Position numbers and translations under genes: made by a program. This document shows, one piece after another, positions 1-48,514 of a stretch of DNA of 48,514 bases; position 1 is the stretch's first letter; each line of letters opens with the position of its first letter. The DNA comes from Candidatus Dadabacteria bacterium (GTDB taxonomy: Bacteria > Desulfobacterota_D > UBA1144 > Nemesobacterales > Nemesobacteraceae). The stretch is from contig JAPOYE010000110.1 of assembly GCA_026706695.1 (NCBI GenBank), positions 1 through 48,514 of the forward strand, written 5' to 3'. Under the pieces are notes generated by a model. The model did no database searches, was not told the origin of the DNA, and was given only the letters and a program-made list of their open reading frames with translations.

Positions 1-152
1 CTGCCCGTAACTTTTTAATAAAACTGCACCCCGTATCTAGAACGGAATCACCGTGGCGAAAACTCAGGCGATCTTTACTTTCAAGCTCCGGTATGTATTT
101 TAGTCTGTTTGTAGATTAAAACGTTCTCCGCAGTGGGGAAGGAAGCGGACAA

Positions 153-1457
153 TTGGGAATAAAATACAACCGGCCTGAAGTAAACAGGCAGATTACAAAA
201 CAGCTTATAAGTGACTACGGAGCGATTGTTTCCACGCTCGTGAAGGTTTTCGGCTACGAGAGCCTTGAGCACGTGCAGAGAGTATGTGCCAACTCTTTTG
301 AGAAGATGAGGGCCAGATGGGGAAAAGACGGAATTCCCCAGGATCCCCAGAGCGCGGTGTGGGCTGATATAACGGAGAGCTCAAACAAGCTTTTCTGCAG
401 GAAGATAAACTATCTCTCCAGAGCAAACGGTGCGAAGAGAAGGATCGACGTATCGGGGTTTCACCTCTCCTTTCCAGATAAAGAGGAAGTGGCGAAAAAC
501 CAGGTCGAGATGCTTTTCGCCCTGTGCGCGCCCGGAGTTGAAAGTTCCATCCGGAAATATCTCGTACTGAACGTGCTCTGCGGCTTTTCCTGCTCTTCCC
601 TCGCCAGGATACTGGAGAGAAACGAGAAGTCCCTCGAAGAGCAGCTCGCTTCGGAGAAAAAGAAGATCACCGAAGCGGCCGTTCGGATGACCGGGGCCGA
701 TATGGAGAAAAATCTCGGGACGGTGACCAAGAACATATACGAGATTTTCAGCCTCGGCCAAAACGGTATCCGCAAGGCAATGCCCCCGATCGCCTCCTTG
801 TGCTTTTCCGCGATAAGGCTTGGCGAAATGCTGCTTGATTTCTCCGCAACGAAAAAACCCGGGGTTCACGCCCTTGTATCCTTCATGCTGCTAAACGCCT
901 CGAGACTTCAGACCATGAACGACGGCAACGGAAGACCGCTTGGGATAAAGGAGCAGGACAGGGGGCTTTGGGACAGGGACATGATCAAAAGGGGATTTGA
1001 GCACCTTGCCCTCTCGGCTGAAGAAGGAGAAGAGGTAACGGAGATTCACCTGAAGGCAGGCGTTGACGCCGTTCACTCTCTAGCCAAAAAATACGGAGAC
1101 ACGAACTGGGACCGGATTATCTCACTTTACGACAAGTACCTGGCGTGCAACTACTGTCCGCTTGTCGAACTTCAAAAAGCAATCGCTATCTCCAAAACCC
1201 GAGGGCCGCAGGAAGGTCTTCGCGTCATAGGGGGAATACGCGGGGTTGAGGAGCTCCGCTCGCACGATCTCCTGTATTCAACCCTTGGAAATCTTCATTT
1301 CCAGCTCCATAAGTACGAAGACGCGATATCGAATTTCAACCGCGCGATCGGCCTTGCCGAGGACTCTTTCGAAAAGGCATTTTATTCCAAAAAGATAAAG
1401 ATCTGCGAGGACAGGATGAACATGTCGAAGCGCTACAGGTATGGAGTGTCCTTCTGA
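153..1457 (+). CDS. ECF42-like RNA polymerase sigma factor with C-terminal TPR-like extension
   Basis: Divergent member of the extracytoplasmic sigma factors with a long C-terminal domain (ECF42, DUF6596 type), which direct RNA polymerase to alternative promoters. The region-2-like part (residues 15-75) keeps the spacing around KMRARWGKDGIPQDPQSAVW, matching the family's ALERWPRDGIPDNPAAW block. A region-4-like helix-turn-helix lies at about 115-175. The family block with NDGNGRPL and EQDRGLWDRDMI is at about 260-290, followed by TPR-like helices to the end (GNLHFQLHKYEDAISNFNRAI). The start is TTG at 153, preceded by a purine-rich GGGGAAGGAAGCGG. ECF42 genes usually neighbour a DGPF/YCII gene, and none is visible here. 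The sigma-2 core is poorly conserved, so activity as a sigma factor is inferred. A 20-base gap to ggt suggests cotranscription. Confidence 0.7.
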   Translation: MGIKYNRPEVNRQITKQLISDYGAIVSTLVKVFGYESLEHVQRVCANSFEKMRARWGKDGIPQDPQSAVWADITESSNKLFCRKINYLSRANGAKRRIDVSGFHLSFPDKEEVAKNQVEMLFALCAPGVESSIRKYLVLNVLCGFSCSSLARILERNEKSLEEQLASEKKKITEAAVRMTGADMEKNLGTVTKNIYEIFSLGQNGIRKAMPPIASLCFSAIRLGEMLLDFSATKKPGVHALVSFMLLNASRLQTMNDGNGRPLGIKEQDRGLWDRDMIKRGFEHLALSAEEGEEVTEIHLKAGVDAVHSLAKKYGDTNWDRIISLYDKYLACNYCPLVELQKAIAISKTRGPQEGLRVIGGIRGVEELRSHDLLYSTLGNLHFQLHKYEDAISNFNRAIGLAEDSFEKAFYSKKIKICEDRMNMSKRYRYGVSF

Positions 1458-1477
1458 ACACTCCCCGGTCGCTTAAT

Positions 1478-3205
1478 ATGCCCGCGGACTCGATCCTTAA
1501 ACACGCCTTCATACTCTGTCTTGTTTTATCCGTCGCACTCTCTTCCGCCCGCGCGGAGCCCGGTTATTCAAATAAAAGTACGGCGGAATCCACATCTTTT
1601 CGAAACGGGATGGTTGTATCCGAGGAGCAGATCGCTACCCACATCGGGCTCTCCGTACTCAAGGAAGGCGGAAACGCCGTTGATGCAGCGGTCGCCGTCG
1701 GATTCGCCCTTGCGGTCACTCACCCGAGAGCCGGAAACCTCGGGGGCGGCGGATTCATGCTGGTCCATCTAAGCAAAACGGGACGGACAGTCGCCATAGA
1801 TTACAGGGAAAAAGCCCCGCTTGGGGCCACGCGCAACATGTTCCTCGATGAGACCGGGGAGGTTGACATGGAACGGGCACGGCACAGCATCTATTCCTGC
1901 GGGGTTTCGGGAACGGTCGCGGGGCTTTCGCTGGCCCTTGAAAAATACGGAACCATGCCGCTTGAAAAGGTTCTTGCGCCGGCAATAAGGCTCGCGGAGG
2001 AAGGGTTCGCGGTTACGCCGGAGTTCAGGAAATCGCTCCTGAAGGCAAAGTGGCGCTTGAAAAAATCAGGCGAGAGCATGGAGATTTTTTTCAAAAACAA
2101 CGGAGAGCCGCCCCGGGAGGGAGAAATCCTCAGGCAGAAAAACCTTGCGTGGAGCCTCAAGGAGATAAGCAAAAACGGTCCCGGGGCGTTTTACAGGGGG
2201 GCAATAGCGAAAAAAATCACGGCTTACATGAAAAAAGAGGGAGGCCTCATAACCGAACGGGACCTTGCCTCTTACGAGGCTCTCATAAGAGAACCGGTGA
2301 CCGGAAGCTACAGGGACTACAGCATCCACTCGATGCCGCCTCCAAGCTCGGGTGGGGTCCATCTTATCCAGATGCTTAACATTCTCGAGCGCTATCCCCT
2401 CTCGCAATACGGCCATAACTCCGCACGCTACGTCCATATTCTCTCGGAAACCATGAAGCTCGCCTATGCGGACAGATCAAAACATCTGGGCGACCCGGAC
2501 TTCTCCCCCGTTCCCACAGCACACCTTGTCTCAAAACAGTACGCAAAACGCCAGGAAGTCCGCATCAATCCCCAAAAAGCGACTCCGAGCAGATACGTAA
2601 AGCCCGGCTCACCAGTCCCCGCCGGAGGCACTGACACCACCCACTTCACCGTAGCCGACAGATTCGGAAACGTGGTTTCAAACACATACACGCTTAATTT
2701 CACCTACGGCTCGGGCCTCGCTGTGCCGGGAACAGGGATCCTGCTGAACAACGAAATGGATGATTTCTCGGCAAAGCCCGGAGCGCCGAACGCATACGGC
2801 CTAATCGGCGGTGAAAAAAATTCCATTGCCCCCGGTAAAAGAATGCTGAGTTCCATGACCCCGACCATTGTGTTTAACGACGAAAAGCTTTTTCTAGCGA
2901 CGGGAGGCAAGGGGGGAAGCAGAATAATAACCTCAGTGCTTCAGGTCATCCTGAACGTGATTGACCATAAAATGAGCATACGGGAGGCCGCATCGGCCCC
3001 GAGGATACACCACCAGTGGCTCCCCGACACCCTGTACATAGAAAGAGAAGCAGGGGAAGATCTGGAGGCCGGGTTGCGGAAAAAAGGATACGAAGTGAAA
3101 AGAACCGGTCCGATGGGAAGTACGCAGAGCGTGGCGAGGATCAACGGGCTTTTTCACGGAGCGACCGATCCCAGGCACCCGGGAGGGCTGGCGCAGGGGT
3201 ACTGA
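1478..3205 (+). CDS. ggt: gamma-glutamyltransferase (glutathione hydrolase)
   Basis: Exported Ntn-hydrolase that removes or transfers the gamma-glutamyl group of glutathione in the periplasm. A signal peptide covers about residues 1-26, ending near SSARA. The large-subunit substrate arginine is in DYREKAPLGA (R110). The self-cleavage and nucleophile threonine is the first Thr of TTHFTV (T387), where the precursor would split into large and small subunits. The small subunit keeps SNTYTLNFTYGSG, GILLNNEMDDFS and the oxyanion-type SSMTPTIV block. At 575 aa it is a normal full-length GGT. It follows the ECF42-like gene by 20 bases and precedes the autotransporter esterase by about 116 bases. The family is clear; the physiological substrate is not shown. 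Confidence 0.96.
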   Translation: MPADSILKHAFILCLVLSVALSSARAEPGYSNKSTAESTSFRNGMVVSEEQIATHIGLSVLKEGGNAVDAAVAVGFALAVTHPRAGNLGGGGFMLVHLSKTGRTVAIDYREKAPLGATRNMFLDETGEVDMERARHSIYSCGVSGTVAGLSLALEKYGTMPLEKVLAPAIRLAEEGFAVTPEFRKSLLKAKWRLKKSGESMEIFFKNNGEPPREGEILRQKNLAWSLKEISKNGPGAFYRGAIAKKITAYMKKEGGLITERDLASYEALIREPVTGSYRDYSIHSMPPPSSGGVHLIQMLNILERYPLSQYGHNSARYVHILSETMKLAYADRSKHLGDPDFSPVPTAHLVSKQYAKRQEVRINPQKATPSRYVKPGSPVPAGGTDTTHFTVADRFGNVVSNTYTLNFTYGSGLAVPGTGILLNNEMDDFSAKPGAPNAYGLIGGEKNSIAPGKRMLSSMTPTIVFNDEKLFLATGGKGGSRIITSVLQVILNVIDHKMSIREAASAPRIHHQWLPDTLYIEREAGEDLEAGLRKKGYEVKRTGPMGSTQSVARINGLFHGATDPRHPGGLAQGY

Positions 3206-3321
3206 TCCGCATGCTGCGCCCGGAAAAGCAAATCGCCCCTAACCCGTCTTTCGCCGTCACGTAGCGGACCCTGAGCATGGTAGGATTAACTTTGAAAACA
3301 GAATTCATTGGAGGGCTCTTA

Positions 3322-5184
3322 ATGTTCCGATGTCCGCACTTTCTCCTTGCTGTTACGATCCTTTTAGGGCTTGTCAGCGCCGCCCGGGCCCAAACTTTCA
3401 ATTCTGTCGTCGTATTCGGTGACAGCCTGAGTGATTCTGGGAATATCGCCCAGATCAGCGGACTTCCGCCCGGCACGAGCTTCACCACGAATCCAGATCC
3501 GGTCTGGGCCGAAATCGTGGCCCGGGCTTTCGGGGCATCCGGAACCAATTCGCTCGCCGGAGGGACGAACTACGCATGGGGCGGCGCCTGCGTAGACCCA
3601 AACGTCGCTTGTGAAAACCCTGTGCCTACAACGCAGCAACAGATTAGCCAGCATCTCTCCGGAGGAAATGCCGACCCGGATACGCTTTACATGATCTGGG
3701 GCGGCGCAAACGATATAAGCGCCATCGCCGGGGAAAATCAGTCTGACGTCCAAGGCGCCCTCAATGGCGCCCTGAAAGCGGCAGAAGCGTACGTAGATCA
3801 AATCCGAGGTCTCCAGAACGCCGGCGCGCGTTACGTCGTGGTGCTCAGCGTGCCCGACGCCGGCAAAACCATAAACGCTCAGCGTGACGGGCCTGTAGCC
3901 GCGGCTGGACTCTCCGCTCTAGTCCAGGTCTATAATGAAGCTCTGGATACGGGTCTCGGATCTCTTGAGCACGGAATCATTCCCGTGAATGTCTCTGTCC
4001 TGTTGGACGAGATGACTGAAAATCCTGGAAACTACGGATTCACCAACATTGATGAGATAGCTTGTACTCCCGGTTCCAACCCCCTGCGCCCTAGCGGGGG
4101 ACTGGAGTCGCTTGTCTGCGGTCCGGCCGATTCAGGCTATCTTTCACCTCCCAAAACTGATGAAACTTATTTTTTCGCGGACGGCTCCCATCCCAGTGGC
4201 CTGGGCCATGCGGCAGTCGCAAGTATGGTAATTTCCACTCTTGAGGCCCCGGTTCAGGTATCGCTTGGAGGGGAAGCAGGAGTAGAAGTTGCCAGGGCGC
4301 ACCGCGACGCCGTATTTACGGAGCGGATGCTTGACCTCGGGTTTAATCGCTCGGCCGGGAAATGGCACAGCTACGCGAGGGGCCTTACAGGCAGATACAA
4401 TCTCGAATCCCCGCCGCGTCTGGGCAAAACGCAGGCCGAAATGCATGTGCTCACCCTGGGCACCGACTACCGCATTGGGGATGGGCTTTACCTGGGCGCG
4501 GCATTGAGCCTTGGGAACCACGACAATGATCTCTCGGGCGCAAGCATTGACAGCATCGTTGTGACAGGCTCGCTGCACGGCACCCTTATCTACGACGTTT
4601 TCTACCTGAGCGGCGCCTTTAACGGAGGCAGGACATCTATTGACATCAACCGCTCGATCCGGCTCGGAGCGGCGCTACGCACGGAGCACGGCTCCACAAG
4701 CTCCTATCAGTTCGGAACCGATGTCGAATTGGGCTGGGTTTCGAGCACATCCGAGAGGTACAGACATAATCTGTTTCTGGGACTCGGGTGGCTTAATCAG
4801 AAAATCGACGGCTACAGTGAAATCGGCTCCACGTCCACATCGATGAACTTCTCGGACTTTGAACGCGACTCCCTATTTGCGAGAGCGGGTTATCAGTTCA
4901 AAGGAAATCTAGGTCTAGGCGAAAGGCTGTTACCATACCTCCGCGTCTCTTACGAGAGAGAGCTTAACGACGATTCCGTTCCGGTCACCGCGGGATCGAA
5001 CACCATGTCCGGCCGCTTTACTCTCCCGGGTTTCAAACCGCCGAATGAATGGATAAACGCCGACGGCGGCCTTACCGCCAACATCGGCAGCCGGACGAGA
5101 ACTTTCGTCGGCTACTCCGGGCGCTTTGGCAACGACTCCAACCTCAGCCATGAGTTCAGTCTCGGAGTGCGCATGACATTCTAG
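3322..5184 (+). CDS. GDSL-family esterase/lipase autotransporter (EstA-like)
   Basis: Predicted surface esterase made of an N-terminal SGNH/GDSL hydrolase passenger and a C-terminal autotransporter barrel. ATG at 3322 is chosen over the more upstream in-frame start because GGAGGG lies just before it and it begins a clean signal peptide ending near AARAQ. Catalytic blocks are VVFGDSLSDSG (Ser35), WGGAND (Asn130) and FFADGSHPSGLGH (Asp287, His290). From about residue 350 the protein becomes alternating amphipathic strands and ends in the C-terminal Phe motif (GVRMTF) expected for BAM-dependent insertion. Length 620 aa fits EstA/EstP-type autotransporters. The stop lies 7 bases from the convergent nadA stop with no obvious intrinsic terminator. 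Confidence 0.93.
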   Translation: MFRCPHFLLAVTILLGLVSAARAQTFNSVVVFGDSLSDSGNIAQISGLPPGTSFTTNPDPVWAEIVARAFGASGTNSLAGGTNYAWGGACVDPNVACENPVPTTQQQISQHLSGGNADPDTLYMIWGGANDISAIAGENQSDVQGALNGALKAAEAYVDQIRGLQNAGARYVVVLSVPDAGKTINAQRDGPVAAAGLSALVQVYNEALDTGLGSLEHGIIPVNVSVLLDEMTENPGNYGFTNIDEIACTPGSNPLRPSGGLESLVCGPADSGYLSPPKTDETYFFADGSHPSGLGHAAVASMVISTLEAPVQVSLGGEAGVEVARAHRDAVFTERMLDLGFNRSAGKWHSYARGLTGRYNLESPPRLGKTQAEMHVLTLGTDYRIGDGLYLGAALSLGNHDNDLSGASIDSIVVTGSLHGTLIYDVFYLSGAFNGGRTSIDINRSIRLGAALRTEHGSTSSYQFGTDVELGWVSSTSERYRHNLFLGLGWLNQKIDGYSEIGSTSTSMNFSDFERDSLFARAGYQFKGNLGLGERLLPYLRVSYERELNDDSVPVTAGSNTMSGRFTLPGFKPPNEWINADGGLTANIGSRTRTFVGYSGRFGNDSNLSHEFSLGVRMTF

Positions 5185-5191
5185 AAAGCGG

Positions 5192-6145
5192 TTATTGAGC
5201 CGAGATGTAAAGCATCCTGTCTATCGATTTCTTGGCCTTCCGAGCAATATCCTCGGGAACCCTGACCTCGTAGACCTCCTCCCTTAGGGAATTGAGTACC
5301 TTATCAACCGTTATCATCTTCATGTACTCGCAGACCGCGTCGGCCTTGGCGGGGTAGAACTCCTTCTCGGGGCTCTGTTTCCTGAGAGTGTGAAGAATTC
5401 CGGTTTCAGTGGCGACCACGAACTCGGGGGTGTCGGAATTCCGGGTGTAGTCAATCATCTTTCCCGTAGAGAAAAACTTGATCTCCTTTGCCAGCTCGTC
5501 GTCCCTAGCCGCGGAATGAAGAAAAGACGTGGTGCAGCCGCACTCGGGGTGAACTATCATCTCCGCGTTGGGATAGGATTCCTTTATCCTCCTTATATCC
5601 TTCGGACGTATCCCCGCGTGCACGTGGCATTCCCCGGGCCAGATGTGAATTTTCCTGCCCGTAGCCTTGGAGACAAATGCCCCCAGGAACATGTCCGGCA
5701 GAAAAAGTATCTCTCTGTCCCTGGGAATGGATTCCACTATCTTGACGGCGTTTGAGGAAGTAACGCAGTAGTCGGTCTCCGACTTGACGGCGGCCGAGGT
5801 GTTCACATAGGAAACCACGAGCGCGTCCGGGTGTTCGGATTTCCACTTTTTGAGCTGCTCCAGGTTTATGGTCTCGGCAAGGGAGCACCCCGCCTCGGGA
5901 TCGGGGATGAGCACCTTTTTGTCGGGAGAGATTATGGAAGCGGTTTCGGCCATGAAGTGGACTCCGCAGAAGATGATGATTTCCGCGTCGGTTTCAGAAG
6001 CCTTCTGCGAGAGACCTAAGGAATCCCCCGTGTAGTCGGCAAGGTCCTGGATTTCGGGTATCTGGTAGTTATGGGCCAGAATTACCGCGTTTTTTTCCTT
6101 TCTGAGCCTGTCTATTTCTTCTGAAATGTCATGTAAGCTGTCCAT
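5192..6145 (-). CDS. nadA: quinolinate synthase
   Basis: [4Fe-4S] enzyme that condenses iminoaspartate with dihydroxyacetone phosphate to quinolinate in de novo NAD synthesis. At 317 aa it lacks the long N-terminal extension of some homologues. Likely cluster ligands are Cys60 in FCGVHFMAETA, Cys173 in WPGECHVHAGI and Cys272 in the C-terminal VCEYMKMIT block; HPECGCTTSF and DYCVTSSNA are also conserved family blocks. It is the last gene of a minus-strand run and lies 37 bases after nadC, so NadB (supplying iminoaspartate), NadC and NadA are likely made together. Confidence 0.97.
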   Translation of the reverse strand: MDSLHDISEEIDRLRKEKNAVILAHNYQIPEIQDLADYTGDSLGLSQKASETDAEIIIFCGVHFMAETASIISPDKKVLIPDPEAGCSLAETINLEQLKKWKSEHPDALVVSYVNTSAAVKSETDYCVTSSNAVKIVESIPRDREILFLPDMFLGAFVSKATGRKIHIWPGECHVHAGIRPKDIRRIKESYPNAEMIVHPECGCTTSFLHSAARDDELAKEIKFFSTGKMIDYTRNSDTPEFVVATETGILHTLRKQSPEKEFYPAKADAVCEYMKMITVDKVLNSLREEVYEVRVPEDIARKAKKSIDRMLYISAQ

Positions 6146-6182
6146 CTCAACAGCCGGGCATCCCCTATTTAGCCCGCAACTT

Positions 6183-7031
6183 TCAGTCTAACACATCAAA
6201 AGAAATATCTAAACACGGAGCCGAGTGCGTAAGAGCTCCGACAGATATGAAATCGACTCTGCTTTGCGCCATCTCCCTAACGTTCTCAAGAGTAACCCCG
6301 CCGGAGACCTCGACAAGCGCGCGGCGGCCTATCAGGCGCACGGCCTCCCCGATTTCCCGGATGTCCATGTTGTCAAGCATTATGACGTCAACGCCGCAGG
6401 AAACCGCCTCCTTTACCTGCTCCATGGTTTTGGTCTCCACCTCTACGGAGAAATCCGCTCCGACGCCCCGCCTCGCCCTCTCGACCGCCGCCGCTATGCT
6501 CCCGGCGGCCTTTATATGGTTGTCCTTTATGAGCACTCCGTCGTAAAGCCCGGCGCGGTGATTATGTCCCCCGCCGACCGCCACGGCGTATTTGCTGATC
6601 CACCTGAGTCCCGGAAGGGTTTTTCTGGTGTCTTTTATCTTCACTCCGGAACCGGCTACGGCCTCGACGAAAAAAGAAGTGAGAGTCGAGATGCCGCTCA
6701 TTTTCTGAAGGATGTTAAGAGCGGTCCGCTCCGCCGAAAGAATCGCCCTGCTTCTGCCCGTAACGCGGGCGAGAGTGTCTCCCGGCGAAACCCTGTCCCC
6801 GTCATGGACAATCTCTTCCCACGTGCAGTCCGGATCAAGTTTCCGGAAAACGGCGCCGGAAAGTCCCAGCCCTGAAACCACGCCGGTCCCCTTCGCGCGC
6901 ACTTCTCCGGTTAAAACGGCGTCTTCGGGAACTATGCTCCCGGTCGTAACGTCTCCGCTCCCTATATCCTCCCGAAGAGCAAGCTCCAAAACGGCGTCAA
7001 CTTCCTGCGGGTAATTTTCGTGCGTCTTCAT
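6183..7031 (-). CDS. nadC: nicotinate-nucleotide pyrophosphorylase (quinolinate phosphoribosyltransferase)
   Basis: Converts quinolinate and PRPP to nicotinate mononucleotide, CO2 and pyrophosphate in the cytoplasm. Diagnostic blocks are ERTALNILQKMSGIST, KDTRKTLPGLR, GGGHNHRAGLYDGVLIKDNH and EVSGGVTLENV, in normal order. The 282-aa length is typical. Its ATG overlaps the nadB TGA by one base (TGATG), which suggests translational coupling. It sits between nadB and nadA, the enzymes that make its substrate. Confidence 0.97.
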   Translation of the reverse strand: MKTHENYPQEVDAVLELALREDIGSGDVTTGSIVPEDAVLTGEVRAKGTGVVSGLGLSGAVFRKLDPDCTWEEIVHDGDRVSPGDTLARVTGRSRAILSAERTALNILQKMSGISTLTSFFVEAVAGSGVKIKDTRKTLPGLRWISKYAVAVGGGHNHRAGLYDGVLIKDNHIKAAGSIAAAVERARRGVGADFSVEVETKTMEQVKEAVSCGVDVIMLDNMDIREIGEAVRLIGRRALVEVSGGVTLENVREMAQSRVDFISVGALTHSAPCLDISFDVLD

Positions 7032-8611
7032 CAGTCGGCTCCGTAGCTCTCCAGATTCTTCCTGAAAACCAGATGTTTTTCATAATCCGAGTCCTCCTCC
7101 GGATAATCAGACCTCATGTGGGCTCCCCGGGACTCCTTCCTCGAAAGAGCTGCGCGCGCGACGAGCAGACACACATCCAGCATCGTCCCGAGCTTAAAGC
7201 CAAACCATCCGGGAACGTCCCTGGCTGCCGAGGAAACCTCCTCGAGCCGCGCAACGAATTCCTCCATGCCCTCTCGCTCTCTCACTATCCCGAGATGCGT
7301 GCTCATCCCCCCGATTATTGAGTCCTTGGCTTCGTTGAAAAACCCGGCATCGGCTTCTCTGGTGTCGGCAAGCATAAAGCCTTCGAAATCTCCGCTAATG
7401 TCTCCCGTATGCTGCCTGCCGGACGCGCTGTCAACACACCTCTTGGCAAACACCATGCACTCGAGAAGGGAATTGCTCGCAAGGCGGTTGGCACCGTGGA
7501 CGCCAGTGTTTGAAACCTCTCCGCAGGCGTAAAGACCCTCTATGTTCGTCTCTCCCATGAGACTGGTCCTTACCCCGCCTATGGTGTAATGGGCGGCGGG
7601 AGCAACGGGAATGCGGTCTTTGGGAAGATCAAAACCCGAATCCCTGCAGAGCCTGTCTATGTTAGAGAACCTTTTCCTTACGAATTCGGGATCCATATGG
7701 GAGAGATCGAGATACACATAGTCTTCTCCGCAGGACCTCATCTCGCTGTGAATCGCCTTTGAGACCACGTCTCTCGGCGCAAGTTCAAGGAGGGAACTGT
7801 AGTGTTCCATGAACCTTTCGCCCCGGGCGTTAAGGAGATAGGCTCCCTCCCCCCTTATCGCCTCGGTGAGAAGAAAGGCGTCGCCTTTTTTGCCGCTGAA
7901 AACAGTGGGGTGGAACTGAACGAACTCCATGTCGGAAATCTCGGCTCCCGCTCTCCAGGCAAGCGATATGCCTTCCCCCGAGGCCCCTTCCGGATTGGTG
8001 GTCCTACTGTAAAGGGCGCTTGCGCCGCCGGTGGCGACTATGGTGCAGGGAGAAGAAATTCTCACGTAGCTTTCCCTCCCCTCGTCGTAACCCCAGACGC
8101 CGTAGCATCTCTCTCCGTCCGAGATTATGTCGGTAACGGTGACAAGCTCAAGAATGGCTACCGACTCGCTTGAACTTACAAAAGAGATGAGGAACTCGAT
8201 CATCTCCTTTCCCGTCGAGTCGCCTCCCGCGTGAAGAACTCTTCTTTTCGAGTGGCCGCCTTCAAGGCCGAGCAGAAGACCGCTGTCGTCGGAATCGAAC
8301 TTCATGCCGAGGTTTATGAGGTCTGTTACCCTCTCCCTTCCATCCTCGACCAGGATCTGCACGGCGCGGCCATCGCAAAGCCCTCTTCCCGCGGCAATCG
8401 TGTCCTCCTTGTGAAAGATGGGCGAGTCCTCGGGGTCGACCGCAGCCGCGATTCCTCCCTGAGCCCAGTATGAATTGCTTTGCACGAGGGTCTGCTTGGT
8501 CACCACCACGCACCGGCCAAGGGAAGACGCGCACACCGCGGCGTAGAGACCCGCAAGCCCCCCGCCCACAACAAGAAAATCGCACTCGACGTCAATAATT
8601 TCTGCGCTCAT
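7031..8611 (-). CDS. nadB: L-aspartate oxidase
   Basis: FAD enzyme of the succinate dehydrogenase/fumarate reductase flavoprotein family that oxidises L-aspartate to iminoaspartate, the first step of de novo NAD synthesis. It shows the N-terminal dinucleotide fold FLVVGGGLAGLYAA, the flavin-contact SYWAQGGIAA, the FVQFHPTVF and EAIRGEGAYLLN blocks, and HYTIGGVRT followed by GLYACGEVSNTGVHGANRLA. The 526-aa length and C-terminal helical domain are normal. It starts 21 bases after glnD. Apart from GGGGGG about 14 bases upstream there is no close Shine-Dalgarno. Confidence 0.97.
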   Translation of the reverse strand: MSAEIIDVECDFLVVGGGLAGLYAAVCASSLGRCVVVTKQTLVQSNSYWAQGGIAAAVDPEDSPIFHKEDTIAAGRGLCDGRAVQILVEDGRERVTDLINLGMKFDSDDSGLLLGLEGGHSKRRVLHAGGDSTGKEMIEFLISFVSSSESVAILELVTVTDIISDGERCYGVWGYDEGRESYVRISSPCTIVATGGASALYSRTTNPEGASGEGISLAWRAGAEISDMEFVQFHPTVFSGKKGDAFLLTEAIRGEGAYLLNARGERFMEHYSSLLELAPRDVVSKAIHSEMRSCGEDYVYLDLSHMDPEFVRKRFSNIDRLCRDSGFDLPKDRIPVAPAAHYTIGGVRTSLMGETNIEGLYACGEVSNTGVHGANRLASNSLLECMVFAKRCVDSASGRQHTGDISGDFEGFMLADTREADAGFFNEAKDSIIGGMSTHLGIVREREGMEEFVARLEEVSSAARDVPGWFGFKLGTMLDVCLLVARAALSRKESRGAHMRSDYPEEDSDYEKHLVFRKNLESYGAD

Positions 8612-8632
8612 TAAAACCGCCCGGCTTCCCCC

Positions 8633-11248
8633 CTAGCTCACCGCCGATATAAGAGAATCCTCTATCTTTTTGAGTTTCTTGGCACCGCTTATCTTGCGCC
8701 CTCTCGAGTCACGCACGTAAAACGTGTCGGCGACCTGATCCGCCCTGGTCGAAATCTTGGCGTAGTCAATCGAAAGATTCAGCTCGGCGATTGTTTTCGT
8801 GATGCTGTAGAGAAGTCCTTCCCGGTCGTGGGCATAAACCTCTATCACGGTCGCCTTATCTGAAGACTCGTTGTCAAACACGATTTCCGGAGGATACTCG
8901 GGAATTTTTCTTCCGTAGGAGGAATAGTTCCTCTTCCTCCTCTCAACCAGCCCGTCAACCTCAACATCTCCGTCAAGCACCTTGCTGAGGTTTTTGTCGA
9001 CCTTTTTCCACACCTCTCCATACTCCTCTTCGGTCAGGTAATCGGTCCTCTCCACATAGAACACGTCGAAAGCCTTCTTGTCGAGAGTGGTTACGATTCT
9101 TGCCCCCAGGATATTGAGTCCGTTCGCGCTAAGAACCCCGCAGAACTCCGAGAATATACCCTTCTTGTCGGGAGCACAGACTGTAAACTCGTCGTATTCC
9201 TCGTAGCGGATTACCTCCGTTGCGAACTTTCCCTCAATCGAGTTCAGGAGCTTTACGTGGCGTAAAATGTTCTGTCTCGAAAACTGGCCGAAATAGGAAA
9301 CCGGCATTTTTTTCAATATTTTCGTCACCTTGCGCTCGGGAATCTCTCCGGCGGCGTCTGCCACTATGTCCGAGGTCATCTTCTGCATCCACTCCTCATC
9401 GGTTTTACGCCGGTACGTGCCCGCCGACATCTGCCGGAGGGTCTTCACATAGAGCTCCTGGAGCAGCATTCCCGTCCAGTCTTTCCACACGTCGGGACCA
9501 ACCGATCTTATATCCGCAAAAGTGAGCAGGTAGAGAAGAGAGAGTGTTTCCTGGTCCGGAATGGACTTGGCCAACCTGTTCAGAACGACCGGGTCGTCAA
9601 GATCCCTTCTCTGGGAAAAATGAACCATGGCCAGATGATGTCTCACCAGAAATTCAAGCTGCTCCGCGTCGGAGGCACTAAGACCCATCCTCTCGGCTAT
9701 CTTCGGGATCATGGCAGCCCCTTTCTGCGCGTGGCTTCCCCCTTGGCCCTTCCCCATGTCGTGGAAAAGGCAGGCGAGGAAAAGAACATGTCTTTTCACC
9801 AAGGTTTCGGCGACCTTTGTGAGAAAGGGAAATTTTTCCTCGTATTCGTAATTTATAAGCCTTTCGATCTCCCTGACCATGAATATGGAGTGTATGTCGA
9901 CTGTATAGACGTGGTAGGAATCGAACTGCACCATGCAGACTATTTTCCCGAATTCCGGAATGAAGCGGCCCAGAAGACGCATCTCGTTCATCTTGAGCAG
10001 CGTTTTAGAAACATCCTTTCCGAAACGCAGGAGTCTCAGGAACATCATGTTGAACTCCGGGTCGTTTCGGACCTTTTCGTCTATGCGGGTTGCCTGCTCG
10101 GCCATGAGAAGTTCCAGGTATTCCGTGAATTCGACCGAGTGGCGGTCAGCGTATTCAAACGCGCGCAGGAAATTGCAGAAGTCCTCGCTGAAAACGTTTC
10201 TGCTCGTCACGGAGAGATACTTGCCCCGTATTGTAAAACCGTGGTCAAGATGAATGGCCCTTTTGGCGAGCCTTCTTCGCGCGTACGCCCTCGTGCATTT
10301 TTCCGTCAGCCTTCGGGACTGCTGTACCAGCACCGCGGCGCGGAGGTAATAGATCCTCATGAACTTCTCCACCGCACGGAGCTTTCCGTCCCTGTAACCG
10401 AAGGATTTCGCTACCTGGACCTGAAGATCGAAACTCAGGTTGTCCTCCCTTTTTTTCGCCTGGTAATGCAACTGCGCACGCACAAGCATAAGGAAGTTAA
10501 GGCATTTGCGTATCGCCACGTATTCCCTCTCCGAGACAAACCCCCTCTGGAGCACCTCCTCGAAACTTTTGGCCTTGTAGCTTGCCTGTGCTATCCACAT
10601 CGCCGTCTGGAACTCCCTGAGCCCTCCTCTTCCCTCCTTAACGTTAGGTTCGAGGATGTAGAGGGTTTTTCCGTATCTTTCGCCCCTTACGTCCCTTTCA
10701 TCTATTTTTCTCCTTATGAAATCGTGTGAGATCTTGGGGAGCACCTCGCCGTAAATTTCGTTTTCAAGTTCGTCGTAAAGAGCCCTGTCCCCGCATATGA
10801 ACCTCGAGTCAAGAAGAGAACTCAGGATGGTTACATCGTTTTTGTCCATTGAGAGCTCCCTGCACTCCTCAAGGCTTCTCGTGCAGTTCCCCACATCCAT
10901 TTTCGTATCCCAGAGAAGGTAAAGAAGCCGCTCAACTACTTCCTCGGCCAGGCCCTTCGAGCCTTTTTTGTGAAGGAAAAGAAGATCTATGTCGGAGTAC
11001 GGGGAAAGCTCTTCCCTGCCGTAACCCCCGAGAGCCACTATGGAGACGCCTTTGAGTTCCGGGTAACCGTACCGCGAAAGGGCCTGCTTGATGAACTCGT
11101 CCACAATCTCGGTTCTCTCTCGGGCAAGCTCGTAGCCTATGAGGGCCTTATTTTTCCTGCTCCTCGCGTAATGGCGCCTGCGTATATGCTCGTAGGAGTC
11201 CGTAAAAAAAGCCAGAAGCTCATTCTCAGTGGTCTCAAGTTCTTTCAC
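8633..11248 (-). CDS. glnD: bifunctional PII uridylyltransferase/uridylyl-removing enzyme
   Basis: Nitrogen sensor that uridylylates or deuridylylates the PII protein in response to glutamine. Domains in order: nucleotidyltransferase with GGYGREELSPYSDIDLLFL (residues 74-92, metal aspartates 86 and 88), helical linker, HD hydrolase with LFHDMGKG...H (about residue 490 on), then two ACT domains (about 680-750 and 795-865; DKKGIFSEFCGVL and DREGLLYSITKTI). At 871 aa all parts are present. The start is GTG at 11248. It lies between an O-methyltransferase and nadB with short gaps, an unusual position; no glnB or glnK is in this window, so the PII partner must be encoded elsewhere. Confidence 0.95.
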   Translation of the reverse strand: MKELETTENELLAFFTDSYEHIRRRHYARSRKNKALIGYELARERTEIVDEFIKQALSRYGYPELKGVSIVALGGYGREELSPYSDIDLLFLHKKGSKGLAEEVVERLLYLLWDTKMDVGNCTRSLEECRELSMDKNDVTILSSLLDSRFICGDRALYDELENEIYGEVLPKISHDFIRRKIDERDVRGERYGKTLYILEPNVKEGRGGLREFQTAMWIAQASYKAKSFEEVLQRGFVSEREYVAIRKCLNFLMLVRAQLHYQAKKREDNLSFDLQVQVAKSFGYRDGKLRAVEKFMRIYYLRAAVLVQQSRRLTEKCTRAYARRRLAKRAIHLDHGFTIRGKYLSVTSRNVFSEDFCNFLRAFEYADRHSVEFTEYLELLMAEQATRIDEKVRNDPEFNMMFLRLLRFGKDVSKTLLKMNEMRLLGRFIPEFGKIVCMVQFDSYHVYTVDIHSIFMVREIERLINYEYEEKFPFLTKVAETLVKRHVLFLACLFHDMGKGQGGSHAQKGAAMIPKIAERMGLSASDAEQLEFLVRHHLAMVHFSQRRDLDDPVVLNRLAKSIPDQETLSLLYLLTFADIRSVGPDVWKDWTGMLLQELYVKTLRQMSAGTYRRKTDEEWMQKMTSDIVADAAGEIPERKVTKILKKMPVSYFGQFSRQNILRHVKLLNSIEGKFATEVIRYEEYDEFTVCAPDKKGIFSEFCGVLSANGLNILGARIVTTLDKKAFDVFYVERTDYLTEEEYGEVWKKVDKNLSKVLDGDVEVDGLVERRKRNYSSYGRKIPEYPPEIVFDNESSDKATVIEVYAHDREGLLYSITKTIAELNLSIDYAKISTRADQVADTFYVRDSRGRKISGAKKLKKIEDSLISAVS

Positions 11249-11275
11249 TTTGGGATCCCGGGAAATAAATATCCG

Positions 11276-11917
11276 TTAAATCCTGACACTTAGCGCCACC
11301 CCGTCGCGAAGGGGAACCACCGTGGAGAAAAACTCCGGGTCCGAGAACAAAAGCCGGTTAAACTCCAAGACTCCTTCGGTGCTCTCAGAACCTCCGCCGC
11401 CGAGAACCCTCCCTCCCCAAAGCACGTTATCGGTAATGAGCATCCCTCCGGGGTTAAGCCTCTCCCGCGCAAGCTCGATGACCTGCGGGTAGTTCTCCTT
11501 GTCTATGTCATTGAATATCATATCAAATTTACGGTCCGAATTCGCCAGTACTTCGAGCGCGTCCCCGCAGACAAAGCGGAGCTTGCGAATCTGCCCGGCC
11601 CGCGTGAAGTACCCGCGCGCCGCCTCCGCGTTTTCCTCAAGCCAGTCCGTACAGGTTACCACGCCTCCGTCACCCAGAAAAAGGGAGAACCAAAGGGCCG
11701 AGTACCCGAACCCGGAACCCATCTCAAAAATGCTTTGCGGCCTGCGCAGAAGGCATATCTGCGAAAAAAACCTTCCCACAAGAGGCCCCACTATTTTCAC
11801 GTCGCTTCCCTCAGCCCGCTTTTCCATCTCATAGAAAACCTCGTGGACGCGAGGATAGAGAGAGAGAATGTAATCTTCGATCTCGGGGTTCGTTATAATT
11901 GCGCCTTCGTCCATCAC
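11276..11917 (-). CDS. class I SAM-dependent O-methyltransferase (caffeoyl-CoA OMT/COMT-like family)
   Basis: Small-molecule O-methyltransferase of the family that includes caffeoyl-CoA OMT and catechol OMT. It has the SAM glycine motif EMGSGFGYSALW, an acidic SAM contact (CTDW), the metal site region NDIDKENYPQVIELA and NPGGMLITDNVLWGG with a conserved Asp-Asn pair. The 213-aa length is typical. The first ATG at 11917 overlaps the pduO stop by four bases (ATGA); a second in-frame ATG is at 11914. The substrate cannot be read from sequence, and operon position with NAD and B12 genes gives only a weak hint. Confidence 0.88.
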   Translation of the reverse strand: MMDEGAIITNPEIEDYILSLYPRVHEVFYEMEKRAEGSDVKIVGPLVGRFFSQICLLRRPQSIFEMGSGFGYSALWFSLFLGDGGVVTCTDWLEENAEAARGYFTRAGQIRKLRFVCGDALEVLANSDRKFDMIFNDIDKENYPQVIELARERLNPGGMLITDNVLWGGRVLGGGGSESTEGVLEFNRLLFSDPEFFSTVVPLRDGVALSVRI

Positions 11918-12489
11918 CCGTCCTCGCCCCGTCCGAAATCAACGAAGATCTCCCCCGTCCCCGCGGCCTTATTCTCCACTCTCGCAAGAACGAAAAGAAG
12001 ATCCGAGAGGCGGTTAAGGTAAACCAGAATCCTGCTTCCCTCCTCGGAATCCCCGAAAAATTCCTCAACGCCTCTCTCGGCCCTCCTGCACACCGTGCGG
12101 GCGAGATGAAGCCAGGCGGCGCCCTCCGCCCCTCCAGGCAAAACAAATTCCCTAAGCTCTCCGACCTCTGGCAAAAACTCATCTATCCGTTCCTCAAGCC
12201 GTTTCGCCATCCCCGCGGTCACCCTCGGCGGGGAGAAAGTCGAATCCAGCGGGGTCGCCAAGTCGCTTCCCACGGTGAAAAGCGCGTTCTGTATTTCCCG
12301 CAGAAGCTCCTTAACCCTGGGATCGACCGCTTTTGTGCAGGCAACTCCCAGAACCGAGTTAAGCTCGTCCACATCGCCGTACGCATCGACCCTCGGCGAT
12401 GATTTCCTCACCCTTTTTCCGCCCAGAAGCGAAGTTTTCCCGTCATCTCCAAGACCAGTGTAAACAGTAGTTATTCTCTTTTTAGGCAT
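11914..12489 (-). CDS. pduO: cob(I)alamin adenosyltransferase, PduO type
   Basis: ATP:corrinoid adenosyltransferase that makes adenosylcobalamin. The N-terminal ATP motif is TTVYTGLGDDGKTSLLGG, followed by VDAYGDVDELNSVLG; the C-terminal block with ARTVCRRAERGV and YLNRLSDLLFVLAR is the family signature. The ATG at 12489 gives 191 aa, beginning MPKKRITTVY as in homologues; the longer frame reaching 12564 adds an unrelated arginine-rich leader. AGGAGGG lies about 18 bases upstream, further than ideal. It is the first gene of the minus-strand run through nadA and is divergent from nuoE. The symbol follows the family name; cobA-type enzymes are unrelated. Confidence 0.93.
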   Translation of the reverse strand: MPKKRITTVYTGLGDDGKTSLLGGKRVRKSSPRVDAYGDVDELNSVLGVACTKAVDPRVKELLREIQNALFTVGSDLATPLDSTFSPPRVTAGMAKRLEERIDEFLPEVGELREFVLPGGAEGAAWLHLARTVCRRAERGVEEFFGDSEEGSRILVYLNRLSDLLFVLARVENKAAGTGEIFVDFGRGEDG

Positions 12490-12633
12490 TTGAAAAAATT
12501 TTAACCGCCCTCCTGCGAGCTTCAATTGCGGTTTAAATCTCCTCCCTCCTGCGACACATCCCAAGCGCCTTGCCCGCCGCTTTAAATCATGTTAGTTTTT
12601 AATTTCCGGCTTTAAGTTGTGAGGAGGTTCGGA
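12490..12633. promoter_or_regulatory. divergent promoter region between pduO and nuoE with repeated CCCTCCTGCGA
   Basis: A 144-base gap between divergently transcribed operons. The 11-mer CCCTCCTGCGA occurs exactly twice, near 12508-12518 and 12544-12554 (minus strand: TCGCAGGAGGG). AT-rich TTTAAATC stretches flank the copies. No convincing -35/-10 pair was found, so calling this regulatory rests on position and on the direct repeat. Confidence 0.35.
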
Positions 12634-13110
12634 TTGCCTTTCCCCCCCAGGCTAAGAGATAAGATACAAGAAATAGCGGATGACCACGAAACCAGGCTTT
12701 CGGCGCTTATTCCCGTCCTGCGGGAAGTGCAGAACGAATTCGGCTGGCTTTCCACCGAATCCATGGAAGAAGTCGCCGAGACACTTGATATTCCCGCCTC
12801 TTCGGTTCAGAACGTCGCGTCATTTTACACCATGTTTTTCACAGAACCCGTGGGGACTCACGTTATGTGGCTCTGCAGAACCCTTTCCTGTGCGCTTCGC
12901 GGAGCCGAGGGGTTGGAGCATCACCTATGCAAGCGCCTGGGAGTAAAAACCGGTGAAACAACGGCCGACGGAAAAATAACCTTTCTCGAAGCGGAATGTC
13001 TTGCCTCCTGCGGTACCGCCCCCGCCATGCTCGTGGACGATACTCTTTACGAGAACCTCACCGAGTCGGAAGTTGACAGAATAGTTGATGAAATTAAGAG
13101 AAGGGAATGA
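12634..13110 (+). CDS. nuoE: NADH-quinone oxidoreductase subunit E (24 kDa, [2Fe-2S])
   Basis: Thioredoxin-fold [2Fe-2S] subunit of the NADH-oxidising module of complex I. Cluster cysteines are at 81 and 86 (CRTLSC) and 122 and 126 (CLASC), matching the Cx4C...Cx3C pattern. The helical N-terminus with LIPVLREVQNEFGWLS and VASFYTMFF is typical. TTG at 12634 is chosen because GAGGAGG (12621-12627) sits 6 bases upstream; the GTG at 12619 would place that site inside the gene. Product 158 aa. It is separated from other nuo genes in the window and overlaps the next gene by ATGA. NuoE-like subunits also serve formate dehydrogenases and hydrogenases, so the complex is inferred. Confidence 0.9.
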   Translation: MPFPPRLRDKIQEIADDHETRLSALIPVLREVQNEFGWLSTESMEEVAETLDIPASSVQNVASFYTMFFTEPVGTHVMWLCRTLSCALRGAEGLEHHLCKRLGVKTGETTADGKITFLEAECLASCGTAPAMLVDDTLYENLTESEVDRIVDEIKRRE

Positions 13111-14435
13111 GCGAGAAACTTAGAAAGGACGCAAGGAAGCTTTTTGACCAGGCGCTTAAAGAAGCCGACCCGGGAAAATGCGTTCTGGAGCATATTAAAC
13201 TCAAAGGCAAGCAACTTAAGGTCGGAGGGAAGAGCTTCAATCTCTCCGATTTCGAGTCGGTGTACGTCGTGGCCTTCGGAAAGGCCGCGTCCTCCATGGC
13301 CGCGGCGCTTGAGGAGCTTCTCGGCGAGCGGATAACCGGGGGAATCGTGGTATCAAATGTCCGTTCCGAGCAGGCTTTTCAGAAAATGGATTTTCATCTC
13401 TCCTCTCACCCGGTGCCGGATGAAAAAAGCGTCGAGGCGGCGAAAAAAGTAGTCTCGCTTCTCGAAGGATCGGGAGAGAAAGATCTCGTGATTTTCCTCA
13501 TATCGGGAGGCGGAAGCTCGATACTCGCGATGCCAAGCGAAGGGCTCACCATAGGGGATAAAAGAGCGGTGACCCAGAGACTGATGCTGAGCGGAGTCGA
13601 CACCTACGGCCTTAACACCGTGAGGAAGAAAATGTCGCAGACAAAAGGAGGAGGGCTTCTTAAAAAAGCCCTGCCCTCGCAGGTCATCACGCTGATTCTC
13701 TCGGATGTTGTGGGCGACCGGCTTGAATTCATAGCTTCGGGACCCACGGTTCCCGACACTACGACCTACGAGGACGCGTGGCGGGTCATAGAGGCACTTG
13801 AGCTTGAGCATAAAATTCCCCCTAGGGTGGTGGTGCATCTTGAGAGAGGAAGGGAAAAAAACAGTTCTCCCACGATGGACCGCGAGCAGTACGAACGGAG
13901 CGGAGCCACCACGGTTGTTGTCGGAAACAATCACAAGGCGATAATCTCTATGGAGAAGATGGCGAAGAAAATGGGGTACAACACGCTTTTTCTCTCCTCC
14001 CAGATATCTGGAGAGGCAAGGGAAGTGGCCAAGGTGCTTGCGGGAATCTCCTTTGATGTACAAAGGTTCGGAAGGCCTGTTAAGAAACCCGCCTGCATAC
14101 TTTTCGGGGGAGAGACAACCGTGAACGTAACGGGGCGGGGACGCGGCGGGCGCAACACCGAGACCGCCCTTTCCTTCTGCTTTGAGATAATAGGGAGTAG
14201 TGGAATCGTGGGGCTTTTCGCCGGAACCGACGGAATAGACGGTCCCACGGACGCCGCCGGGGCGATATGCGACGGGCAATCACGCCTGATAGCAAGATCG
14301 ATGGGCATAAGCGCGAGAGACCATCTTGCCGACAACGACTCTTACTCTTTCTTCGAAACCCTGGGCGATCTTATAAAAACCGGAAGCACGGGAACAAACG
14401 TCATGGACGTGGGAGTGGTTCTGATAGGAGAATGA
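13107..14435 (+). CDS. glycerate 2-kinase, MOFRL family (GckA/TtuD type)
   Basis: Member of the family once annotated as hydroxypyruvate reductase and now known as glycerate 2-kinase; it phosphorylates D-glycerate to 2-phosphoglycerate. Visible blocks are YVVAFGKAASSMA, GGIVVSN, SSHPVPDEKSVEAA, LFLISGGGSS-type glycine loop (FLISGGGSSILAMP), RKKMSQTKGGGL and LSDVVGDRLEFIASGPTVPD. The C-terminal MOFRL domain carries FGGETTVNVTGRGRGGRNTE and GTDGIDGPTDAAGA. At 442 aa it is full length. Its ATG overlaps the nuoE stop, suggesting coupled translation. The link to the complex I subunit is unexplained. Confidence 0.92.
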   Translation: MSEKLRKDARKLFDQALKEADPGKCVLEHIKLKGKQLKVGGKSFNLSDFESVYVVAFGKAASSMAAALEELLGERITGGIVVSNVRSEQAFQKMDFHLSSHPVPDEKSVEAAKKVVSLLEGSGEKDLVIFLISGGGSSILAMPSEGLTIGDKRAVTQRLMLSGVDTYGLNTVRKKMSQTKGGGLLKKALPSQVITLILSDVVGDRLEFIASGPTVPDTTTYEDAWRVIEALELEHKIPPRVVVHLERGREKNSSPTMDREQYERSGATTVVVGNNHKAIISMEKMAKKMGYNTLFLSSQISGEAREVAKVLAGISFDVQRFGRPVKKPACILFGGETTVNVTGRGRGGRNTETALSFCFEIIGSSGIVGLFAGTDGIDGPTDAAGAICDGQSRLIARSMGISARDHLADNDSYSFFETLGDLIKTGSTGTNVMDVGVVLIGE

Positions 14436-14475
14436 AAAACCATCGGACAGGCGGAACAGGAGAGAACCTCGAACG

Positions 14476-15831
14476 ATGGACAGTCTGACGAAATCACCCC
14501 TTCCGAGCAACGAAGAGGCGGAGCGCGCTGTACTGGGCTCTGTACTCATTGAAAGCAGCTCGATAAACCAGGTCCTCGAAATCCTTATAGCCGAGGATTT
14601 CTATAACGAAAGCCACTCCAAGATAATGAACTGCATGATAGATCTTGACAGGGAGGGCACACCCATCGACGTTCTTACCCTGTATGAGTGGATGGACTCC
14701 AAGGGGATCATAGAAGAAGTCGGGGGGGCCGCCTACCTCACCTACTTGGTCTCGACCGTTCCCACGGCGGGAAACGTCGCTCATTACGCGAGGATAGTAA
14801 AAGACAAGTCCGTCCTGAGGAAACTGGTGCTCACCGCAACTGACATAGCCCACCGCGGGTACGGACCCGATATCGAAGTTGACGAGTTCCTGGACAGGGC
14901 GGAGCAGTCAATCCTCGACATCGCCCAGAACAAGATAAAGCCAAGCTTCTGGCACTCAAGGGAGCTCGCACCGGTGGCGATAGACAATATCGAGAGGCTC
15001 TACAAGAAAAAAGAGCTCATAACCGGCTTAAGAACCGGCTTTGAGAAACTCGACCACCTGACCTCGGGTCTTCAGAGATCTGATCTCGTGATAATTGCCG
15101 CGCGCCCGGGGGCGGGAAAAACATCGCTCTGCCTTAACATAATAAGCAACGCCGCATTGAACGAAGACCTCTCAGTGGCCATGTTCTCGCTTGAGATGAC
15201 GAAGGAGCAGCTCATGATGAGACTTCTTTCCATAAACTCGAAAGTCAGTTTTTCGGCAATGCGAAGCGGGTACATAAGGGATAACGACCTGGAGAGGCTG
15301 TTTGATTCAGCCGAGAGGTACGCGAGCGCGAGCATCTTTATAGACGACACCCCGGCACTCACGGTGCTTGAGATAAGGGCAAAGGCGAGACGGCTTAAGA
15401 AGGACAACCGCCTCGACCTGATCGTGGTCGACTATCTGCAGCTCATGAGAGGAAGCTCGAGAAATGAAACCCGGGAAAGGGAAATAGCGGAGATCTCGGG
15501 CGCCCTGAAGGCGCTTGCCAAGGAACTTGACGTTCCGGTAATAGGAATCTCGCAGCTAAGCCGCCAGACCGAAGCCAGAACCGACCGCCGTCCCCAGCTC
15601 TCAGACCTCAGGGAAAGCGGCGCCATAGAGCAGGACGCAGACGTAGTGCTCTTCATTCACCGCCAAGACATATACAGAAAAAACCCCGAGGAAAAAGATG
15701 GCATGGCGGAACTCATAATCGGAAAGCAGAGAAACGGGCCCACGGGCACGGTGAAGCTGGTGTTTCTTGAGCAAAACGGGATTCCGAGCTTCGAGAATCC
15801 TTCGGACGAATTCGAAGAGGGATTCGTCTAG
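14476..15831 (+). CDS. dnaB: replicative DNA helicase DnaB
   Basis: Hexameric 5'-3' helicase of the replication fork. The N-terminal domain (SNEEAERAVLGSVL) is followed by the RecA-like motor with Walker A RPGAGKTS, the MFSLEMTKEQL block, Walker B LIVVDYLQLM and DLRESGAIEQDADVV. At 451 aa it is normal, with no intein. The ATG at 14476 follows GGAGAG. It lies 40 bases after the glycerate kinase gene. Its TAG interlocks with the convergent gene's TAG: the tetramer CTAG at 15828-15831 holds both stop codons. Confidence 0.97.
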   Translation: MDSLTKSPLPSNEEAERAVLGSVLIESSSINQVLEILIAEDFYNESHSKIMNCMIDLDREGTPIDVLTLYEWMDSKGIIEEVGGAAYLTYLVSTVPTAGNVAHYARIVKDKSVLRKLVLTATDIAHRGYGPDIEVDEFLDRAEQSILDIAQNKIKPSFWHSRELAPVAIDNIERLYKKKELITGLRTGFEKLDHLTSGLQRSDLVIIAARPGAGKTSLCLNIISNAALNEDLSVAMFSLEMTKEQLMMRLLSINSKVSFSAMRSGYIRDNDLERLFDSAERYASASIFIDDTPALTVLEIRAKARRLKKDNRLDLIVVDYLQLMRGSSRNETREREIAEISGALKALAKELDVPVIGISQLSRQTEARTDRRPQLSDLRESGAIEQDADVVLFIHRQDIYRKNPEEKDGMAELIIGKQRNGPTGTVKLVFLEQNGIPSFENPSDEFEEGFV

Positions 15832-16460
15832 ACTATGAAGGGCTTTACGACCGCCTTGGACTTTGACTCCTCCAGGTAGAGAGCGGGGGAGCGCTGCCAA
15901 GCAACGAATTTTTGGTGGATTTCTGCGAATTTCTGCCTGACCGAGGTCCAGTGAAAATCCCAGTCGTAGTTCTTAGGCCTGTCTGAAAAAAACATTTCGG
16001 AGAATACGGCGCTCTGCTCCGGAAGTCCCTTCTCCGCGATCCAGCCCGTTCTCACGTTCGCGTAGCCGCTGGCAAACCCCATGGCCAGCGTTCCCTCGAG
16101 GCCGAGGCGCAGCGCTGCCGCGTTCACAAGCTCTACATAGACGTAGAGGGCTTCCGTTGTGCGGTAGTTTTTCTCCGGGAATCTCTCCCGGAACTCCTGC
16201 AGGTTCTTCACGAGATACATCGGATAATAGGTTGGAGAGTAAACCGAAACGGATTTCGTCGGACTCCCAAGCGGCTCGCGCGTTATTGTTTCCCCGGAAA
16301 TTGTCCCGAGCATGAAATCATCCCCGCAGTAATCCCCCGTATCCCCGCAAAGAGCCAGGGAGACCCTTATCTTCTCCCATTCTTCTCTGGCGATCTCGCT
16401 TGCGCGCTCTATCTCGCTGGCTGTCTCGTCGGCTAAAACAAGTTCTTCAAGTGAAGGCAT
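15828..16460 (-). CDS. hypothetical protein (210 aa)
   Basis: I do not recognise this family. The frame is open for 210 codons with the amino-acid mix of a soluble cytoplasmic protein. It has an acidic helical N-terminus (EIERASEIAREEWEKIRV), a middle rich in Tyr and Ser (SVYSPTYYPMYLV), and Trp/His-containing segments near the end (DWDFHWTSVRQKFAEIHQKFVAWQ). There is no signal peptide or membrane span. It is probably the last gene of the minus-strand run begun by the cupin, 61 bases after the DCC gene. Its 3' end shares the CTAG with dnaB. Organisation and composition make it a likely real gene of unknown role. Confidence 0.7.
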   Translation of the reverse strand: MPSLEELVLADETASEIERASEIAREEWEKIRVSLALCGDTGDYCGDDFMLGTISGETITREPLGSPTKSVSVYSPTYYPMYLVKNLQEFRERFPEKNYRTTEALYVYVELVNAAALRLGLEGTLAMGFASGYANVRTGWIAEKGLPEQSAVFSEMFFSDRPKNYDWDFHWTSVRQKFAEIHQKFVAWQRSPALYLEESKSKAVVKPFIV

Positions 16461-16521
16461 CTTGAACGAAAATCCTCCTGCGCTTCAATATACATATACC
16501 GGGGAATTTATCAAAAAACAC

Positions 16522-16905
16522 TTAAGGCAAAAACCTTTCCCTCTCCTCAGGGGACGGTACCCGGCATGTATCCCTTCTACCGAAAATACTGTAGCGGTTC
16601 CTCGATATGATTCCGTAGAAATAGTCTTTTACAGGCCGGGGGACGCATATTAGGAGCGCGGGAAGTGTCCAGAGACCCCCAAGCCTTCTAAGAACCAGCA
16701 AAACCGCGTCAGCTCCCTCGTAAACCCCTTCTTCATCAGCGTAGGCTATCTTCCAATCGCGCGGGGGTTCGTCCTGATACAGAGAGAACTCAACGGCTGT
16801 CTCTCCCTGCACGGGGGAAAAGAATATTTCCCGGCGGACATCCGCCCACATCACGAAATCGACGAACCTGTTACAGAACCCGCACACGCCGTCAAAAAAA
16901 ATCAC
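16522..16905 (-). CDS. DCC-family thiol-disulfide oxidoreductase-like protein (DUF393)
   Basis: Small protein of the DCC family, named after its N-terminal FFDGVCGFCN block; Cys8 and Cys11 form a CxxC as in thiol-disulfide proteins. The family's middle (GADAVLLVLRRLGGLW) and C-terminal part (YGIISRNRYSIFGRRDTC) are present. GTG at 16905 is the only standard start, but relatives usually have several residues before this block. The frame stays open upstream into the cupin's end (EIEIPGSEKPV precedes), with a GGGAG 7 bases before an ATT codon, so a non-canonical or different start is possible. The catalytic role of the family is not firmly known. Confidence 0.82.
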   Translation of the reverse strand: MIFFDGVCGFCNRFVDFVMWADVRREIFFSPVQGETAVEFSLYQDEPPRDWKIAYADEEGVYEGADAVLLVLRRLGGLWTLPALLICVPRPVKDYFYGIISRNRYSIFGRRDTCRVPSPEERERFLP

Positions 16906-16939
16906 AGGTTTTTCTGATCCCGGAATCTCTATCTCCCGT

Positions 16940-17413
16940 TTACGTAAGCTCCCGTATGAGGTTTTCGTGCTGAGGAAATCTCAGCAGAAGGCTCTCCTGC
17001 GCACCCAGTTCGAAATCCTCAAGCTCAAACCCGGGAGCCATCGTAGTTCCCATAAAAGCGTATCCGTGCTCTCCCTCCACCACCATTGCGCCCTGCCAGG
17101 TTCCCTTGGGAATCACAAGCTGGGTTCTCTGGCCGGAGGGAAGATTATCTCCCATGAACACTATCCTTGATTCTCCCGTAGGATAGAGAAGCAGCATCTG
17201 GACGGGATCGCCGAAGTAAAAATGAAAAATTTCGTCCGAATTCACCCTGTGCATCTTGGAATTCTCCTCTGAGGTTATAAGGTAGTAAATAGCGGTTGAA
17301 AGACTGCGGTCTTCTCCGGCCATTTCCTCGCTTCTGTAAGTTTCTTTGTAGTATCCTCCCTCGCCGGGAAGCTTTTTCAGACCGAGTCTCTGTATAAGGT
17401 GATCGGCTTTCAT
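16940..17413 (-). CDS. cupin-superfamily protein (DUF985)
   Basis: Small cupin-fold protein of the DUF985 group. Characteristic blocks are LPGEGGYYKETYRS near the N-terminus, YYLITSEENSKMHRVNSDEIFHFYFG carrying the metal/ligand-facing His and Glu of the first cupin motif, then LVIPKGTWQGA and GYAFMGTTMAPGFELEDFELG. The 157-aa length is standard. GGAGG lies upstream of ATG 17413. It is the first gene of a minus-strand run with the DCC protein and a 210-aa unknown, and faces an AT-rich divergent promoter region. Some family members may act on sugar nucleotides or small acids; no substrate is inferable here. Confidence 0.9.
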   Translation of the reverse strand: MKADHLIQRLGLKKLPGEGGYYKETYRSEEMAGEDRSLSTAIYYLITSEENSKMHRVNSDEIFHFYFGDPVQMLLLYPTGESRIVFMGDNLPSGQRTQLVIPKGTWQGAMVVEGEHGYAFMGTTMAPGFELEDFELGAQESLLLRFPQHENLIRELT

Positions 17414-17506
17414 GGATTTTCCTCCAGCAAAATTGTTAAAATCAAATCAGCAATATAATATAATACGTCAGGACGATTTCACCATACAAAAACGGGGGAT
17501 ATTAAA
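17414..17506. promoter_or_regulatory. divergent AT-rich promoter region
   Basis: A 93-base gap between divergent genes. The overlapping TATAATATAAT at 17454-17464 supplies -10 hexamers for the plus strand; TTGTTA about 17 bases upstream of the TAATAT register is a weak -35. On the minus strand TTGTAT-N18-TATTAT can be read across the same block. Position and composition support a shared divergent promoter, but the exact start sites are uncertain. Confidence 0.55.
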
Positions 17507-17908
17507 ATGTCAGAAGAAGACACAAAGCCGCAAGAGGGAACAGAGTCGGAAGAGGCAGTAGCAGACAACTTCATGAACTCCATAAACATGGCCTTTAACC
17601 TCGGAGTAGCGGCCCATCAGGAGTCCGGCCAGTCAAAAAGCGTCGTGGAGATAGCGACCGAGCTCGGAAACCAGATATACCAGAATTTCGCACAGGCATA
17701 CGGCGGCGAGATAAACGAGTCTTTTCTCAAGGCAAACACCGAATACTTTCTCCAGATAGCGCTTATGGGATACATAATCCCAGGGGTATGCGCCTTTGAT
17801 AACGACTTCAAGGAGAAATTCTTCGCTCTTGTCTACGCCAGAGCCAAGCAGAACCAGCAGAGACAAAGCGGAGGGGAACCCGAGGGCGGAAGCAGGATAA
17901 TAACCTGA
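17507..17908 (+). CDS. hypothetical protein (133 aa)
   Basis: Not recognised. A strongly acidic, disordered-looking N-terminus (first 20 residues mostly Glu, Asp, Ser, Thr, Pro) is followed by an amphipathic helical core (residues 22-115) and a Gln/Gly-rich tail. There is no signal peptide or clear membrane span; GYIIPGVCAF near residue 90 is the most hydrophobic part. A GGGGGA site precedes ATG 17507, and an AT-rich promoter lies upstream. It ends 22 bases before the nitrilase start, so the two are probably cotranscribed. Confidence 0.75.
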   Translation: MSEEDTKPQEGTESEEAVADNFMNSINMAFNLGVAAHQESGQSKSVVEIATELGNQIYQNFAQAYGGEINESFLKANTEYFLQIALMGYIIPGVCAFDNDFKEKFFALVYARAKQNQQRQSGGEPEGGSRIIT

Positions 17909-17930
17909 GTACGCCTGCGGCCCGAGGCTC

Positions 17931-19052
17931 ATGAGAAAAGTTCTAGGCGGCAGGGAAAAAGTAAAAGTTGCGGTTGCCCAGACGGCTCCCGTGTTCATGG
18001 ACAAGGAACGGACCCTTGAGAAGGCCTGTCGCGTGATAAGGGAAGCGGGAGATAACGGAGCGGAGCTTATCGCATTCCCCGAGGCATTCATTCCAGGCTA
18101 CCCGGCCTATTACACAGTCGGCTACGAAACCCCGCCGCATGACTGGACGGATTTCATGATCGCGCTTCAGGACAACTCCTTAGTGATTCCCGGAGACGAT
18201 ACCGAGATGCTCGCAGAGGCCGCCAAGGCAGCTGATGCTCACGTGGTAATAGGCTGCAACGAGCTTGACGACCGCAAGGGAAGCCGCACCGTTTACAACT
18301 CTCTTCTTTTCATATCGCGAGAAGGCAAGGTGCTCGGCAGGCACAGAAAGCTCATGCCCACCTACACAGAGAGAGTCTACTGGGGCCAGGGGGACGGAAG
18401 CGACATAACCACCTACGACACCGACATAGGAAGAATAGGGGGACTTGTTTGCTGGGAGAATCATATGGTTCTCGTAAGGGCCGCGATGGTTCACAGCGGA
18501 CAGGACTTCCACGTGGCGGTGTGGCCGGGGAACTGGAGGAGAGGAGACGACAAACTGCTTGCCGCCGAAACGGAGGATCCCGGAGCGGGGTGCACGGTGC
18601 AGGCGCTCATAAGGGTTCACGCGTTTGAATCGGGGGCGTTCGTCCTAAGCGCCTGCGGTTATCTTGACGACGATGATTTCCCGGAAAGATGGCACTATGT
18701 GCGCGACGGGGACCACATGAATTACGACTGGGCTCGAGGAGGAAGCTCCATCGTCAACCCAGCCGGCAGATATCTTTTCGAACCCCACTTCGAAAAAGAC
18801 GCGATACTCTACGCCGACTGTTACGCAAACCAGATAAAGGCGGTAAAGGCTGTTTTCGACTCCCTGGGCCACTATTCAAGGTGGGACGTGGCCAAACTTC
18901 TCATCGACAGGGAGAAACGGGAACCCATTGCGGAAAAAACCACGGGACTTCGGATATCTTCCCAGGAAATAAAAAGAATTTCAGATGAGTACGGGGTTTC
19001 CGAGGACAAGCTTGAGGCAATCGCAGAAGAGCTTGAAAGACTTTTTAACTGA
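17931..19052 (+). CDS. nitrilase / carbon-nitrogen hydrolase (branch 1-like)
   Basis: Cytoplasmic hydrolase of the nitrilase superfamily, predicted to convert organic nitriles or cyanide-type substrates to acids or amides. The Glu-Lys-Cys triad is visible: Glu51 in FPEAFIPGYP, Lys140 in HRKLMPTYTER and Cys174 in VCWENHM. These surrounding sequences, with PAYYT and the VWPGNW block, are those of true nitrilases rather than amidases. At 373 aa it is slightly longer than average, with a charged helical C-terminal tail. A stem-loop overlaps its stop codon. Partner gene: the unknown 133-aa protein just upstream. Confidence 0.9.
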   Translation: MRKVLGGREKVKVAVAQTAPVFMDKERTLEKACRVIREAGDNGAELIAFPEAFIPGYPAYYTVGYETPPHDWTDFMIALQDNSLVIPGDDTEMLAEAAKAADAHVVIGCNELDDRKGSRTVYNSLLFISREGKVLGRHRKLMPTYTERVYWGQGDGSDITTYDTDIGRIGGLVCWENHMVLVRAAMVHSGQDFHVAVWPGNWRRGDDKLLAAETEDPGAGCTVQALIRVHAFESGAFVLSACGYLDDDDFPERWHYVRDGDHMNYDWARGGSSIVNPAGRYLFEPHFEKDAILYADCYANQIKAVKAVFDSLGHYSRWDVAKLLIDREKREPIAEKTTGLRISSQEIKRISDEYGVSEDKLEAIAEELERLFN

Positions 19053-19067
19053 GAATAAAAATCTCAG
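19049..19067. other. small stem-loop over the nitrilase stop codon
   Basis: CTGAGA (19049-19054) and TCTCAG (19062-19067) form a 6-bp perfect stem with a 7-base loop, overlapping the TGA. No T-run follows on either strand, so it is a weak terminator candidate between convergent nitrilase and lipA genes. Confidence 0.3.
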
Positions 19068-19145
19068 CCGTCGCTAAAACGCCCCATTTTGTCTTTAAGT
19101 GTAATTCCGAGTCGCGACCGGTTCGTCTTTTGAGAATGTGCGCTT

Positions 19146-20117
19146 CTATGTCCCGGTCATTGCGTCGGAGAGTTCAAGAACCTGTTTTTCCGCATGGTAA
19201 GAGCTTCTGACAAGCGGTCCCGCTTCCACGTGCGGGATACCGATTATTTTCTCCCCGTAGTCTTTAAGAGATTCGAATTCGACGGGATGATAGAACCTTG
19301 ATACCGGTATATGATCGATAGTGGGCTGCAGATACTGTCCTATGGTAACTATGTCGCAACCGGCGCGCTTGAGATCCTTAAGCGTTTCGACGATTTCTTC
19401 GAAACTCTCCCCAAGACCGACCATAATGCCTGATTTGGTAAGCATCCCGGGCCTTCCCATCTTCGCGGACAGCGAAAGAAGTTCAAGAGATCTGCCGTAG
19501 ACCGCCTGCGGCCTCACGGACCTCGTTCTTCCCGACTGAGTTTTCTGGGGAAGCGAGTAGAGTCTCGGAACGGTTTCAATATTATGATTCAAAACGTCGG
19601 GAGATGACGCTATCACTTTGTGAATCGCCTCGTGTTCCCCCTTGAAATCCGGGATCAGAACTTCGATCTTTACCCCCGGGGATGTCTTTTTTACCTCGTT
19701 TACGGTCTGCGCGAAGATACAGGCGCTTTCGTAGTTCCTGTCATCTCTGTTTACCGAAGTTATAACTACATGTGTAACCCGCGCGTTGTTTTTCCGAAGC
19801 TCCGCGACCGCCGCAGCCACCCTGGCGGGTTCTTCCCAGTCAAGTTCACCGCCTTTCCCCGTTTTCACATGGCAGAACCCACAGCTTCTCGTGCAGACGT
19901 CCCCCAGGATCATGAAAGTGAGCGTTCCGGCCCCCCAGCACTCCCCTATGTTCGGACATTTCGCTTCCTCGCACACGGTGTGAAGGCCAAATTCGCGCAC
20001 CAAGCTCCTAAGCTTGGTATAATTCGGACCGCTTGGGATTTTGGCCTTTATCCATTCGGGTTTTTTACGAGTCCCCGTACGAACAGGCATCCGGGTTTCA
20101 GTGGTAGCAGATCTCAT
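19146..20117 (-). CDS. lipA: lipoyl synthase
   Basis: Radical SAM enzyme that inserts two sulfurs into protein-bound octanoyl groups, giving lipoyl cofactor for 2-oxoacid dehydrogenases and glycine cleavage. The auxiliary cluster ligands are Cys49, Cys54 and Cys60 (CEEAKCPNIGEC). The radical SAM cluster ligands are Cys75, Cys79 and Cys82 (CTRSCGFC). The C-terminal RSSYHA serine block is present. Length 323 aa is normal. The ATG overlaps the stop of the lapA-like gene by four bases. No lipB is seen in the window. Confidence 0.97.
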   Translation of the reverse strand: MRSATTETRMPVRTGTRKKPEWIKAKIPSGPNYTKLRSLVREFGLHTVCEEAKCPNIGECWGAGTLTFMILGDVCTRSCGFCHVKTGKGGELDWEEPARVAAAVAELRKNNARVTHVVITSVNRDDRNYESACIFAQTVNEVKKTSPGVKIEVLIPDFKGEHEAIHKVIASSPDVLNHNIETVPRLYSLPQKTQSGRTRSVRPQAVYGRSLELLSLSAKMGRPGMLTKSGIMVGLGESFEEIVETLKDLKRAGCDIVTIGQYLQPTIDHIPVSRFYHPVEFESLKDYGEKIIGIPHVEAGPLVRSSYHAEKQVLELSDAMTGT

Positions 20118-20479
20118 TTCGGCGTCTTGAACAGATCATGGGAAGAAGGCGGTTCCTGATAGCCGGCAGGTTTGTTCTGCAGAAGCTCCACCTCTAGCTT
20201 CCCGACTTTTTCCTCGAGATCTTTCACGGTTTCCCTGCTTCGCCTCAACTCGGACTTTGTGGAATGCCCTCTTGCAAAAGTCAGCAAGAAAAAAACAAAC
20301 CCGCCCAGAATAAACGAAGCTCCTATTATCCCGGCATTGTAAACCCCCCACGTATTCTTAAAAGAGAAAAAACCCAGCTCGACTACAAACACCTGCGTGG
20401 CTATCTCAAGGTTCTGAATGAAGAAAACGGCTACAAAACAGCATATGATCAGGAGAAAAAATCTTTTTACGTGTTTCAT
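20114..20479 (-). CDS. LapA-domain membrane protein (DUF1049)
   Basis: Small inner-membrane protein of the LapA/YciS type. Two hydrophobic spans (FFLLIICCFVAVFFIQN near residues 6-23 and GIIGASFILGGFVFFLLTFA near 50-70) are followed by a charged coiled coil (RRSRETVKDLEEKVGKLEVEL). ATG at 20479 (121 aa, MKHVKRFFLL) is preferred: the frame extends upstream another 36 codons, but that leader lacks family character. There is no strong Shine-Dalgarno. Relatives help assemble or regulate lipopolysaccharide. It lies 154 bases downstream of sppA and overlaps lipA by ATGA. Confidence 0.8.
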   Translation of the reverse strand: MKHVKRFFLLIICCFVAVFFIQNLEIATQVFVVELGFFSFKNTWGVYNAGIIGASFILGGFVFFLLTFARGHSTKSELRRSRETVKDLEEKVGKLEVELLQNKPAGYQEPPSSHDLFKTPK

Positions 20480-20633
20480 CGGTTGTTTGAAAAACGGTTT
20501 CGCTAAACCAGCGTGATCCGCCAAGCGGTACTGTATTTTAGAATATCGGTTTTTGGAGAAAATACCAGCCGAATCAAGCTGCTGCACACGTACTGCAAGA
20601 CGAAAATTGATATGGAATAAGGGGGAACTTCGG

Positions 20634-21533
20634 TTAGTAAACCACGTCGGCTATGTAGTAAAGACCGAACCCGGTTCTCACGGGAGAGACAAAAGTCACG
20701 CGCTCAGAAAGAGTTTCGGGGAAAACGAAATCAAGCAACGTTTTTTTCTTCATGGGATACTCCCTAATCCACGAATCCTCATCTAGGTCCCCTAGCTCCC
20801 TCGCCTCGGCAATCGCGGCCTCAAGAGTCCCGATGCGGTCAATCAGGCCGAGCTCCCTCGCCTGGCTTCCGATGAATATCTTTCCGTCAGAAAGCGAAGT
20901 GACTTTCGCCGGGGGCAGGTTCCTTCTTTCGGAAATCATGCCCTTGAACTGGGAGTGGGAGCCGTCTATGAGAGTCTGCAGGTAAGCCTTTTGCGTCTCG
21001 GGCATTTTGCGAAACGGCGAGCCCAGATCCTTAAACTCCCCGCTCTTTATCACCTCGACTTCCACCTTCGCCCACTTAAGCAGCTGCTCGTAGCTTGCAA
21101 ACTGCGCTATCACGCCGATGCTCCCGGTCACGGTGCCGGGATTGGCATAAATCGTGGCTGCCGCGCAGGCGATATAGTAACCCCCCGAGGCGGCAACCGT
21201 TCCCATGCTGGCCACAACCGGCATGGCTTCGCCCAGGCTTCTGAGTTCTTCGTATATTTCCTGAGAGGCAGCGACTGATCCTCCCGGGGAATTTACCCTT
21301 ATCACAACAGCCTTTACGGAATCGGTCTCGCGTATTTTTCTTATGCTTTTAATATAGGGATCGGGGTTGATTATTATGCCGTCAATGTTCACCACCGCCA
21401 CCCCGTCCCCGCCGGGGTTCTGGCCATGATCGGAGATCAGCATTCCTATGAGGATTCCCGCGAAACCGACAAGGAGGATGACCAGAAGCGAGAGAAAGGT
21501 CTTAAGAAAGAAATTCAGGTCGGGGACTTTCAC
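20634..21533 (-). CDS. sppA: signal peptide peptidase SppA (short form)
   Basis: Membrane-anchored serine protease that degrades signal peptides left after secretion. There is one N-terminal membrane anchor (residues 8-33), then the ClpP-like domain with INSPGGS-type block (VNSPGGSVAAS), catalytic Ser116 in AASGGYY and Lys168 in GEFKDLGSPFR; the 52-residue Ser-Lys spacing matches the short Bacillus-type enzyme. At 299 aa it is the half-length form. Start is GTG at 21533, 11 bases after the rpsA stop, with GAGGGA upstream. Confidence 0.95.
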   Translation of the reverse strand: MKVPDLNFFLKTFLSLLVILLVGFAGILIGMLISDHGQNPGGDGVAVVNIDGIIINPDPYIKSIRKIRETDSVKAVVIRVNSPGGSVAASQEIYEELRSLGEAMPVVASMGTVAASGGYYIACAAATIYANPGTVTGSIGVIAQFASYEQLLKWAKVEVEVIKSGEFKDLGSPFRKMPETQKAYLQTLIDGSHSQFKGMISERRNLPPAKVTSLSDGKIFIGSQARELGLIDRIGTLEAAIAEARELGDLDEDSWIREYPMKKKTLLDFVFPETLSERVTFVSPVRTGFGLYYIADVVY

Positions 21534-21544
21534 TTCGCCATCCC

Positions 21545-23254
21545 TCAGTCAAGGGCCTTGAGCTTTTCGTTCAGGATGTCCCCGAGCTTGGAGGAACTTT
21601 CCTGCTGGGAAGACGCGAAGTCTCTCATCGTGTCTTTTTCCTGCTTCTTCTCAAGCCTTCTGCGGCTGAGATTCACCTGATGCTTGGGCTTGTTAAAACC
21701 CGTGACGAGACCGCTTATCTCGTCTCCAACCTTAATGGATTCCTTGCTGAACTCATCGTCCTGAAATTCGCGGATGGCGTAAAATCCCGTTACGTCGTCG
21801 GCAAGCGCCACGGTGACGCCGCTCTCGAGAATTTCCTCTATCTTGGAGGTGACCACGGTTTCGTTCACCTTGTAGTCCCGAAGCACCTTGTTCCACGGGT
21901 CCGGGGTGAGCTGCTTGACTCCAAGCCCGATTTTTCTCTGCCTCGGGATGACATTCAGCACAATAAGCTCTATTTCCTTTCCCAGGTCTTCGCTTGAGAA
22001 AACCTCAAGGGGGCTGATTTCCCCCTCCCACTTCAGATTTTCCGGACGCACGAGCCCGACCATGTCCGGGGCAACTTCGACAAAAACCCCGAGTTCCGTA
22101 ACGTTTCTTATGGTTCCGCTAACCCTCGTGTTAGGAGGATTGTTCCGCTTGAACTCATCCCATGGGTTTTCCTGTATCTGCTTGAGGCTCAGCGAAATTC
22201 TTCTTTCCTTCGGCTTTACTCCCAGAACCGCGACTTCTATCTCGCTTCCGACTGAAACTACTTCACTTGGATGACGGAAATTCTTAACCCAGGAAAGTTC
22301 GCTTACGTGCACAAGCCCCTCTATCCCGGGTTCAAGCTCGACGAACACGCCGAATTCTGCCGCGAAGACTACCTTGCCCTTGACTCTGTCGCCGATTCGG
22401 TATCTTTCCTGTATGCTCTCCCACGGATCCTCGGTGGTCTGTTTCACCCCGAGAGTTATTTTCCCGTTTTCGATCTCAAGGCGAAGAATCTTGACCTGGA
22501 TGTCCTCGCCTTCTTTGAGGACATCCCCCGGATGCCTTACCCTCCCCCAGGAAAGCTCTCCTATCGGGACAAAACCCTCTATGCCCCCTATATCCACGAA
22601 AGCCCCGGCGTCAATTATCTTCACCACGTTTCCGGAAACAGTCTGGTCTTCCGATATAGTGGCAAGCGTCTCCTTCTTTTTCTCCTCTCTCTCTTCTTCG
22701 AGAATCGCCCTTCTCGACACCACTATACCGTTGTCGTTGTTCTGAATAATGCGGGTTTCGATCGTCTGTCCTACCATCTCGTCAAAATCCGCAACCGGTC
22801 GCAGGCCAACTTGGGAACCGGGAAGAAATACCTTGAAGGGGGTATGCCGCCCTATATCGCAGTTAAAACCACCCTTAACTCTGTTTAGAATCTTAGTGAC
22901 GACCGGTTCTTTGTTCTTGAACTTTTCCTCGATCGCCCTTTTTTCTCTGATCTGGTCTGCTTTTTGTTTGGAAGCCCTGACGGTGTTCGGATTAGGTCTT
23001 TCGACCAGAACCTCTATCTCCGAGCCCACCGAGACTTCATATTCGCCGTCTTTGTTTAGAAATTGGTTTATGGGAACTATGCACTCGAACTTAAACCCGA
23101 GGTCTATGAAAACAGCATCAGAATCAACCCTTATGACCCTTCCTTTCGCTATTTCCCCGTTCTCGGGCTCGCTCAAGCGCGATTCCATACTTTCATCAAG
23201 TAACTCCTCAAAGCTTTTCTCATTAGAATCCGTAACACCATTATCCTGAGTCAT
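21545..23254 (-). CDS. rpsA: 30S ribosomal protein S1
   Basis: RNA-binding ribosomal protein that brings mRNA to the 30S subunit. Six S1 (OB-fold) repeats can be counted, for example GRVIRVDSDAVFIDLGFK, SGNVVKIIDAGAFVDIGG, KGKVVFAAEFGVFVELEPG and SGTIRNVTELGVFVEVAPD, with the first two more divergent, as in other S1 proteins. Length 569 aa is typical. It is placed after cmk and before sppA, a common bacterial order. AAGGCGG lies upstream of its ATG. The 99-base gap to cmk includes GCCTTT/AAAGGC arms that could form a leader hairpin. Confidence 0.97.
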   Translation of the reverse strand: MTQDNGVTDSNEKSFEELLDESMESRLSEPENGEIAKGRVIRVDSDAVFIDLGFKFECIVPINQFLNKDGEYEVSVGSEIEVLVERPNPNTVRASKQKADQIREKRAIEEKFKNKEPVVTKILNRVKGGFNCDIGRHTPFKVFLPGSQVGLRPVADFDEMVGQTIETRIIQNNDNGIVVSRRAILEEEREEKKKETLATISEDQTVSGNVVKIIDAGAFVDIGGIEGFVPIGELSWGRVRHPGDVLKEGEDIQVKILRLEIENGKITLGVKQTTEDPWESIQERYRIGDRVKGKVVFAAEFGVFVELEPGIEGLVHVSELSWVKNFRHPSEVVSVGSEIEVAVLGVKPKERRISLSLKQIQENPWDEFKRNNPPNTRVSGTIRNVTELGVFVEVAPDMVGLVRPENLKWEGEISPLEVFSSEDLGKEIELIVLNVIPRQRKIGLGVKQLTPDPWNKVLRDYKVNETVVTSKIEEILESGVTVALADDVTGFYAIREFQDDEFSKESIKVGDEISGLVTGFNKPKHQVNLSRRRLEKKQEKDTMRDFASSQQESSSKLGDILNEKLKALD

Positions 23255-23353
23255 TTTGTTTAGCCGCCTTTGCCATCAGTCTTTTACTAATAAAGGCAAG
23301 GTTACATGAAAACTGTCTAAAATGAAAAGAGCGCTAGGGAAGAAAAATTGTTT

Positions 23354-24028
23354 TCAATCGCCGCGGAAAGAGATATCTTTTGTGCGAAGAAATATCGCCG
23401 CAATCACATCTTCGGCGCTCATTCGGGTCGTATCTATCACCACGGCGTCCTGGGCGGGACGAAGTGGGTTCTCCGCGCGAAGCGTGTCACGACGGTCCCT
23501 TCTGCGAAGCTCGTCTTCGACATCGGAGAGGGGAATATCTCCCCGTTTACTTTGAAGGAATCTCCTTTTCGCTCTCTCGGCGACCGTAGCGTCGAGGTAG
23601 AATTTATACCTTGCCCCGGGAAAAACATAGGTTCCCATATCCCTTCCCTCGGCAACTATGTTTTCCCCTTCCCCGATCTTTCTCTGAATGCCGATGAGAA
23701 ATTCCCTTACTTCGGCAAGCTCCGCGAGTTCGGAGGAAAGGGAAGAGATCTTCTCCGTCCTTATAAGTTTCGAGACGTCGCGCCCGTCAAGGAAAACAAG
23801 GCCCTCCGGAGAGAATTCCACCATAGTTCCGGAAAGAAGCCGCGAGAGCGAAGCGGGATCGTTGGGGTCAACTTCCGCCTCGCTTACCTTAAGCGCCACG
23901 GCCCTGTACATGGCGCCCGTGTCAAGACACGAAAAACCGAGCAGGTCGGCAACTCGTCTGGCAACGGTGCTTTTCCCCACTCCCGAAGGTCCGTCTATGG
24001 TAACGATATTGTCGCCGTCTCGTTTCAT
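23354..24028 (-). CDS. cmk: cytidylate kinase
   Basis: Phosphorylates CMP and dCMP to the diphosphates. It has the P-loop DGPSGVGKST (residues 12-21), the CMP-site block LDTGAMYRAVAL, AEGRDMGTYVFPGA and the lid RRFLQSKRGD. A final RRRDRRDTLRAENPL block precedes the C-terminal helices. Length 224 aa is standard. Its ATG overlaps the aroA stop (ATGA), and rpsA follows; aroA-cmk-rpsA is a widely conserved cluster. Confidence 0.97.
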   Translation of the reverse strand: MKRDGDNIVTIDGPSGVGKSTVARRVADLLGFSCLDTGAMYRAVALKVSEAEVDPNDPASLSRLLSGTMVEFSPEGLVFLDGRDVSKLIRTEKISSLSSELAELAEVREFLIGIQRKIGEGENIVAEGRDMGTYVFPGARYKFYLDATVAERAKRRFLQSKRGDIPLSDVEDELRRRDRRDTLRAENPLRPAQDAVVIDTTRMSAEDVIAAIFLRTKDISFRGD

Positions 24029-25314
24029 TTGGAATCTAAAAGAGCCTCGAAAAGCGGGAAGAATTCAGGAAATGAAATGGAAACGCATCCGGCGTCCCCG
24101 ATCACCGTCTCCCCCCGGGCCCGCGTGGCAGCGACGGCAAGAGACATGGCAATCCGGTGGTCTCCGCGGCTCTCGCACCGGGCTCCGCGAAGCTCCCCCG
24201 TGCCGTTTATAATCATGCCGTCCGGTGTTTCGCTTATGTCCGCGCCAAGTTTCGAAAGCTCACCTGTCATGGCGCTTATCCGGTCGGTTTCCTTTACCCG
24301 AAGCTCCCCCGCGCCGCTTATCACCGTTTCGCCCTCGGCAAAACACGCAGCCACGGAAATAACGGGAAATTCGTCTATGGCCCGCGACACCGACTCCCCC
24401 TCTATGCGCACGGCGCGAAGCGCACCGTGGCGGGCAATTAGATCCCCTACCGGTTCCCCGCAGCACTGGCGGCGGTTCTCAACCGAGATGTCGGCCCCCA
24501 TTTCCCACAGGATATCAAGCACCCCGGTTCTAAGCGGGTTAAGCCCGACGTTTTTCACCATGATTTCCGATCCCGGGTTTAGAAGCGCGGCGACGATAAA
24601 AAAAGCCGCCGATGAGATGTCCGAGGGGATTTCAAGCTCGGTTCCCGGAAACTCCACTCCCTGGCTTACCGAGACACATGTTCCGCTTATCTGCACCGGA
24701 ACTCCAAAGTAGCGCAGCATCCTTTCGGTGTGGTCCCGGGTTCTTTCGAGTTCTGTCACGCTCGTCCTTCCCGCAGCATAGAGTCCCGCGAGCAGAATCG
24801 TGGATTTTACCTGCGCACTTGCCACTGGAGATCTGTAATCTATTCCCTGAAGTTCCGAGCCTGTTATGTGAAGCGGAAGGACTTCCCCCTCCCCCGATAT
24901 CCTGGCCCCCATGCTGCGAAGCGGGACAGTCACTCTGGACATGGGACGGCGACGCAGGGAATCATCCCCGGTAATGGTCGAGGGGAAGCTCTGGGCACTT
25001 AGAACTCCCGTGAGCAGCCTAGCGGTGGTTCCCGAATTTTCAGCGTCTATGGTCTTGCGGGGCTCCTTGAGGCCGAAAAGCCCCCTTCCCGCAATTTCCA
25101 CTCCTCCCGCGCCTACTTCCACCTCGATCCCCATGCTTCTAAAAGCGTTCGCCGTAGCAAGGGTATCCTGGGAAGCGAGAAACCCGCTTGCCCTGGTCTT
25201 TCCCCGCGCAAGCGAGCCTAGAATGATCGCTCTGTGGGAAATGGATTTATCGCCGGGAGGGGTTATCTCTCCGGCAAGCGTGCGGGGTTTTTCCTTGAGT
25301 ATGAAATCGGACAT
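24025..25314 (-). CDS. aroA: 3-phosphoshikimate 1-carboxyvinyltransferase (EPSP synthase)
   Basis: Sixth step of the shikimate pathway: joins shikimate-3-phosphate and phosphoenolpyruvate. Diagnostic blocks are PPGDKSISHRAIILGSLA, DAENSGTTARLLTGVL, DDSLRRRPM and RTRDHTERMLRYFG in the first half, and DEFPVISVAACFAEG and KETDRI in the second. ATG at 25314 gives 429 aa beginning MSDFILKEK; the longer frame to 25353 runs through the AT-rich promoter and is unlikely. The N-terminus is close to a divergent gene (DUF2237), with inverted CGGTAAA repeats between them. Confidence 0.97.
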   Translation of the reverse strand: MSDFILKEKPRTLAGEITPPGDKSISHRAIILGSLARGKTRASGFLASQDTLATANAFRSMGIEVEVGAGGVEIAGRGLFGLKEPRKTIDAENSGTTARLLTGVLSAQSFPSTITGDDSLRRRPMSRVTVPLRSMGARISGEGEVLPLHITGSELQGIDYRSPVASAQVKSTILLAGLYAAGRTSVTELERTRDHTERMLRYFGVPVQISGTCVSVSQGVEFPGTELEIPSDISSAAFFIVAALLNPGSEIMVKNVGLNPLRTGVLDILWEMGADISVENRRQCCGEPVGDLIARHGALRAVRIEGESVSRAIDEFPVISVAACFAEGETVISGAGELRVKETDRISAMTGELSKLGADISETPDGMIINGTGELRGARCESRGDHRIAMSLAVAATRARGETVIGDAGCVSISFPEFFPLFEALLDSK

Positions 25315-25342
25315 CTTCTGACTGAGAATTATATACCTAACT

Positions 25343-25389
25343 CGGTAAAACAATATATAATATTTACCGTAAGGCGCAGTCTTTTACCG
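25343..25389. promoter_or_regulatory. CGGTAAA-N13-TTTACCG dyad plus a third half-site between aroA and DUF2237
   Basis: CGGTAAA at 25343-25349 and TTTACCG at 25363-25369 form a perfect 7-bp inverted repeat with 13 bases between. A plus-strand TATAAT (25356-25361) lies inside that spacer. A third copy of TTTACCG is at 25383-25389, just before the DUF2237 start. A minus-strand TATAAT for aroA is at 25328-25333. The layout is that of an operator controlling one or both divergent promoters; the binding protein is unknown. Confidence 0.5.
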
Positions 25390-25399
25390 AAAACACGGG

Positions 25400-25774
25400 A
25401 TGAAAACGGAAGAGAAAAACATATTCGGCGAAGAGCTAAAAGAATGTAGCACGGATCCGATGACCGGATTTTTCAGGGATGGCTGCTGCAGAGCGGCAGT
25501 CGAGGATGTGGGGCTTCATCTGGTCTGCGCGGAGATGACGGAGGAATTTCTCGAATTTTCGAGATCCAGGGGAAACGACCTCATAACCCCCCGCCCCGAG
25601 TTCGGTTTTGATGGGCTGAAACCCGGAGACAGGTGGTGTCTTTGCGCGCTTCGCTGGAAAGAAGCACTTGACGGCGGTGTGGCTCCCCCGGTTTTTCTTC
25701 AGTCGACCCATGAATCGGTGCTCAAAATCATAGATCTCTCGGATCTTAAAAAATACGCCGCCGACATATCCTGA
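25400..25774 (+). CDS. DUF2237 family protein
   Basis: Conserved cytoplasmic protein of unknown function. The family blocks are nearly unbroken: NIFGEELKECSTDPMTGFFRDGC, EDVGLHLVCAEMTEEFLEFSR, GNDLITPRPEFGFDGLKPGD, RWCLCALRWKEAL and GVAPPVFLQSTHE. Several cysteines (CS, GCC, VCA, WCLC) are conserved in the family and might bind metal or be redox active, but this is not established. The 124-aa length is typical. Forty bases separate it from apgM. A dyad-rich region precedes it. Confidence 0.93.
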   Translation: MKTEEKNIFGEELKECSTDPMTGFFRDGCCRAAVEDVGLHLVCAEMTEEFLEFSRSRGNDLITPRPEFGFDGLKPGDRWCLCALRWKEALDGGVAPPVFLQSTHESVLKIIDLSDLKKYAADIS

Positions 25775-25814
25775 GCCTTGATTCCCCTGAATTTACATAT
25801 ACCCTCTTCTCACC

Positions 25815-27026
25815 GTGAAATACCTTGTCCTCCAAGGCGACGGCATGCCCGACCACAAGCTCCCCGAGCTTGAGGGAAGGACTCCGCTTGAAGTCGCCGC
25901 CACTCCCAACCTTGACGCGATCGCCAAGCGGGCCGAGATTTTCGGAATCGCAAAAACCATTCCGGATCCTCTCCCTCCGGGAAGCGACGTGGGAAACCTG
26001 GCGGTGCTGGGCTACGATCCCACGGAATACTACACGGGAAGATCTCCCCTTGAAGCTGCGAGCATTGGGATTTCGCTCGGGGAGACGGACGTTACGGTGC
26101 GATGCAATCTTGTAACTCTCGCGGAGAGAAACGGCCGGACGGTCATGGAGGACTACAGCGCCGGGCACATAACGGACGATGATGCGGCCGGGATCATCGA
26201 GGATCTAAAAAAAGAGTTCGACGGGGAGGAGTTCTCCCTAAGCCAGGGGGTAAGCTACAGGCATCTTCTGCTCTGGCGCGGAGGAAACAGCGGTATTCAA
26301 ACGACTCCACCTCATGACATTTCCGGAAAGGAAATCGCTCCCTGGCTTCCTTCGGGAGACGGGGCGGAAAAACTCCTGAACCTCATGGAGAGATCCCGGA
26401 GGATACTTAAAGACCACCCCGTGAACGCAAAAAGAAGAGCCGAAGGGAAAAACACCGCAGACTCCATATGGCTCTGGGGCGAGGGGACAAAACCCGACAT
26501 GCCGTCCCTTCAGGAGCTTTACGGAATCACCGGGTCAGTGGTATCGGCGGTCGACCTCGTAAAGGGGATAGGAATATTCGCCGCGATGGAAGTGATCGAG
26601 GTTCCGGGAGCGACCGGGTACCTCGACACCAACTACGCGGGAAAGGTGAGCGGCGCTATTGAGTCGCTGCAACGCGTGGACCTCGCAATGATCCACATAG
26701 AGGCAACGGACGAAACGGGTCATGTCGGAGACGCGAGCCTTAAAATACAGGCGATCGAGGATTTTGACCAAAAGGTAGTGGGGCCTGCACTCGCGGGGAT
26801 GGAGCAGTTCGGCGAATACAGGGTGCTGGTGCTCTCAGACCATCCCACCCCCATAGACCTCAGGACCCACTCGAACGAACCCGTCCCATTTGCCATACTT
26901 GATTCCGCGAACCGCTCGGTAAAGCATGACTCTCTTGTTTATACCGAGGACTGCGCCGCGGCAAGCGGAGTCTATGTAAAAGAAGGCTGGAAGCTATTGG
27001 GAACGCTTGTCGCCAGACAGGAATAA
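25815..27026 (+). CDS. apgM: 2,3-bisphosphoglycerate-independent phosphoglycerate mutase, archaeal-type (ApgM)
   Basis: Interconverts 3- and 2-phosphoglycerate in glycolysis/gluconeogenesis; alkaline-phosphatase superfamily, ApgM branch rather than the common bacterial GpmI. The N-terminal metal site is in LVLQGDGMPDHKLPELEGRTPLE, and the phospho-accepting serine is Ser57 in PPGSDVGNLAVLGYDP. Further metal ligands are in HIEATDETGHVGD and LSDHPTPIDLRTHS. Length 403 aa is normal. GTG at 25815 begins the family N-terminus (MKYLVLQGDG) but has no visible Shine-Dalgarno; a TATACC 11 bases upstream would give a very short leader. Confidence 0.95.
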   Translation: MKYLVLQGDGMPDHKLPELEGRTPLEVAATPNLDAIAKRAEIFGIAKTIPDPLPPGSDVGNLAVLGYDPTEYYTGRSPLEAASIGISLGETDVTVRCNLVTLAERNGRTVMEDYSAGHITDDDAAGIIEDLKKEFDGEEFSLSQGVSYRHLLLWRGGNSGIQTTPPHDISGKEIAPWLPSGDGAEKLLNLMERSRRILKDHPVNAKRRAEGKNTADSIWLWGEGTKPDMPSLQELYGITGSVVSAVDLVKGIGIFAAMEVIEVPGATGYLDTNYAGKVSGAIESLQRVDLAMIHIEATDETGHVGDASLKIQAIEDFDQKVVGPALAGMEQFGEYRVLVLSDHPTPIDLRTHSNEPVPFAILDSANRSVKHDSLVYTEDCAAASGVYVKEGWKLLGTLVARQE

Positions 27027-27032
27027 AGAGCC

Positions 27033-27941
27033 TCAGAGGTAATACTTGAGCCCGACCGTGAAGGTCCAGCTGTCTGTGTCACCCACTTCGAAATCGGTCG
27101 TAAGCGGCGTAACGCCGTCGGCGCGTATGGGTTCGTGGCCTCTGACCCGCTTCCAAGACAGGTCGTCGCGGTCAAAATCGCTAAGGCGCGTCCAGCGGGC
27201 CTTGGCGCCGACTGAAAGATCGTCGCTGAGCGCGTAGTCGACTCCGCCCACAACCTGAAAGCCGAACCTGGTTTTTCCCAGCTCTGTATCTATGTCGCTG
27301 ACCGTACCCGCCGCGGCCATCTGCCACGGTTCCGTGCCCAGATCGCTCCTGCGCAAAAATCTGGCAGAGTAACGCATTTCCGTCGAACCCACACCTATAC
27401 CGCCCCCGATATAAGGCGTAAAGGGCGAGTCGTTGCGCAGGTCGTAGTAGGCGTTCAGGAAGAAATGATGAGCGCTGAGGTCATACACGCGTTCTGAAGG
27501 AAGATCGTTCTCGTCCCATTCGCTCTCCTTCTGATCAAACGTTTCGCCGCCGCCGGAACCGAGGCGCGCGAGCCTTCTCTGCGAGCCCTGGCGGCGGTTT
27601 AGATACTCCGCCTCAAAACGCAGCCCGTTGCCGAATGCGTAACCAAGGGTCGCGCCCCCCGCGAAGCCAGCGCCGGGGGCAAACACGTTTGCAATGATAG
27701 TTGTCTTTTCGGTGGTGCACTCCGCGTCCATCGGTGGAGTCGCACCGGAAGGGTAAAGGAACGAATCGCATCGGGTTGGATGATCAATCAAGGACTGGGA
27801 AACGTCCATGTCTCCCGACTTTGAAAAACCCGCTTCAAGCCCTACATAAAAACCTTCCGCCGCTCCATCCGTCACCGACAAGGTGGCCGCCAAAAGAACC
27901 GCCACAAGCCAAAGACACCCGTTGCCCGTAAAATGTCTCAT
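27033..27941 (-). CDS. outer-membrane beta-barrel protein (porin/Opa-like)
   Basis: Predicted 8-10-strand outer-membrane barrel. A signal peptide ends near TDGAAEG; the mature part begins FYVGLEAGFSKSGD, typical of OmpA/Opa-like surface barrels, and alternating polar/apolar strands continue to a C-terminal WTFTVGLKYYL with a final aromatic-leucine end. Three extracellular-loop regions are long and polar, including a Cys pair (RCDSF and DAECTT). ATG at 27941 (302 aa) is chosen because AAGGAG lies 7 bases upstream; the longer frame begins 8 codons earlier. Function (adhesion, porin or structural) cannot be decided. It converges with apgM, 6 bases apart. Confidence 0.87.
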   Translation of the reverse strand: MRHFTGNGCLWLVAVLLAATLSVTDGAAEGFYVGLEAGFSKSGDMDVSQSLIDHPTRCDSFLYPSGATPPMDAECTTEKTTIIANVFAPGAGFAGGATLGYAFGNGLRFEAEYLNRRQGSQRRLARLGSGGGETFDQKESEWDENDLPSERVYDLSAHHFFLNAYYDLRNDSPFTPYIGGGIGVGSTEMRYSARFLRRSDLGTEPWQMAAAGTVSDIDTELGKTRFGFQVVGGVDYALSDDLSVGAKARWTRLSDFDRDDLSWKRVRGHEPIRADGVTPLTTDFEVGDTDSWTFTVGLKYYL

Positions 27942-28011
27942 ATATTTTCTCCTTGTATCTCTCAATTCAAGAACCGTTCACGGGCAAAGAATACCCCTGA
28001 AGCGAGGGAAA

Positions 28012-28782
28012 CTACGTCTTTTTTACCTCTTCCCAGATCTCGTCCATCTGCTCCATGGAAAGAGTGCTTATTTCTTTTGCCCCGGTCCGCGCTTTCTCTT
28101 CGAACCGGGAGAATCTCTCTATGAACTTCTCGACGGCCCCATGAGACGTAGTCTCGGCGTCGATGTCAAGATGTCTTGCCAGATTCACTACGGAAAAAAC
28201 AAGATCTCCCCACTCCTCCCGGGATCTGTTTTTCTCTCCGGCCTCCATTTCCCGTTCAAGCTCAAGCAGTTCCTCTTTTACCTTAGCAAAAACCGAAGAA
28301 ACGTCGTTCCAGTCAAACCCGGCGCGGGCCGCTTTCTCGCCAACCCTCTGCGCCCTCATCAAAGAGGGCATGGCTCTCGGTATTTCCTCCAGATCGGCCC
28401 TCCCTTTTTTTTCCTTGAGCTTCTCGGCGTTCCAAGTCCTTAAGGCCTCGTCCGCGTCCTTGGCTTTTTTCTCACCGAACACGTGAGGGTGCCTTCTTAT
28501 GAGTTTGTCGTGGAGTCTCTGGGTAACATCGCCTATGCCGAATTTCCCCTCTTCGCTTGCTATCTGGGAGATGAAGACAACCTGGAAAAGGAAATCTCCA
28601 AGCTCCTCTACGAGTCCGTCCGTATCCCCAAGCTCTATTGCCTGTATTACCTCGTAGGCCTCTTCGAGAACGTACGCCCGAAGCGACTCGAGCGTCTGCT
28701 CCCTGTCCCATGGACAGCCTCCCGGAGCGCGCAGACGCCTTGCAAGCGAAACTATATCGTCAAAAGTCTTTTCCTCTTTCAT
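28012..28782 (-). CDS. mazG: nucleoside triphosphate pyrophosphohydrolase MazG
   Basis: All-alpha NTP pyrophosphatase that removes non-canonical or excess NTPs. It has two MazG modules: the N-terminal one with CPWDREQTLESL, LEEAYEVIQAIE and EELGDFLFQVVF, and the C-terminal one with KEELLELEREM and REEWGDLVFSVVNLARHL; the metal-binding EExxE/ExxD pairs are intact in both. Length 256 aa matches the two-domain form. It starts 15 bases downstream of the M24 peptidase gene's stop and is probably cotranscribed with it. Confidence 0.95.
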   Translation of the reverse strand: MKEEKTFDDIVSLARRLRAPGGCPWDREQTLESLRAYVLEEAYEVIQAIELGDTDGLVEELGDFLFQVVFISQIASEEGKFGIGDVTQRLHDKLIRRHPHVFGEKKAKDADEALRTWNAEKLKEKKGRADLEEIPRAMPSLMRAQRVGEKAARAGFDWNDVSSVFAKVKEELLELEREMEAGEKNRSREEWGDLVFSVVNLARHLDIDAETTSHGAVEKFIERFSRFEEKARTGAKEISTLSMEQMDEIWEEVKKT

Positions 28783-28797
28783 AACTCCTGAGGCACC

Positions 28798-29928
28798 CTA
28801 GACCCGAAATTTCTTCGAACACCGGGTCAGGTTCTGGTTTCCGTCCCGCGTGACCAAGACCACGTCCTCTATCCTGACTCCCCCGAGACGCTCGTAGTAA
28901 AGACCGGGCTCTACAGTAACAACATTTCCCTCCTTAAGAATCTCGTTTCCGGGACCGATTCTCGGCGGCTCATGGATGTCAAGCCCCAGACCGTGGCCCG
29001 TGGAATGTATGAACCCTTCGGGGCTTCCGGAACCCGAAGCCGTGGTAGGAAACCCCCGTTCCGTGAAGAAATCTATTACCGCGCCGTGCACGTCCTTCGA
29101 TCTCACGCCGTCTTTTATCATGGAGAGCGCGATTTTCTGACCGCGCAAAACGGTGTCGTACATTCTCAGAAGTTCAGCCGAGGGCTCGCCCTTAACAACC
29201 GTCCTCGTCATGTCGCCGAAGTAGCCGTTCTCCTGGGATCTCGGGAAAATGTCGATCACCACCGGCCACCCGGCCTTAAGAGGTCCTGAGCCCTTCTCGT
29301 GGGGCATGGAGCCCTGAACCCCTCCGGCCACTATGGTGTTTGAAGCCAGATACCCCCGTTCGGCAAGATAGGAGCTTATGGCGGAACGCACTATCTCGGA
29401 GGTAAGGGGCTTGCCGTCGCGGTAAAGCACGGAACCCTTCACCACTGAATCCGATATAATTGAAATAGCAATCCTCATGGCCCATGCCGTAGCGTAAAGC
29501 GCCTTCTTTATGAGTGAAACTTCCGCCGGGGATTTCCTGAGGCGCCCGGGAAAAAGAAAATCCGTTTTCGCGGTCCTGACGAAAAAACCGGCTCCCCGGA
29601 GCGCGTCGGCATAGGAAACCGGAAAAAACCTCTGGACAACCAGGCTCCTTACCCCTCTTTCCCTGAGAATTGCCGCGGCCACCTCGGCAATACCGGGCCT
29701 TTTTCTCTTGCCACCGCGAATCTTGGCAACCCACTCCCCAAGTGAGATGACCCGCTCTACTCTTGCCTCTTTTTTCCCCCGCTCAAGCTCAAGGTCGCTG
29801 AGAACCAGTGTTCCTTCCCCGTCGTGTTCAAAAAAAATAACAGGGTCCGGAACGAAAAAGCCGGTTCTGTGGTAAAGGTCAGAGTTGCGCTCGCTCGAAT
29901 CGATTATAAGGTAGGCCGTTTTGCTCAC
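28798..29928 (-). CDS. M24-family metallopeptidase (Xaa-Pro aminopeptidase-like)
   Basis: Cytoplasmic dinuclear-metal aminopeptidase of the pita-bread fold, probably removing N-terminal residues before proline. Metal ligands: Asp in VVIDIFPRS, Asp in FGDMTRTV, His in HSTGHGLGLDIHEPP, Glu in VTVEPGLYY and Glu in VRIEDVVLV. The N-terminal creatinase-like domain is short. GTG at 29928 (MSKTAYLIID, 376 aa) is preferred to the frame's first start at 29976, whose leader reads into the promoter. A minus-strand TATAGT ends about 7 bases before this GTG, implying a leaderless or nearly leaderless mRNA. Confidence 0.9.
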   Translation of the reverse strand: MSKTAYLIIDSSERNSDLYHRTGFFVPDPVIFFEHDGEGTLVLSDLELERGKKEARVERVISLGEWVAKIRGGKRKRPGIAEVAAAILRERGVRSLVVQRFFPVSYADALRGAGFFVRTAKTDFLFPGRLRKSPAEVSLIKKALYATAWAMRIAISIISDSVVKGSVLYRDGKPLTSEIVRSAISSYLAERGYLASNTIVAGGVQGSMPHEKGSGPLKAGWPVVIDIFPRSQENGYFGDMTRTVVKGEPSAELLRMYDTVLRGQKIALSMIKDGVRSKDVHGAVIDFFTERGFPTTASGSGSPEGFIHSTGHGLGLDIHEPPRIGPGNEILKEGNVVTVEPGLYYERLGGVRIEDVVLVTRDGNQNLTRCSKKFRV

Positions 29929-29978
29929 GCCGAAAACTATACAATAAACCTGGGCAGCGGGGCAAACTAGCGCCACTG

Positions 29979-29994
29979 CTTACCGCTTACGCTT
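29979..29994. repeat. left 16-bp direct repeat of the AT-rich insert
   Basis: CTTACCGCTTACGCTT, identical to 31284-31299. The flanking bases differ on both sides, so the match is exactly 16 bp. It contains an internal near-duplication (CTTACCG / CTTACGC). Confidence 0.75.
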
Positions 29995-30011
29995 GTTAGC
30001 AATAAACTAAT

Positions 30012-30059
30012 TGTCCGGTCTTAGATTTTTGGTTGCAGGAGGGATCTACGAACCGGACA
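30012..30059. other. long-loop inverted repeat TGTCCGGT/ACCGGACA
   Basis: TGTCCGGT (30012-30019) and ACCGGACA (30052-30059) form a perfect 8-bp stem enclosing 32 bases that include GCAGGAGGGA. No T-run follows. It lies 17 bases inside the left direct repeat and might be an element end or protein-binding site; nothing further can be said. Confidence 0.35.
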
Positions 30060-30095
30060 GAGTTACTGCTTAACTGACTTCTTCTGAACAAATGC

Positions 30096-30124
30096 TTGAC
30101 AATGCACATTCATGTTAGTTATAC
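30096..30124 (+). promoter_or_regulatory. consensus sigma-70 promoter inside the AT-rich insert
   Basis: TTGACA (30096-30101), 17-base spacer, TTATAC (30119-30124): a near-perfect housekeeping promoter. The predicted start is near 30131. The downstream RNA would contain a hairpin (30159-30184) and then a 6-codon ORF; the lipoprotein gene starts about 300 bases further on. Confidence 0.65.
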
Positions 30125-30158
30125 CGACGTACGTACCTAGACCGACCTGAACACCATC

Positions 30159-30184
30159 CGTAGATGAGGAAACCACCATCTACG
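30159..30184 (+). other. leader hairpin
   Basis: CGTAGATG (30159-30166) and CATCTACG (30177-30184) form a perfect 8-bp stem with a 10-base loop, about 28 bases after the predicted transcription start. A GAGG ribosome-site-like motif begins at its last base, so folding could mask the start of the 6-codon ORF that follows. Confidence 0.4.
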
Positions 30185-30192
30185 AGGAATTT

Positions 30193-30213
30193 ATGGAAGA
30201 TAAAGAAAGCTAG
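30193..30213 (+). CDS. possible 6-codon leader ORF (MEDKES)
   Basis: ATG GAA GAT AAA GAA AGC TAG lies 5 bases after GAGG and just past a perfect hairpin downstream of a consensus promoter. It is too short for statistical support. It is listed because promoter, hairpin, ribosome site and ORF line up in order, as in leader-peptide control, but it may be chance. Confidence 0.2.
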   Translation: MEDKES

Positions 30214-30432
30214 CATTGCGTTCTATTGCACATATTGATATAGTGAGGAATGGGCGGTAGTCAAATATGCTAGTAGGCTATCTGACCAGATACTAACATT
30301 CACCATTCACCCTTCGCATCTACTGCCCCGTTTGATATGGGCGATGAGAGAAACTTTGCTATTTATTGAATTCTTTATCCTGTGTTTAGTTGAGGCAATG
30401 GTTTTGGCTTACTGTTAATGGAGGTTTTTATT

Positions 30433-30987
30433 GTGAAAAGATTTTTGCTTTTATTGACGGCTTTCTTTGTCATAGGTTTGGCTTCTTGTGATGACGATAA
30501 TGGCTCAGACATGGAACCTGAGCCCACGACAATAAAGATGAAGGGTTTCTTTAACAGCGTTGATGAAAACAACATGGATGACTGTCAGAGTGAGGACCTG
30601 AATTTGATAGTGGAAGATGAGGTAGTTGTTGGCAGTTCTAATTTTGCTGCATCAGGGGAAACGGGCGAAGTCTTTGATGAAGCGGTGTTCGGATATATAG
30701 GTATAAAGACTCAAAACCGTATAGCCGCCTCTTACGTAACGGCAACGAGAGAAGGGGAACTTGTTAATCCCGGAGTTCTCTATCTTAGGAAAAGAGGGGA
30801 TTTATATGTTGGGTTTTGGGGTGGAGGAGCTACACGTCCGGAAGGTAATCCGTCCGTTGTTTGTCCGTACATAATGGTTCCGCAGGAGATGGTCGAGGAA
30901 GGTGGCTGCGAAGCTGAAGCTTATGCAGAGCATCTTAAAAATGAGGATGGTTCAATAAAAGCCTGTGTAATGGCCCCAAATAGCTAA
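30433..30987 (+). CDS. small predicted lipoprotein, unknown function
   Basis: A 184-aa exported protein with a lipoprotein signal: MKRFLLLLTAFFVIGLASC, where LASC is the lipobox and Cys19 the acylated residue, followed by an acidic linker (DDDNGSDMEPEP). Asp at +2 would favour inner-membrane retention by the E. coli rule, which may not apply here. GTG at 30433 is chosen over the upstream ATG at 30418 because GGAGG (30420-30424) sits 8 bases before it. The mature domain has paired cysteines (DDCQSEDL, VVCPY, GGCEAEA, KACVM) and beta-rich stretches. No family was recognised. Base composition is more AT-rich than neighbouring core genes, suggesting acquisition. Confidence 0.8.
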   Translation: MKRFLLLLTAFFVIGLASCDDDNGSDMEPEPTTIKMKGFFNSVDENNMDDCQSEDLNLIVEDEVVVGSSNFAASGETGEVFDEAVFGYIGIKTQNRIAASYVTATREGELVNPGVLYLRKRGDLYVGFWGGGATRPEGNPSVVCPYIMVPQEMVEEGGCEAEAYAEHLKNEDGSIKACVMAPNS

Positions 30988-30995
30988 TCCGTTAA

Positions 30996-31211
30996 ATGAG
31001 TGACGGACCTGTAATTACGATAACAGTGGAAATTCCCGAAACTGTTAGTCAACTTCCTCCTGGCGATGACGATCAGGAATTTGAAATATGTCTATATAAT
31101 AATGGAAGGCAGCTTCGACCAAATCTTGTAGCGGCTTCACGCCGTCTGAATGGCTTCGTAGATATGCTTGACCATATGCGTTCGTTTTTTCACGTTTCTT
31201 ACGATTCATAA
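30996..31211 (+). CDS. possible small protein (71 aa), competing with an antisense ORF
   Basis: ORF starting 8 bases after the lipoprotein stop. Its N-terminal part (MSDGPVITITVEIPETV) looks strand-forming and its middle is acidic (PPGDDDQEFEICLY). It has no Shine-Dalgarno before ATG 30996. Its second half is antisense to a minus-strand ORF with a strong ribosome site, so at most one of the two is likely real. Not recognised. Confidence 0.25.
   Translation: MSDGPVITITVEIPETVSQLPPGDDDQEFEICLYNNGRQLRPNLVAASRRLNGFVDMLDHMRSFFHVSYDS
31045..31209 (-). CDS. possible small basic protein (54 aa) with consensus ribosome site
   Basis: Minus-strand ORF beginning MNRKKREKTNAYGQAYLRS. AAGGAGG (complement of 31218-31224) lies 8 bases before its ATG, the strongest ribosome site in this insert. 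The N-terminus is strongly basic and the rest is helical with aromatic residues (VEAAFHYYIDIFQIPD). No family recognised; it could be a fragment of a DNA-binding or mobility protein. Orientation is opposite to the lipoprotein gene, reading out from the right repeat. Confidence 0.4.
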   Translation of the reverse strand: MNRKKREKTNAYGQAYLRSHSDGVKPLQDLVEAAFHYYIDIFQIPDRHRQEEVD

Positions 31212-31283
31212 TTAAAACCTCCTTGAACTTCATTTGAGTTCATTGACTTAAAGACCTAATTACCATTTAATTTGTTTCCTACA

Positions 31284-31299
31284 CTTACCGCTTACGCTT
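31284..31299. repeat. right 16-bp direct repeat of the AT-rich insert
   Basis: CTTACCGCTTACGCTT, identical to 29979-29994. Its last base is the first base of the TTGACA box upstream of the Fe-S carrier gene. Confidence 0.75.
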
Positions 31300-31327
31300 T
31301 GACAATCGTCCCCGGCAGATGTATTTT
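31299..31327 (+). promoter_or_regulatory. sigma-70 promoter for the A-type Fe-S carrier gene
   Basis: TTGACA (31299-31304), 17-base spacer, TATTTT (31322-31327). The predicted start is near 31334, giving a leader of about 43 bases that includes GAGGAGG before ATG 31377. Confidence 0.6.
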
Positions 31328-31376
31328 GTTAGTGGAGTGGTAAAAGAAATTTACACTGCGAGGAGGCAGAGGAATT

Positions 31377-31700
31377 ATGTTTTCCGTAACTCCCAAAGCC
31401 GTAGATGAAATAAAAAGGCTGCTTGCCGAAGACGACATCGAAAATGCGTTTCTCAGGGTAAGGATAGTGCCCGGGGGCTGTTCCGGGTTTTCCTACGAGA
31501 TGGGATTTGACGACGAGACCGATGAAGGAGACAACTTGATCGAGTCCGACGGCATAAAGGTCGCTATCGACGAGATCAGCTACACCTATCTCGACGGATC
31601 GGTTCTTGATTTCAAGGATGGTCTTGACGGAAAGGGCTTTGCAATCGAAAACCCTAACGCGACCGGTTCCTGCGGCTGCGGACAGTCTTTCACCGCATAG
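31377..31700 (+). CDS. erpA: A-type iron-sulfur cluster carrier (ErpA/IscA family)
   Basis: Carries Fe-S clusters to client proteins such as LipA and complex I. The three invariant cysteines are Cys35 in VPGGCSGFSYEMGF and Cys99/Cys101 in TGSCGCGQSF. Length 107 aa is typical. The ribosome site GAGGAGG and a consensus promoter lie upstream. No suf or isc genes flank it, so it is a stand-alone carrier; the ErpA name rather than IscA is a best guess. Many Fe-S enzymes in this window (NadA, LipA, NuoE, NuoI) could be its clients. Confidence 0.9.
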   Translation: MFSVTPKAVDEIKRLLAEDDIENAFLRVRIVPGGCSGFSYEMGFDDETDEGDNLIESDGIKVAIDEISYTYLDGSVLDFKDGLDGKGFAIENPNATGSCGCGQSFTA

Positions 31701-31842
31701 AAAAATCCGCAACATCCAGATTTTCCCCACAAAACCTTTGCCGGATCCCGCGGCGAATCTTGGCGCGGAGGATTCATTGAATGTGGACGGGCCGGAAAAG
31801 CAGGCTTTTTGTCTGTGAGGCGTTGTGTGGGGTAACGGATCA

Positions 31843-31876
31843 TGGTTTCTGTATTTGCAAAAAACCGCAGAAACCA
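31843..31876. other. stem-loop upstream of the carboxyltransferase fusion gene
   Basis: TGGTTTCTG (31843-31851) and CAGAAACCA (31868-31876) form a perfect 9-bp stem with a 16-base, A-rich loop, about 100 bases before ATG 31973 in the 272-base gap after the Fe-S carrier gene. No T-run follows. It could end the upstream transcript or act as an operator or leader structure. The rest of the gap is AT-rich with TATACT/TTATAC-like boxes near 31920-31935. Confidence 0.4.
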
Positions 31877-31972
31877 GATTCTCGGAAAAACGTATTCTTT
31901 TTCGGATAAACAGATTTGATTATATACTTATACAGGCAGCAGACCTGCTAGGCAGTCGGCACAGAGTACATC

Positions 31973-33820
31973 ATGGCATCAACGGCAAAAACACTTAAGG
32001 CCCACGAAGAGGCAAAAAGCTACGACAGGATCAAGTCAAAACACCTGATCGGAACCATCTTCACCGACTTTACTCCTTGGAACAAGCTCTACGGATTCAG
32101 AAACTTTATCCACGCCCCCTCAGGGAAGAAGATCGAGTTCGCTAACGATCCCGCCGTCATAGTAGGCACCGCAGTGTTTAAGGGCACCGGTGAGGAAGTG
32201 GCCGTAATAGCCCAGCAGACCCCCTCGAGCGAAAAGGAAAGAACTACGCTTAACTATGGAATGGTCAAGGCCGACGGCTACGGGCTGTCTTTGTGCATGA
32301 TGGAATACGCAGAGCAGCACCGTCTCAAGCTCTACACGTTCATCGACACCATTGGTGGAGATCCCTATGAATACTCGGCCGAAAAGCTTCAGTCCTGGCT
32401 GATTTCCTACTGCCAGTCAAAGATGATCTCCATAAGAACGAAAACGATAACCACGGTGCTCGGGCTCGGGGGAAGCGGCGGCGCGATCGCCATACAGCTG
32501 GGACACAGGAGGCTCATGCTCTCGAGAGCCGAATATTCCGTAATAACGGCCGAAGGCTGTTCCGCCATCCTTTTCAGAAGTGCGGACAAAGTGGCGGAAG
32601 CGCTTGAGGTGCTGCAGCCCACGGCGACCCACATGAAGAAATACGGAATAATAGACGAGATAGTAAAAGAGGCTCCTCTTGGAAGAAACAACTACATCCC
32701 ATCGACACTTAAGAACCTGCAGGCATCCCTGACCGCCGCCTCCAATGAAGTTGACCGCTTCGACGTGAGGCACCTGCGCCAGGAACTGCGCAGGAAAATC
32801 GAGAAGTGTGGCCGCATAAAAAAGCGGGAGAGACTCTACGGGGGGATCGCAAAGAAAATAAAGGCCTGGCTCCCTAACTACTTCAGCGGAAGAAAGGAAA
32901 ATCCCGATATCTCGGAAATGCAGATAGCCATCTACGGATCGGAACCTCACTTCTGCAACGACGAAAAAGACGGTCAGGGAAAAATTATACGCCCCGGTTG
33001 CAAGAAACAGCTTACGAAAAAGGAACTGCACGCGAACAATTCCTCGTGTCCTTACTGCGGCCGCCCCGAAGCGCTTAGTTCCGATGACTATCTGGACTTT
33101 CTTCTGGACGAGGCGTCCTTTCACGAAGTAGAACCGGGTCTTTCCCTTGAGGACGTGGATTCGGTCTACAAGTTCTTTAACTATTCGTCTTCAATACAGA
33201 AACTCGCCGGGAAAACCGACTCCAAGGATTCCCTTGTAACGGGTTACGGGACCATGTTCGGCATACCCGTGGCGGTGGCGGTCTGCGACTTCCGTTTCAT
33301 GGGCGGGTCAATGAGTTCCGTCTTCGGCGAGAAGATGAACAGGATCGTCAGCTACGCCATAGAAAACAGGCTTCCCCTGATAACGATAACGGTAAGCGGA
33401 GGAGCCAGGATGCAGGAAGGCACCGTGGCGCTGTATCAGATGGCGAAAACCATATCAGCGATTATGAGGCTTAAAGAAAACGGGCTTCCGAACATCTCCA
33501 TACTCGGCCACCCGACGACCGGAGGAGCCCTCGCGAGCTACTCGGTCCAGGGAGACTTTATAATAGCGGAGAAAAGAGCGACAATCGCATTTGCCGGAGA
33601 CCGGGTTGTAAAGCTCACAAGCGGCGGACGCGGGGTCGATCCGAAAATAATGTCCTCTGAGTTCTACGAGGAAAGCGGCGGCGTTCACCTGGTGGTCGAA
33701 AGAAGCAAGATAAAACCCGCGATCTCCGGGCTGCTTAAGTTCAGGGGTTTTAAAAACAGTCTGGACACCGGGGCATTTCACCAGCGCCTGGACGATGGAT
33801 TCGAAGACGACTGGCTTTAG
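31973..33820 (+). CDS. acetyl-CoA carboxylase carboxyltransferase, alpha-beta fusion (AccA-AccD)
   Basis: Transfers the carboxyl group from biotin-BCCP to acetyl-CoA to make malonyl-CoA for fatty acid synthesis. Residues about 25-260 match the alpha subunit (FIDTIGGDPYEYSAE, GLGGSGGAIAIQLG, MLSRAEYSVITAEGCSAIL). Residues about 320-600 match beta, with a zinc ribbon (Cys328, Cys343, Cys359, Cys362), GSMSSVFGEKMNR, TVSGGARMQEG and ILGHPTTGGALASYS. The gene order is alpha first. The first zinc knuckle is C-x14-C instead of the usual C-x2-C, while the second half keeps x15 then CPYC. The window has no other acc genes. Related fusions exist, so the fold call is firm; subunit stoichiometry is inferred. 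Confidence 0.88.
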   Translation: MASTAKTLKAHEEAKSYDRIKSKHLIGTIFTDFTPWNKLYGFRNFIHAPSGKKIEFANDPAVIVGTAVFKGTGEEVAVIAQQTPSSEKERTTLNYGMVKADGYGLSLCMMEYAEQHRLKLYTFIDTIGGDPYEYSAEKLQSWLISYCQSKMISIRTKTITTVLGLGGSGGAIAIQLGHRRLMLSRAEYSVITAEGCSAILFRSADKVAEALEVLQPTATHMKKYGIIDEIVKEAPLGRNNYIPSTLKNLQASLTAASNEVDRFDVRHLRQELRRKIEKCGRIKKRERLYGGIAKKIKAWLPNYFSGRKENPDISEMQIAIYGSEPHFCNDEKDGQGKIIRPGCKKQLTKKELHANNSSCPYCGRPEALSSDDYLDFLLDEASFHEVEPGLSLEDVDSVYKFFNYSSSIQKLAGKTDSKDSLVTGYGTMFGIPVAVAVCDFRFMGGSMSSVFGEKMNRIVSYAIENRLPLITITVSGGARMQEGTVALYQMAKTISAIMRLKENGLPNISILGHPTTGGALASYSVQGDFIIAEKRATIAFAGDRVVKLTSGGRGVDPKIMSSEFYEESGGVHLVVERSKIKPAISGLLKFRGFKNSLDTGAFHQRLDDGFEDDWL

Positions 33821-33850
33821 TCGTCCGAAACATCTCCCACAGAACTGATC

Positions 33851-33864
33851 AGAAGTTAACTTCT
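33851..33864. other. 14-bp perfect palindrome AGAAGTTAACTTCT
   Basis: Self-complementary 14-mer 30 bases after the carboxyltransferase stop in the 176-base gap before the convergent nuoI. It could be a protein-binding site or part of a weak terminator; no T-run is present. A second hairpin, TGAAGCG-GG-CGCTTCA (33984-33999), overlaps the nuoI stop codon. Confidence 0.35.
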
Positions 33865-33996
33865 CCTCTCAGGATGACTCCATGCTCGGGCTTTGCGGTA
33901 TTACTCTGCCTGCGTACGGGTGAAGATTGCTCAAACGGGCATGCTATGTATGGAGCCGGATGAATAAGTTTGGTCGGAAACCCTGAAGCGGGCGCT

Positions 33997-34617
33997 TCAT
34001 GTGGCCGGAGGCGTATCCGGTTTCTCGGAGTAGGTGCCGTCAAGTCCCATTATTTTTGAAATTTCCTCTGGGGAATCGAGTATCTCCCCTTTGCCCATCT
34101 TGTAAAGAAAGTTCGCGTTGTCCCTCGGGGCGTCGCTTTTTACGTTAGGGTCGAAGAAAACCCCTTTGGTGTGAACGAGTCCCGCGCGGTTATACGAAGA
34201 GAGTTCATACTTCATTCCCATCCGAAGCGCATCGCACGGGCAGGCCTCGACGCAAAAGCCGCAGAAAACGCAGCGCATGAAATCTATGTTGTATACCTTG
34301 GGCCTTCTCTCGATTCCGTAATCGTCCGCGGGTTCCGAGACTATGGAGATAGCCTGGGTGGGACACGCGATCTCGCAGAGCTTGCACGCAACGCACCTTA
34401 TCTCGCCCTCGTCATCGGCAGGCATCACGTGAAGCCCCCTGTAGTTCTCGGGAAGCGCTTTTACCTCCTCGGGGTATTTCACGGTTATCGGCTGGTGACG
34501 CGTGATGTGCCTTATGGTGATCATAAGGCCCTTTAGCACCTGGGGAATGTAAAGCTTCTCCCAGAAAGAAAGCCGCGGTCGCTCAAGCACTTTTACGTTT
34601 ATCGCCATAGCAACCAT
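33997..34617 (-). CDS. nuoI: NADH-quinone oxidoreductase subunit I (two [4Fe-4S])
   Basis: Ferredoxin-like subunit of complex I carrying clusters N6a and N6b. Cysteine sets are 75, 78, 81, 85 (CVACKLCEIAC) and 116, 119, 122, 126 (CVFCGFCVEAC), each Cx2Cx2Cx3C followed by Pro. The N-terminal amphipathic segment (WEKLYIPQVLKGLMITIRHI) is typical for NuoI. Length is 206 aa; an internal ATG at 34608 is an alternative start. It is the last gene of the recycling operon, 34 bases after the symporter, and not with other nuo genes in the window. A hairpin overlaps its stop. Confidence 0.93.
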   Translation of the reverse strand: MVAMAINVKVLERPRLSFWEKLYIPQVLKGLMITIRHITRHQPITVKYPEEVKALPENYRGLHVMPADDEGEIRCVACKLCEIACPTQAISIVSEPADDYGIERRPKVYNIDFMRCVFCGFCVEACPCDALRMGMKYELSSYNRAGLVHTKGVFFDPNVKSDAPRDNANFLYKMGKGEILDSPEEISKIMGLDGTYSEKPDTPPAT

Positions 34618-34651
34618 CTATATACCACAGAAAGGGAAAATACTGAAGCCG

Positions 34652-36394
34652 CTAGCGGAAAAAACTGCCGCGGCGGTAAAGGATGAGGGCAAGCGCAAGT
34701 GCCGAGCCGCAAAGAAGCCAGAGCGCGGTTTCTACGTCTCCCAGAACGAGCTTTCCCGTCCCTATCATGAAACAGAGAAGAAAGGATACGACAAGCGACC
34801 AGTTAAGAAGAACAGAAGAGAAGACTCCCCGCCCCGGCGCAATCCCCGCTTTCTTGCGGACAGGGGACCAGAGGCCAGGGGGCCTTACCCTCGAATAGAA
34901 TTCCGAGAGTTTTTCCCAGGACTCGGGAGCGGTGACGAAAGTGGCCGCAACCCAGCAGGCTATCGAGACGGGAACGACAAGTATCTGGTGGCGCAGTTCA
35001 AGCGGAATGCCTCTGGCCTCTGTGTAGAGAATCAGAACCAGTATGGTCGCAAGCGACGATGCAAGCGCCACTATCTCGCTCCAGGCGTTTATCCTCCACC
35101 AGAACCACCTGAGTATGAGCACAAGGCCGATTCCCGAACTCATGGCCCAGAGAAATATCCAGGCGTCCCCTATGTTTTTTATCTGAAGCGCCACTGCGCC
35201 CGCGATAACGGCAAGCACCACGGTTGCGATCCTCGAGACCGCCACGTAATGGCGCTGCGGGGCGCTTTGCCGCACGAACCTCCTGTAAAGATCGTTCACT
35301 AGATACGAAGCCCCCCAGTTAAGGTGCGTCGATACCGTGGACATAAACGCCGCGAGAAAGGAAACCAGCAGAAGACCCCGAAGACCCGGCGGGAGAAAGT
35401 CCCTGATCATCACAAGGTAAACTGACTCATCATCCCCTCCCGCCACTCCGGCCGCCTCGGGAAAGATTACCACCGAAGCCAGTGCAACCAGAACCCACGG
35501 CCAGAGGCGAAGCACATAATGGTTAAGCGCAAACCACGCCGTGCCCGCAAGGGCATGTCTCTCGTCTTTTGCGGAACAAAGCCGCTGTATGAAGTAACCT
35601 CCACCGTCAGCGTTGTGGGAGGACCACCAGACAACAGTCATGAAAATAAGGAATGTGAAAAAGTCAGAGGAAAAAAACTCTTCAGTGCCTGCAGCCTGCG
35701 TGATGAACATGGAGGTCTGCTCGGGGGGAAGCTCCGCGATTTTGCTTACGAACTGCCCGTACCCTCCGACCGCGTCAGAATTTATTACCACGACCGCGAG
35801 TATGATCGTGCCGCCGAGGGCTATCGCGTACTGTACGAAATCCGTTATCACGACTCCCCAGAGCCCGGAGAAGACCGTGTAGATGAGCACGATTCCTACG
35901 CAAAGCGAAACCGCGTATATCTGCCCCACTCCGAAAAAGACCTCAAACACCTTGATCATCGCGGTTATAACCCACCCCATCACTATGAAATTAAAAATCG
36001 TCGAGAAATAAAACGCCTTAAACCCCCGGAGAAACGCGGCGGGGCGGCCCCCGTAGCGAAGCTCTATCAGTTCGTTGTCGGTTATAACCTGAGCCCTTCT
36101 CCAGAGTCTCGAGAAAACCACTATCACGAGCGCGTGGCTGAAGATGTAGTTCCACCAGAACCAGTTCTTCCATATCCCTTCGGTCCTTATCCACCCGGTT
36201 ATGGCAAGCGGGGTGTCGGCGGCAAAAGTGGTGGCGACCATCGAGGTTCCAAGAAGCCACCAGGGAAGCCCGCGCCCCGAAACGAAATAGTCTGAAAGAC
36301 TTCCGGACGCCCTCCTTGAAAAATAAAGGCCTACACCCAGGGAAAAGACCAGGTAGAGGCCGAGCAGCATCCAGTCTACGGCGTGGAGTTTCAT
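34652..36394 (-). CDS. sodium:solute symporter family (SSS) transporter
   Basis: Inner-membrane sodium-coupled importer with about 13-14 membrane spans over 580 aa. Early family blocks are YLVFSLGVGLYFSRRASGSL and SDYFVSGRGLPWWLLGTSMVATTFAADTP, and the middle has FSGLWGVVITDFVQYAIALGG. A long Trp/Gly-rich loop (VWWSSHNADGGGYFIQRLCSAK) and ...AAFMSTVSTHLNWGASYLVNDLYRRF follow. Its start overlaps the nagZ stop (ATGA). Sitting directly after murQ-anmK-nagZ, it is a candidate uptake system for amino sugars or cell-wall fragments, an inference from context only. Other SSS substrates (sugars, amino acids, acids) are possible. Confidence 0.92.
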   Translation of the reverse strand: MKLHAVDWMLLGLYLVFSLGVGLYFSRRASGSLSDYFVSGRGLPWWLLGTSMVATTFAADTPLAITGWIRTEGIWKNWFWWNYIFSHALVIVVFSRLWRRAQVITDNELIELRYGGRPAAFLRGFKAFYFSTIFNFIVMGWVITAMIKVFEVFFGVGQIYAVSLCVGIVLIYTVFSGLWGVVITDFVQYAIALGGTIILAVVVINSDAVGGYGQFVSKIAELPPEQTSMFITQAAGTEEFFSSDFFTFLIFMTVVWWSSHNADGGGYFIQRLCSAKDERHALAGTAWFALNHYVLRLWPWVLVALASVVIFPEAAGVAGGDDESVYLVMIRDFLPPGLRGLLLVSFLAAFMSTVSTHLNWGASYLVNDLYRRFVRQSAPQRHYVAVSRIATVVLAVIAGAVALQIKNIGDAWIFLWAMSSGIGLVLILRWFWWRINAWSEIVALASSLATILVLILYTEARGIPLELRHQILVVPVSIACWVAATFVTAPESWEKLSEFYSRVRPPGLWSPVRKKAGIAPGRGVFSSVLLNWSLVVSFLLCFMIGTGKLVLGDVETALWLLCGSALALALILYRRGSFFR

Positions 36395-37908
36395 GGATCT
36401 ATTCTCACCGGAAGCTTAGCAGCCGACGTCCGCTCTCCCGCAAGAATTTCCGCGGCAGCGCGGCCCGCCGCGCGCGAGGAATCGAAAAGCGAGATCACGG
36501 TATCGAAAAAGGGAAACTCGGCTGCGGGATAGGGAGAGCCGAAGGTAAGCAGAATTTTTTCATCCGGAAAGGAGGAAAGACCGTTTACGTAATCGGCTAT
36601 CGCCGGGGGAACAATGCAGTTCTCCGTCCATCCTGCCGGGGCTGCGGATAAAACGCACACGAGCGAGGAGACATTTTCCCTTGGCGGCAGTTCGGGGCAG
36701 CAAAAGCTCTTCTCCAACGTCACTCCTCCCTCGGAAAATCCCTCGCGAATCCCGGCCAGAAGCTCCTCCGTATCTTCCCTGCCAAAATGAAAGACCGAGA
36801 CTTTTTCGCCGCGAAGTCTGCCTCCTCGAACAACACAGGCCGAGCGGCGGGCGATTTCCCCTGCCTCCTCGCGGTTTTTCTTAAAATCGGGTGGCGGAAC
36901 TTCCTCCCCGCCCGAGGCGAAAAGCCCCTTCGCGTAGGATATCCTGGAGAGAGATTCTCCCCGGGCCGGATCTTTAAAAAAGTCATCCTCCGCCCTTCTT
37001 TCGAGGAATCCCTCTGGGTCCCTTGGGTCAAGAACTATGTCCACTCCGCTCGCAAGAGCCGCCAGAATGTTTTCCTCCTCCCGCTCATCCCCTCCCAGCG
37101 CGTCCATTCTGAAGGAATCCGAGACGATCAGGCCGTTGAATCCGAGTTTTCCGCGCAGAAGGCCCCGCAGAATCGGTTCCGATAGGGTGGCAGGGACTCC
37201 GAGAGGGTCAAGGGCGGTATAACAGACATGGGCCGGCATCACGCAGTGAAGCCTTTTCGCAATCGCTTCCCGAAAAGGCAGAAGATCCGATTCCATGAGA
37301 CGCTCAAGAGACCTTTCGACTGTAGGAAGGCAGGCATGTGAATCCTCGAGTGTGGCGCCGTGGCCCGGAAAGTGCTTCCCGCAGGCTAGCACTCCCTCTT
37401 TCTGCATGGTCTCCGCAAAAACTCCTCCCAGTTTCGAGACAACCGCGGGATCATCAGAGAACGCCCTTACGTTTATTATCGGGTTTTGTGGCTCGGAATT
37501 AACGTCAAGAACCGGAGCGAAGGCAAGATTTAGCCCGCAGTATCTCATCTCCCGGGCCGTTATCATAGCCTGACGCTTCAGAAGCTCCTCGTCGTCCATC
37601 GCCCCCTGGGCCATCGCGAAAGGAAAAAGAGTCCCTCCCGAAACGCGCTGACCTAGGCCCCTTTCAACGTCGCAGCCGAAAAAAAGCGGAAACTCGGAAA
37701 GATCCGAAAGCCTCCGCGTGGTCTCCCTCACCCGCTCGACATCCCCATTGAATATTATGAAGCCGCAGACACCGAAATCCCGCGCGAGACGCTCCGCCCG
37801 TTTGACCGAGCCGGGGTCCCGAAAATCGATTCTCGGCATAATAAACTGTGCCGCACGCCGGGACGCGGGGATATCTTTTGACGAAAAGACTGAAGGATTC
37901 TCATACAT
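36391..37908 (-). CDS. nagZ: glycoside hydrolase family 3 beta-N-acetylhexosaminidase (NagZ-like, with C-terminal extension)
   Basis: Cytoplasmic GH3 enzyme that cuts GlcNAc from muropeptides during wall recycling. The catalytic domain has FPGHGATLEDSH (the general-acid His is in DSH, residue 191), CGKHF, NVRAF and the nucleophile Asp264 in IVSDSFRMDAL. NagZ enzymes are usually about 340 aa; here a further ~150 residues resemble the GH3 C-terminal alpha/beta sandwich. ATG at 37908 (505 aa) starts 2 bases after the anmK stop; the longer frame would overlap anmK. No signal peptide. It sits with anmK and murQ, which act on its products. Confidence 0.9.
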   Translation of the reverse strand: MYENPSVFSSKDIPASRRAAQFIMPRIDFRDPGSVKRAERLARDFGVCGFIIFNGDVERVRETTRRLSDLSEFPLFFGCDVERGLGQRVSGGTLFPFAMAQGAMDDEELLKRQAMITAREMRYCGLNLAFAPVLDVNSEPQNPIINVRAFSDDPAVVSKLGGVFAETMQKEGVLACGKHFPGHGATLEDSHACLPTVERSLERLMESDLLPFREAIAKRLHCVMPAHVCYTALDPLGVPATLSEPILRGLLRGKLGFNGLIVSDSFRMDALGGDEREEENILAALASGVDIVLDPRDPEGFLERRAEDDFFKDPARGESLSRISYAKGLFASGGEEVPPPDFKKNREEAGEIARRSACVVRGGRLRGEKVSVFHFGREDTEELLAGIREGFSEGGVTLEKSFCCPELPPRENVSSLVCVLSAAPAGWTENCIVPPAIADYVNGLSSFPDEKILLTFGSPYPAAEFPFFDTVISLFDSSRAAGRAAAEILAGERTSAAKLPVRIDP

Positions 37909-37910
37909 TT

Positions 37911-39092
37911 TTACAAGATATTCTTCCCAATCGAGATTTTTCCGAGAAACGTGGCATCCCGGGCTCCCGTAACTGCTGGCACGTTCGTCCGGTTTCCACA
38001 CACGGTTTCATTCGCAAGCACCGCGAATCCTAGAGCTTCCTTGGCATCTGCGGGAATGCCGTATTCATCCGAGAGGCAAAGCCGCGTCGGGGCGAGCTTC
38101 TCACGAAGTCTCGAGACCATTACGGAATTTCTGGCGCCGCCGCCGCTCAGCACGACTTCTTCCACATCCGCACGAGGGTAAATGAATCTTTCATAGGCAG
38201 AAACTATGGAGCAGGTAGTAAACTCAACAAGGGTGCGCAGGAGATCGGGAAGAGATACCCCTTTTTTCTGGGCAAGGGAAAAAAGCCTCCCCGCCATCCG
38301 CTCCCCGAAAAGCTCCCTGCCGGTCGATTTAGGGGGTTCTATATCAAGGTACGGATTTTTCATGAGCCTGCGGAAAATGTCCTTATTAACCGAACCCTTC
38401 CCCGCTATCGTGCCGTCTTCATCGAAACTCCTCTCGCCCCCCGAGGCAAGACGCACCACCGAGTCCATCAGGGAATTGCCGGGTCCCGTATCGAAAGCCA
38501 GAAGCTCCCCGAGTTTTTTCGTGACCAGAGTGCAGTTGGAAATGCCCCCTATGTTATGGGCTATTACGTTTTTACCGGTTCCGGAGAACAGCAGGTAGTC
38601 GACGTAGGGGATAAGGGGCGCTCCTTCTCCGCCCGCCGCCATATCCCTAGTCCTGAAATCTCCCACCGTGGTAATTCCCGTGGCCTCGCAGATAACGTCC
38701 GCTTCGCCCAGCTGAAGGGTCGAGGAAACCTCCTGTCCCAGAGAAGGGGGGTTATGAAAAACCGTCTGGCCGTGGGTGCCCACCAAGTCAATGTCGGTCG
38801 TTTTGAGTGCCGCCTTCCGCAGAAGATCAAAGACCGCCGCGGCAAACTCCTGGCCGAGCAGGAAATTAAGATCGGACAGTGAGGCGGTGTTCAAGGCACC
38901 GGGAGAGAGAAGGAGCTTCCTTGCGTCATCGGAGTATTCCCGGCAGATAAAGTCCTCAACCTGTACTTCTGTATCCTCTCCCGAGCCGCGAATCCTTACC
39001 AGCGCCGCGTCAATACCGTCCATCGAAGTCCCGGAAATGAGACCGACGGCCAGTTTTTCCTTCTTCGAAATTATCGGACGAAGCCAGTTCAC
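37911..39092 (-). CDS. anmK: anhydro-N-acetylmuramic acid kinase
   Basis: Hydrolyses and phosphorylates 1,6-anhydro-MurNAc to MurNAc-6-P in peptidoglycan recycling. It starts with the ATP/sugar-site block GLISGTSMDGIDAALVRI; other family blocks are GTHGQTVFHNP, TTVGDFRTRDMAAGGEGAPLIP, NIGGISNCTL, FDTGPGNSLMD and VLSGGGARNS. Length 393 aa is normal. It lies 58 bases after murQ and nearly touches nagZ. Its product is the substrate of MurQ. Confidence 0.96.
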   Translation of the reverse strand: MNWLRPIISKKEKLAVGLISGTSMDGIDAALVRIRGSGEDTEVQVEDFICREYSDDARKLLLSPGALNTASLSDLNFLLGQEFAAAVFDLLRKAALKTTDIDLVGTHGQTVFHNPPSLGQEVSSTLQLGEADVICEATGITTVGDFRTRDMAAGGEGAPLIPYVDYLLFSGTGKNVIAHNIGGISNCTLVTKKLGELLAFDTGPGNSLMDSVVRLASGGERSFDEDGTIAGKGSVNKDIFRRLMKNPYLDIEPPKSTGRELFGERMAGRLFSLAQKKGVSLPDLLRTLVEFTTCSIVSAYERFIYPRADVEEVVLSGGGARNSVMVSRLREKLAPTRLCLSDEYGIPADAKEALGFAVLANETVCGNRTNVPAVTGARDATFLGKISIGKNIL

Positions 39093-39150
39093 GCGGAAAA
39101 AGTTACCTGATGAAAAAAGGATTTAGCAGACGGAATGAGCATGGGGCCAG

Positions 39151-40083
39151 TTACGAATTCCCCGCCGAGCGGGATATGCCCCTTAGGGTTTTCTTCAAGT
39201 ACCCGCCGTTTTCCCGCAGCACTTTGACCGACTCTTCGGGCAAGAGGCCGCCGAGTTTCATTACCACGGCAACCTTGAGATTTCCGCCGGCTTTCTGGAA
39301 AAGCGAGGCAGCCTCCTCTTCCCCCACGCCACATATGTCCATTATGATTCTCCTTGCCCTGTCGACAAGCTTTGACGATGTGGGCTTAAGGTCAACCATC
39401 AGGTTTCCGTAAGTTTTCCCGAGAAGTACCATCGCGGTCGTCGTAACCATGTTAAGGACCATCTTGGTAGCGGTAGCGGCCTTGAGCCTGGTGGAACCCA
39501 CTATCACTTCAGGACCGACAAGAAGGGGTATGACCAAGTCGGCCGGGGTGTTCTCTGGCTCGCTGCAGCATACAAGTATGCTTGTGCAACCAACCGTCTT
39601 TGCATACTCAAGAGCTGATATCACAAACGGCGTACCGGAGCTCGCCGCGATTCCCAAGACCACGTCGTCCCCCGAGAGTTTTTTGTCACGGAGGGCTTCC
39701 ACGGAAGCCGTAGCGGAATCCTCAGCACCCTCGACCGAGTTCCATACTGCATCCCGCCCTCCCGCCATAACCGCCTGCACCGTTTCGGGACCCGTTCCGA
39801 AGGTAGGCGGGCATTCGGCAGCTTCCATTACCCCGAGCCGCCCGCTTGTCCCCGCCCCGACGAAAAAGACCCTGCCGCTACGCTCAAGGGAGCGGAAAAC
39901 CATTTCCGCTGCCTGGGAGATGGAATCTTTTTCCCTGGAAACGGCCTCAAACGCCGCTTGGTCTTCCCCGCTTACAAGATCAATGATCTCAGAACATGAA
40001 AGTTCATCGATACTGACCGTCCTCGGGTTTACTTTTTCTGTGAGCAGGTGTCCTGTCCGGCGAGTCTTTTCCACAGGAAACAT
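39151..40083 (-). CDS. murQ: N-acetylmuramic acid 6-phosphate etherase
   Basis: Cleaves the lactyl ether of MurNAc-6-P to give GlcNAc-6-P and D-lactate. SIS-domain blocks: FFVGAGTSGRLGVMEAAECPPTFG, GGRDAVWNSVEGAEDS, VVLGIAASSGTPFV, and NMVTTTAMVLLGKTYGNLMVD. The N-terminal TEKVNPRTVSIDELS is diagnostic. Length 310 aa is normal. First gene of the operon with anmK, nagZ, the SSS symporter and nuoI. No Shine-Dalgarno is visible; a TATAAT overlaps the ATG. It is divergent from tRNA-Gly. Confidence 0.96.
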   Translation of the reverse strand: MFPVEKTRRTGHLLTEKVNPRTVSIDELSCSEIIDLVSGEDQAAFEAVSREKDSISQAAEMVFRSLERSGRVFFVGAGTSGRLGVMEAAECPPTFGTGPETVQAVMAGGRDAVWNSVEGAEDSATASVEALRDKKLSGDDVVLGIAASSGTPFVISALEYAKTVGCTSILVCCSEPENTPADLVIPLLVGPEVIVGSTRLKAATATKMVLNMVTTTAMVLLGKTYGNLMVDLKPTSSKLVDRARRIIMDICGVGEEEAASLFQKAGGNLKVAVVMKLGGLLPEESVKVLRENGGYLKKTLRGISRSAGNS

Positions 40084-40134
40084 TATATCTGAAACATGCG
40101 CCGCTTATCCGGAGAACCGTCCGCGGTGCCGGGT

Positions 40135-40161
40135 TTGATTTGTAAGCGATATCCGTATAGA
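40135..40161 (+). promoter_or_regulatory. putative tRNA-Gly promoter
   Basis: TTGATT (40135-40140) and TATAGA (40156-40161) with a 15-base spacer (16 if TTTGAT is used), 14 bases upstream of the tRNA 5' end. The spacing is a little short, so confidence is moderate. Confidence 0.4.
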
Positions 40162-40175
40162 GTGCTTTGGATATT

Positions 40176-40249
40176 GCGGGTGTAGCTCAGCTGGCCAGAG
40201 CATTGGCTTCCCAAGCCAAGGGTCGCGGGTTCGAATCCCGTCGCCCGCT
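40176..40249 (+). tRNA. tRNA-Gly (anticodon CCC)
   Basis: A 74-base cloverleaf: acceptor stem GCGGGTG pairs with CGCCCGC (one G-T wobble), D arm GCTCAGCTGGCCAGAGC, anticodon stem TTGGC/GCCAA with loop TTCCCAA (anticodon CCC), and T arm GGGTTCGAATCCC. CCA is not encoded. It reads GGG glycine codons. It marks the border between the recycling operon and the lower-GC accessory region. Confidence 0.96.
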
Positions 40250-40376
40250 CTCACTCTCTGAAGGCTGTATTTGAATTCTGGTTGTCGCACTAATATCAAA
40301 TCCGCCCGATTTGTATTGATGATTCTGCTTTTCCCAATCCGAAAAAATTAAGTTCGTGGAAAAACATTTAGAAATA

Positions 40377-41597
40377 TCATAAGAGGGTAAATTGTCGGCG
40401 AATCTCTCCAGTACCAACAAACTGAGAGAGCAGGCGGTAGTTTCCTTGTTCATGGCGAACCCTGCCAGCCACTATTGCCGGATGAATATTTAAAGCTCTT
40501 GCCAGATTCATAACGGCTACTGCGGTAGTTGGCTGCTTGCTGGCCTCGCTGGTATCCCAAACTGCTTTTGGTATTAATGCTTCCTTAACCCATTGGTCTG
40601 CTTGTGTCTCCATTTCATCTTGTAACATAGATCTGGCTCCGCCCAAACTTAAATCATCAAAAAAGGCGTCCCCTTCGTTATTGTCAATATGAAGTCCAAC
40701 ATGGGCTAACTCATGTAAAAGACAGAACCAGAAATTATCAATCCGGTCATAACGTAGAGTAAGACCAATGACTGGCCTCCCGTCACTGCCTCGCAGTGCC
40801 GCCCCATCAAGATATGTCTTCGGCAGATGCCTGACTGTCACAAAAGAAATACCGTTGTTCGCCAAGAACTCCGCCGCAAGTCGCGGTCCTTCTTCCGACC
40901 AGCTCATTTGTGCAAGCTGACTCAGAAAATCCAACGTTACGGTTCCGGGTTTGTAAGCCACCTCGGGACGATTCTCGTTCGCCGCACCCAACACCTTCCA
41001 GCACCATGCCTTGAGCGCATACGGATCCGTTTTGGCATTTAGGCGACGGTAATCATTCTTTCGGTAAAAAGCAGCATAAGCCACATCCCGACCACCTGCA
41101 CGTTCAATCAGTTCACCAATAATTTCTTCAGCGCGCTCCTTCAAGTTGGGAACACTTGGAATCCACTCCCACTTCGCCATAGTTTTGAGTGGGAACCGGC
41201 CCCACTGAATATCGTCCTCGGGATTCTCAAGCCCTGCATCCGAATTGCGAATCAGCACTTCGGCTGGAATACCAATATGTTCATGAAGAGCTCTCGCCAT
41301 AGGCATAGTTATGGCGCGTTTCCCGGAAAGCACTTCGGAAACCCTCGCACGGCTTCCTATGAAAGGAACCAAGTCGCGCTGATTCAAACCTGCCTGCTCC
41401 ATGCGAAATTTGATCGCTTCAATAGGGTCTGGATACCCCATTGGCACATGTTTGCTCTCGTAGAGCTCAACAAGGTCAACCAGAACATCAAGTTCTCCGC
41501 CCTCGGGACTATCTAATTCGGCTTCAAAGATTTCGTCGATACGAGCCAAGGCAGCTTCATAGTCTTCCTCGGTACGAATTGGTTTTACGTTAACCAT
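40377..41597 (-). CDS. higA: HigA-type antitoxin with C-terminal ImmA/IrrE-like metallopeptidase domain
   Basis: Antitoxin half of a type II system. Residues 1-50 resemble the HigA N-terminal dimerisation part; 60-115 are an XRE helix-turn-helix (GLNQRDLVPFIGSRARVSEVLSGKR); residues about 220-390 are an ImmA/IrrE domain with zinc motif HELAH (295-299), preceded by DNFWFCLL. The 406-aa length is far larger than a minimal HigA (about 140 aa). It starts 2 bases after the toxin gene stop, i.e. toxin-first order. It would bind and neutralise HigB and repress the operon; the protease domain could act in regulated cleavage, an inference. AT content is higher than in the core genes. Confidence 0.88.
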   Translation of the reverse strand: MVNVKPIRTEEDYEAALARIDEIFEAELDSPEGGELDVLVDLVELYESKHVPMGYPDPIEAIKFRMEQAGLNQRDLVPFIGSRARVSEVLSGKRAITMPMARALHEHIGIPAEVLIRNSDAGLENPEDDIQWGRFPLKTMAKWEWIPSVPNLKERAEEIIGELIERAGGRDVAYAAFYRKNDYRRLNAKTDPYALKAWCWKVLGAANENRPEVAYKPGTVTLDFLSQLAQMSWSEEGPRLAAEFLANNGISFVTVRHLPKTYLDGAALRGSDGRPVIGLTLRYDRIDNFWFCLLHELAHVGLHIDNNEGDAFFDDLSLGGARSMLQDEMETQADQWVKEALIPKAVWDTSEASKQPTTAVAVMNLARALNIHPAIVAGRVRHEQGNYRLLSQFVGTGEIRRQFTLL

Positions 41598-41599
41598 TT

Positions 41600-41893
41600 T
41601 TATACCTCCTCCGCATCTATACGATCATACTGCGCGTGGGTTCCCACGAAACGTATATAAACCACGCGGTATTTATAGTTAATTTTCACGACTAATCTGT
41701 ACTTATTGCCCTTTATGTTAAAAACCACTCGATTGTCCCCCAAGATACTGGCACTACGGTACTTTTCTTTTACCTCGGCAGGAGTATCCCAATCTTCTTT
41801 CTCAACCTCGCGATACCAACTGAGAAGTGATTGCTCTGCATCTTTATAACACTCATAAAATTCCCGCAACCTTTTCTTGGCTATAATTCTCAT
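41600..41893 (-). CDS. higB: HigB-family mRNA interferase toxin
   Basis: Small RelE-superfamily toxin that cleaves translated mRNA. The 97-aa sequence has the HigB pattern: MRIIAKKRLREFYECY, YREVEKEDWDTPAEVKEKYRSASI, NRVVFNIKGNKYRLVVKINY, and ending in YIRFVGTHAQYDRIDAEEV with the terminal His-Asp residues of the family. It is the first gene of the pair and has a good promoter with repeats downstream of it (41907-41979). Confidence 0.93.
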   Translation of the reverse strand: MRIIAKKRLREFYECYKDAEQSLLSWYREVEKEDWDTPAEVKEKYRSASILGDNRVVFNIKGNKYRLVVKINYKYRVVYIRFVGTHAQYDRIDAEEV

Positions 41894-41906
41894 GTAGCAA
41901 CTTATA

Positions 41907-41942
41907 TCGCTCCCAATTTAATTTGAAGTACTTCGCTCCCAA
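41907..41942. promoter_or_regulatory. candidate higBA operator: palindrome with direct repeats
   Basis: The 10-mer TCGCTCCCAA occurs twice (41907-41916 and 41933-41942; TTGGGAGCGA on the coding strand), 26 bases apart, and a perfect 10-bp palindrome GAAGTACTTC (41925-41934) lies between and slightly overlaps the second copy. All lie between the predicted start site and the higB ATG, a suitable place for repression by HigA. Confidence 0.5.
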
Positions 41943-42239
41943 ACTGATACAATTCTAACTTCTTTCATTCAAATGTCAAACAGTAAAATTTTGGTACAGA
42001 CTTCATATAGAAAAAGAGGCTTAGTTCTTGTTTCCTAGACGAAGTGTTGCATTTAAAAAACTACGGGGTAATGCAAATTGGCATTAAAAGCGATCGATTG
42101 AAATAACACAACAGCTATGGAGCCGTTAACATTAAAAACGCTGTTAATTTAAGGTTTGTGACAAATGCAGTTTAATTCACGTCTCAACTTCGAGAGTTCT
42201 AAAATCAAACGATTTATCGAATTGAAAAACCAGAACCAA
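41943..42239. other. AT-rich intergenic stretch between higB and gtrA
   Basis: Contains the higBA promoter. Beyond it are two short inverted repeats, TAATGC/GCATTA (42069-42086) and TTAACA/TGTTAA (42126-42147), neither followed by a T-run. No gene is convincing here. Confidence 0.5.
41952..41979 (-). promoter_or_regulatory. higBA promoter
   Basis: On the minus strand TTGACA (complement of 41974-41979), 16-base spacer, TAGAAT (complement of 41952-41957). The predicted start is near 41945, about 50 bases before higB. Confidence 0.6.
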
Positions 42240-42854
42240 TCAAGACCTTTTCTTAAAAACCAGATACTTAAGGCCGAAGAAGTTCCAGAAAAGCGTGAAT
42301 ATCAAGGATACCGCAGCTCCTATGTTCGCCCACACCGTGGACGAGATGGAGCCCCCCGAACCTCCAAATTCGGCAACCACGTACGAAGCAACCGTAACGT
42401 TTATCACGAGCCCCACGCCCACGACGGCGAAGAACCTTATGAACTGGTTCATCCATCCCTCGACCTCCTTGCTGCGAAACGTCCAGAACTTGTTCCACGC
42501 ATAGCCGTTAACGTTTGCCAGAATAAAGGAAGCCGCCTTGAAAACCGAGTAGAGGATCCCCTCCGCCACCCCGGAATAATAGATGAGCAGGTTAAGTATT
42601 CCGAAGTCGATTACGAGGTTAGAAAAACTTATGACGCAGAACTTTGCGAACTGGACCAGCGAGGACCAACGGGAGAAAAACCCGAGAAAAAGAAAGTGGA
42701 TCACGGGACTCAGTATGAACATCCCCCACTGCACTCCCACAAGCTTGGAGTACACTCCGGGCATCTCGGCGCGAAGCGTGAAGAAGAGAAGCAGTATGAA
42801 AAACGCGTTTATCTCGCTTATTACGAATAAAACGGGATAATCCGATCTGGTCAT
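42240..42854 (-). CDS. GtrA-family membrane protein
   Basis: Integral membrane protein related to GtrA, which helps flip lipid-linked sugars for surface polysaccharide modification. The GtrA domain covers about residues 68-200 (FAKFCVISFSNLVIDFGILNLLIY, NVNGYAWNKFWTFRS, RFFAVVGVGLVINV and the end FWNFFGLKYLVFK). Two further spans precede it (VLFVISEINAFFILLLFF and VGVQWGMFILSPVIHFLFL), giving about six. ATG at 42854 (204 aa) is chosen; the longer frame begins inside the upstream gene's terminator hairpin and is artefactual. No glycosyltransferase gene is adjacent. Confidence 0.85.
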   Translation of the reverse strand: MTRSDYPVLFVISEINAFFILLLFFTLRAEMPGVYSKLVGVQWGMFILSPVIHFLFLGFFSRWSSLVQFAKFCVISFSNLVIDFGILNLLIYYSGVAEGILYSVFKAASFILANVNGYAWNKFWTFRSKEVEGWMNQFIRFFAVVGVGLVINVTVASYVVAEFGGSGGSISSTVWANIGAAVSLIFTLFWNFFGLKYLVFKKRS

Positions 42855-42867
42855 GGGGGTTTTCGGG

Positions 42868-42915
42868 GAAAAAAAGGGTTGTATCCCGAAGCAAGAAGCT
42901 TCGGGATACAACCCT
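42868..42915 (-). terminator. strong intrinsic terminator after the acetoacetate-decarboxylase-like gene
   Basis: A perfect 18-bp stem (42875-42892 with 42898-42915) and a 5-base loop. On the minus strand it is followed by a run of seven T (42869-42875, with the last base also in the stem). It starts 22 bases after the stop of the minus-strand gene at 42938. It should separate that gene from gtrA just downstream. Confidence 0.92.
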
Positions 42916-42937
42916 GAAAAATGTACTTACCTTACCT

Positions 42938-43711
42938 TCAGTTAACTACCTGGTACTGGGGGTAGACGAAGCTTCCCTTGGTCCAGATCGCCCAGGTCGG
43001 ATCCGCAAGCGGCTTAAGCTTGTGAAGCGAATGTCCCTCGGGAGCCGTGAACGTTATTTTCGGGTTAGCCATTGATACCGTTCCCCCGTTCCACGGGATC
43101 GGGTACTTGACCACTCCCTTGTCCTCCATAAACCCGAAGTAGTTAAGGTGTCCTCCGCCGAATCCTCCGAGTTCGCTTCCGACCTCGGCCGTGGCCTCGA
43201 TCATCGACTGTCCGCCGATTTCAAGCTTTGTCTTAAGCACTCCGTTCTCTACCACGGTGGTGGTCATTCCCTCCTGAGCGGGAATTCCGACAGGCTTGGT
43301 GAACTCCCTCATCGTGGGAGAGCTGTTGTAGTAATGAACGAAGTACCTTCCGGGGTAGGTTATATCGGAATCCATCACGTACGAGTTGTGACCTTCAAGC
43401 TCAATCGTCAGATAGGTGAGCGTGTACGCCCCGAATCCCGAGGTCTGGTTCTTGTCGGGAACCGTGTACATGTTTATGACCACGTGATTGTTCGGATGGG
43501 GCTTAAGACCCGCCGGAAGCATCGATTTCAAAACCTCCGGGTCGGCCTTGTAGGCTGCGATGAACATCCAAGCACCGGTTACCAGCTGCGGGCCCGGAAG
43601 CGAAAACGACTTGGCCGGGGCCGGCGGGGCCTCACCCGAGTGCGTGGCCGTGAGCGGAACGGCACAGAAAACCAAAGCAATCAAAAAAACCAAAAACCTT
43701 CTAGCTAACAT
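42938..43711 (-). CDS. exported acetoacetate-decarboxylase-like protein
   Basis: Member of the acetoacetate decarboxylase fold group with a signal peptide (residues 1-24, hydrophobic core FLVFLIALVFCAVPL, cleavage near ATHS), which is unusual because the classical enzyme is cytoplasmic. Family features are ADPEVLKSMLPAGLKP, GAYTLTYLTIEL, DSDITYPGRYFVHYY and a REF block near 135. The Schiff-base lysine of true decarboxylases follows a REx-G-x-P motif; here the matching stretch reads REFTKPVGIPAQ, so the lysine is either K139 shifted or absent. Function is therefore open. AAGGAGG precedes the ATG by 8 bases, and a strong terminator follows, pointing to a well-expressed single gene. Confidence 0.78.
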   Translation of the reverse strand: MLARRFLVFLIALVFCAVPLTATHSGEAPPAPAKSFSLPGPQLVTGAWMFIAAYKADPEVLKSMLPAGLKPHPNNHVVINMYTVPDKNQTSGFGAYTLTYLTIELEGHNSYVMDSDITYPGRYFVHYYNSSPTMREFTKPVGIPAQEGMTTTVVENGVLKTKLEIGGQSMIEATAEVGSELGGFGGGHLNYFGFMEDKGVVKYPIPWNGGTVSMANPKITFTAPEGHSLHKLKPLADPTWAIWTKGSFVYPQYQVVN

Positions 43712-43780
43712 CTTTATTACCTCCTTAAGACTTTCTGATTCAATATCAAGACGTCGCCGGAAGCAAGGTCCGCTTGAACC

Positions 43781-44557
43781 CTAATGCTCTCCCGACGCCC
43801 TCTTCTCCTTTTCTTCTATCATATACCTAACGGCGGAGCGAACAAACCTGTTTCTCTCCGCCTCCCCCAGCACTCCTTTAAGGGCGTCGTGAACCGAGGG
43901 ATCGACTATAAGTGCCCCAAGCGAACCTTCTCCTTCCCTGATCATCCGGGAAATCTCGGCCAAGTTGGAGGAGAAGCTCCGCATGTCGGCCGCAAACTGC
44001 TCGTCGTAGATGAGAGTATGCAGGAAATCCTCCCGCTTCTCATCCGCAAACGCCCCCACTATCTTGTCGAGACTCCTGGAGATGGACGTGAGGTTAGTAA
44101 CGAATTCCTCTGACTGGCTTATTATCTCCTGCATCTCGGGCGACGTGTAACCCCTGATCACGATCCCGTCGCGGGCCTTGCCTATGCTCTCTCCCTGGCC
44201 GGGAACGATCTCGACGAACTTCGCCCCCAGAAGTCCTTCGGTCTTGATCGTGGCGTGGGAGTCCTTCGAGATTCTGGAAAGCGCCCGCTTGTTGATTTCC
44301 ATTATGACCTGAACCTTCCCGAGGGAAGAATCGTCCGAGAAACGGATGGTCGACACGGATCCCACTCCCACTCCCGAGAGTCGCACATAGGCACCCTCGA
44401 GCAACCCAGCCGAGTTGTTAAAGTAGGTCTTTACCTTGTACTCCCTCTCAAAGAGCTCTTCCTGGCCGCTTATCGTGAAAACTCCGTAAACGAATATAGC
44501 GATCGATGCGAGGACGAAAACCCCTACCTTGAGTCGGGCCGATTTCTGCTTTTCCAT
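43781..44557 (-). CDS. mlaD: MlaD/MCE-domain lipid-transport protein
   Basis: Substrate-binding component of an MCE-type lipid transporter, anchored in the inner membrane with its MCE domain in the periplasm. A single membrane span (residues about 9-28, VGVFVLASIAIFVYGVFTI) is followed by the MCE domain (YKVKTYFNNSAGLLEGAYVRLSGVGVGSV, and TEGLLGAKFVEIVPG). The C-terminal ~100 residues are helical and charged. Length 258 aa is longer than E. coli MlaD. No permease (mlaE) or ATPase (mlaF) lies nearby, so its partners are elsewhere. A minus-strand TGGTACAAT (extended -10) lies upstream near 44601. Confidence 0.88.
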   Translation of the reverse strand: MEKQKSARLKVGVFVLASIAIFVYGVFTISGQEELFEREYKVKTYFNNSAGLLEGAYVRLSGVGVGSVSTIRFSDDSSLGKVQVIMEINKRALSRISKDSHATIKTEGLLGAKFVEIVPGQGESIGKARDGIVIRGYTSPEMQEIISQSEEFVTNLTSISRSLDKIVGAFADEKREDFLHTLIYDEQFAADMRSFSSNLAEISRMIREGEGSLGALIVDPSVHDALKGVLGEAERNRFVRSAVRYMIEEKEKRASGEH

Positions 44558-44708
44558 CTGCGCTCACCCGGCGCGGCCGACACGCCTGATCTCTGATATT
44601 GTACCATATTGTTTGCAAGCAGAGAATTGAAAATCCGGGCGACTGTGATAACCTGAATTATTCCTTTCCATCCGAGGCACGCCCCGATTCCGAAAAGGAG
44701 TTTATTTC

Positions 44709-46274
44709 ATGACAAAGATAAAAAGAGCGGTAATAAGCGTTTACGACAAAAAGGGGATAACCACGCTCGCAAAGGGCCTGGGGGAACTCGGCGTTGAGAT
44801 GCTCTCAACCGGAGGGACCGCCAAGAGGCTTAGGGACGGCGGGGCGAAAGTGACGGAAATATCGGACTACACGGGGTTTCCCGAAATACTTGGAGGAAGG
44901 GTGAAAACGCTTCACCCCAAAATACACGGAGGCCTTCTTGGAATGAGGGACGATGAGCGCCACCTTGGGGAAATGGCCGAGAATTCCATAGAGCCGATAG
45001 ACATGCTCGTGGTCAACTTCTACCCTTTTGAGGAAGTGGTCGCGAAAGAGGGAACCACGTTTTCTGAAGCGATAGAGAACATAGACATAGGCGGGCCGGC
45101 GATGCTTCGGGCCGCGGCGAAGAACCACGCGTCGGTAACCGTGCTCACCGACCCCGAAGACTACGGTGCCGTGCTCAGGGAGCTTCGCAGAAACAAGGGA
45201 AAAATCTCCCCCGAAACCAATTTCCGCCTCTCGGCAAAGGCCTTTTCCTACGTCTCGAGGTACGACGCGGCGATATCGAATTATCTCTCGTTCCTCGAAC
45301 CTGACGGCGAAAGAAACCCGCTCCCGGCGACCTACACCCTCCACCTCGAAAAAAAGCTTGATCTTCGCTACGGGGAGAACCCCCACCAGCTGGGGGCCTT
45401 CTACACGGAGGGCGGCATAGAAGGGGCGCACTGCGTTGCAAACGCCAGACAGCTCCAGGGGAAAGAGCTTTCCCTTAACAACATATACGACACCGACTCC
45501 GCCTTCGAGCTCGTAAGGGAGTTCCAAGAGACCGCATGCGTAATAGTGAAGCACAACAATCCCTGCGGAGCGGCACTCGGGAACACTCCGGCAGAGGCGT
45601 TCTCCCGGGCGAGGGAATGCGACCCGGAAAGCGCTTTCGGCGGGATAATCGCCTTTAACAGGGAGGTTGACGAGACCGCGGCCGGGGAGATAGCCGGCAT
45701 GTTCGCCGAGGTCGTGATAGCCCCCGGTTTTTCTGAGAAGGCGCTCATGCTGCTTGGGGCAAGGAAGAACCTGCGGGTGCTTCTTTCGGGAGGCATGGAT
45801 ATCGGCGGGGCGGGCATCTGGGACATAAAGAAAGTGACGGGAGGGGCGCTCATACAGCAAAGCGACAGGGGATGGGGAGATGATTTTTCAGAGATAAAGG
45901 TCCCGACCAAGAGAAAACCCACCCCCGAGGAAATGGAAGATCTGCGGTTCGCCTGGAAAGTCTGCCGGCACACCAAGTCAAATGCCATTGTCTACGCAAG
46001 AGACCTCCGGACGGTGGGCATAGGGGCGGGGCAGATGAGCAGGGTAGATTCAGTCAGGATCGCGGGGATGAAGGCCCGCACTCCGACCGACGGCTCGGTA
46101 CTCGCTTCTGACGCGTTTTTCCCTTTCAGAGACGGAGTTGACGAGGCGGCGCGTGCGGGAATCACGGCAATAGTGCAGCCCGGGGGATCCGTAAGGGACG
46201 ACGAAGTGATAGCCGCAGCGGATGAGCACTCGATGGCGATGATCTTTACCGGAAAAAGGCACTTTAAGCACTGA
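44709..46274 (+). CDS. purH: bifunctional AICAR transformylase/IMP cyclohydrolase
   Basis: Last two steps of purine synthesis: formylates AICAR with 10-formyl-THF and closes the ring to IMP. The N-terminal MGS-like IMP cyclohydrolase domain has ISVYDKKGI, STGGTAKRLRDGG, VKTLHPKIHGGLL and NIDIGGPAMLRAAAKN. The transformylase domain has LRYGENPHQLGAFY, KHNNPCGAA with the Lys-His pair, DPESAFGGIIAFN and SDAFFPFRDGVDEAA. Length 521 aa is normal. AAGGAG lies 8 bases before ATG 44709. A TTGAAA-N16-TAACCT pair near 44626-44653 is a possible promoter. Confidence 0.97.
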   Translation: MTKIKRAVISVYDKKGITTLAKGLGELGVEMLSTGGTAKRLRDGGAKVTEISDYTGFPEILGGRVKTLHPKIHGGLLGMRDDERHLGEMAENSIEPIDMLVVNFYPFEEVVAKEGTTFSEAIENIDIGGPAMLRAAAKNHASVTVLTDPEDYGAVLRELRRNKGKISPETNFRLSAKAFSYVSRYDAAISNYLSFLEPDGERNPLPATYTLHLEKKLDLRYGENPHQLGAFYTEGGIEGAHCVANARQLQGKELSLNNIYDTDSAFELVREFQETACVIVKHNNPCGAALGNTPAEAFSRARECDPESAFGGIIAFNREVDETAAGEIAGMFAEVVIAPGFSEKALMLLGARKNLRVLLSGGMDIGGAGIWDIKKVTGGALIQQSDRGWGDDFSEIKVPTKRKPTPEEMEDLRFAWKVCRHTKSNAIVYARDLRTVGIGAGQMSRVDSVRIAGMKARTPTDGSVLASDAFFPFRDGVDEAARAGITAIVQPGGSVRDDEVIAAADEHSMAMIFTGKRHFKH

Positions 46275-46286
46275 GCACCTGCCGGT

Positions 46287-46360
46287 TAAAGAAAGGATTG
46301 GGCGATATTCTTTCTTTACGGAAGCTCTAAAGAAAGCTTTTGCGGTTTCCCTTTCTTAAG
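46287..46360. other. purH downstream repeats with nested stem-loops
   Basis: TAAAGAAAG (46287-46295) and CTTTCTTTA (46310-46318) form a perfect 9-bp stem with a 14-base loop. TAAAGAAAG recurs at 46328-46336, and a near copy CTTTCTTA at 46351-46358 could form a second hairpin. It lies 13 bases after the purH stop and is a plausible transcript end, though without a clear T-run. The region to 46411 holds no gene. Confidence 0.4.
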
Positions 46361-46411
46361 GAGACCTCCAAGAAGAGGGTTCTTTCGCTAGAGATAAGCA
46401 ACGGAAAACGC

Positions 46412-46677
46412 TTAGCGCTTGGTGACCTCGCGATATTTCACCTCTCTTGACAGCCAGAACTCCGCACTGCCGCCAACGCCCGTTCCAGTCGAAACGCGGC
46501 ATCCTCCGTAATCGCCGCCTTGCCTTGTACAAGCCGGCTTACGTGCTTTGTCGTATAACCGGTACGGTCTGCGAACTTAGCCTGAGCCCAGTTTTTCTCT
46601 TCGAGAATGTCAAGAATCGTATCTCCAGGCGGAGACAAACGCCATTTCGGTTCAAACCGATCAAGATTTTCAGTCAT
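46412..46677 (-). pseudogene. frameshifted XRE-type antitoxin (VapI/HigA-like)
   Basis: Helix-turn-helix antitoxin interrupted by a one-base deletion. Frame 1 (46677 to about 46474) encodes the family start LSPPGDTILDILEEKNWAQAKFADRTGYTTKHVSRLVQGK through RLERAL at residue 68, then runs to a TGA at 46438 (79 aa). In the next frame the same DNA continues GGSAEFWLSREVKYREVTKR and stops at 46412-46414, exactly the family's C-terminal pattern. Restoring one G in the GCGTTGGCGG stretch near 46472-46474 would give an 88-aa protein. No toxin gene is adjacent. A ribosome site AGGAG (complement 46684-46688) remains. It may be a true pseudogene, a sequencing error or programmed shifting. Confidence 0.8.
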
Positions 46678-46691
46678 GACAGTCTCCTATA

Positions 46692-46706
46692 AATACAATC
46701 CGTATT
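46692..46706. promoter_or_regulatory. candidate antitoxin operator AATAC-N5-GTATT
   Basis: Perfect 5-bp inverted repeat with a 5-base spacer, 15 bases upstream of the antitoxin ATG and just before its AGGAG ribosome site. Such short dyads are typical for XRE antitoxin autoregulation. A plausible minus-strand -10 (TATATAGT, complement of about 46722-46729) lies further upstream. Confidence 0.35.
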
Positions 46707-47082
46707 GGTTTCAATGGGAAACTATATACAAGGTTACAATTATCTCTCTATTCAGCTATTTGAACGAGTGTGGAATAAAGATTTCTTAAGGAAAAGCCTA
46801 GCCAACATTTCACAACTTCACTAATTAACCTAGGAAGTTCCGTGATTATAACTTATCTCGGAAAACCTGACTGTCACAGCTAAGAGATGTTTTTGCAGAA
46901 TCAACCACAAAAGTTTTCTACACACTTTTTGCTATCAAAAAGATTTTTCGACTGTCTAAAGCATTCCGGCTTCTGCCCTCGTGAAAGCTACTCTTATTAA
47001 GCCATTGCTTTTATGGTTAAATAAAGATAATCGACTATGCTTATTTGACTTTTCTTTTCTCACCGTTATCATACTTAGCGCT
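46707..47082. other. AT-rich intergenic stretch upstream of the ATPase gene
   Basis: About 375 bases between divergent genes, with no supported protein gene; short frames of 36-37 codons lack ribosome sites. Near the right end TTGACT (47045-47050), a 16-base spacer and TATCAT (47067-47072) form a possible promoter for the ATPase gene, predicting a very short leader before ATG 47083. Confidence 0.45.
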
Positions 47083-48514
47083 ATGCGGAAAGTTCCCGAA
47101 GAAGAAATCCTCAAGCGGTTGCGTGTTGACAACCCTTGGTGGAAGAACCGAAACAATGTCAGGTGGAAAAAATATCCTGAACGGGTCTATTTAACCCCGT
47201 TTTTCGAACTTGTATACAGGAAGAAAATTAACAGGGCGATTGTGCTGATGGGACCGCGCAGAGTCGGTAAAACTGTTATGGTTCACCAGGCAATTGCCAA
47301 GCTAATAAAGGAAAAAGTTCCACCGCGGCGGATTCTCTACGTTTCTCTGGACAATCCTCTGTATTCAGGCCTCTGGCTTGAAAAAATACTTCTTATGTTC
47401 TCCGAACTAAACTCTTTAACGCAAAAGGAGCGTTGCTATGTTTTTTTTGACGAGATTCAGTATTTAGGCGACTGGGAGAGACACCTCAAATCCTTAGTTG
47501 ATTCCTACCCGCAGCACCGTTTCGTAGCTACCGGTTCGGCTGCTGCTGCGCTAAAACTGAAAAGCAATGAATCCGGAGCCGGGAGATTCTCTGATTTTAC
47601 ACTTCCTCCTCTCACGTTCTATGAATATATAAGATTCTCGGACACTAATAAAAAATCCCCTTTTCTGCAAAAAGACGGTTCTTTTGAACCCAGAATTCTC
47701 GAAAAAATTGAAGATTTAAACAATGAGTTCATAAATTATATAAATTTCGGCGGCTACCCAGAAACCGTATTTCTGAAGGACGCCAGAGAAAACCCCCGTT
47801 TCGTCAAGGACGATATTATAGATAAGGTGCTTCTGCGGGATTTGCCAAGCCTGTACGGAATTCAAGACATCGCAGAACTAAACAGGCTGTTTGTGACGCT
47901 TTCCCACAACACGGGACAAGAAGTTGACCTGCCTGGCATTTCTCAAGACTCAAACGTGTCGAAAGATACGATATTGAGATATCTGGAATATCTGGAAGCA
48001 GCTTTTCTGATAAAACGCGTAAATAGGGTTGACAGAAGTGTCCGGAAGTTTAAAAGAAACCACACATTCAAAGTCTATTTAAGGAATGCCTCGATGTACC
48101 CAGCGCTGTTCGGTTCCGTGAGTAAGAGCAACAAAGCCGTCTTGGGAAGATTGGTAGAGACAGCTGTTTTCAGCCACTTTTTTCATTTCGCGGAATATCT
48201 AAACCCACATTATGCAAGATGGAAAAACGGAGAGGTTGATCTGATAATCATGGACGTACTGGGAAAACCCATTCAGGCGGTTGAAATCAAGTGGTCCAAC
48301 AGACCGCTTGAAAACCCGTCTCAGCTTAAAGCGTTGCTTAGTTTTGGCGAAAAAAACCAACTTAGCAGTTCGAAAAAATTGATTTGCTGTACTCTTACCA
48401 AACTCGATTCCCGGACATACGGCAATAAAGAAATCGTGTTTTGTCCGACAAGTTTTTTCTGTCTTCTGTACGGACAATCTCTGGAAAGTCCGGAATTCAG
48501 AAAAGCTTTGATTG
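47083..48514 (+). CDS. AAA ATPase with DUF4143 domain (partial, runs off the right edge)
   Basis: P-loop protein of the AAA_14/DUF4143 group, common in accessory DNA and of unclear cellular role. Walker A is GPRRVGKT (about residues 60-67) and Walker B is YVFFDEIQYLGDW (about 122-134), followed by sensor-type ATGSAAAALK. The middle (NFGGYPETVFLKD, RDLPSLYGI) and the helix-turn-helix-like SKDTILRYLEYLEAAFLIKRV match the family. The C-terminal DUF4143 part has GEVDLIIMD followed by QAVEIKWS, a restriction-nuclease-like E-D-ExK pattern. The frame is open for 477 codons to the window end with no stop. Base composition is AT-rich like the rest of this end. Confidence 0.88.
   Translation, partial: MRKVPEEEILKRLRVDNPWWKNRNNVRWKKYPERVYLTPFFELVYRKKINRAIVLMGPRRVGKTVMVHQAIAKLIKEKVPPRRILYVSLDNPLYSGLWLEKILLMFSELNSLTQKERCYVFFDEIQYLGDWERHLKSLVDSYPQHRFVATGSAAAALKLKSNESGAGRFSDFTLPPLTFYEYIRFSDTNKKSPFLQKDGSFEPRILEKIEDLNNEFINYINFGGYPETVFLKDARENPRFVKDDIIDKVLLRDLPSLYGIQDIAELNRLFVTLSHNTGQEVDLPGISQDSNVSKDTILRYLEYLEAAFLIKRVNRVDRSVRKFKRNHTFKVYLRNASMYPALFGSVSKSNKAVLGRLVETAVFSHFFHFAEYLNPHYARWKNGEVDLIIMDVLGKPIQAVEIKWSNRPLENPSQLKALLSFGEKNQLSSSKKLICCTLTKLDSRTYGNKEIVFCPTSFFCLLYGQSLESPEFRKALI

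Follow-up and report, generated by a model that had tools for sequence, protein, structure and literature searches.

A probable transposase-less IS1202-family element carrying a lipoprotein gene beside the erpA promoter in Candidatus Dadabacteria

The window, a 48,514-bp contig of a Candidatus Dadabacteria bacterium (GenBank assembly GCA_026706695.1, contig JAPOYE010000110.1), contains a 1290-bp segment (29994-31283) that is very probably a transposase-less derivative of an insertion sequence (IS) of the IS1202 family (ISNCY, the group with long target-site duplications). It carries a lipoprotein gene with its own promoter and leader. Statistically across the genus, related elements appear to choose sites where the duplicated 15-17 bp directly precede the -35 hexamer of a sigma70-type promoter, which would be left intact. 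Here the promoter is that of erpA.

The insert is delimited by the 16-mer CTTACCGCTTACGCTT, found exactly at 29979-29994 and 31284-31299. A scan of the window with up to three mismatches returns only these two sites (0.33 expected by chance), and the 1.87-Mb draft genome holds no further exact copies and one site with two mismatches; the sequence is no dispersed motif. Gene order is an M24 peptidase gene on the minus strand (28798-29976, Pfam Peptidase_M24, syntenic in the genus), the insert with its lipoprotein ORF, an erpA-like gene for an Fe-S carrier on the plus strand (31377-31700, Pfam Fe-S_biosyn PF01521) and an accA/accD-like gene. The insert has a GC content of 41.8%, and the 5 kb on either side have 55.2% and 53.1%. 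The original prediction is borne out in these respects: it had described a 16-mer present once at each edge of a stretch of differing base composition that lacks a recognisable recombinase, and the lipoprotein gene, promoter-like sequences and hairpins that it placed inside are all there. The competing small ORFs that it also listed fared less well, since the two at the right carry frameshifts in the congeners G009 and G012 and hence are not conserved. One of these, on the minus strand at 31045-31233, has a ribosome-binding site (RBS) that is almost the same as the one before the lipoprotein gene (inverted repeat 30414-30437 and 31205-31228); this ORF is probably a decayed gene start. An RNA element in the insert was ruled out by the lack of any Rfam match, and two weak matches to bioA/bioF (G008 and G010) were put down to chance, being short and in opposite orientations with E of 0.05-0.6.

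The interval between the M24 peptidase gene and erpA was compared with its counterparts in 13 congeners. In 11 of them it is about 100-130 bp long, and the repeat is present once, in diverged form (GCTTACCGCTTACaCTT in G001 and CTTACCcGCTTACGCTT in G013 are examples). The same insert, at 98.8% identity, is present in the other two, G009 and G012, which are the closest relatives. Since 11 of 13 congeners have an empty, single-copy site and the two closest relatives a filled one, the segment 29979-31299 is a genuine insertion bounded by a direct repeat, absent from some relatives as had been foreseen. In G009 and G012 an IS110-family element (RNA-guided transposase type, NF033542) stands near the right border of the insert, at a position equivalent to that between 31279 and 31280 of the window; it is seen at 2593-4213 of locus L056 (G009:C52) and at contig ends of G012, where it breaks the assembly. 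IS110-type copies at other loci (L067, L072) are placed in C-runs, between TTCTACCCCCC and AGTAC.

The outer ends of the inserted DNA, TGTTAG... at 29994 and ...CCTACA at 31283, form imperfect terminal inverted repeats like those of the IS1202 family, whose elements begin with TGT and end with ACA, have an internal repeat close to either terminus and encode a transposase with a glutamine seven residues after the catalytic glutamate (PMC10132070). The left end, TGTTAGCAATAAACTAATTGTCCGGTC (29994-30021, plus strand, terminal inverted repeat and internal repeat), matches 19 of 20 positions of the left end of multicopy elements in the genus. The right end (31264-31283) reads inward as TGTAGGAAACAAATTAAATG on the minus strand, with ACA last on the plus strand, and matches genus right ends at 16 of 20. 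Its closest form is TGTAGGAAGTAAATTAAATTG in G009; right ends in G010 and G008 are also close. These are the two best end matches among the 919 TGT-anchored sites of the window, and on resampling no sequence out of 1000 reached the score that the left end has with its reference, or the score of the right end when two right-end references were used. The left border also matches a repeated sequence found at contig ends of several congeners. The two ends differ in subgroup: the left is like subgroup 1 (G1), and the right, which is degenerate, is like subgroup 2 (G2).

Elsewhere in the genus the left ends, TGTTAGTAATAAACTAATTGACCGG..., are followed by an RBS and then by a transposase that begins MNRTELLQ. 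The best-preserved of these relatives score 339.7 bits against the NCBIfam ISNCY model NF033594 (cut-off 250), and by our reading against the published signature (PMC10132070) they have the glutamine seven residues after the catalytic glutamate (E256/Q263), so that the autonomous relatives have the DDE transposase of the IS1202 type. The window copy keeps, after the left end, the RBS AGGAGGG and the first codons of this gene (30037-30069, plus strand), with ACG at 30048-30050 as start codon, homology to MNRTELL... and then a stop; identity is about 85% to a reference made of the left end and 5' transposase sequence of intact-type copies. There is no complete transposase gene in the insert, which is therefore a derivative of the IS1202 family and not a full, autonomous member. 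Thus what had been proposed as a mobile unit of undescribed type has the borders of a known family, and the repeat, at first read as att sites or deletion endpoints, is better taken as a target-site duplication (TSD). An intact transposase was not found in the insert's own genome (G000) either. A second 5' remnant of an IS1202-type transposase occurs there (L061 2097-3824, G000:C105:6096-7823), flanked by an IS1595-like transposase and a further lipoprotein gene. IS1202-type elements are multicopy in the genus, and many copies are decayed; a scan of the genome contigs for further elements added one distant locus and no more.

Because the element starts with TGT at 29994 and ends with ACA at 31283, the strict repeat is 15 bp and not 16. 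The left copy, CTTACCGCTTACGCT (29979-29993), occurs singly in the empty sites of the 11 congeners, and the right copy (31284-31298) matches it exactly. The sixteenth base of the repeat, a T, is a coincidence, being on the left the first base of the element and on the right the first base of TTGACA. Alternatively, the TSD was 16 bp and one base has been lost in the window. Related copies have duplications of the same size. In G005 identical flanks allowed the ends of three IS copies, separated by contig breaks, to be matched up again; these flanks are GTGTTTCCGTGCGGGG, CTATTTTCAGGATGAT and ACAGTATTTTTTCCCA, each exactly 16 bp. In G009 the pair C54/C52 has an exact 15-bp TSD, CGATAGCGGCCATAC. 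Related copies in the genus thus have three TSDs of 16 bp and one of 15 bp, beside a strict 15 bp (16 if a base was lost) in the window, compared with more than 15 bp (16-28 bp) published for this branch of the family (PMC10132070). Relatives outside the genus (Vibrio, Roseibium, Methylosinus, Enterococcus, Klebsiella, Mesorhizobium and a Gracilibacteraceae MAG) provided no usable long TSD. The only one seen there is 5 bp (GAATG), around an ISNCY element on a Vibrio campbellii plasmid (NZ_CP026317, L247 1929-3452) that adjoins a dif-like sequence, as reported for the short-TSD branch.

The gene at 30433-30987 (plus strand) lies between both IS ends, where the passenger of a mobile insertion cassette or transporter IS is found. 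Its ORF is intact, has a GTG start (an alternative ATG is at 30418) and encodes a secreted lipoprotein with the lipobox LASC. No match to Pfam or NCBIfam was obtained, and in a search of 61 genomes the family occurred in this genus only, where it is multicopy and in variable positions. Compared with a G003 homologue (68% identity) dN/dS is 0.16, which shows purifying selection on the family; the copies of the three filled genomes differ too little for selection to be judged from them. Upstream, at 30073-30150 on the plus strand, is a promoter and leader with -35 TTGACA at 30096-30101, a -10-like sequence near 30119-30125 and the conserved TACGTACCTAGACCGACC, matched in G009, G001 and G012. The same dispersed leader (CTTAACTGA, TTGACA and TACGTACCTAGACCGACC in this order, then a small hairpin) precedes various lipoprotein and surface-protein genes of the genus, at L067, L072, L074, L075, L078 and L079 besides the window, and may mark a co-regulated gene set. 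At L079 (G001:C7, near 1501-1565) a 13-bp IS1202-type end, TGTAGAGAGTAAG, is fused straight to this leader, a hint that IS ends and leaders recombine.

How the lipoprotein gene came to lie between the ends is less certain than the nature of the ends. An ordinary IS1202-type element may have inserted at the erpA promoter and had its transposase gene replaced later by a lipoprotein unit that was never cargo, a history that is quite possible if somewhat short of probable. A scrap of the 5' end of the transposase gene persists at the left end, many IS1202 copies in the genus have decayed, and recombination could have involved the leader, which is a dispersed unit. Lipoprotein homologues also occur elsewhere without IS ends: those of G003 and G002 (about 68% identity) have none visible in their flanks, and the 14 genomes contain no second copy of the ends-plus-lipoprotein unit, which is known from one locus only. 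Against later replacement, the TSD is still perfect, and a G1-type left end with a G2-type right end is more simply explained if a hybrid unit was inserted whole. That the ends come from different IS subgroups suggests that such a hybrid did move as a whole.

The right copy of the TSD abuts a sigma70-type promoter on the plus strand, TTGACA-N17-TATTTT (31299-31327), the sole such match in the window and conserved upstream of erpA throughout the genus. The insertion has thus left unbroken a promoter that looks functional. This arrangement recurs at other sites. When 34 sites are read outward from the ends of the elements, exact TTGACA stands at offset 16 in seven flanks, at offset 17 in two and at all other offsets together four times; this count puts the window at offset 16 by including one base of the ACA end, its strict offset being 15. 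When the window and one possible duplicate are removed, TTG is found at offset 16 or 17 in 13 of 32 sites (background 1.5; binomial P 8e-10) and exact TTGACA in seven (background 0.07; P 7e-13), and in sites with both flanks known TTG is there in 6 of 7 (P 1e-6), all these P values treating sites as independent. The combined -35/-10 score is highest at offset 16, 7.8 standard deviations over other offsets (promoter score z = 7.8 and 6.2), and -10-like hexamers 16-17 bp past the box exceed the null in all draws (0/2000). Some of the data behind these tests are also those in which the rule was first noticed, and the later-fetched test consists of three G009 right-end flanks. All three fit, with TTGACA or TTGACG at offset 15 and TTGCTA at 16, and each has a -10-like hexamer after the box (spacing read by eye). 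The side of the box differs with subgroup. In subgroup 1 it adjoins the left end. In subgroup 2 it adjoins the right end in G009 and G010, G013_C19 being the one exception, and the box of the window, whose right end resembles subgroup 2, is on the right. In two species the promoter of one and the same Met-tRNA-like gene (anticodon cat, identified by eye) is preceded by an IS1202-type left end (G002:C5:15935, L065, and G013:C8:17272, L068), which reflects either one old insertion or more than one targeting of this promoter.

TTGACA could also come to lie near the ends if the elements simply preferred DNA that is intergenic, AT-rich or contains promoters, with no fixed distance involved, and intergenic insertions survive better in any case. 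The genomes are drafts that often give one flank per site, and many of these one-flank sites have no box, which speaks for such a preference. Enrichment at offsets 15-17 only argues against it, as does the count of exact TTGACA, seven compared with 0.07 per offset pair elsewhere in the same flanks, and a preference of this kind is an improbable explanation. It is rather likely, to judge from these flanks, that the long-TSD IS1202 transposase picks sigma70 promoters, reading the -35 box or promoter-bound RNA polymerase and cutting a 15-17 bp window just upstream. No target was found for long-TSD members in the published description of the family (PMC10132070), and in the open-access literature we found no description of promoter-directed insertion sequences or of such targeting for the IS1202 family.

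Two other origins of the direct repeat have very little in their favor. Site-specific integration, whether at a tyrosine recombinase att core, as an integron cassette or as an integrated plasmid or phage remnant, would fit an exact repeat on both sides of an insert with few genes and an empty site in relatives; with no recombinase or integrase in the insert, no tRNA nearby, no Rfam match, IS1202 terminal inverted repeats where the inserted DNA starts and ends and a repeat as long as the TSDs of related copies, it is highly unlikely. Direct repeats this long can mediate deletion, and the repeat could be chance or deletion-endpoint microhomology around an ancestral interval lost in other genomes, but with 11 divergent congeners empty, only a close trio filled, IS ends at the borders and an AT-rich insert this hardly deserves credence.

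For the favored reading, transposition of an IS1202-type derivative, the following origin can be proposed. A transposase supplied by an intact copy elsewhere would have engaged the two ends and transferred them to the erpA promoter, attaching them to target strands offset by 15 bp, and gap repair would then have produced the direct repeat. The lipoprotein gene may, with less certainty, already have been between the ends when the unit moved, as in a mobile insertion cassette or 'transporter IS'. By analogy with the short-TSD branch and its XerC sites, the site would likely have been chosen through recognition of promoter DNA or of the RNA polymerase bound to it.

A puzzling direct repeat can in this way be explained as a transposition event, and a concrete target rule is obtained for an IS group that had no reported one (PMC10132070). 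Should the rule hold, a single family would have two fixed-distance targets, XerC sites for the short-TSD branch and sigma70 promoters for the long-TSD branch, which would suggest that IS1202-family transposases read protein-DNA complexes. If true, it would be a counterpart, in bacteria, of transposons that dock on the transcription machinery, with lipoprotein-type cargo set beside promoters that stay unbroken. The rule would also be useful for understanding how cargo genes arrive at promoters in streamlined genomes.

The known elements closest to the insert are those of the IS1202 long-TSD group (IS1202, ISTde1, ISCARN53/62/63 and ISVbsp4; PMC10132070). They share with it TGT...ACA ends, imperfect terminal inverted repeats and an internal repeat near the end, and with its autonomous relatives a DDE transposase with the glutamine at E+7; the TSDs are of similar size, about 16 bp, although the strict 15 bp of the window lies just below the published range. 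The insert differs in having no transposase and carrying a lipoprotein gene, and the elements of this genus differ in abutting -35 boxes. The ISAjo2 group, the short-TSD branch, has the same transposase family and also a fixed distance from a protein-bound site, inserting 5 bp from XerC at dif/pdif with a TSD of 3-5 bp (PMC10132070), in contrast to the 15-17 bp TSD and -35 box in this genus. Mobile insertion cassettes (MIC, without a transposase) and transporter IS (tIS, with one) likewise enclose a passenger gene between IS ends, whereas the insert is known from a single locus, by sequence alone, and has ends from two IS subgroups. MITEs and decayed solo ends are also transposase-less with IS ends and a TSD; they are a few hundred non-coding bases, in contrast to 1290 bp with an intact gene. 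The element family itself is already known, and what is new here is the passenger with its place beside a promoter, together with the proposed promoter-abutting target rule.
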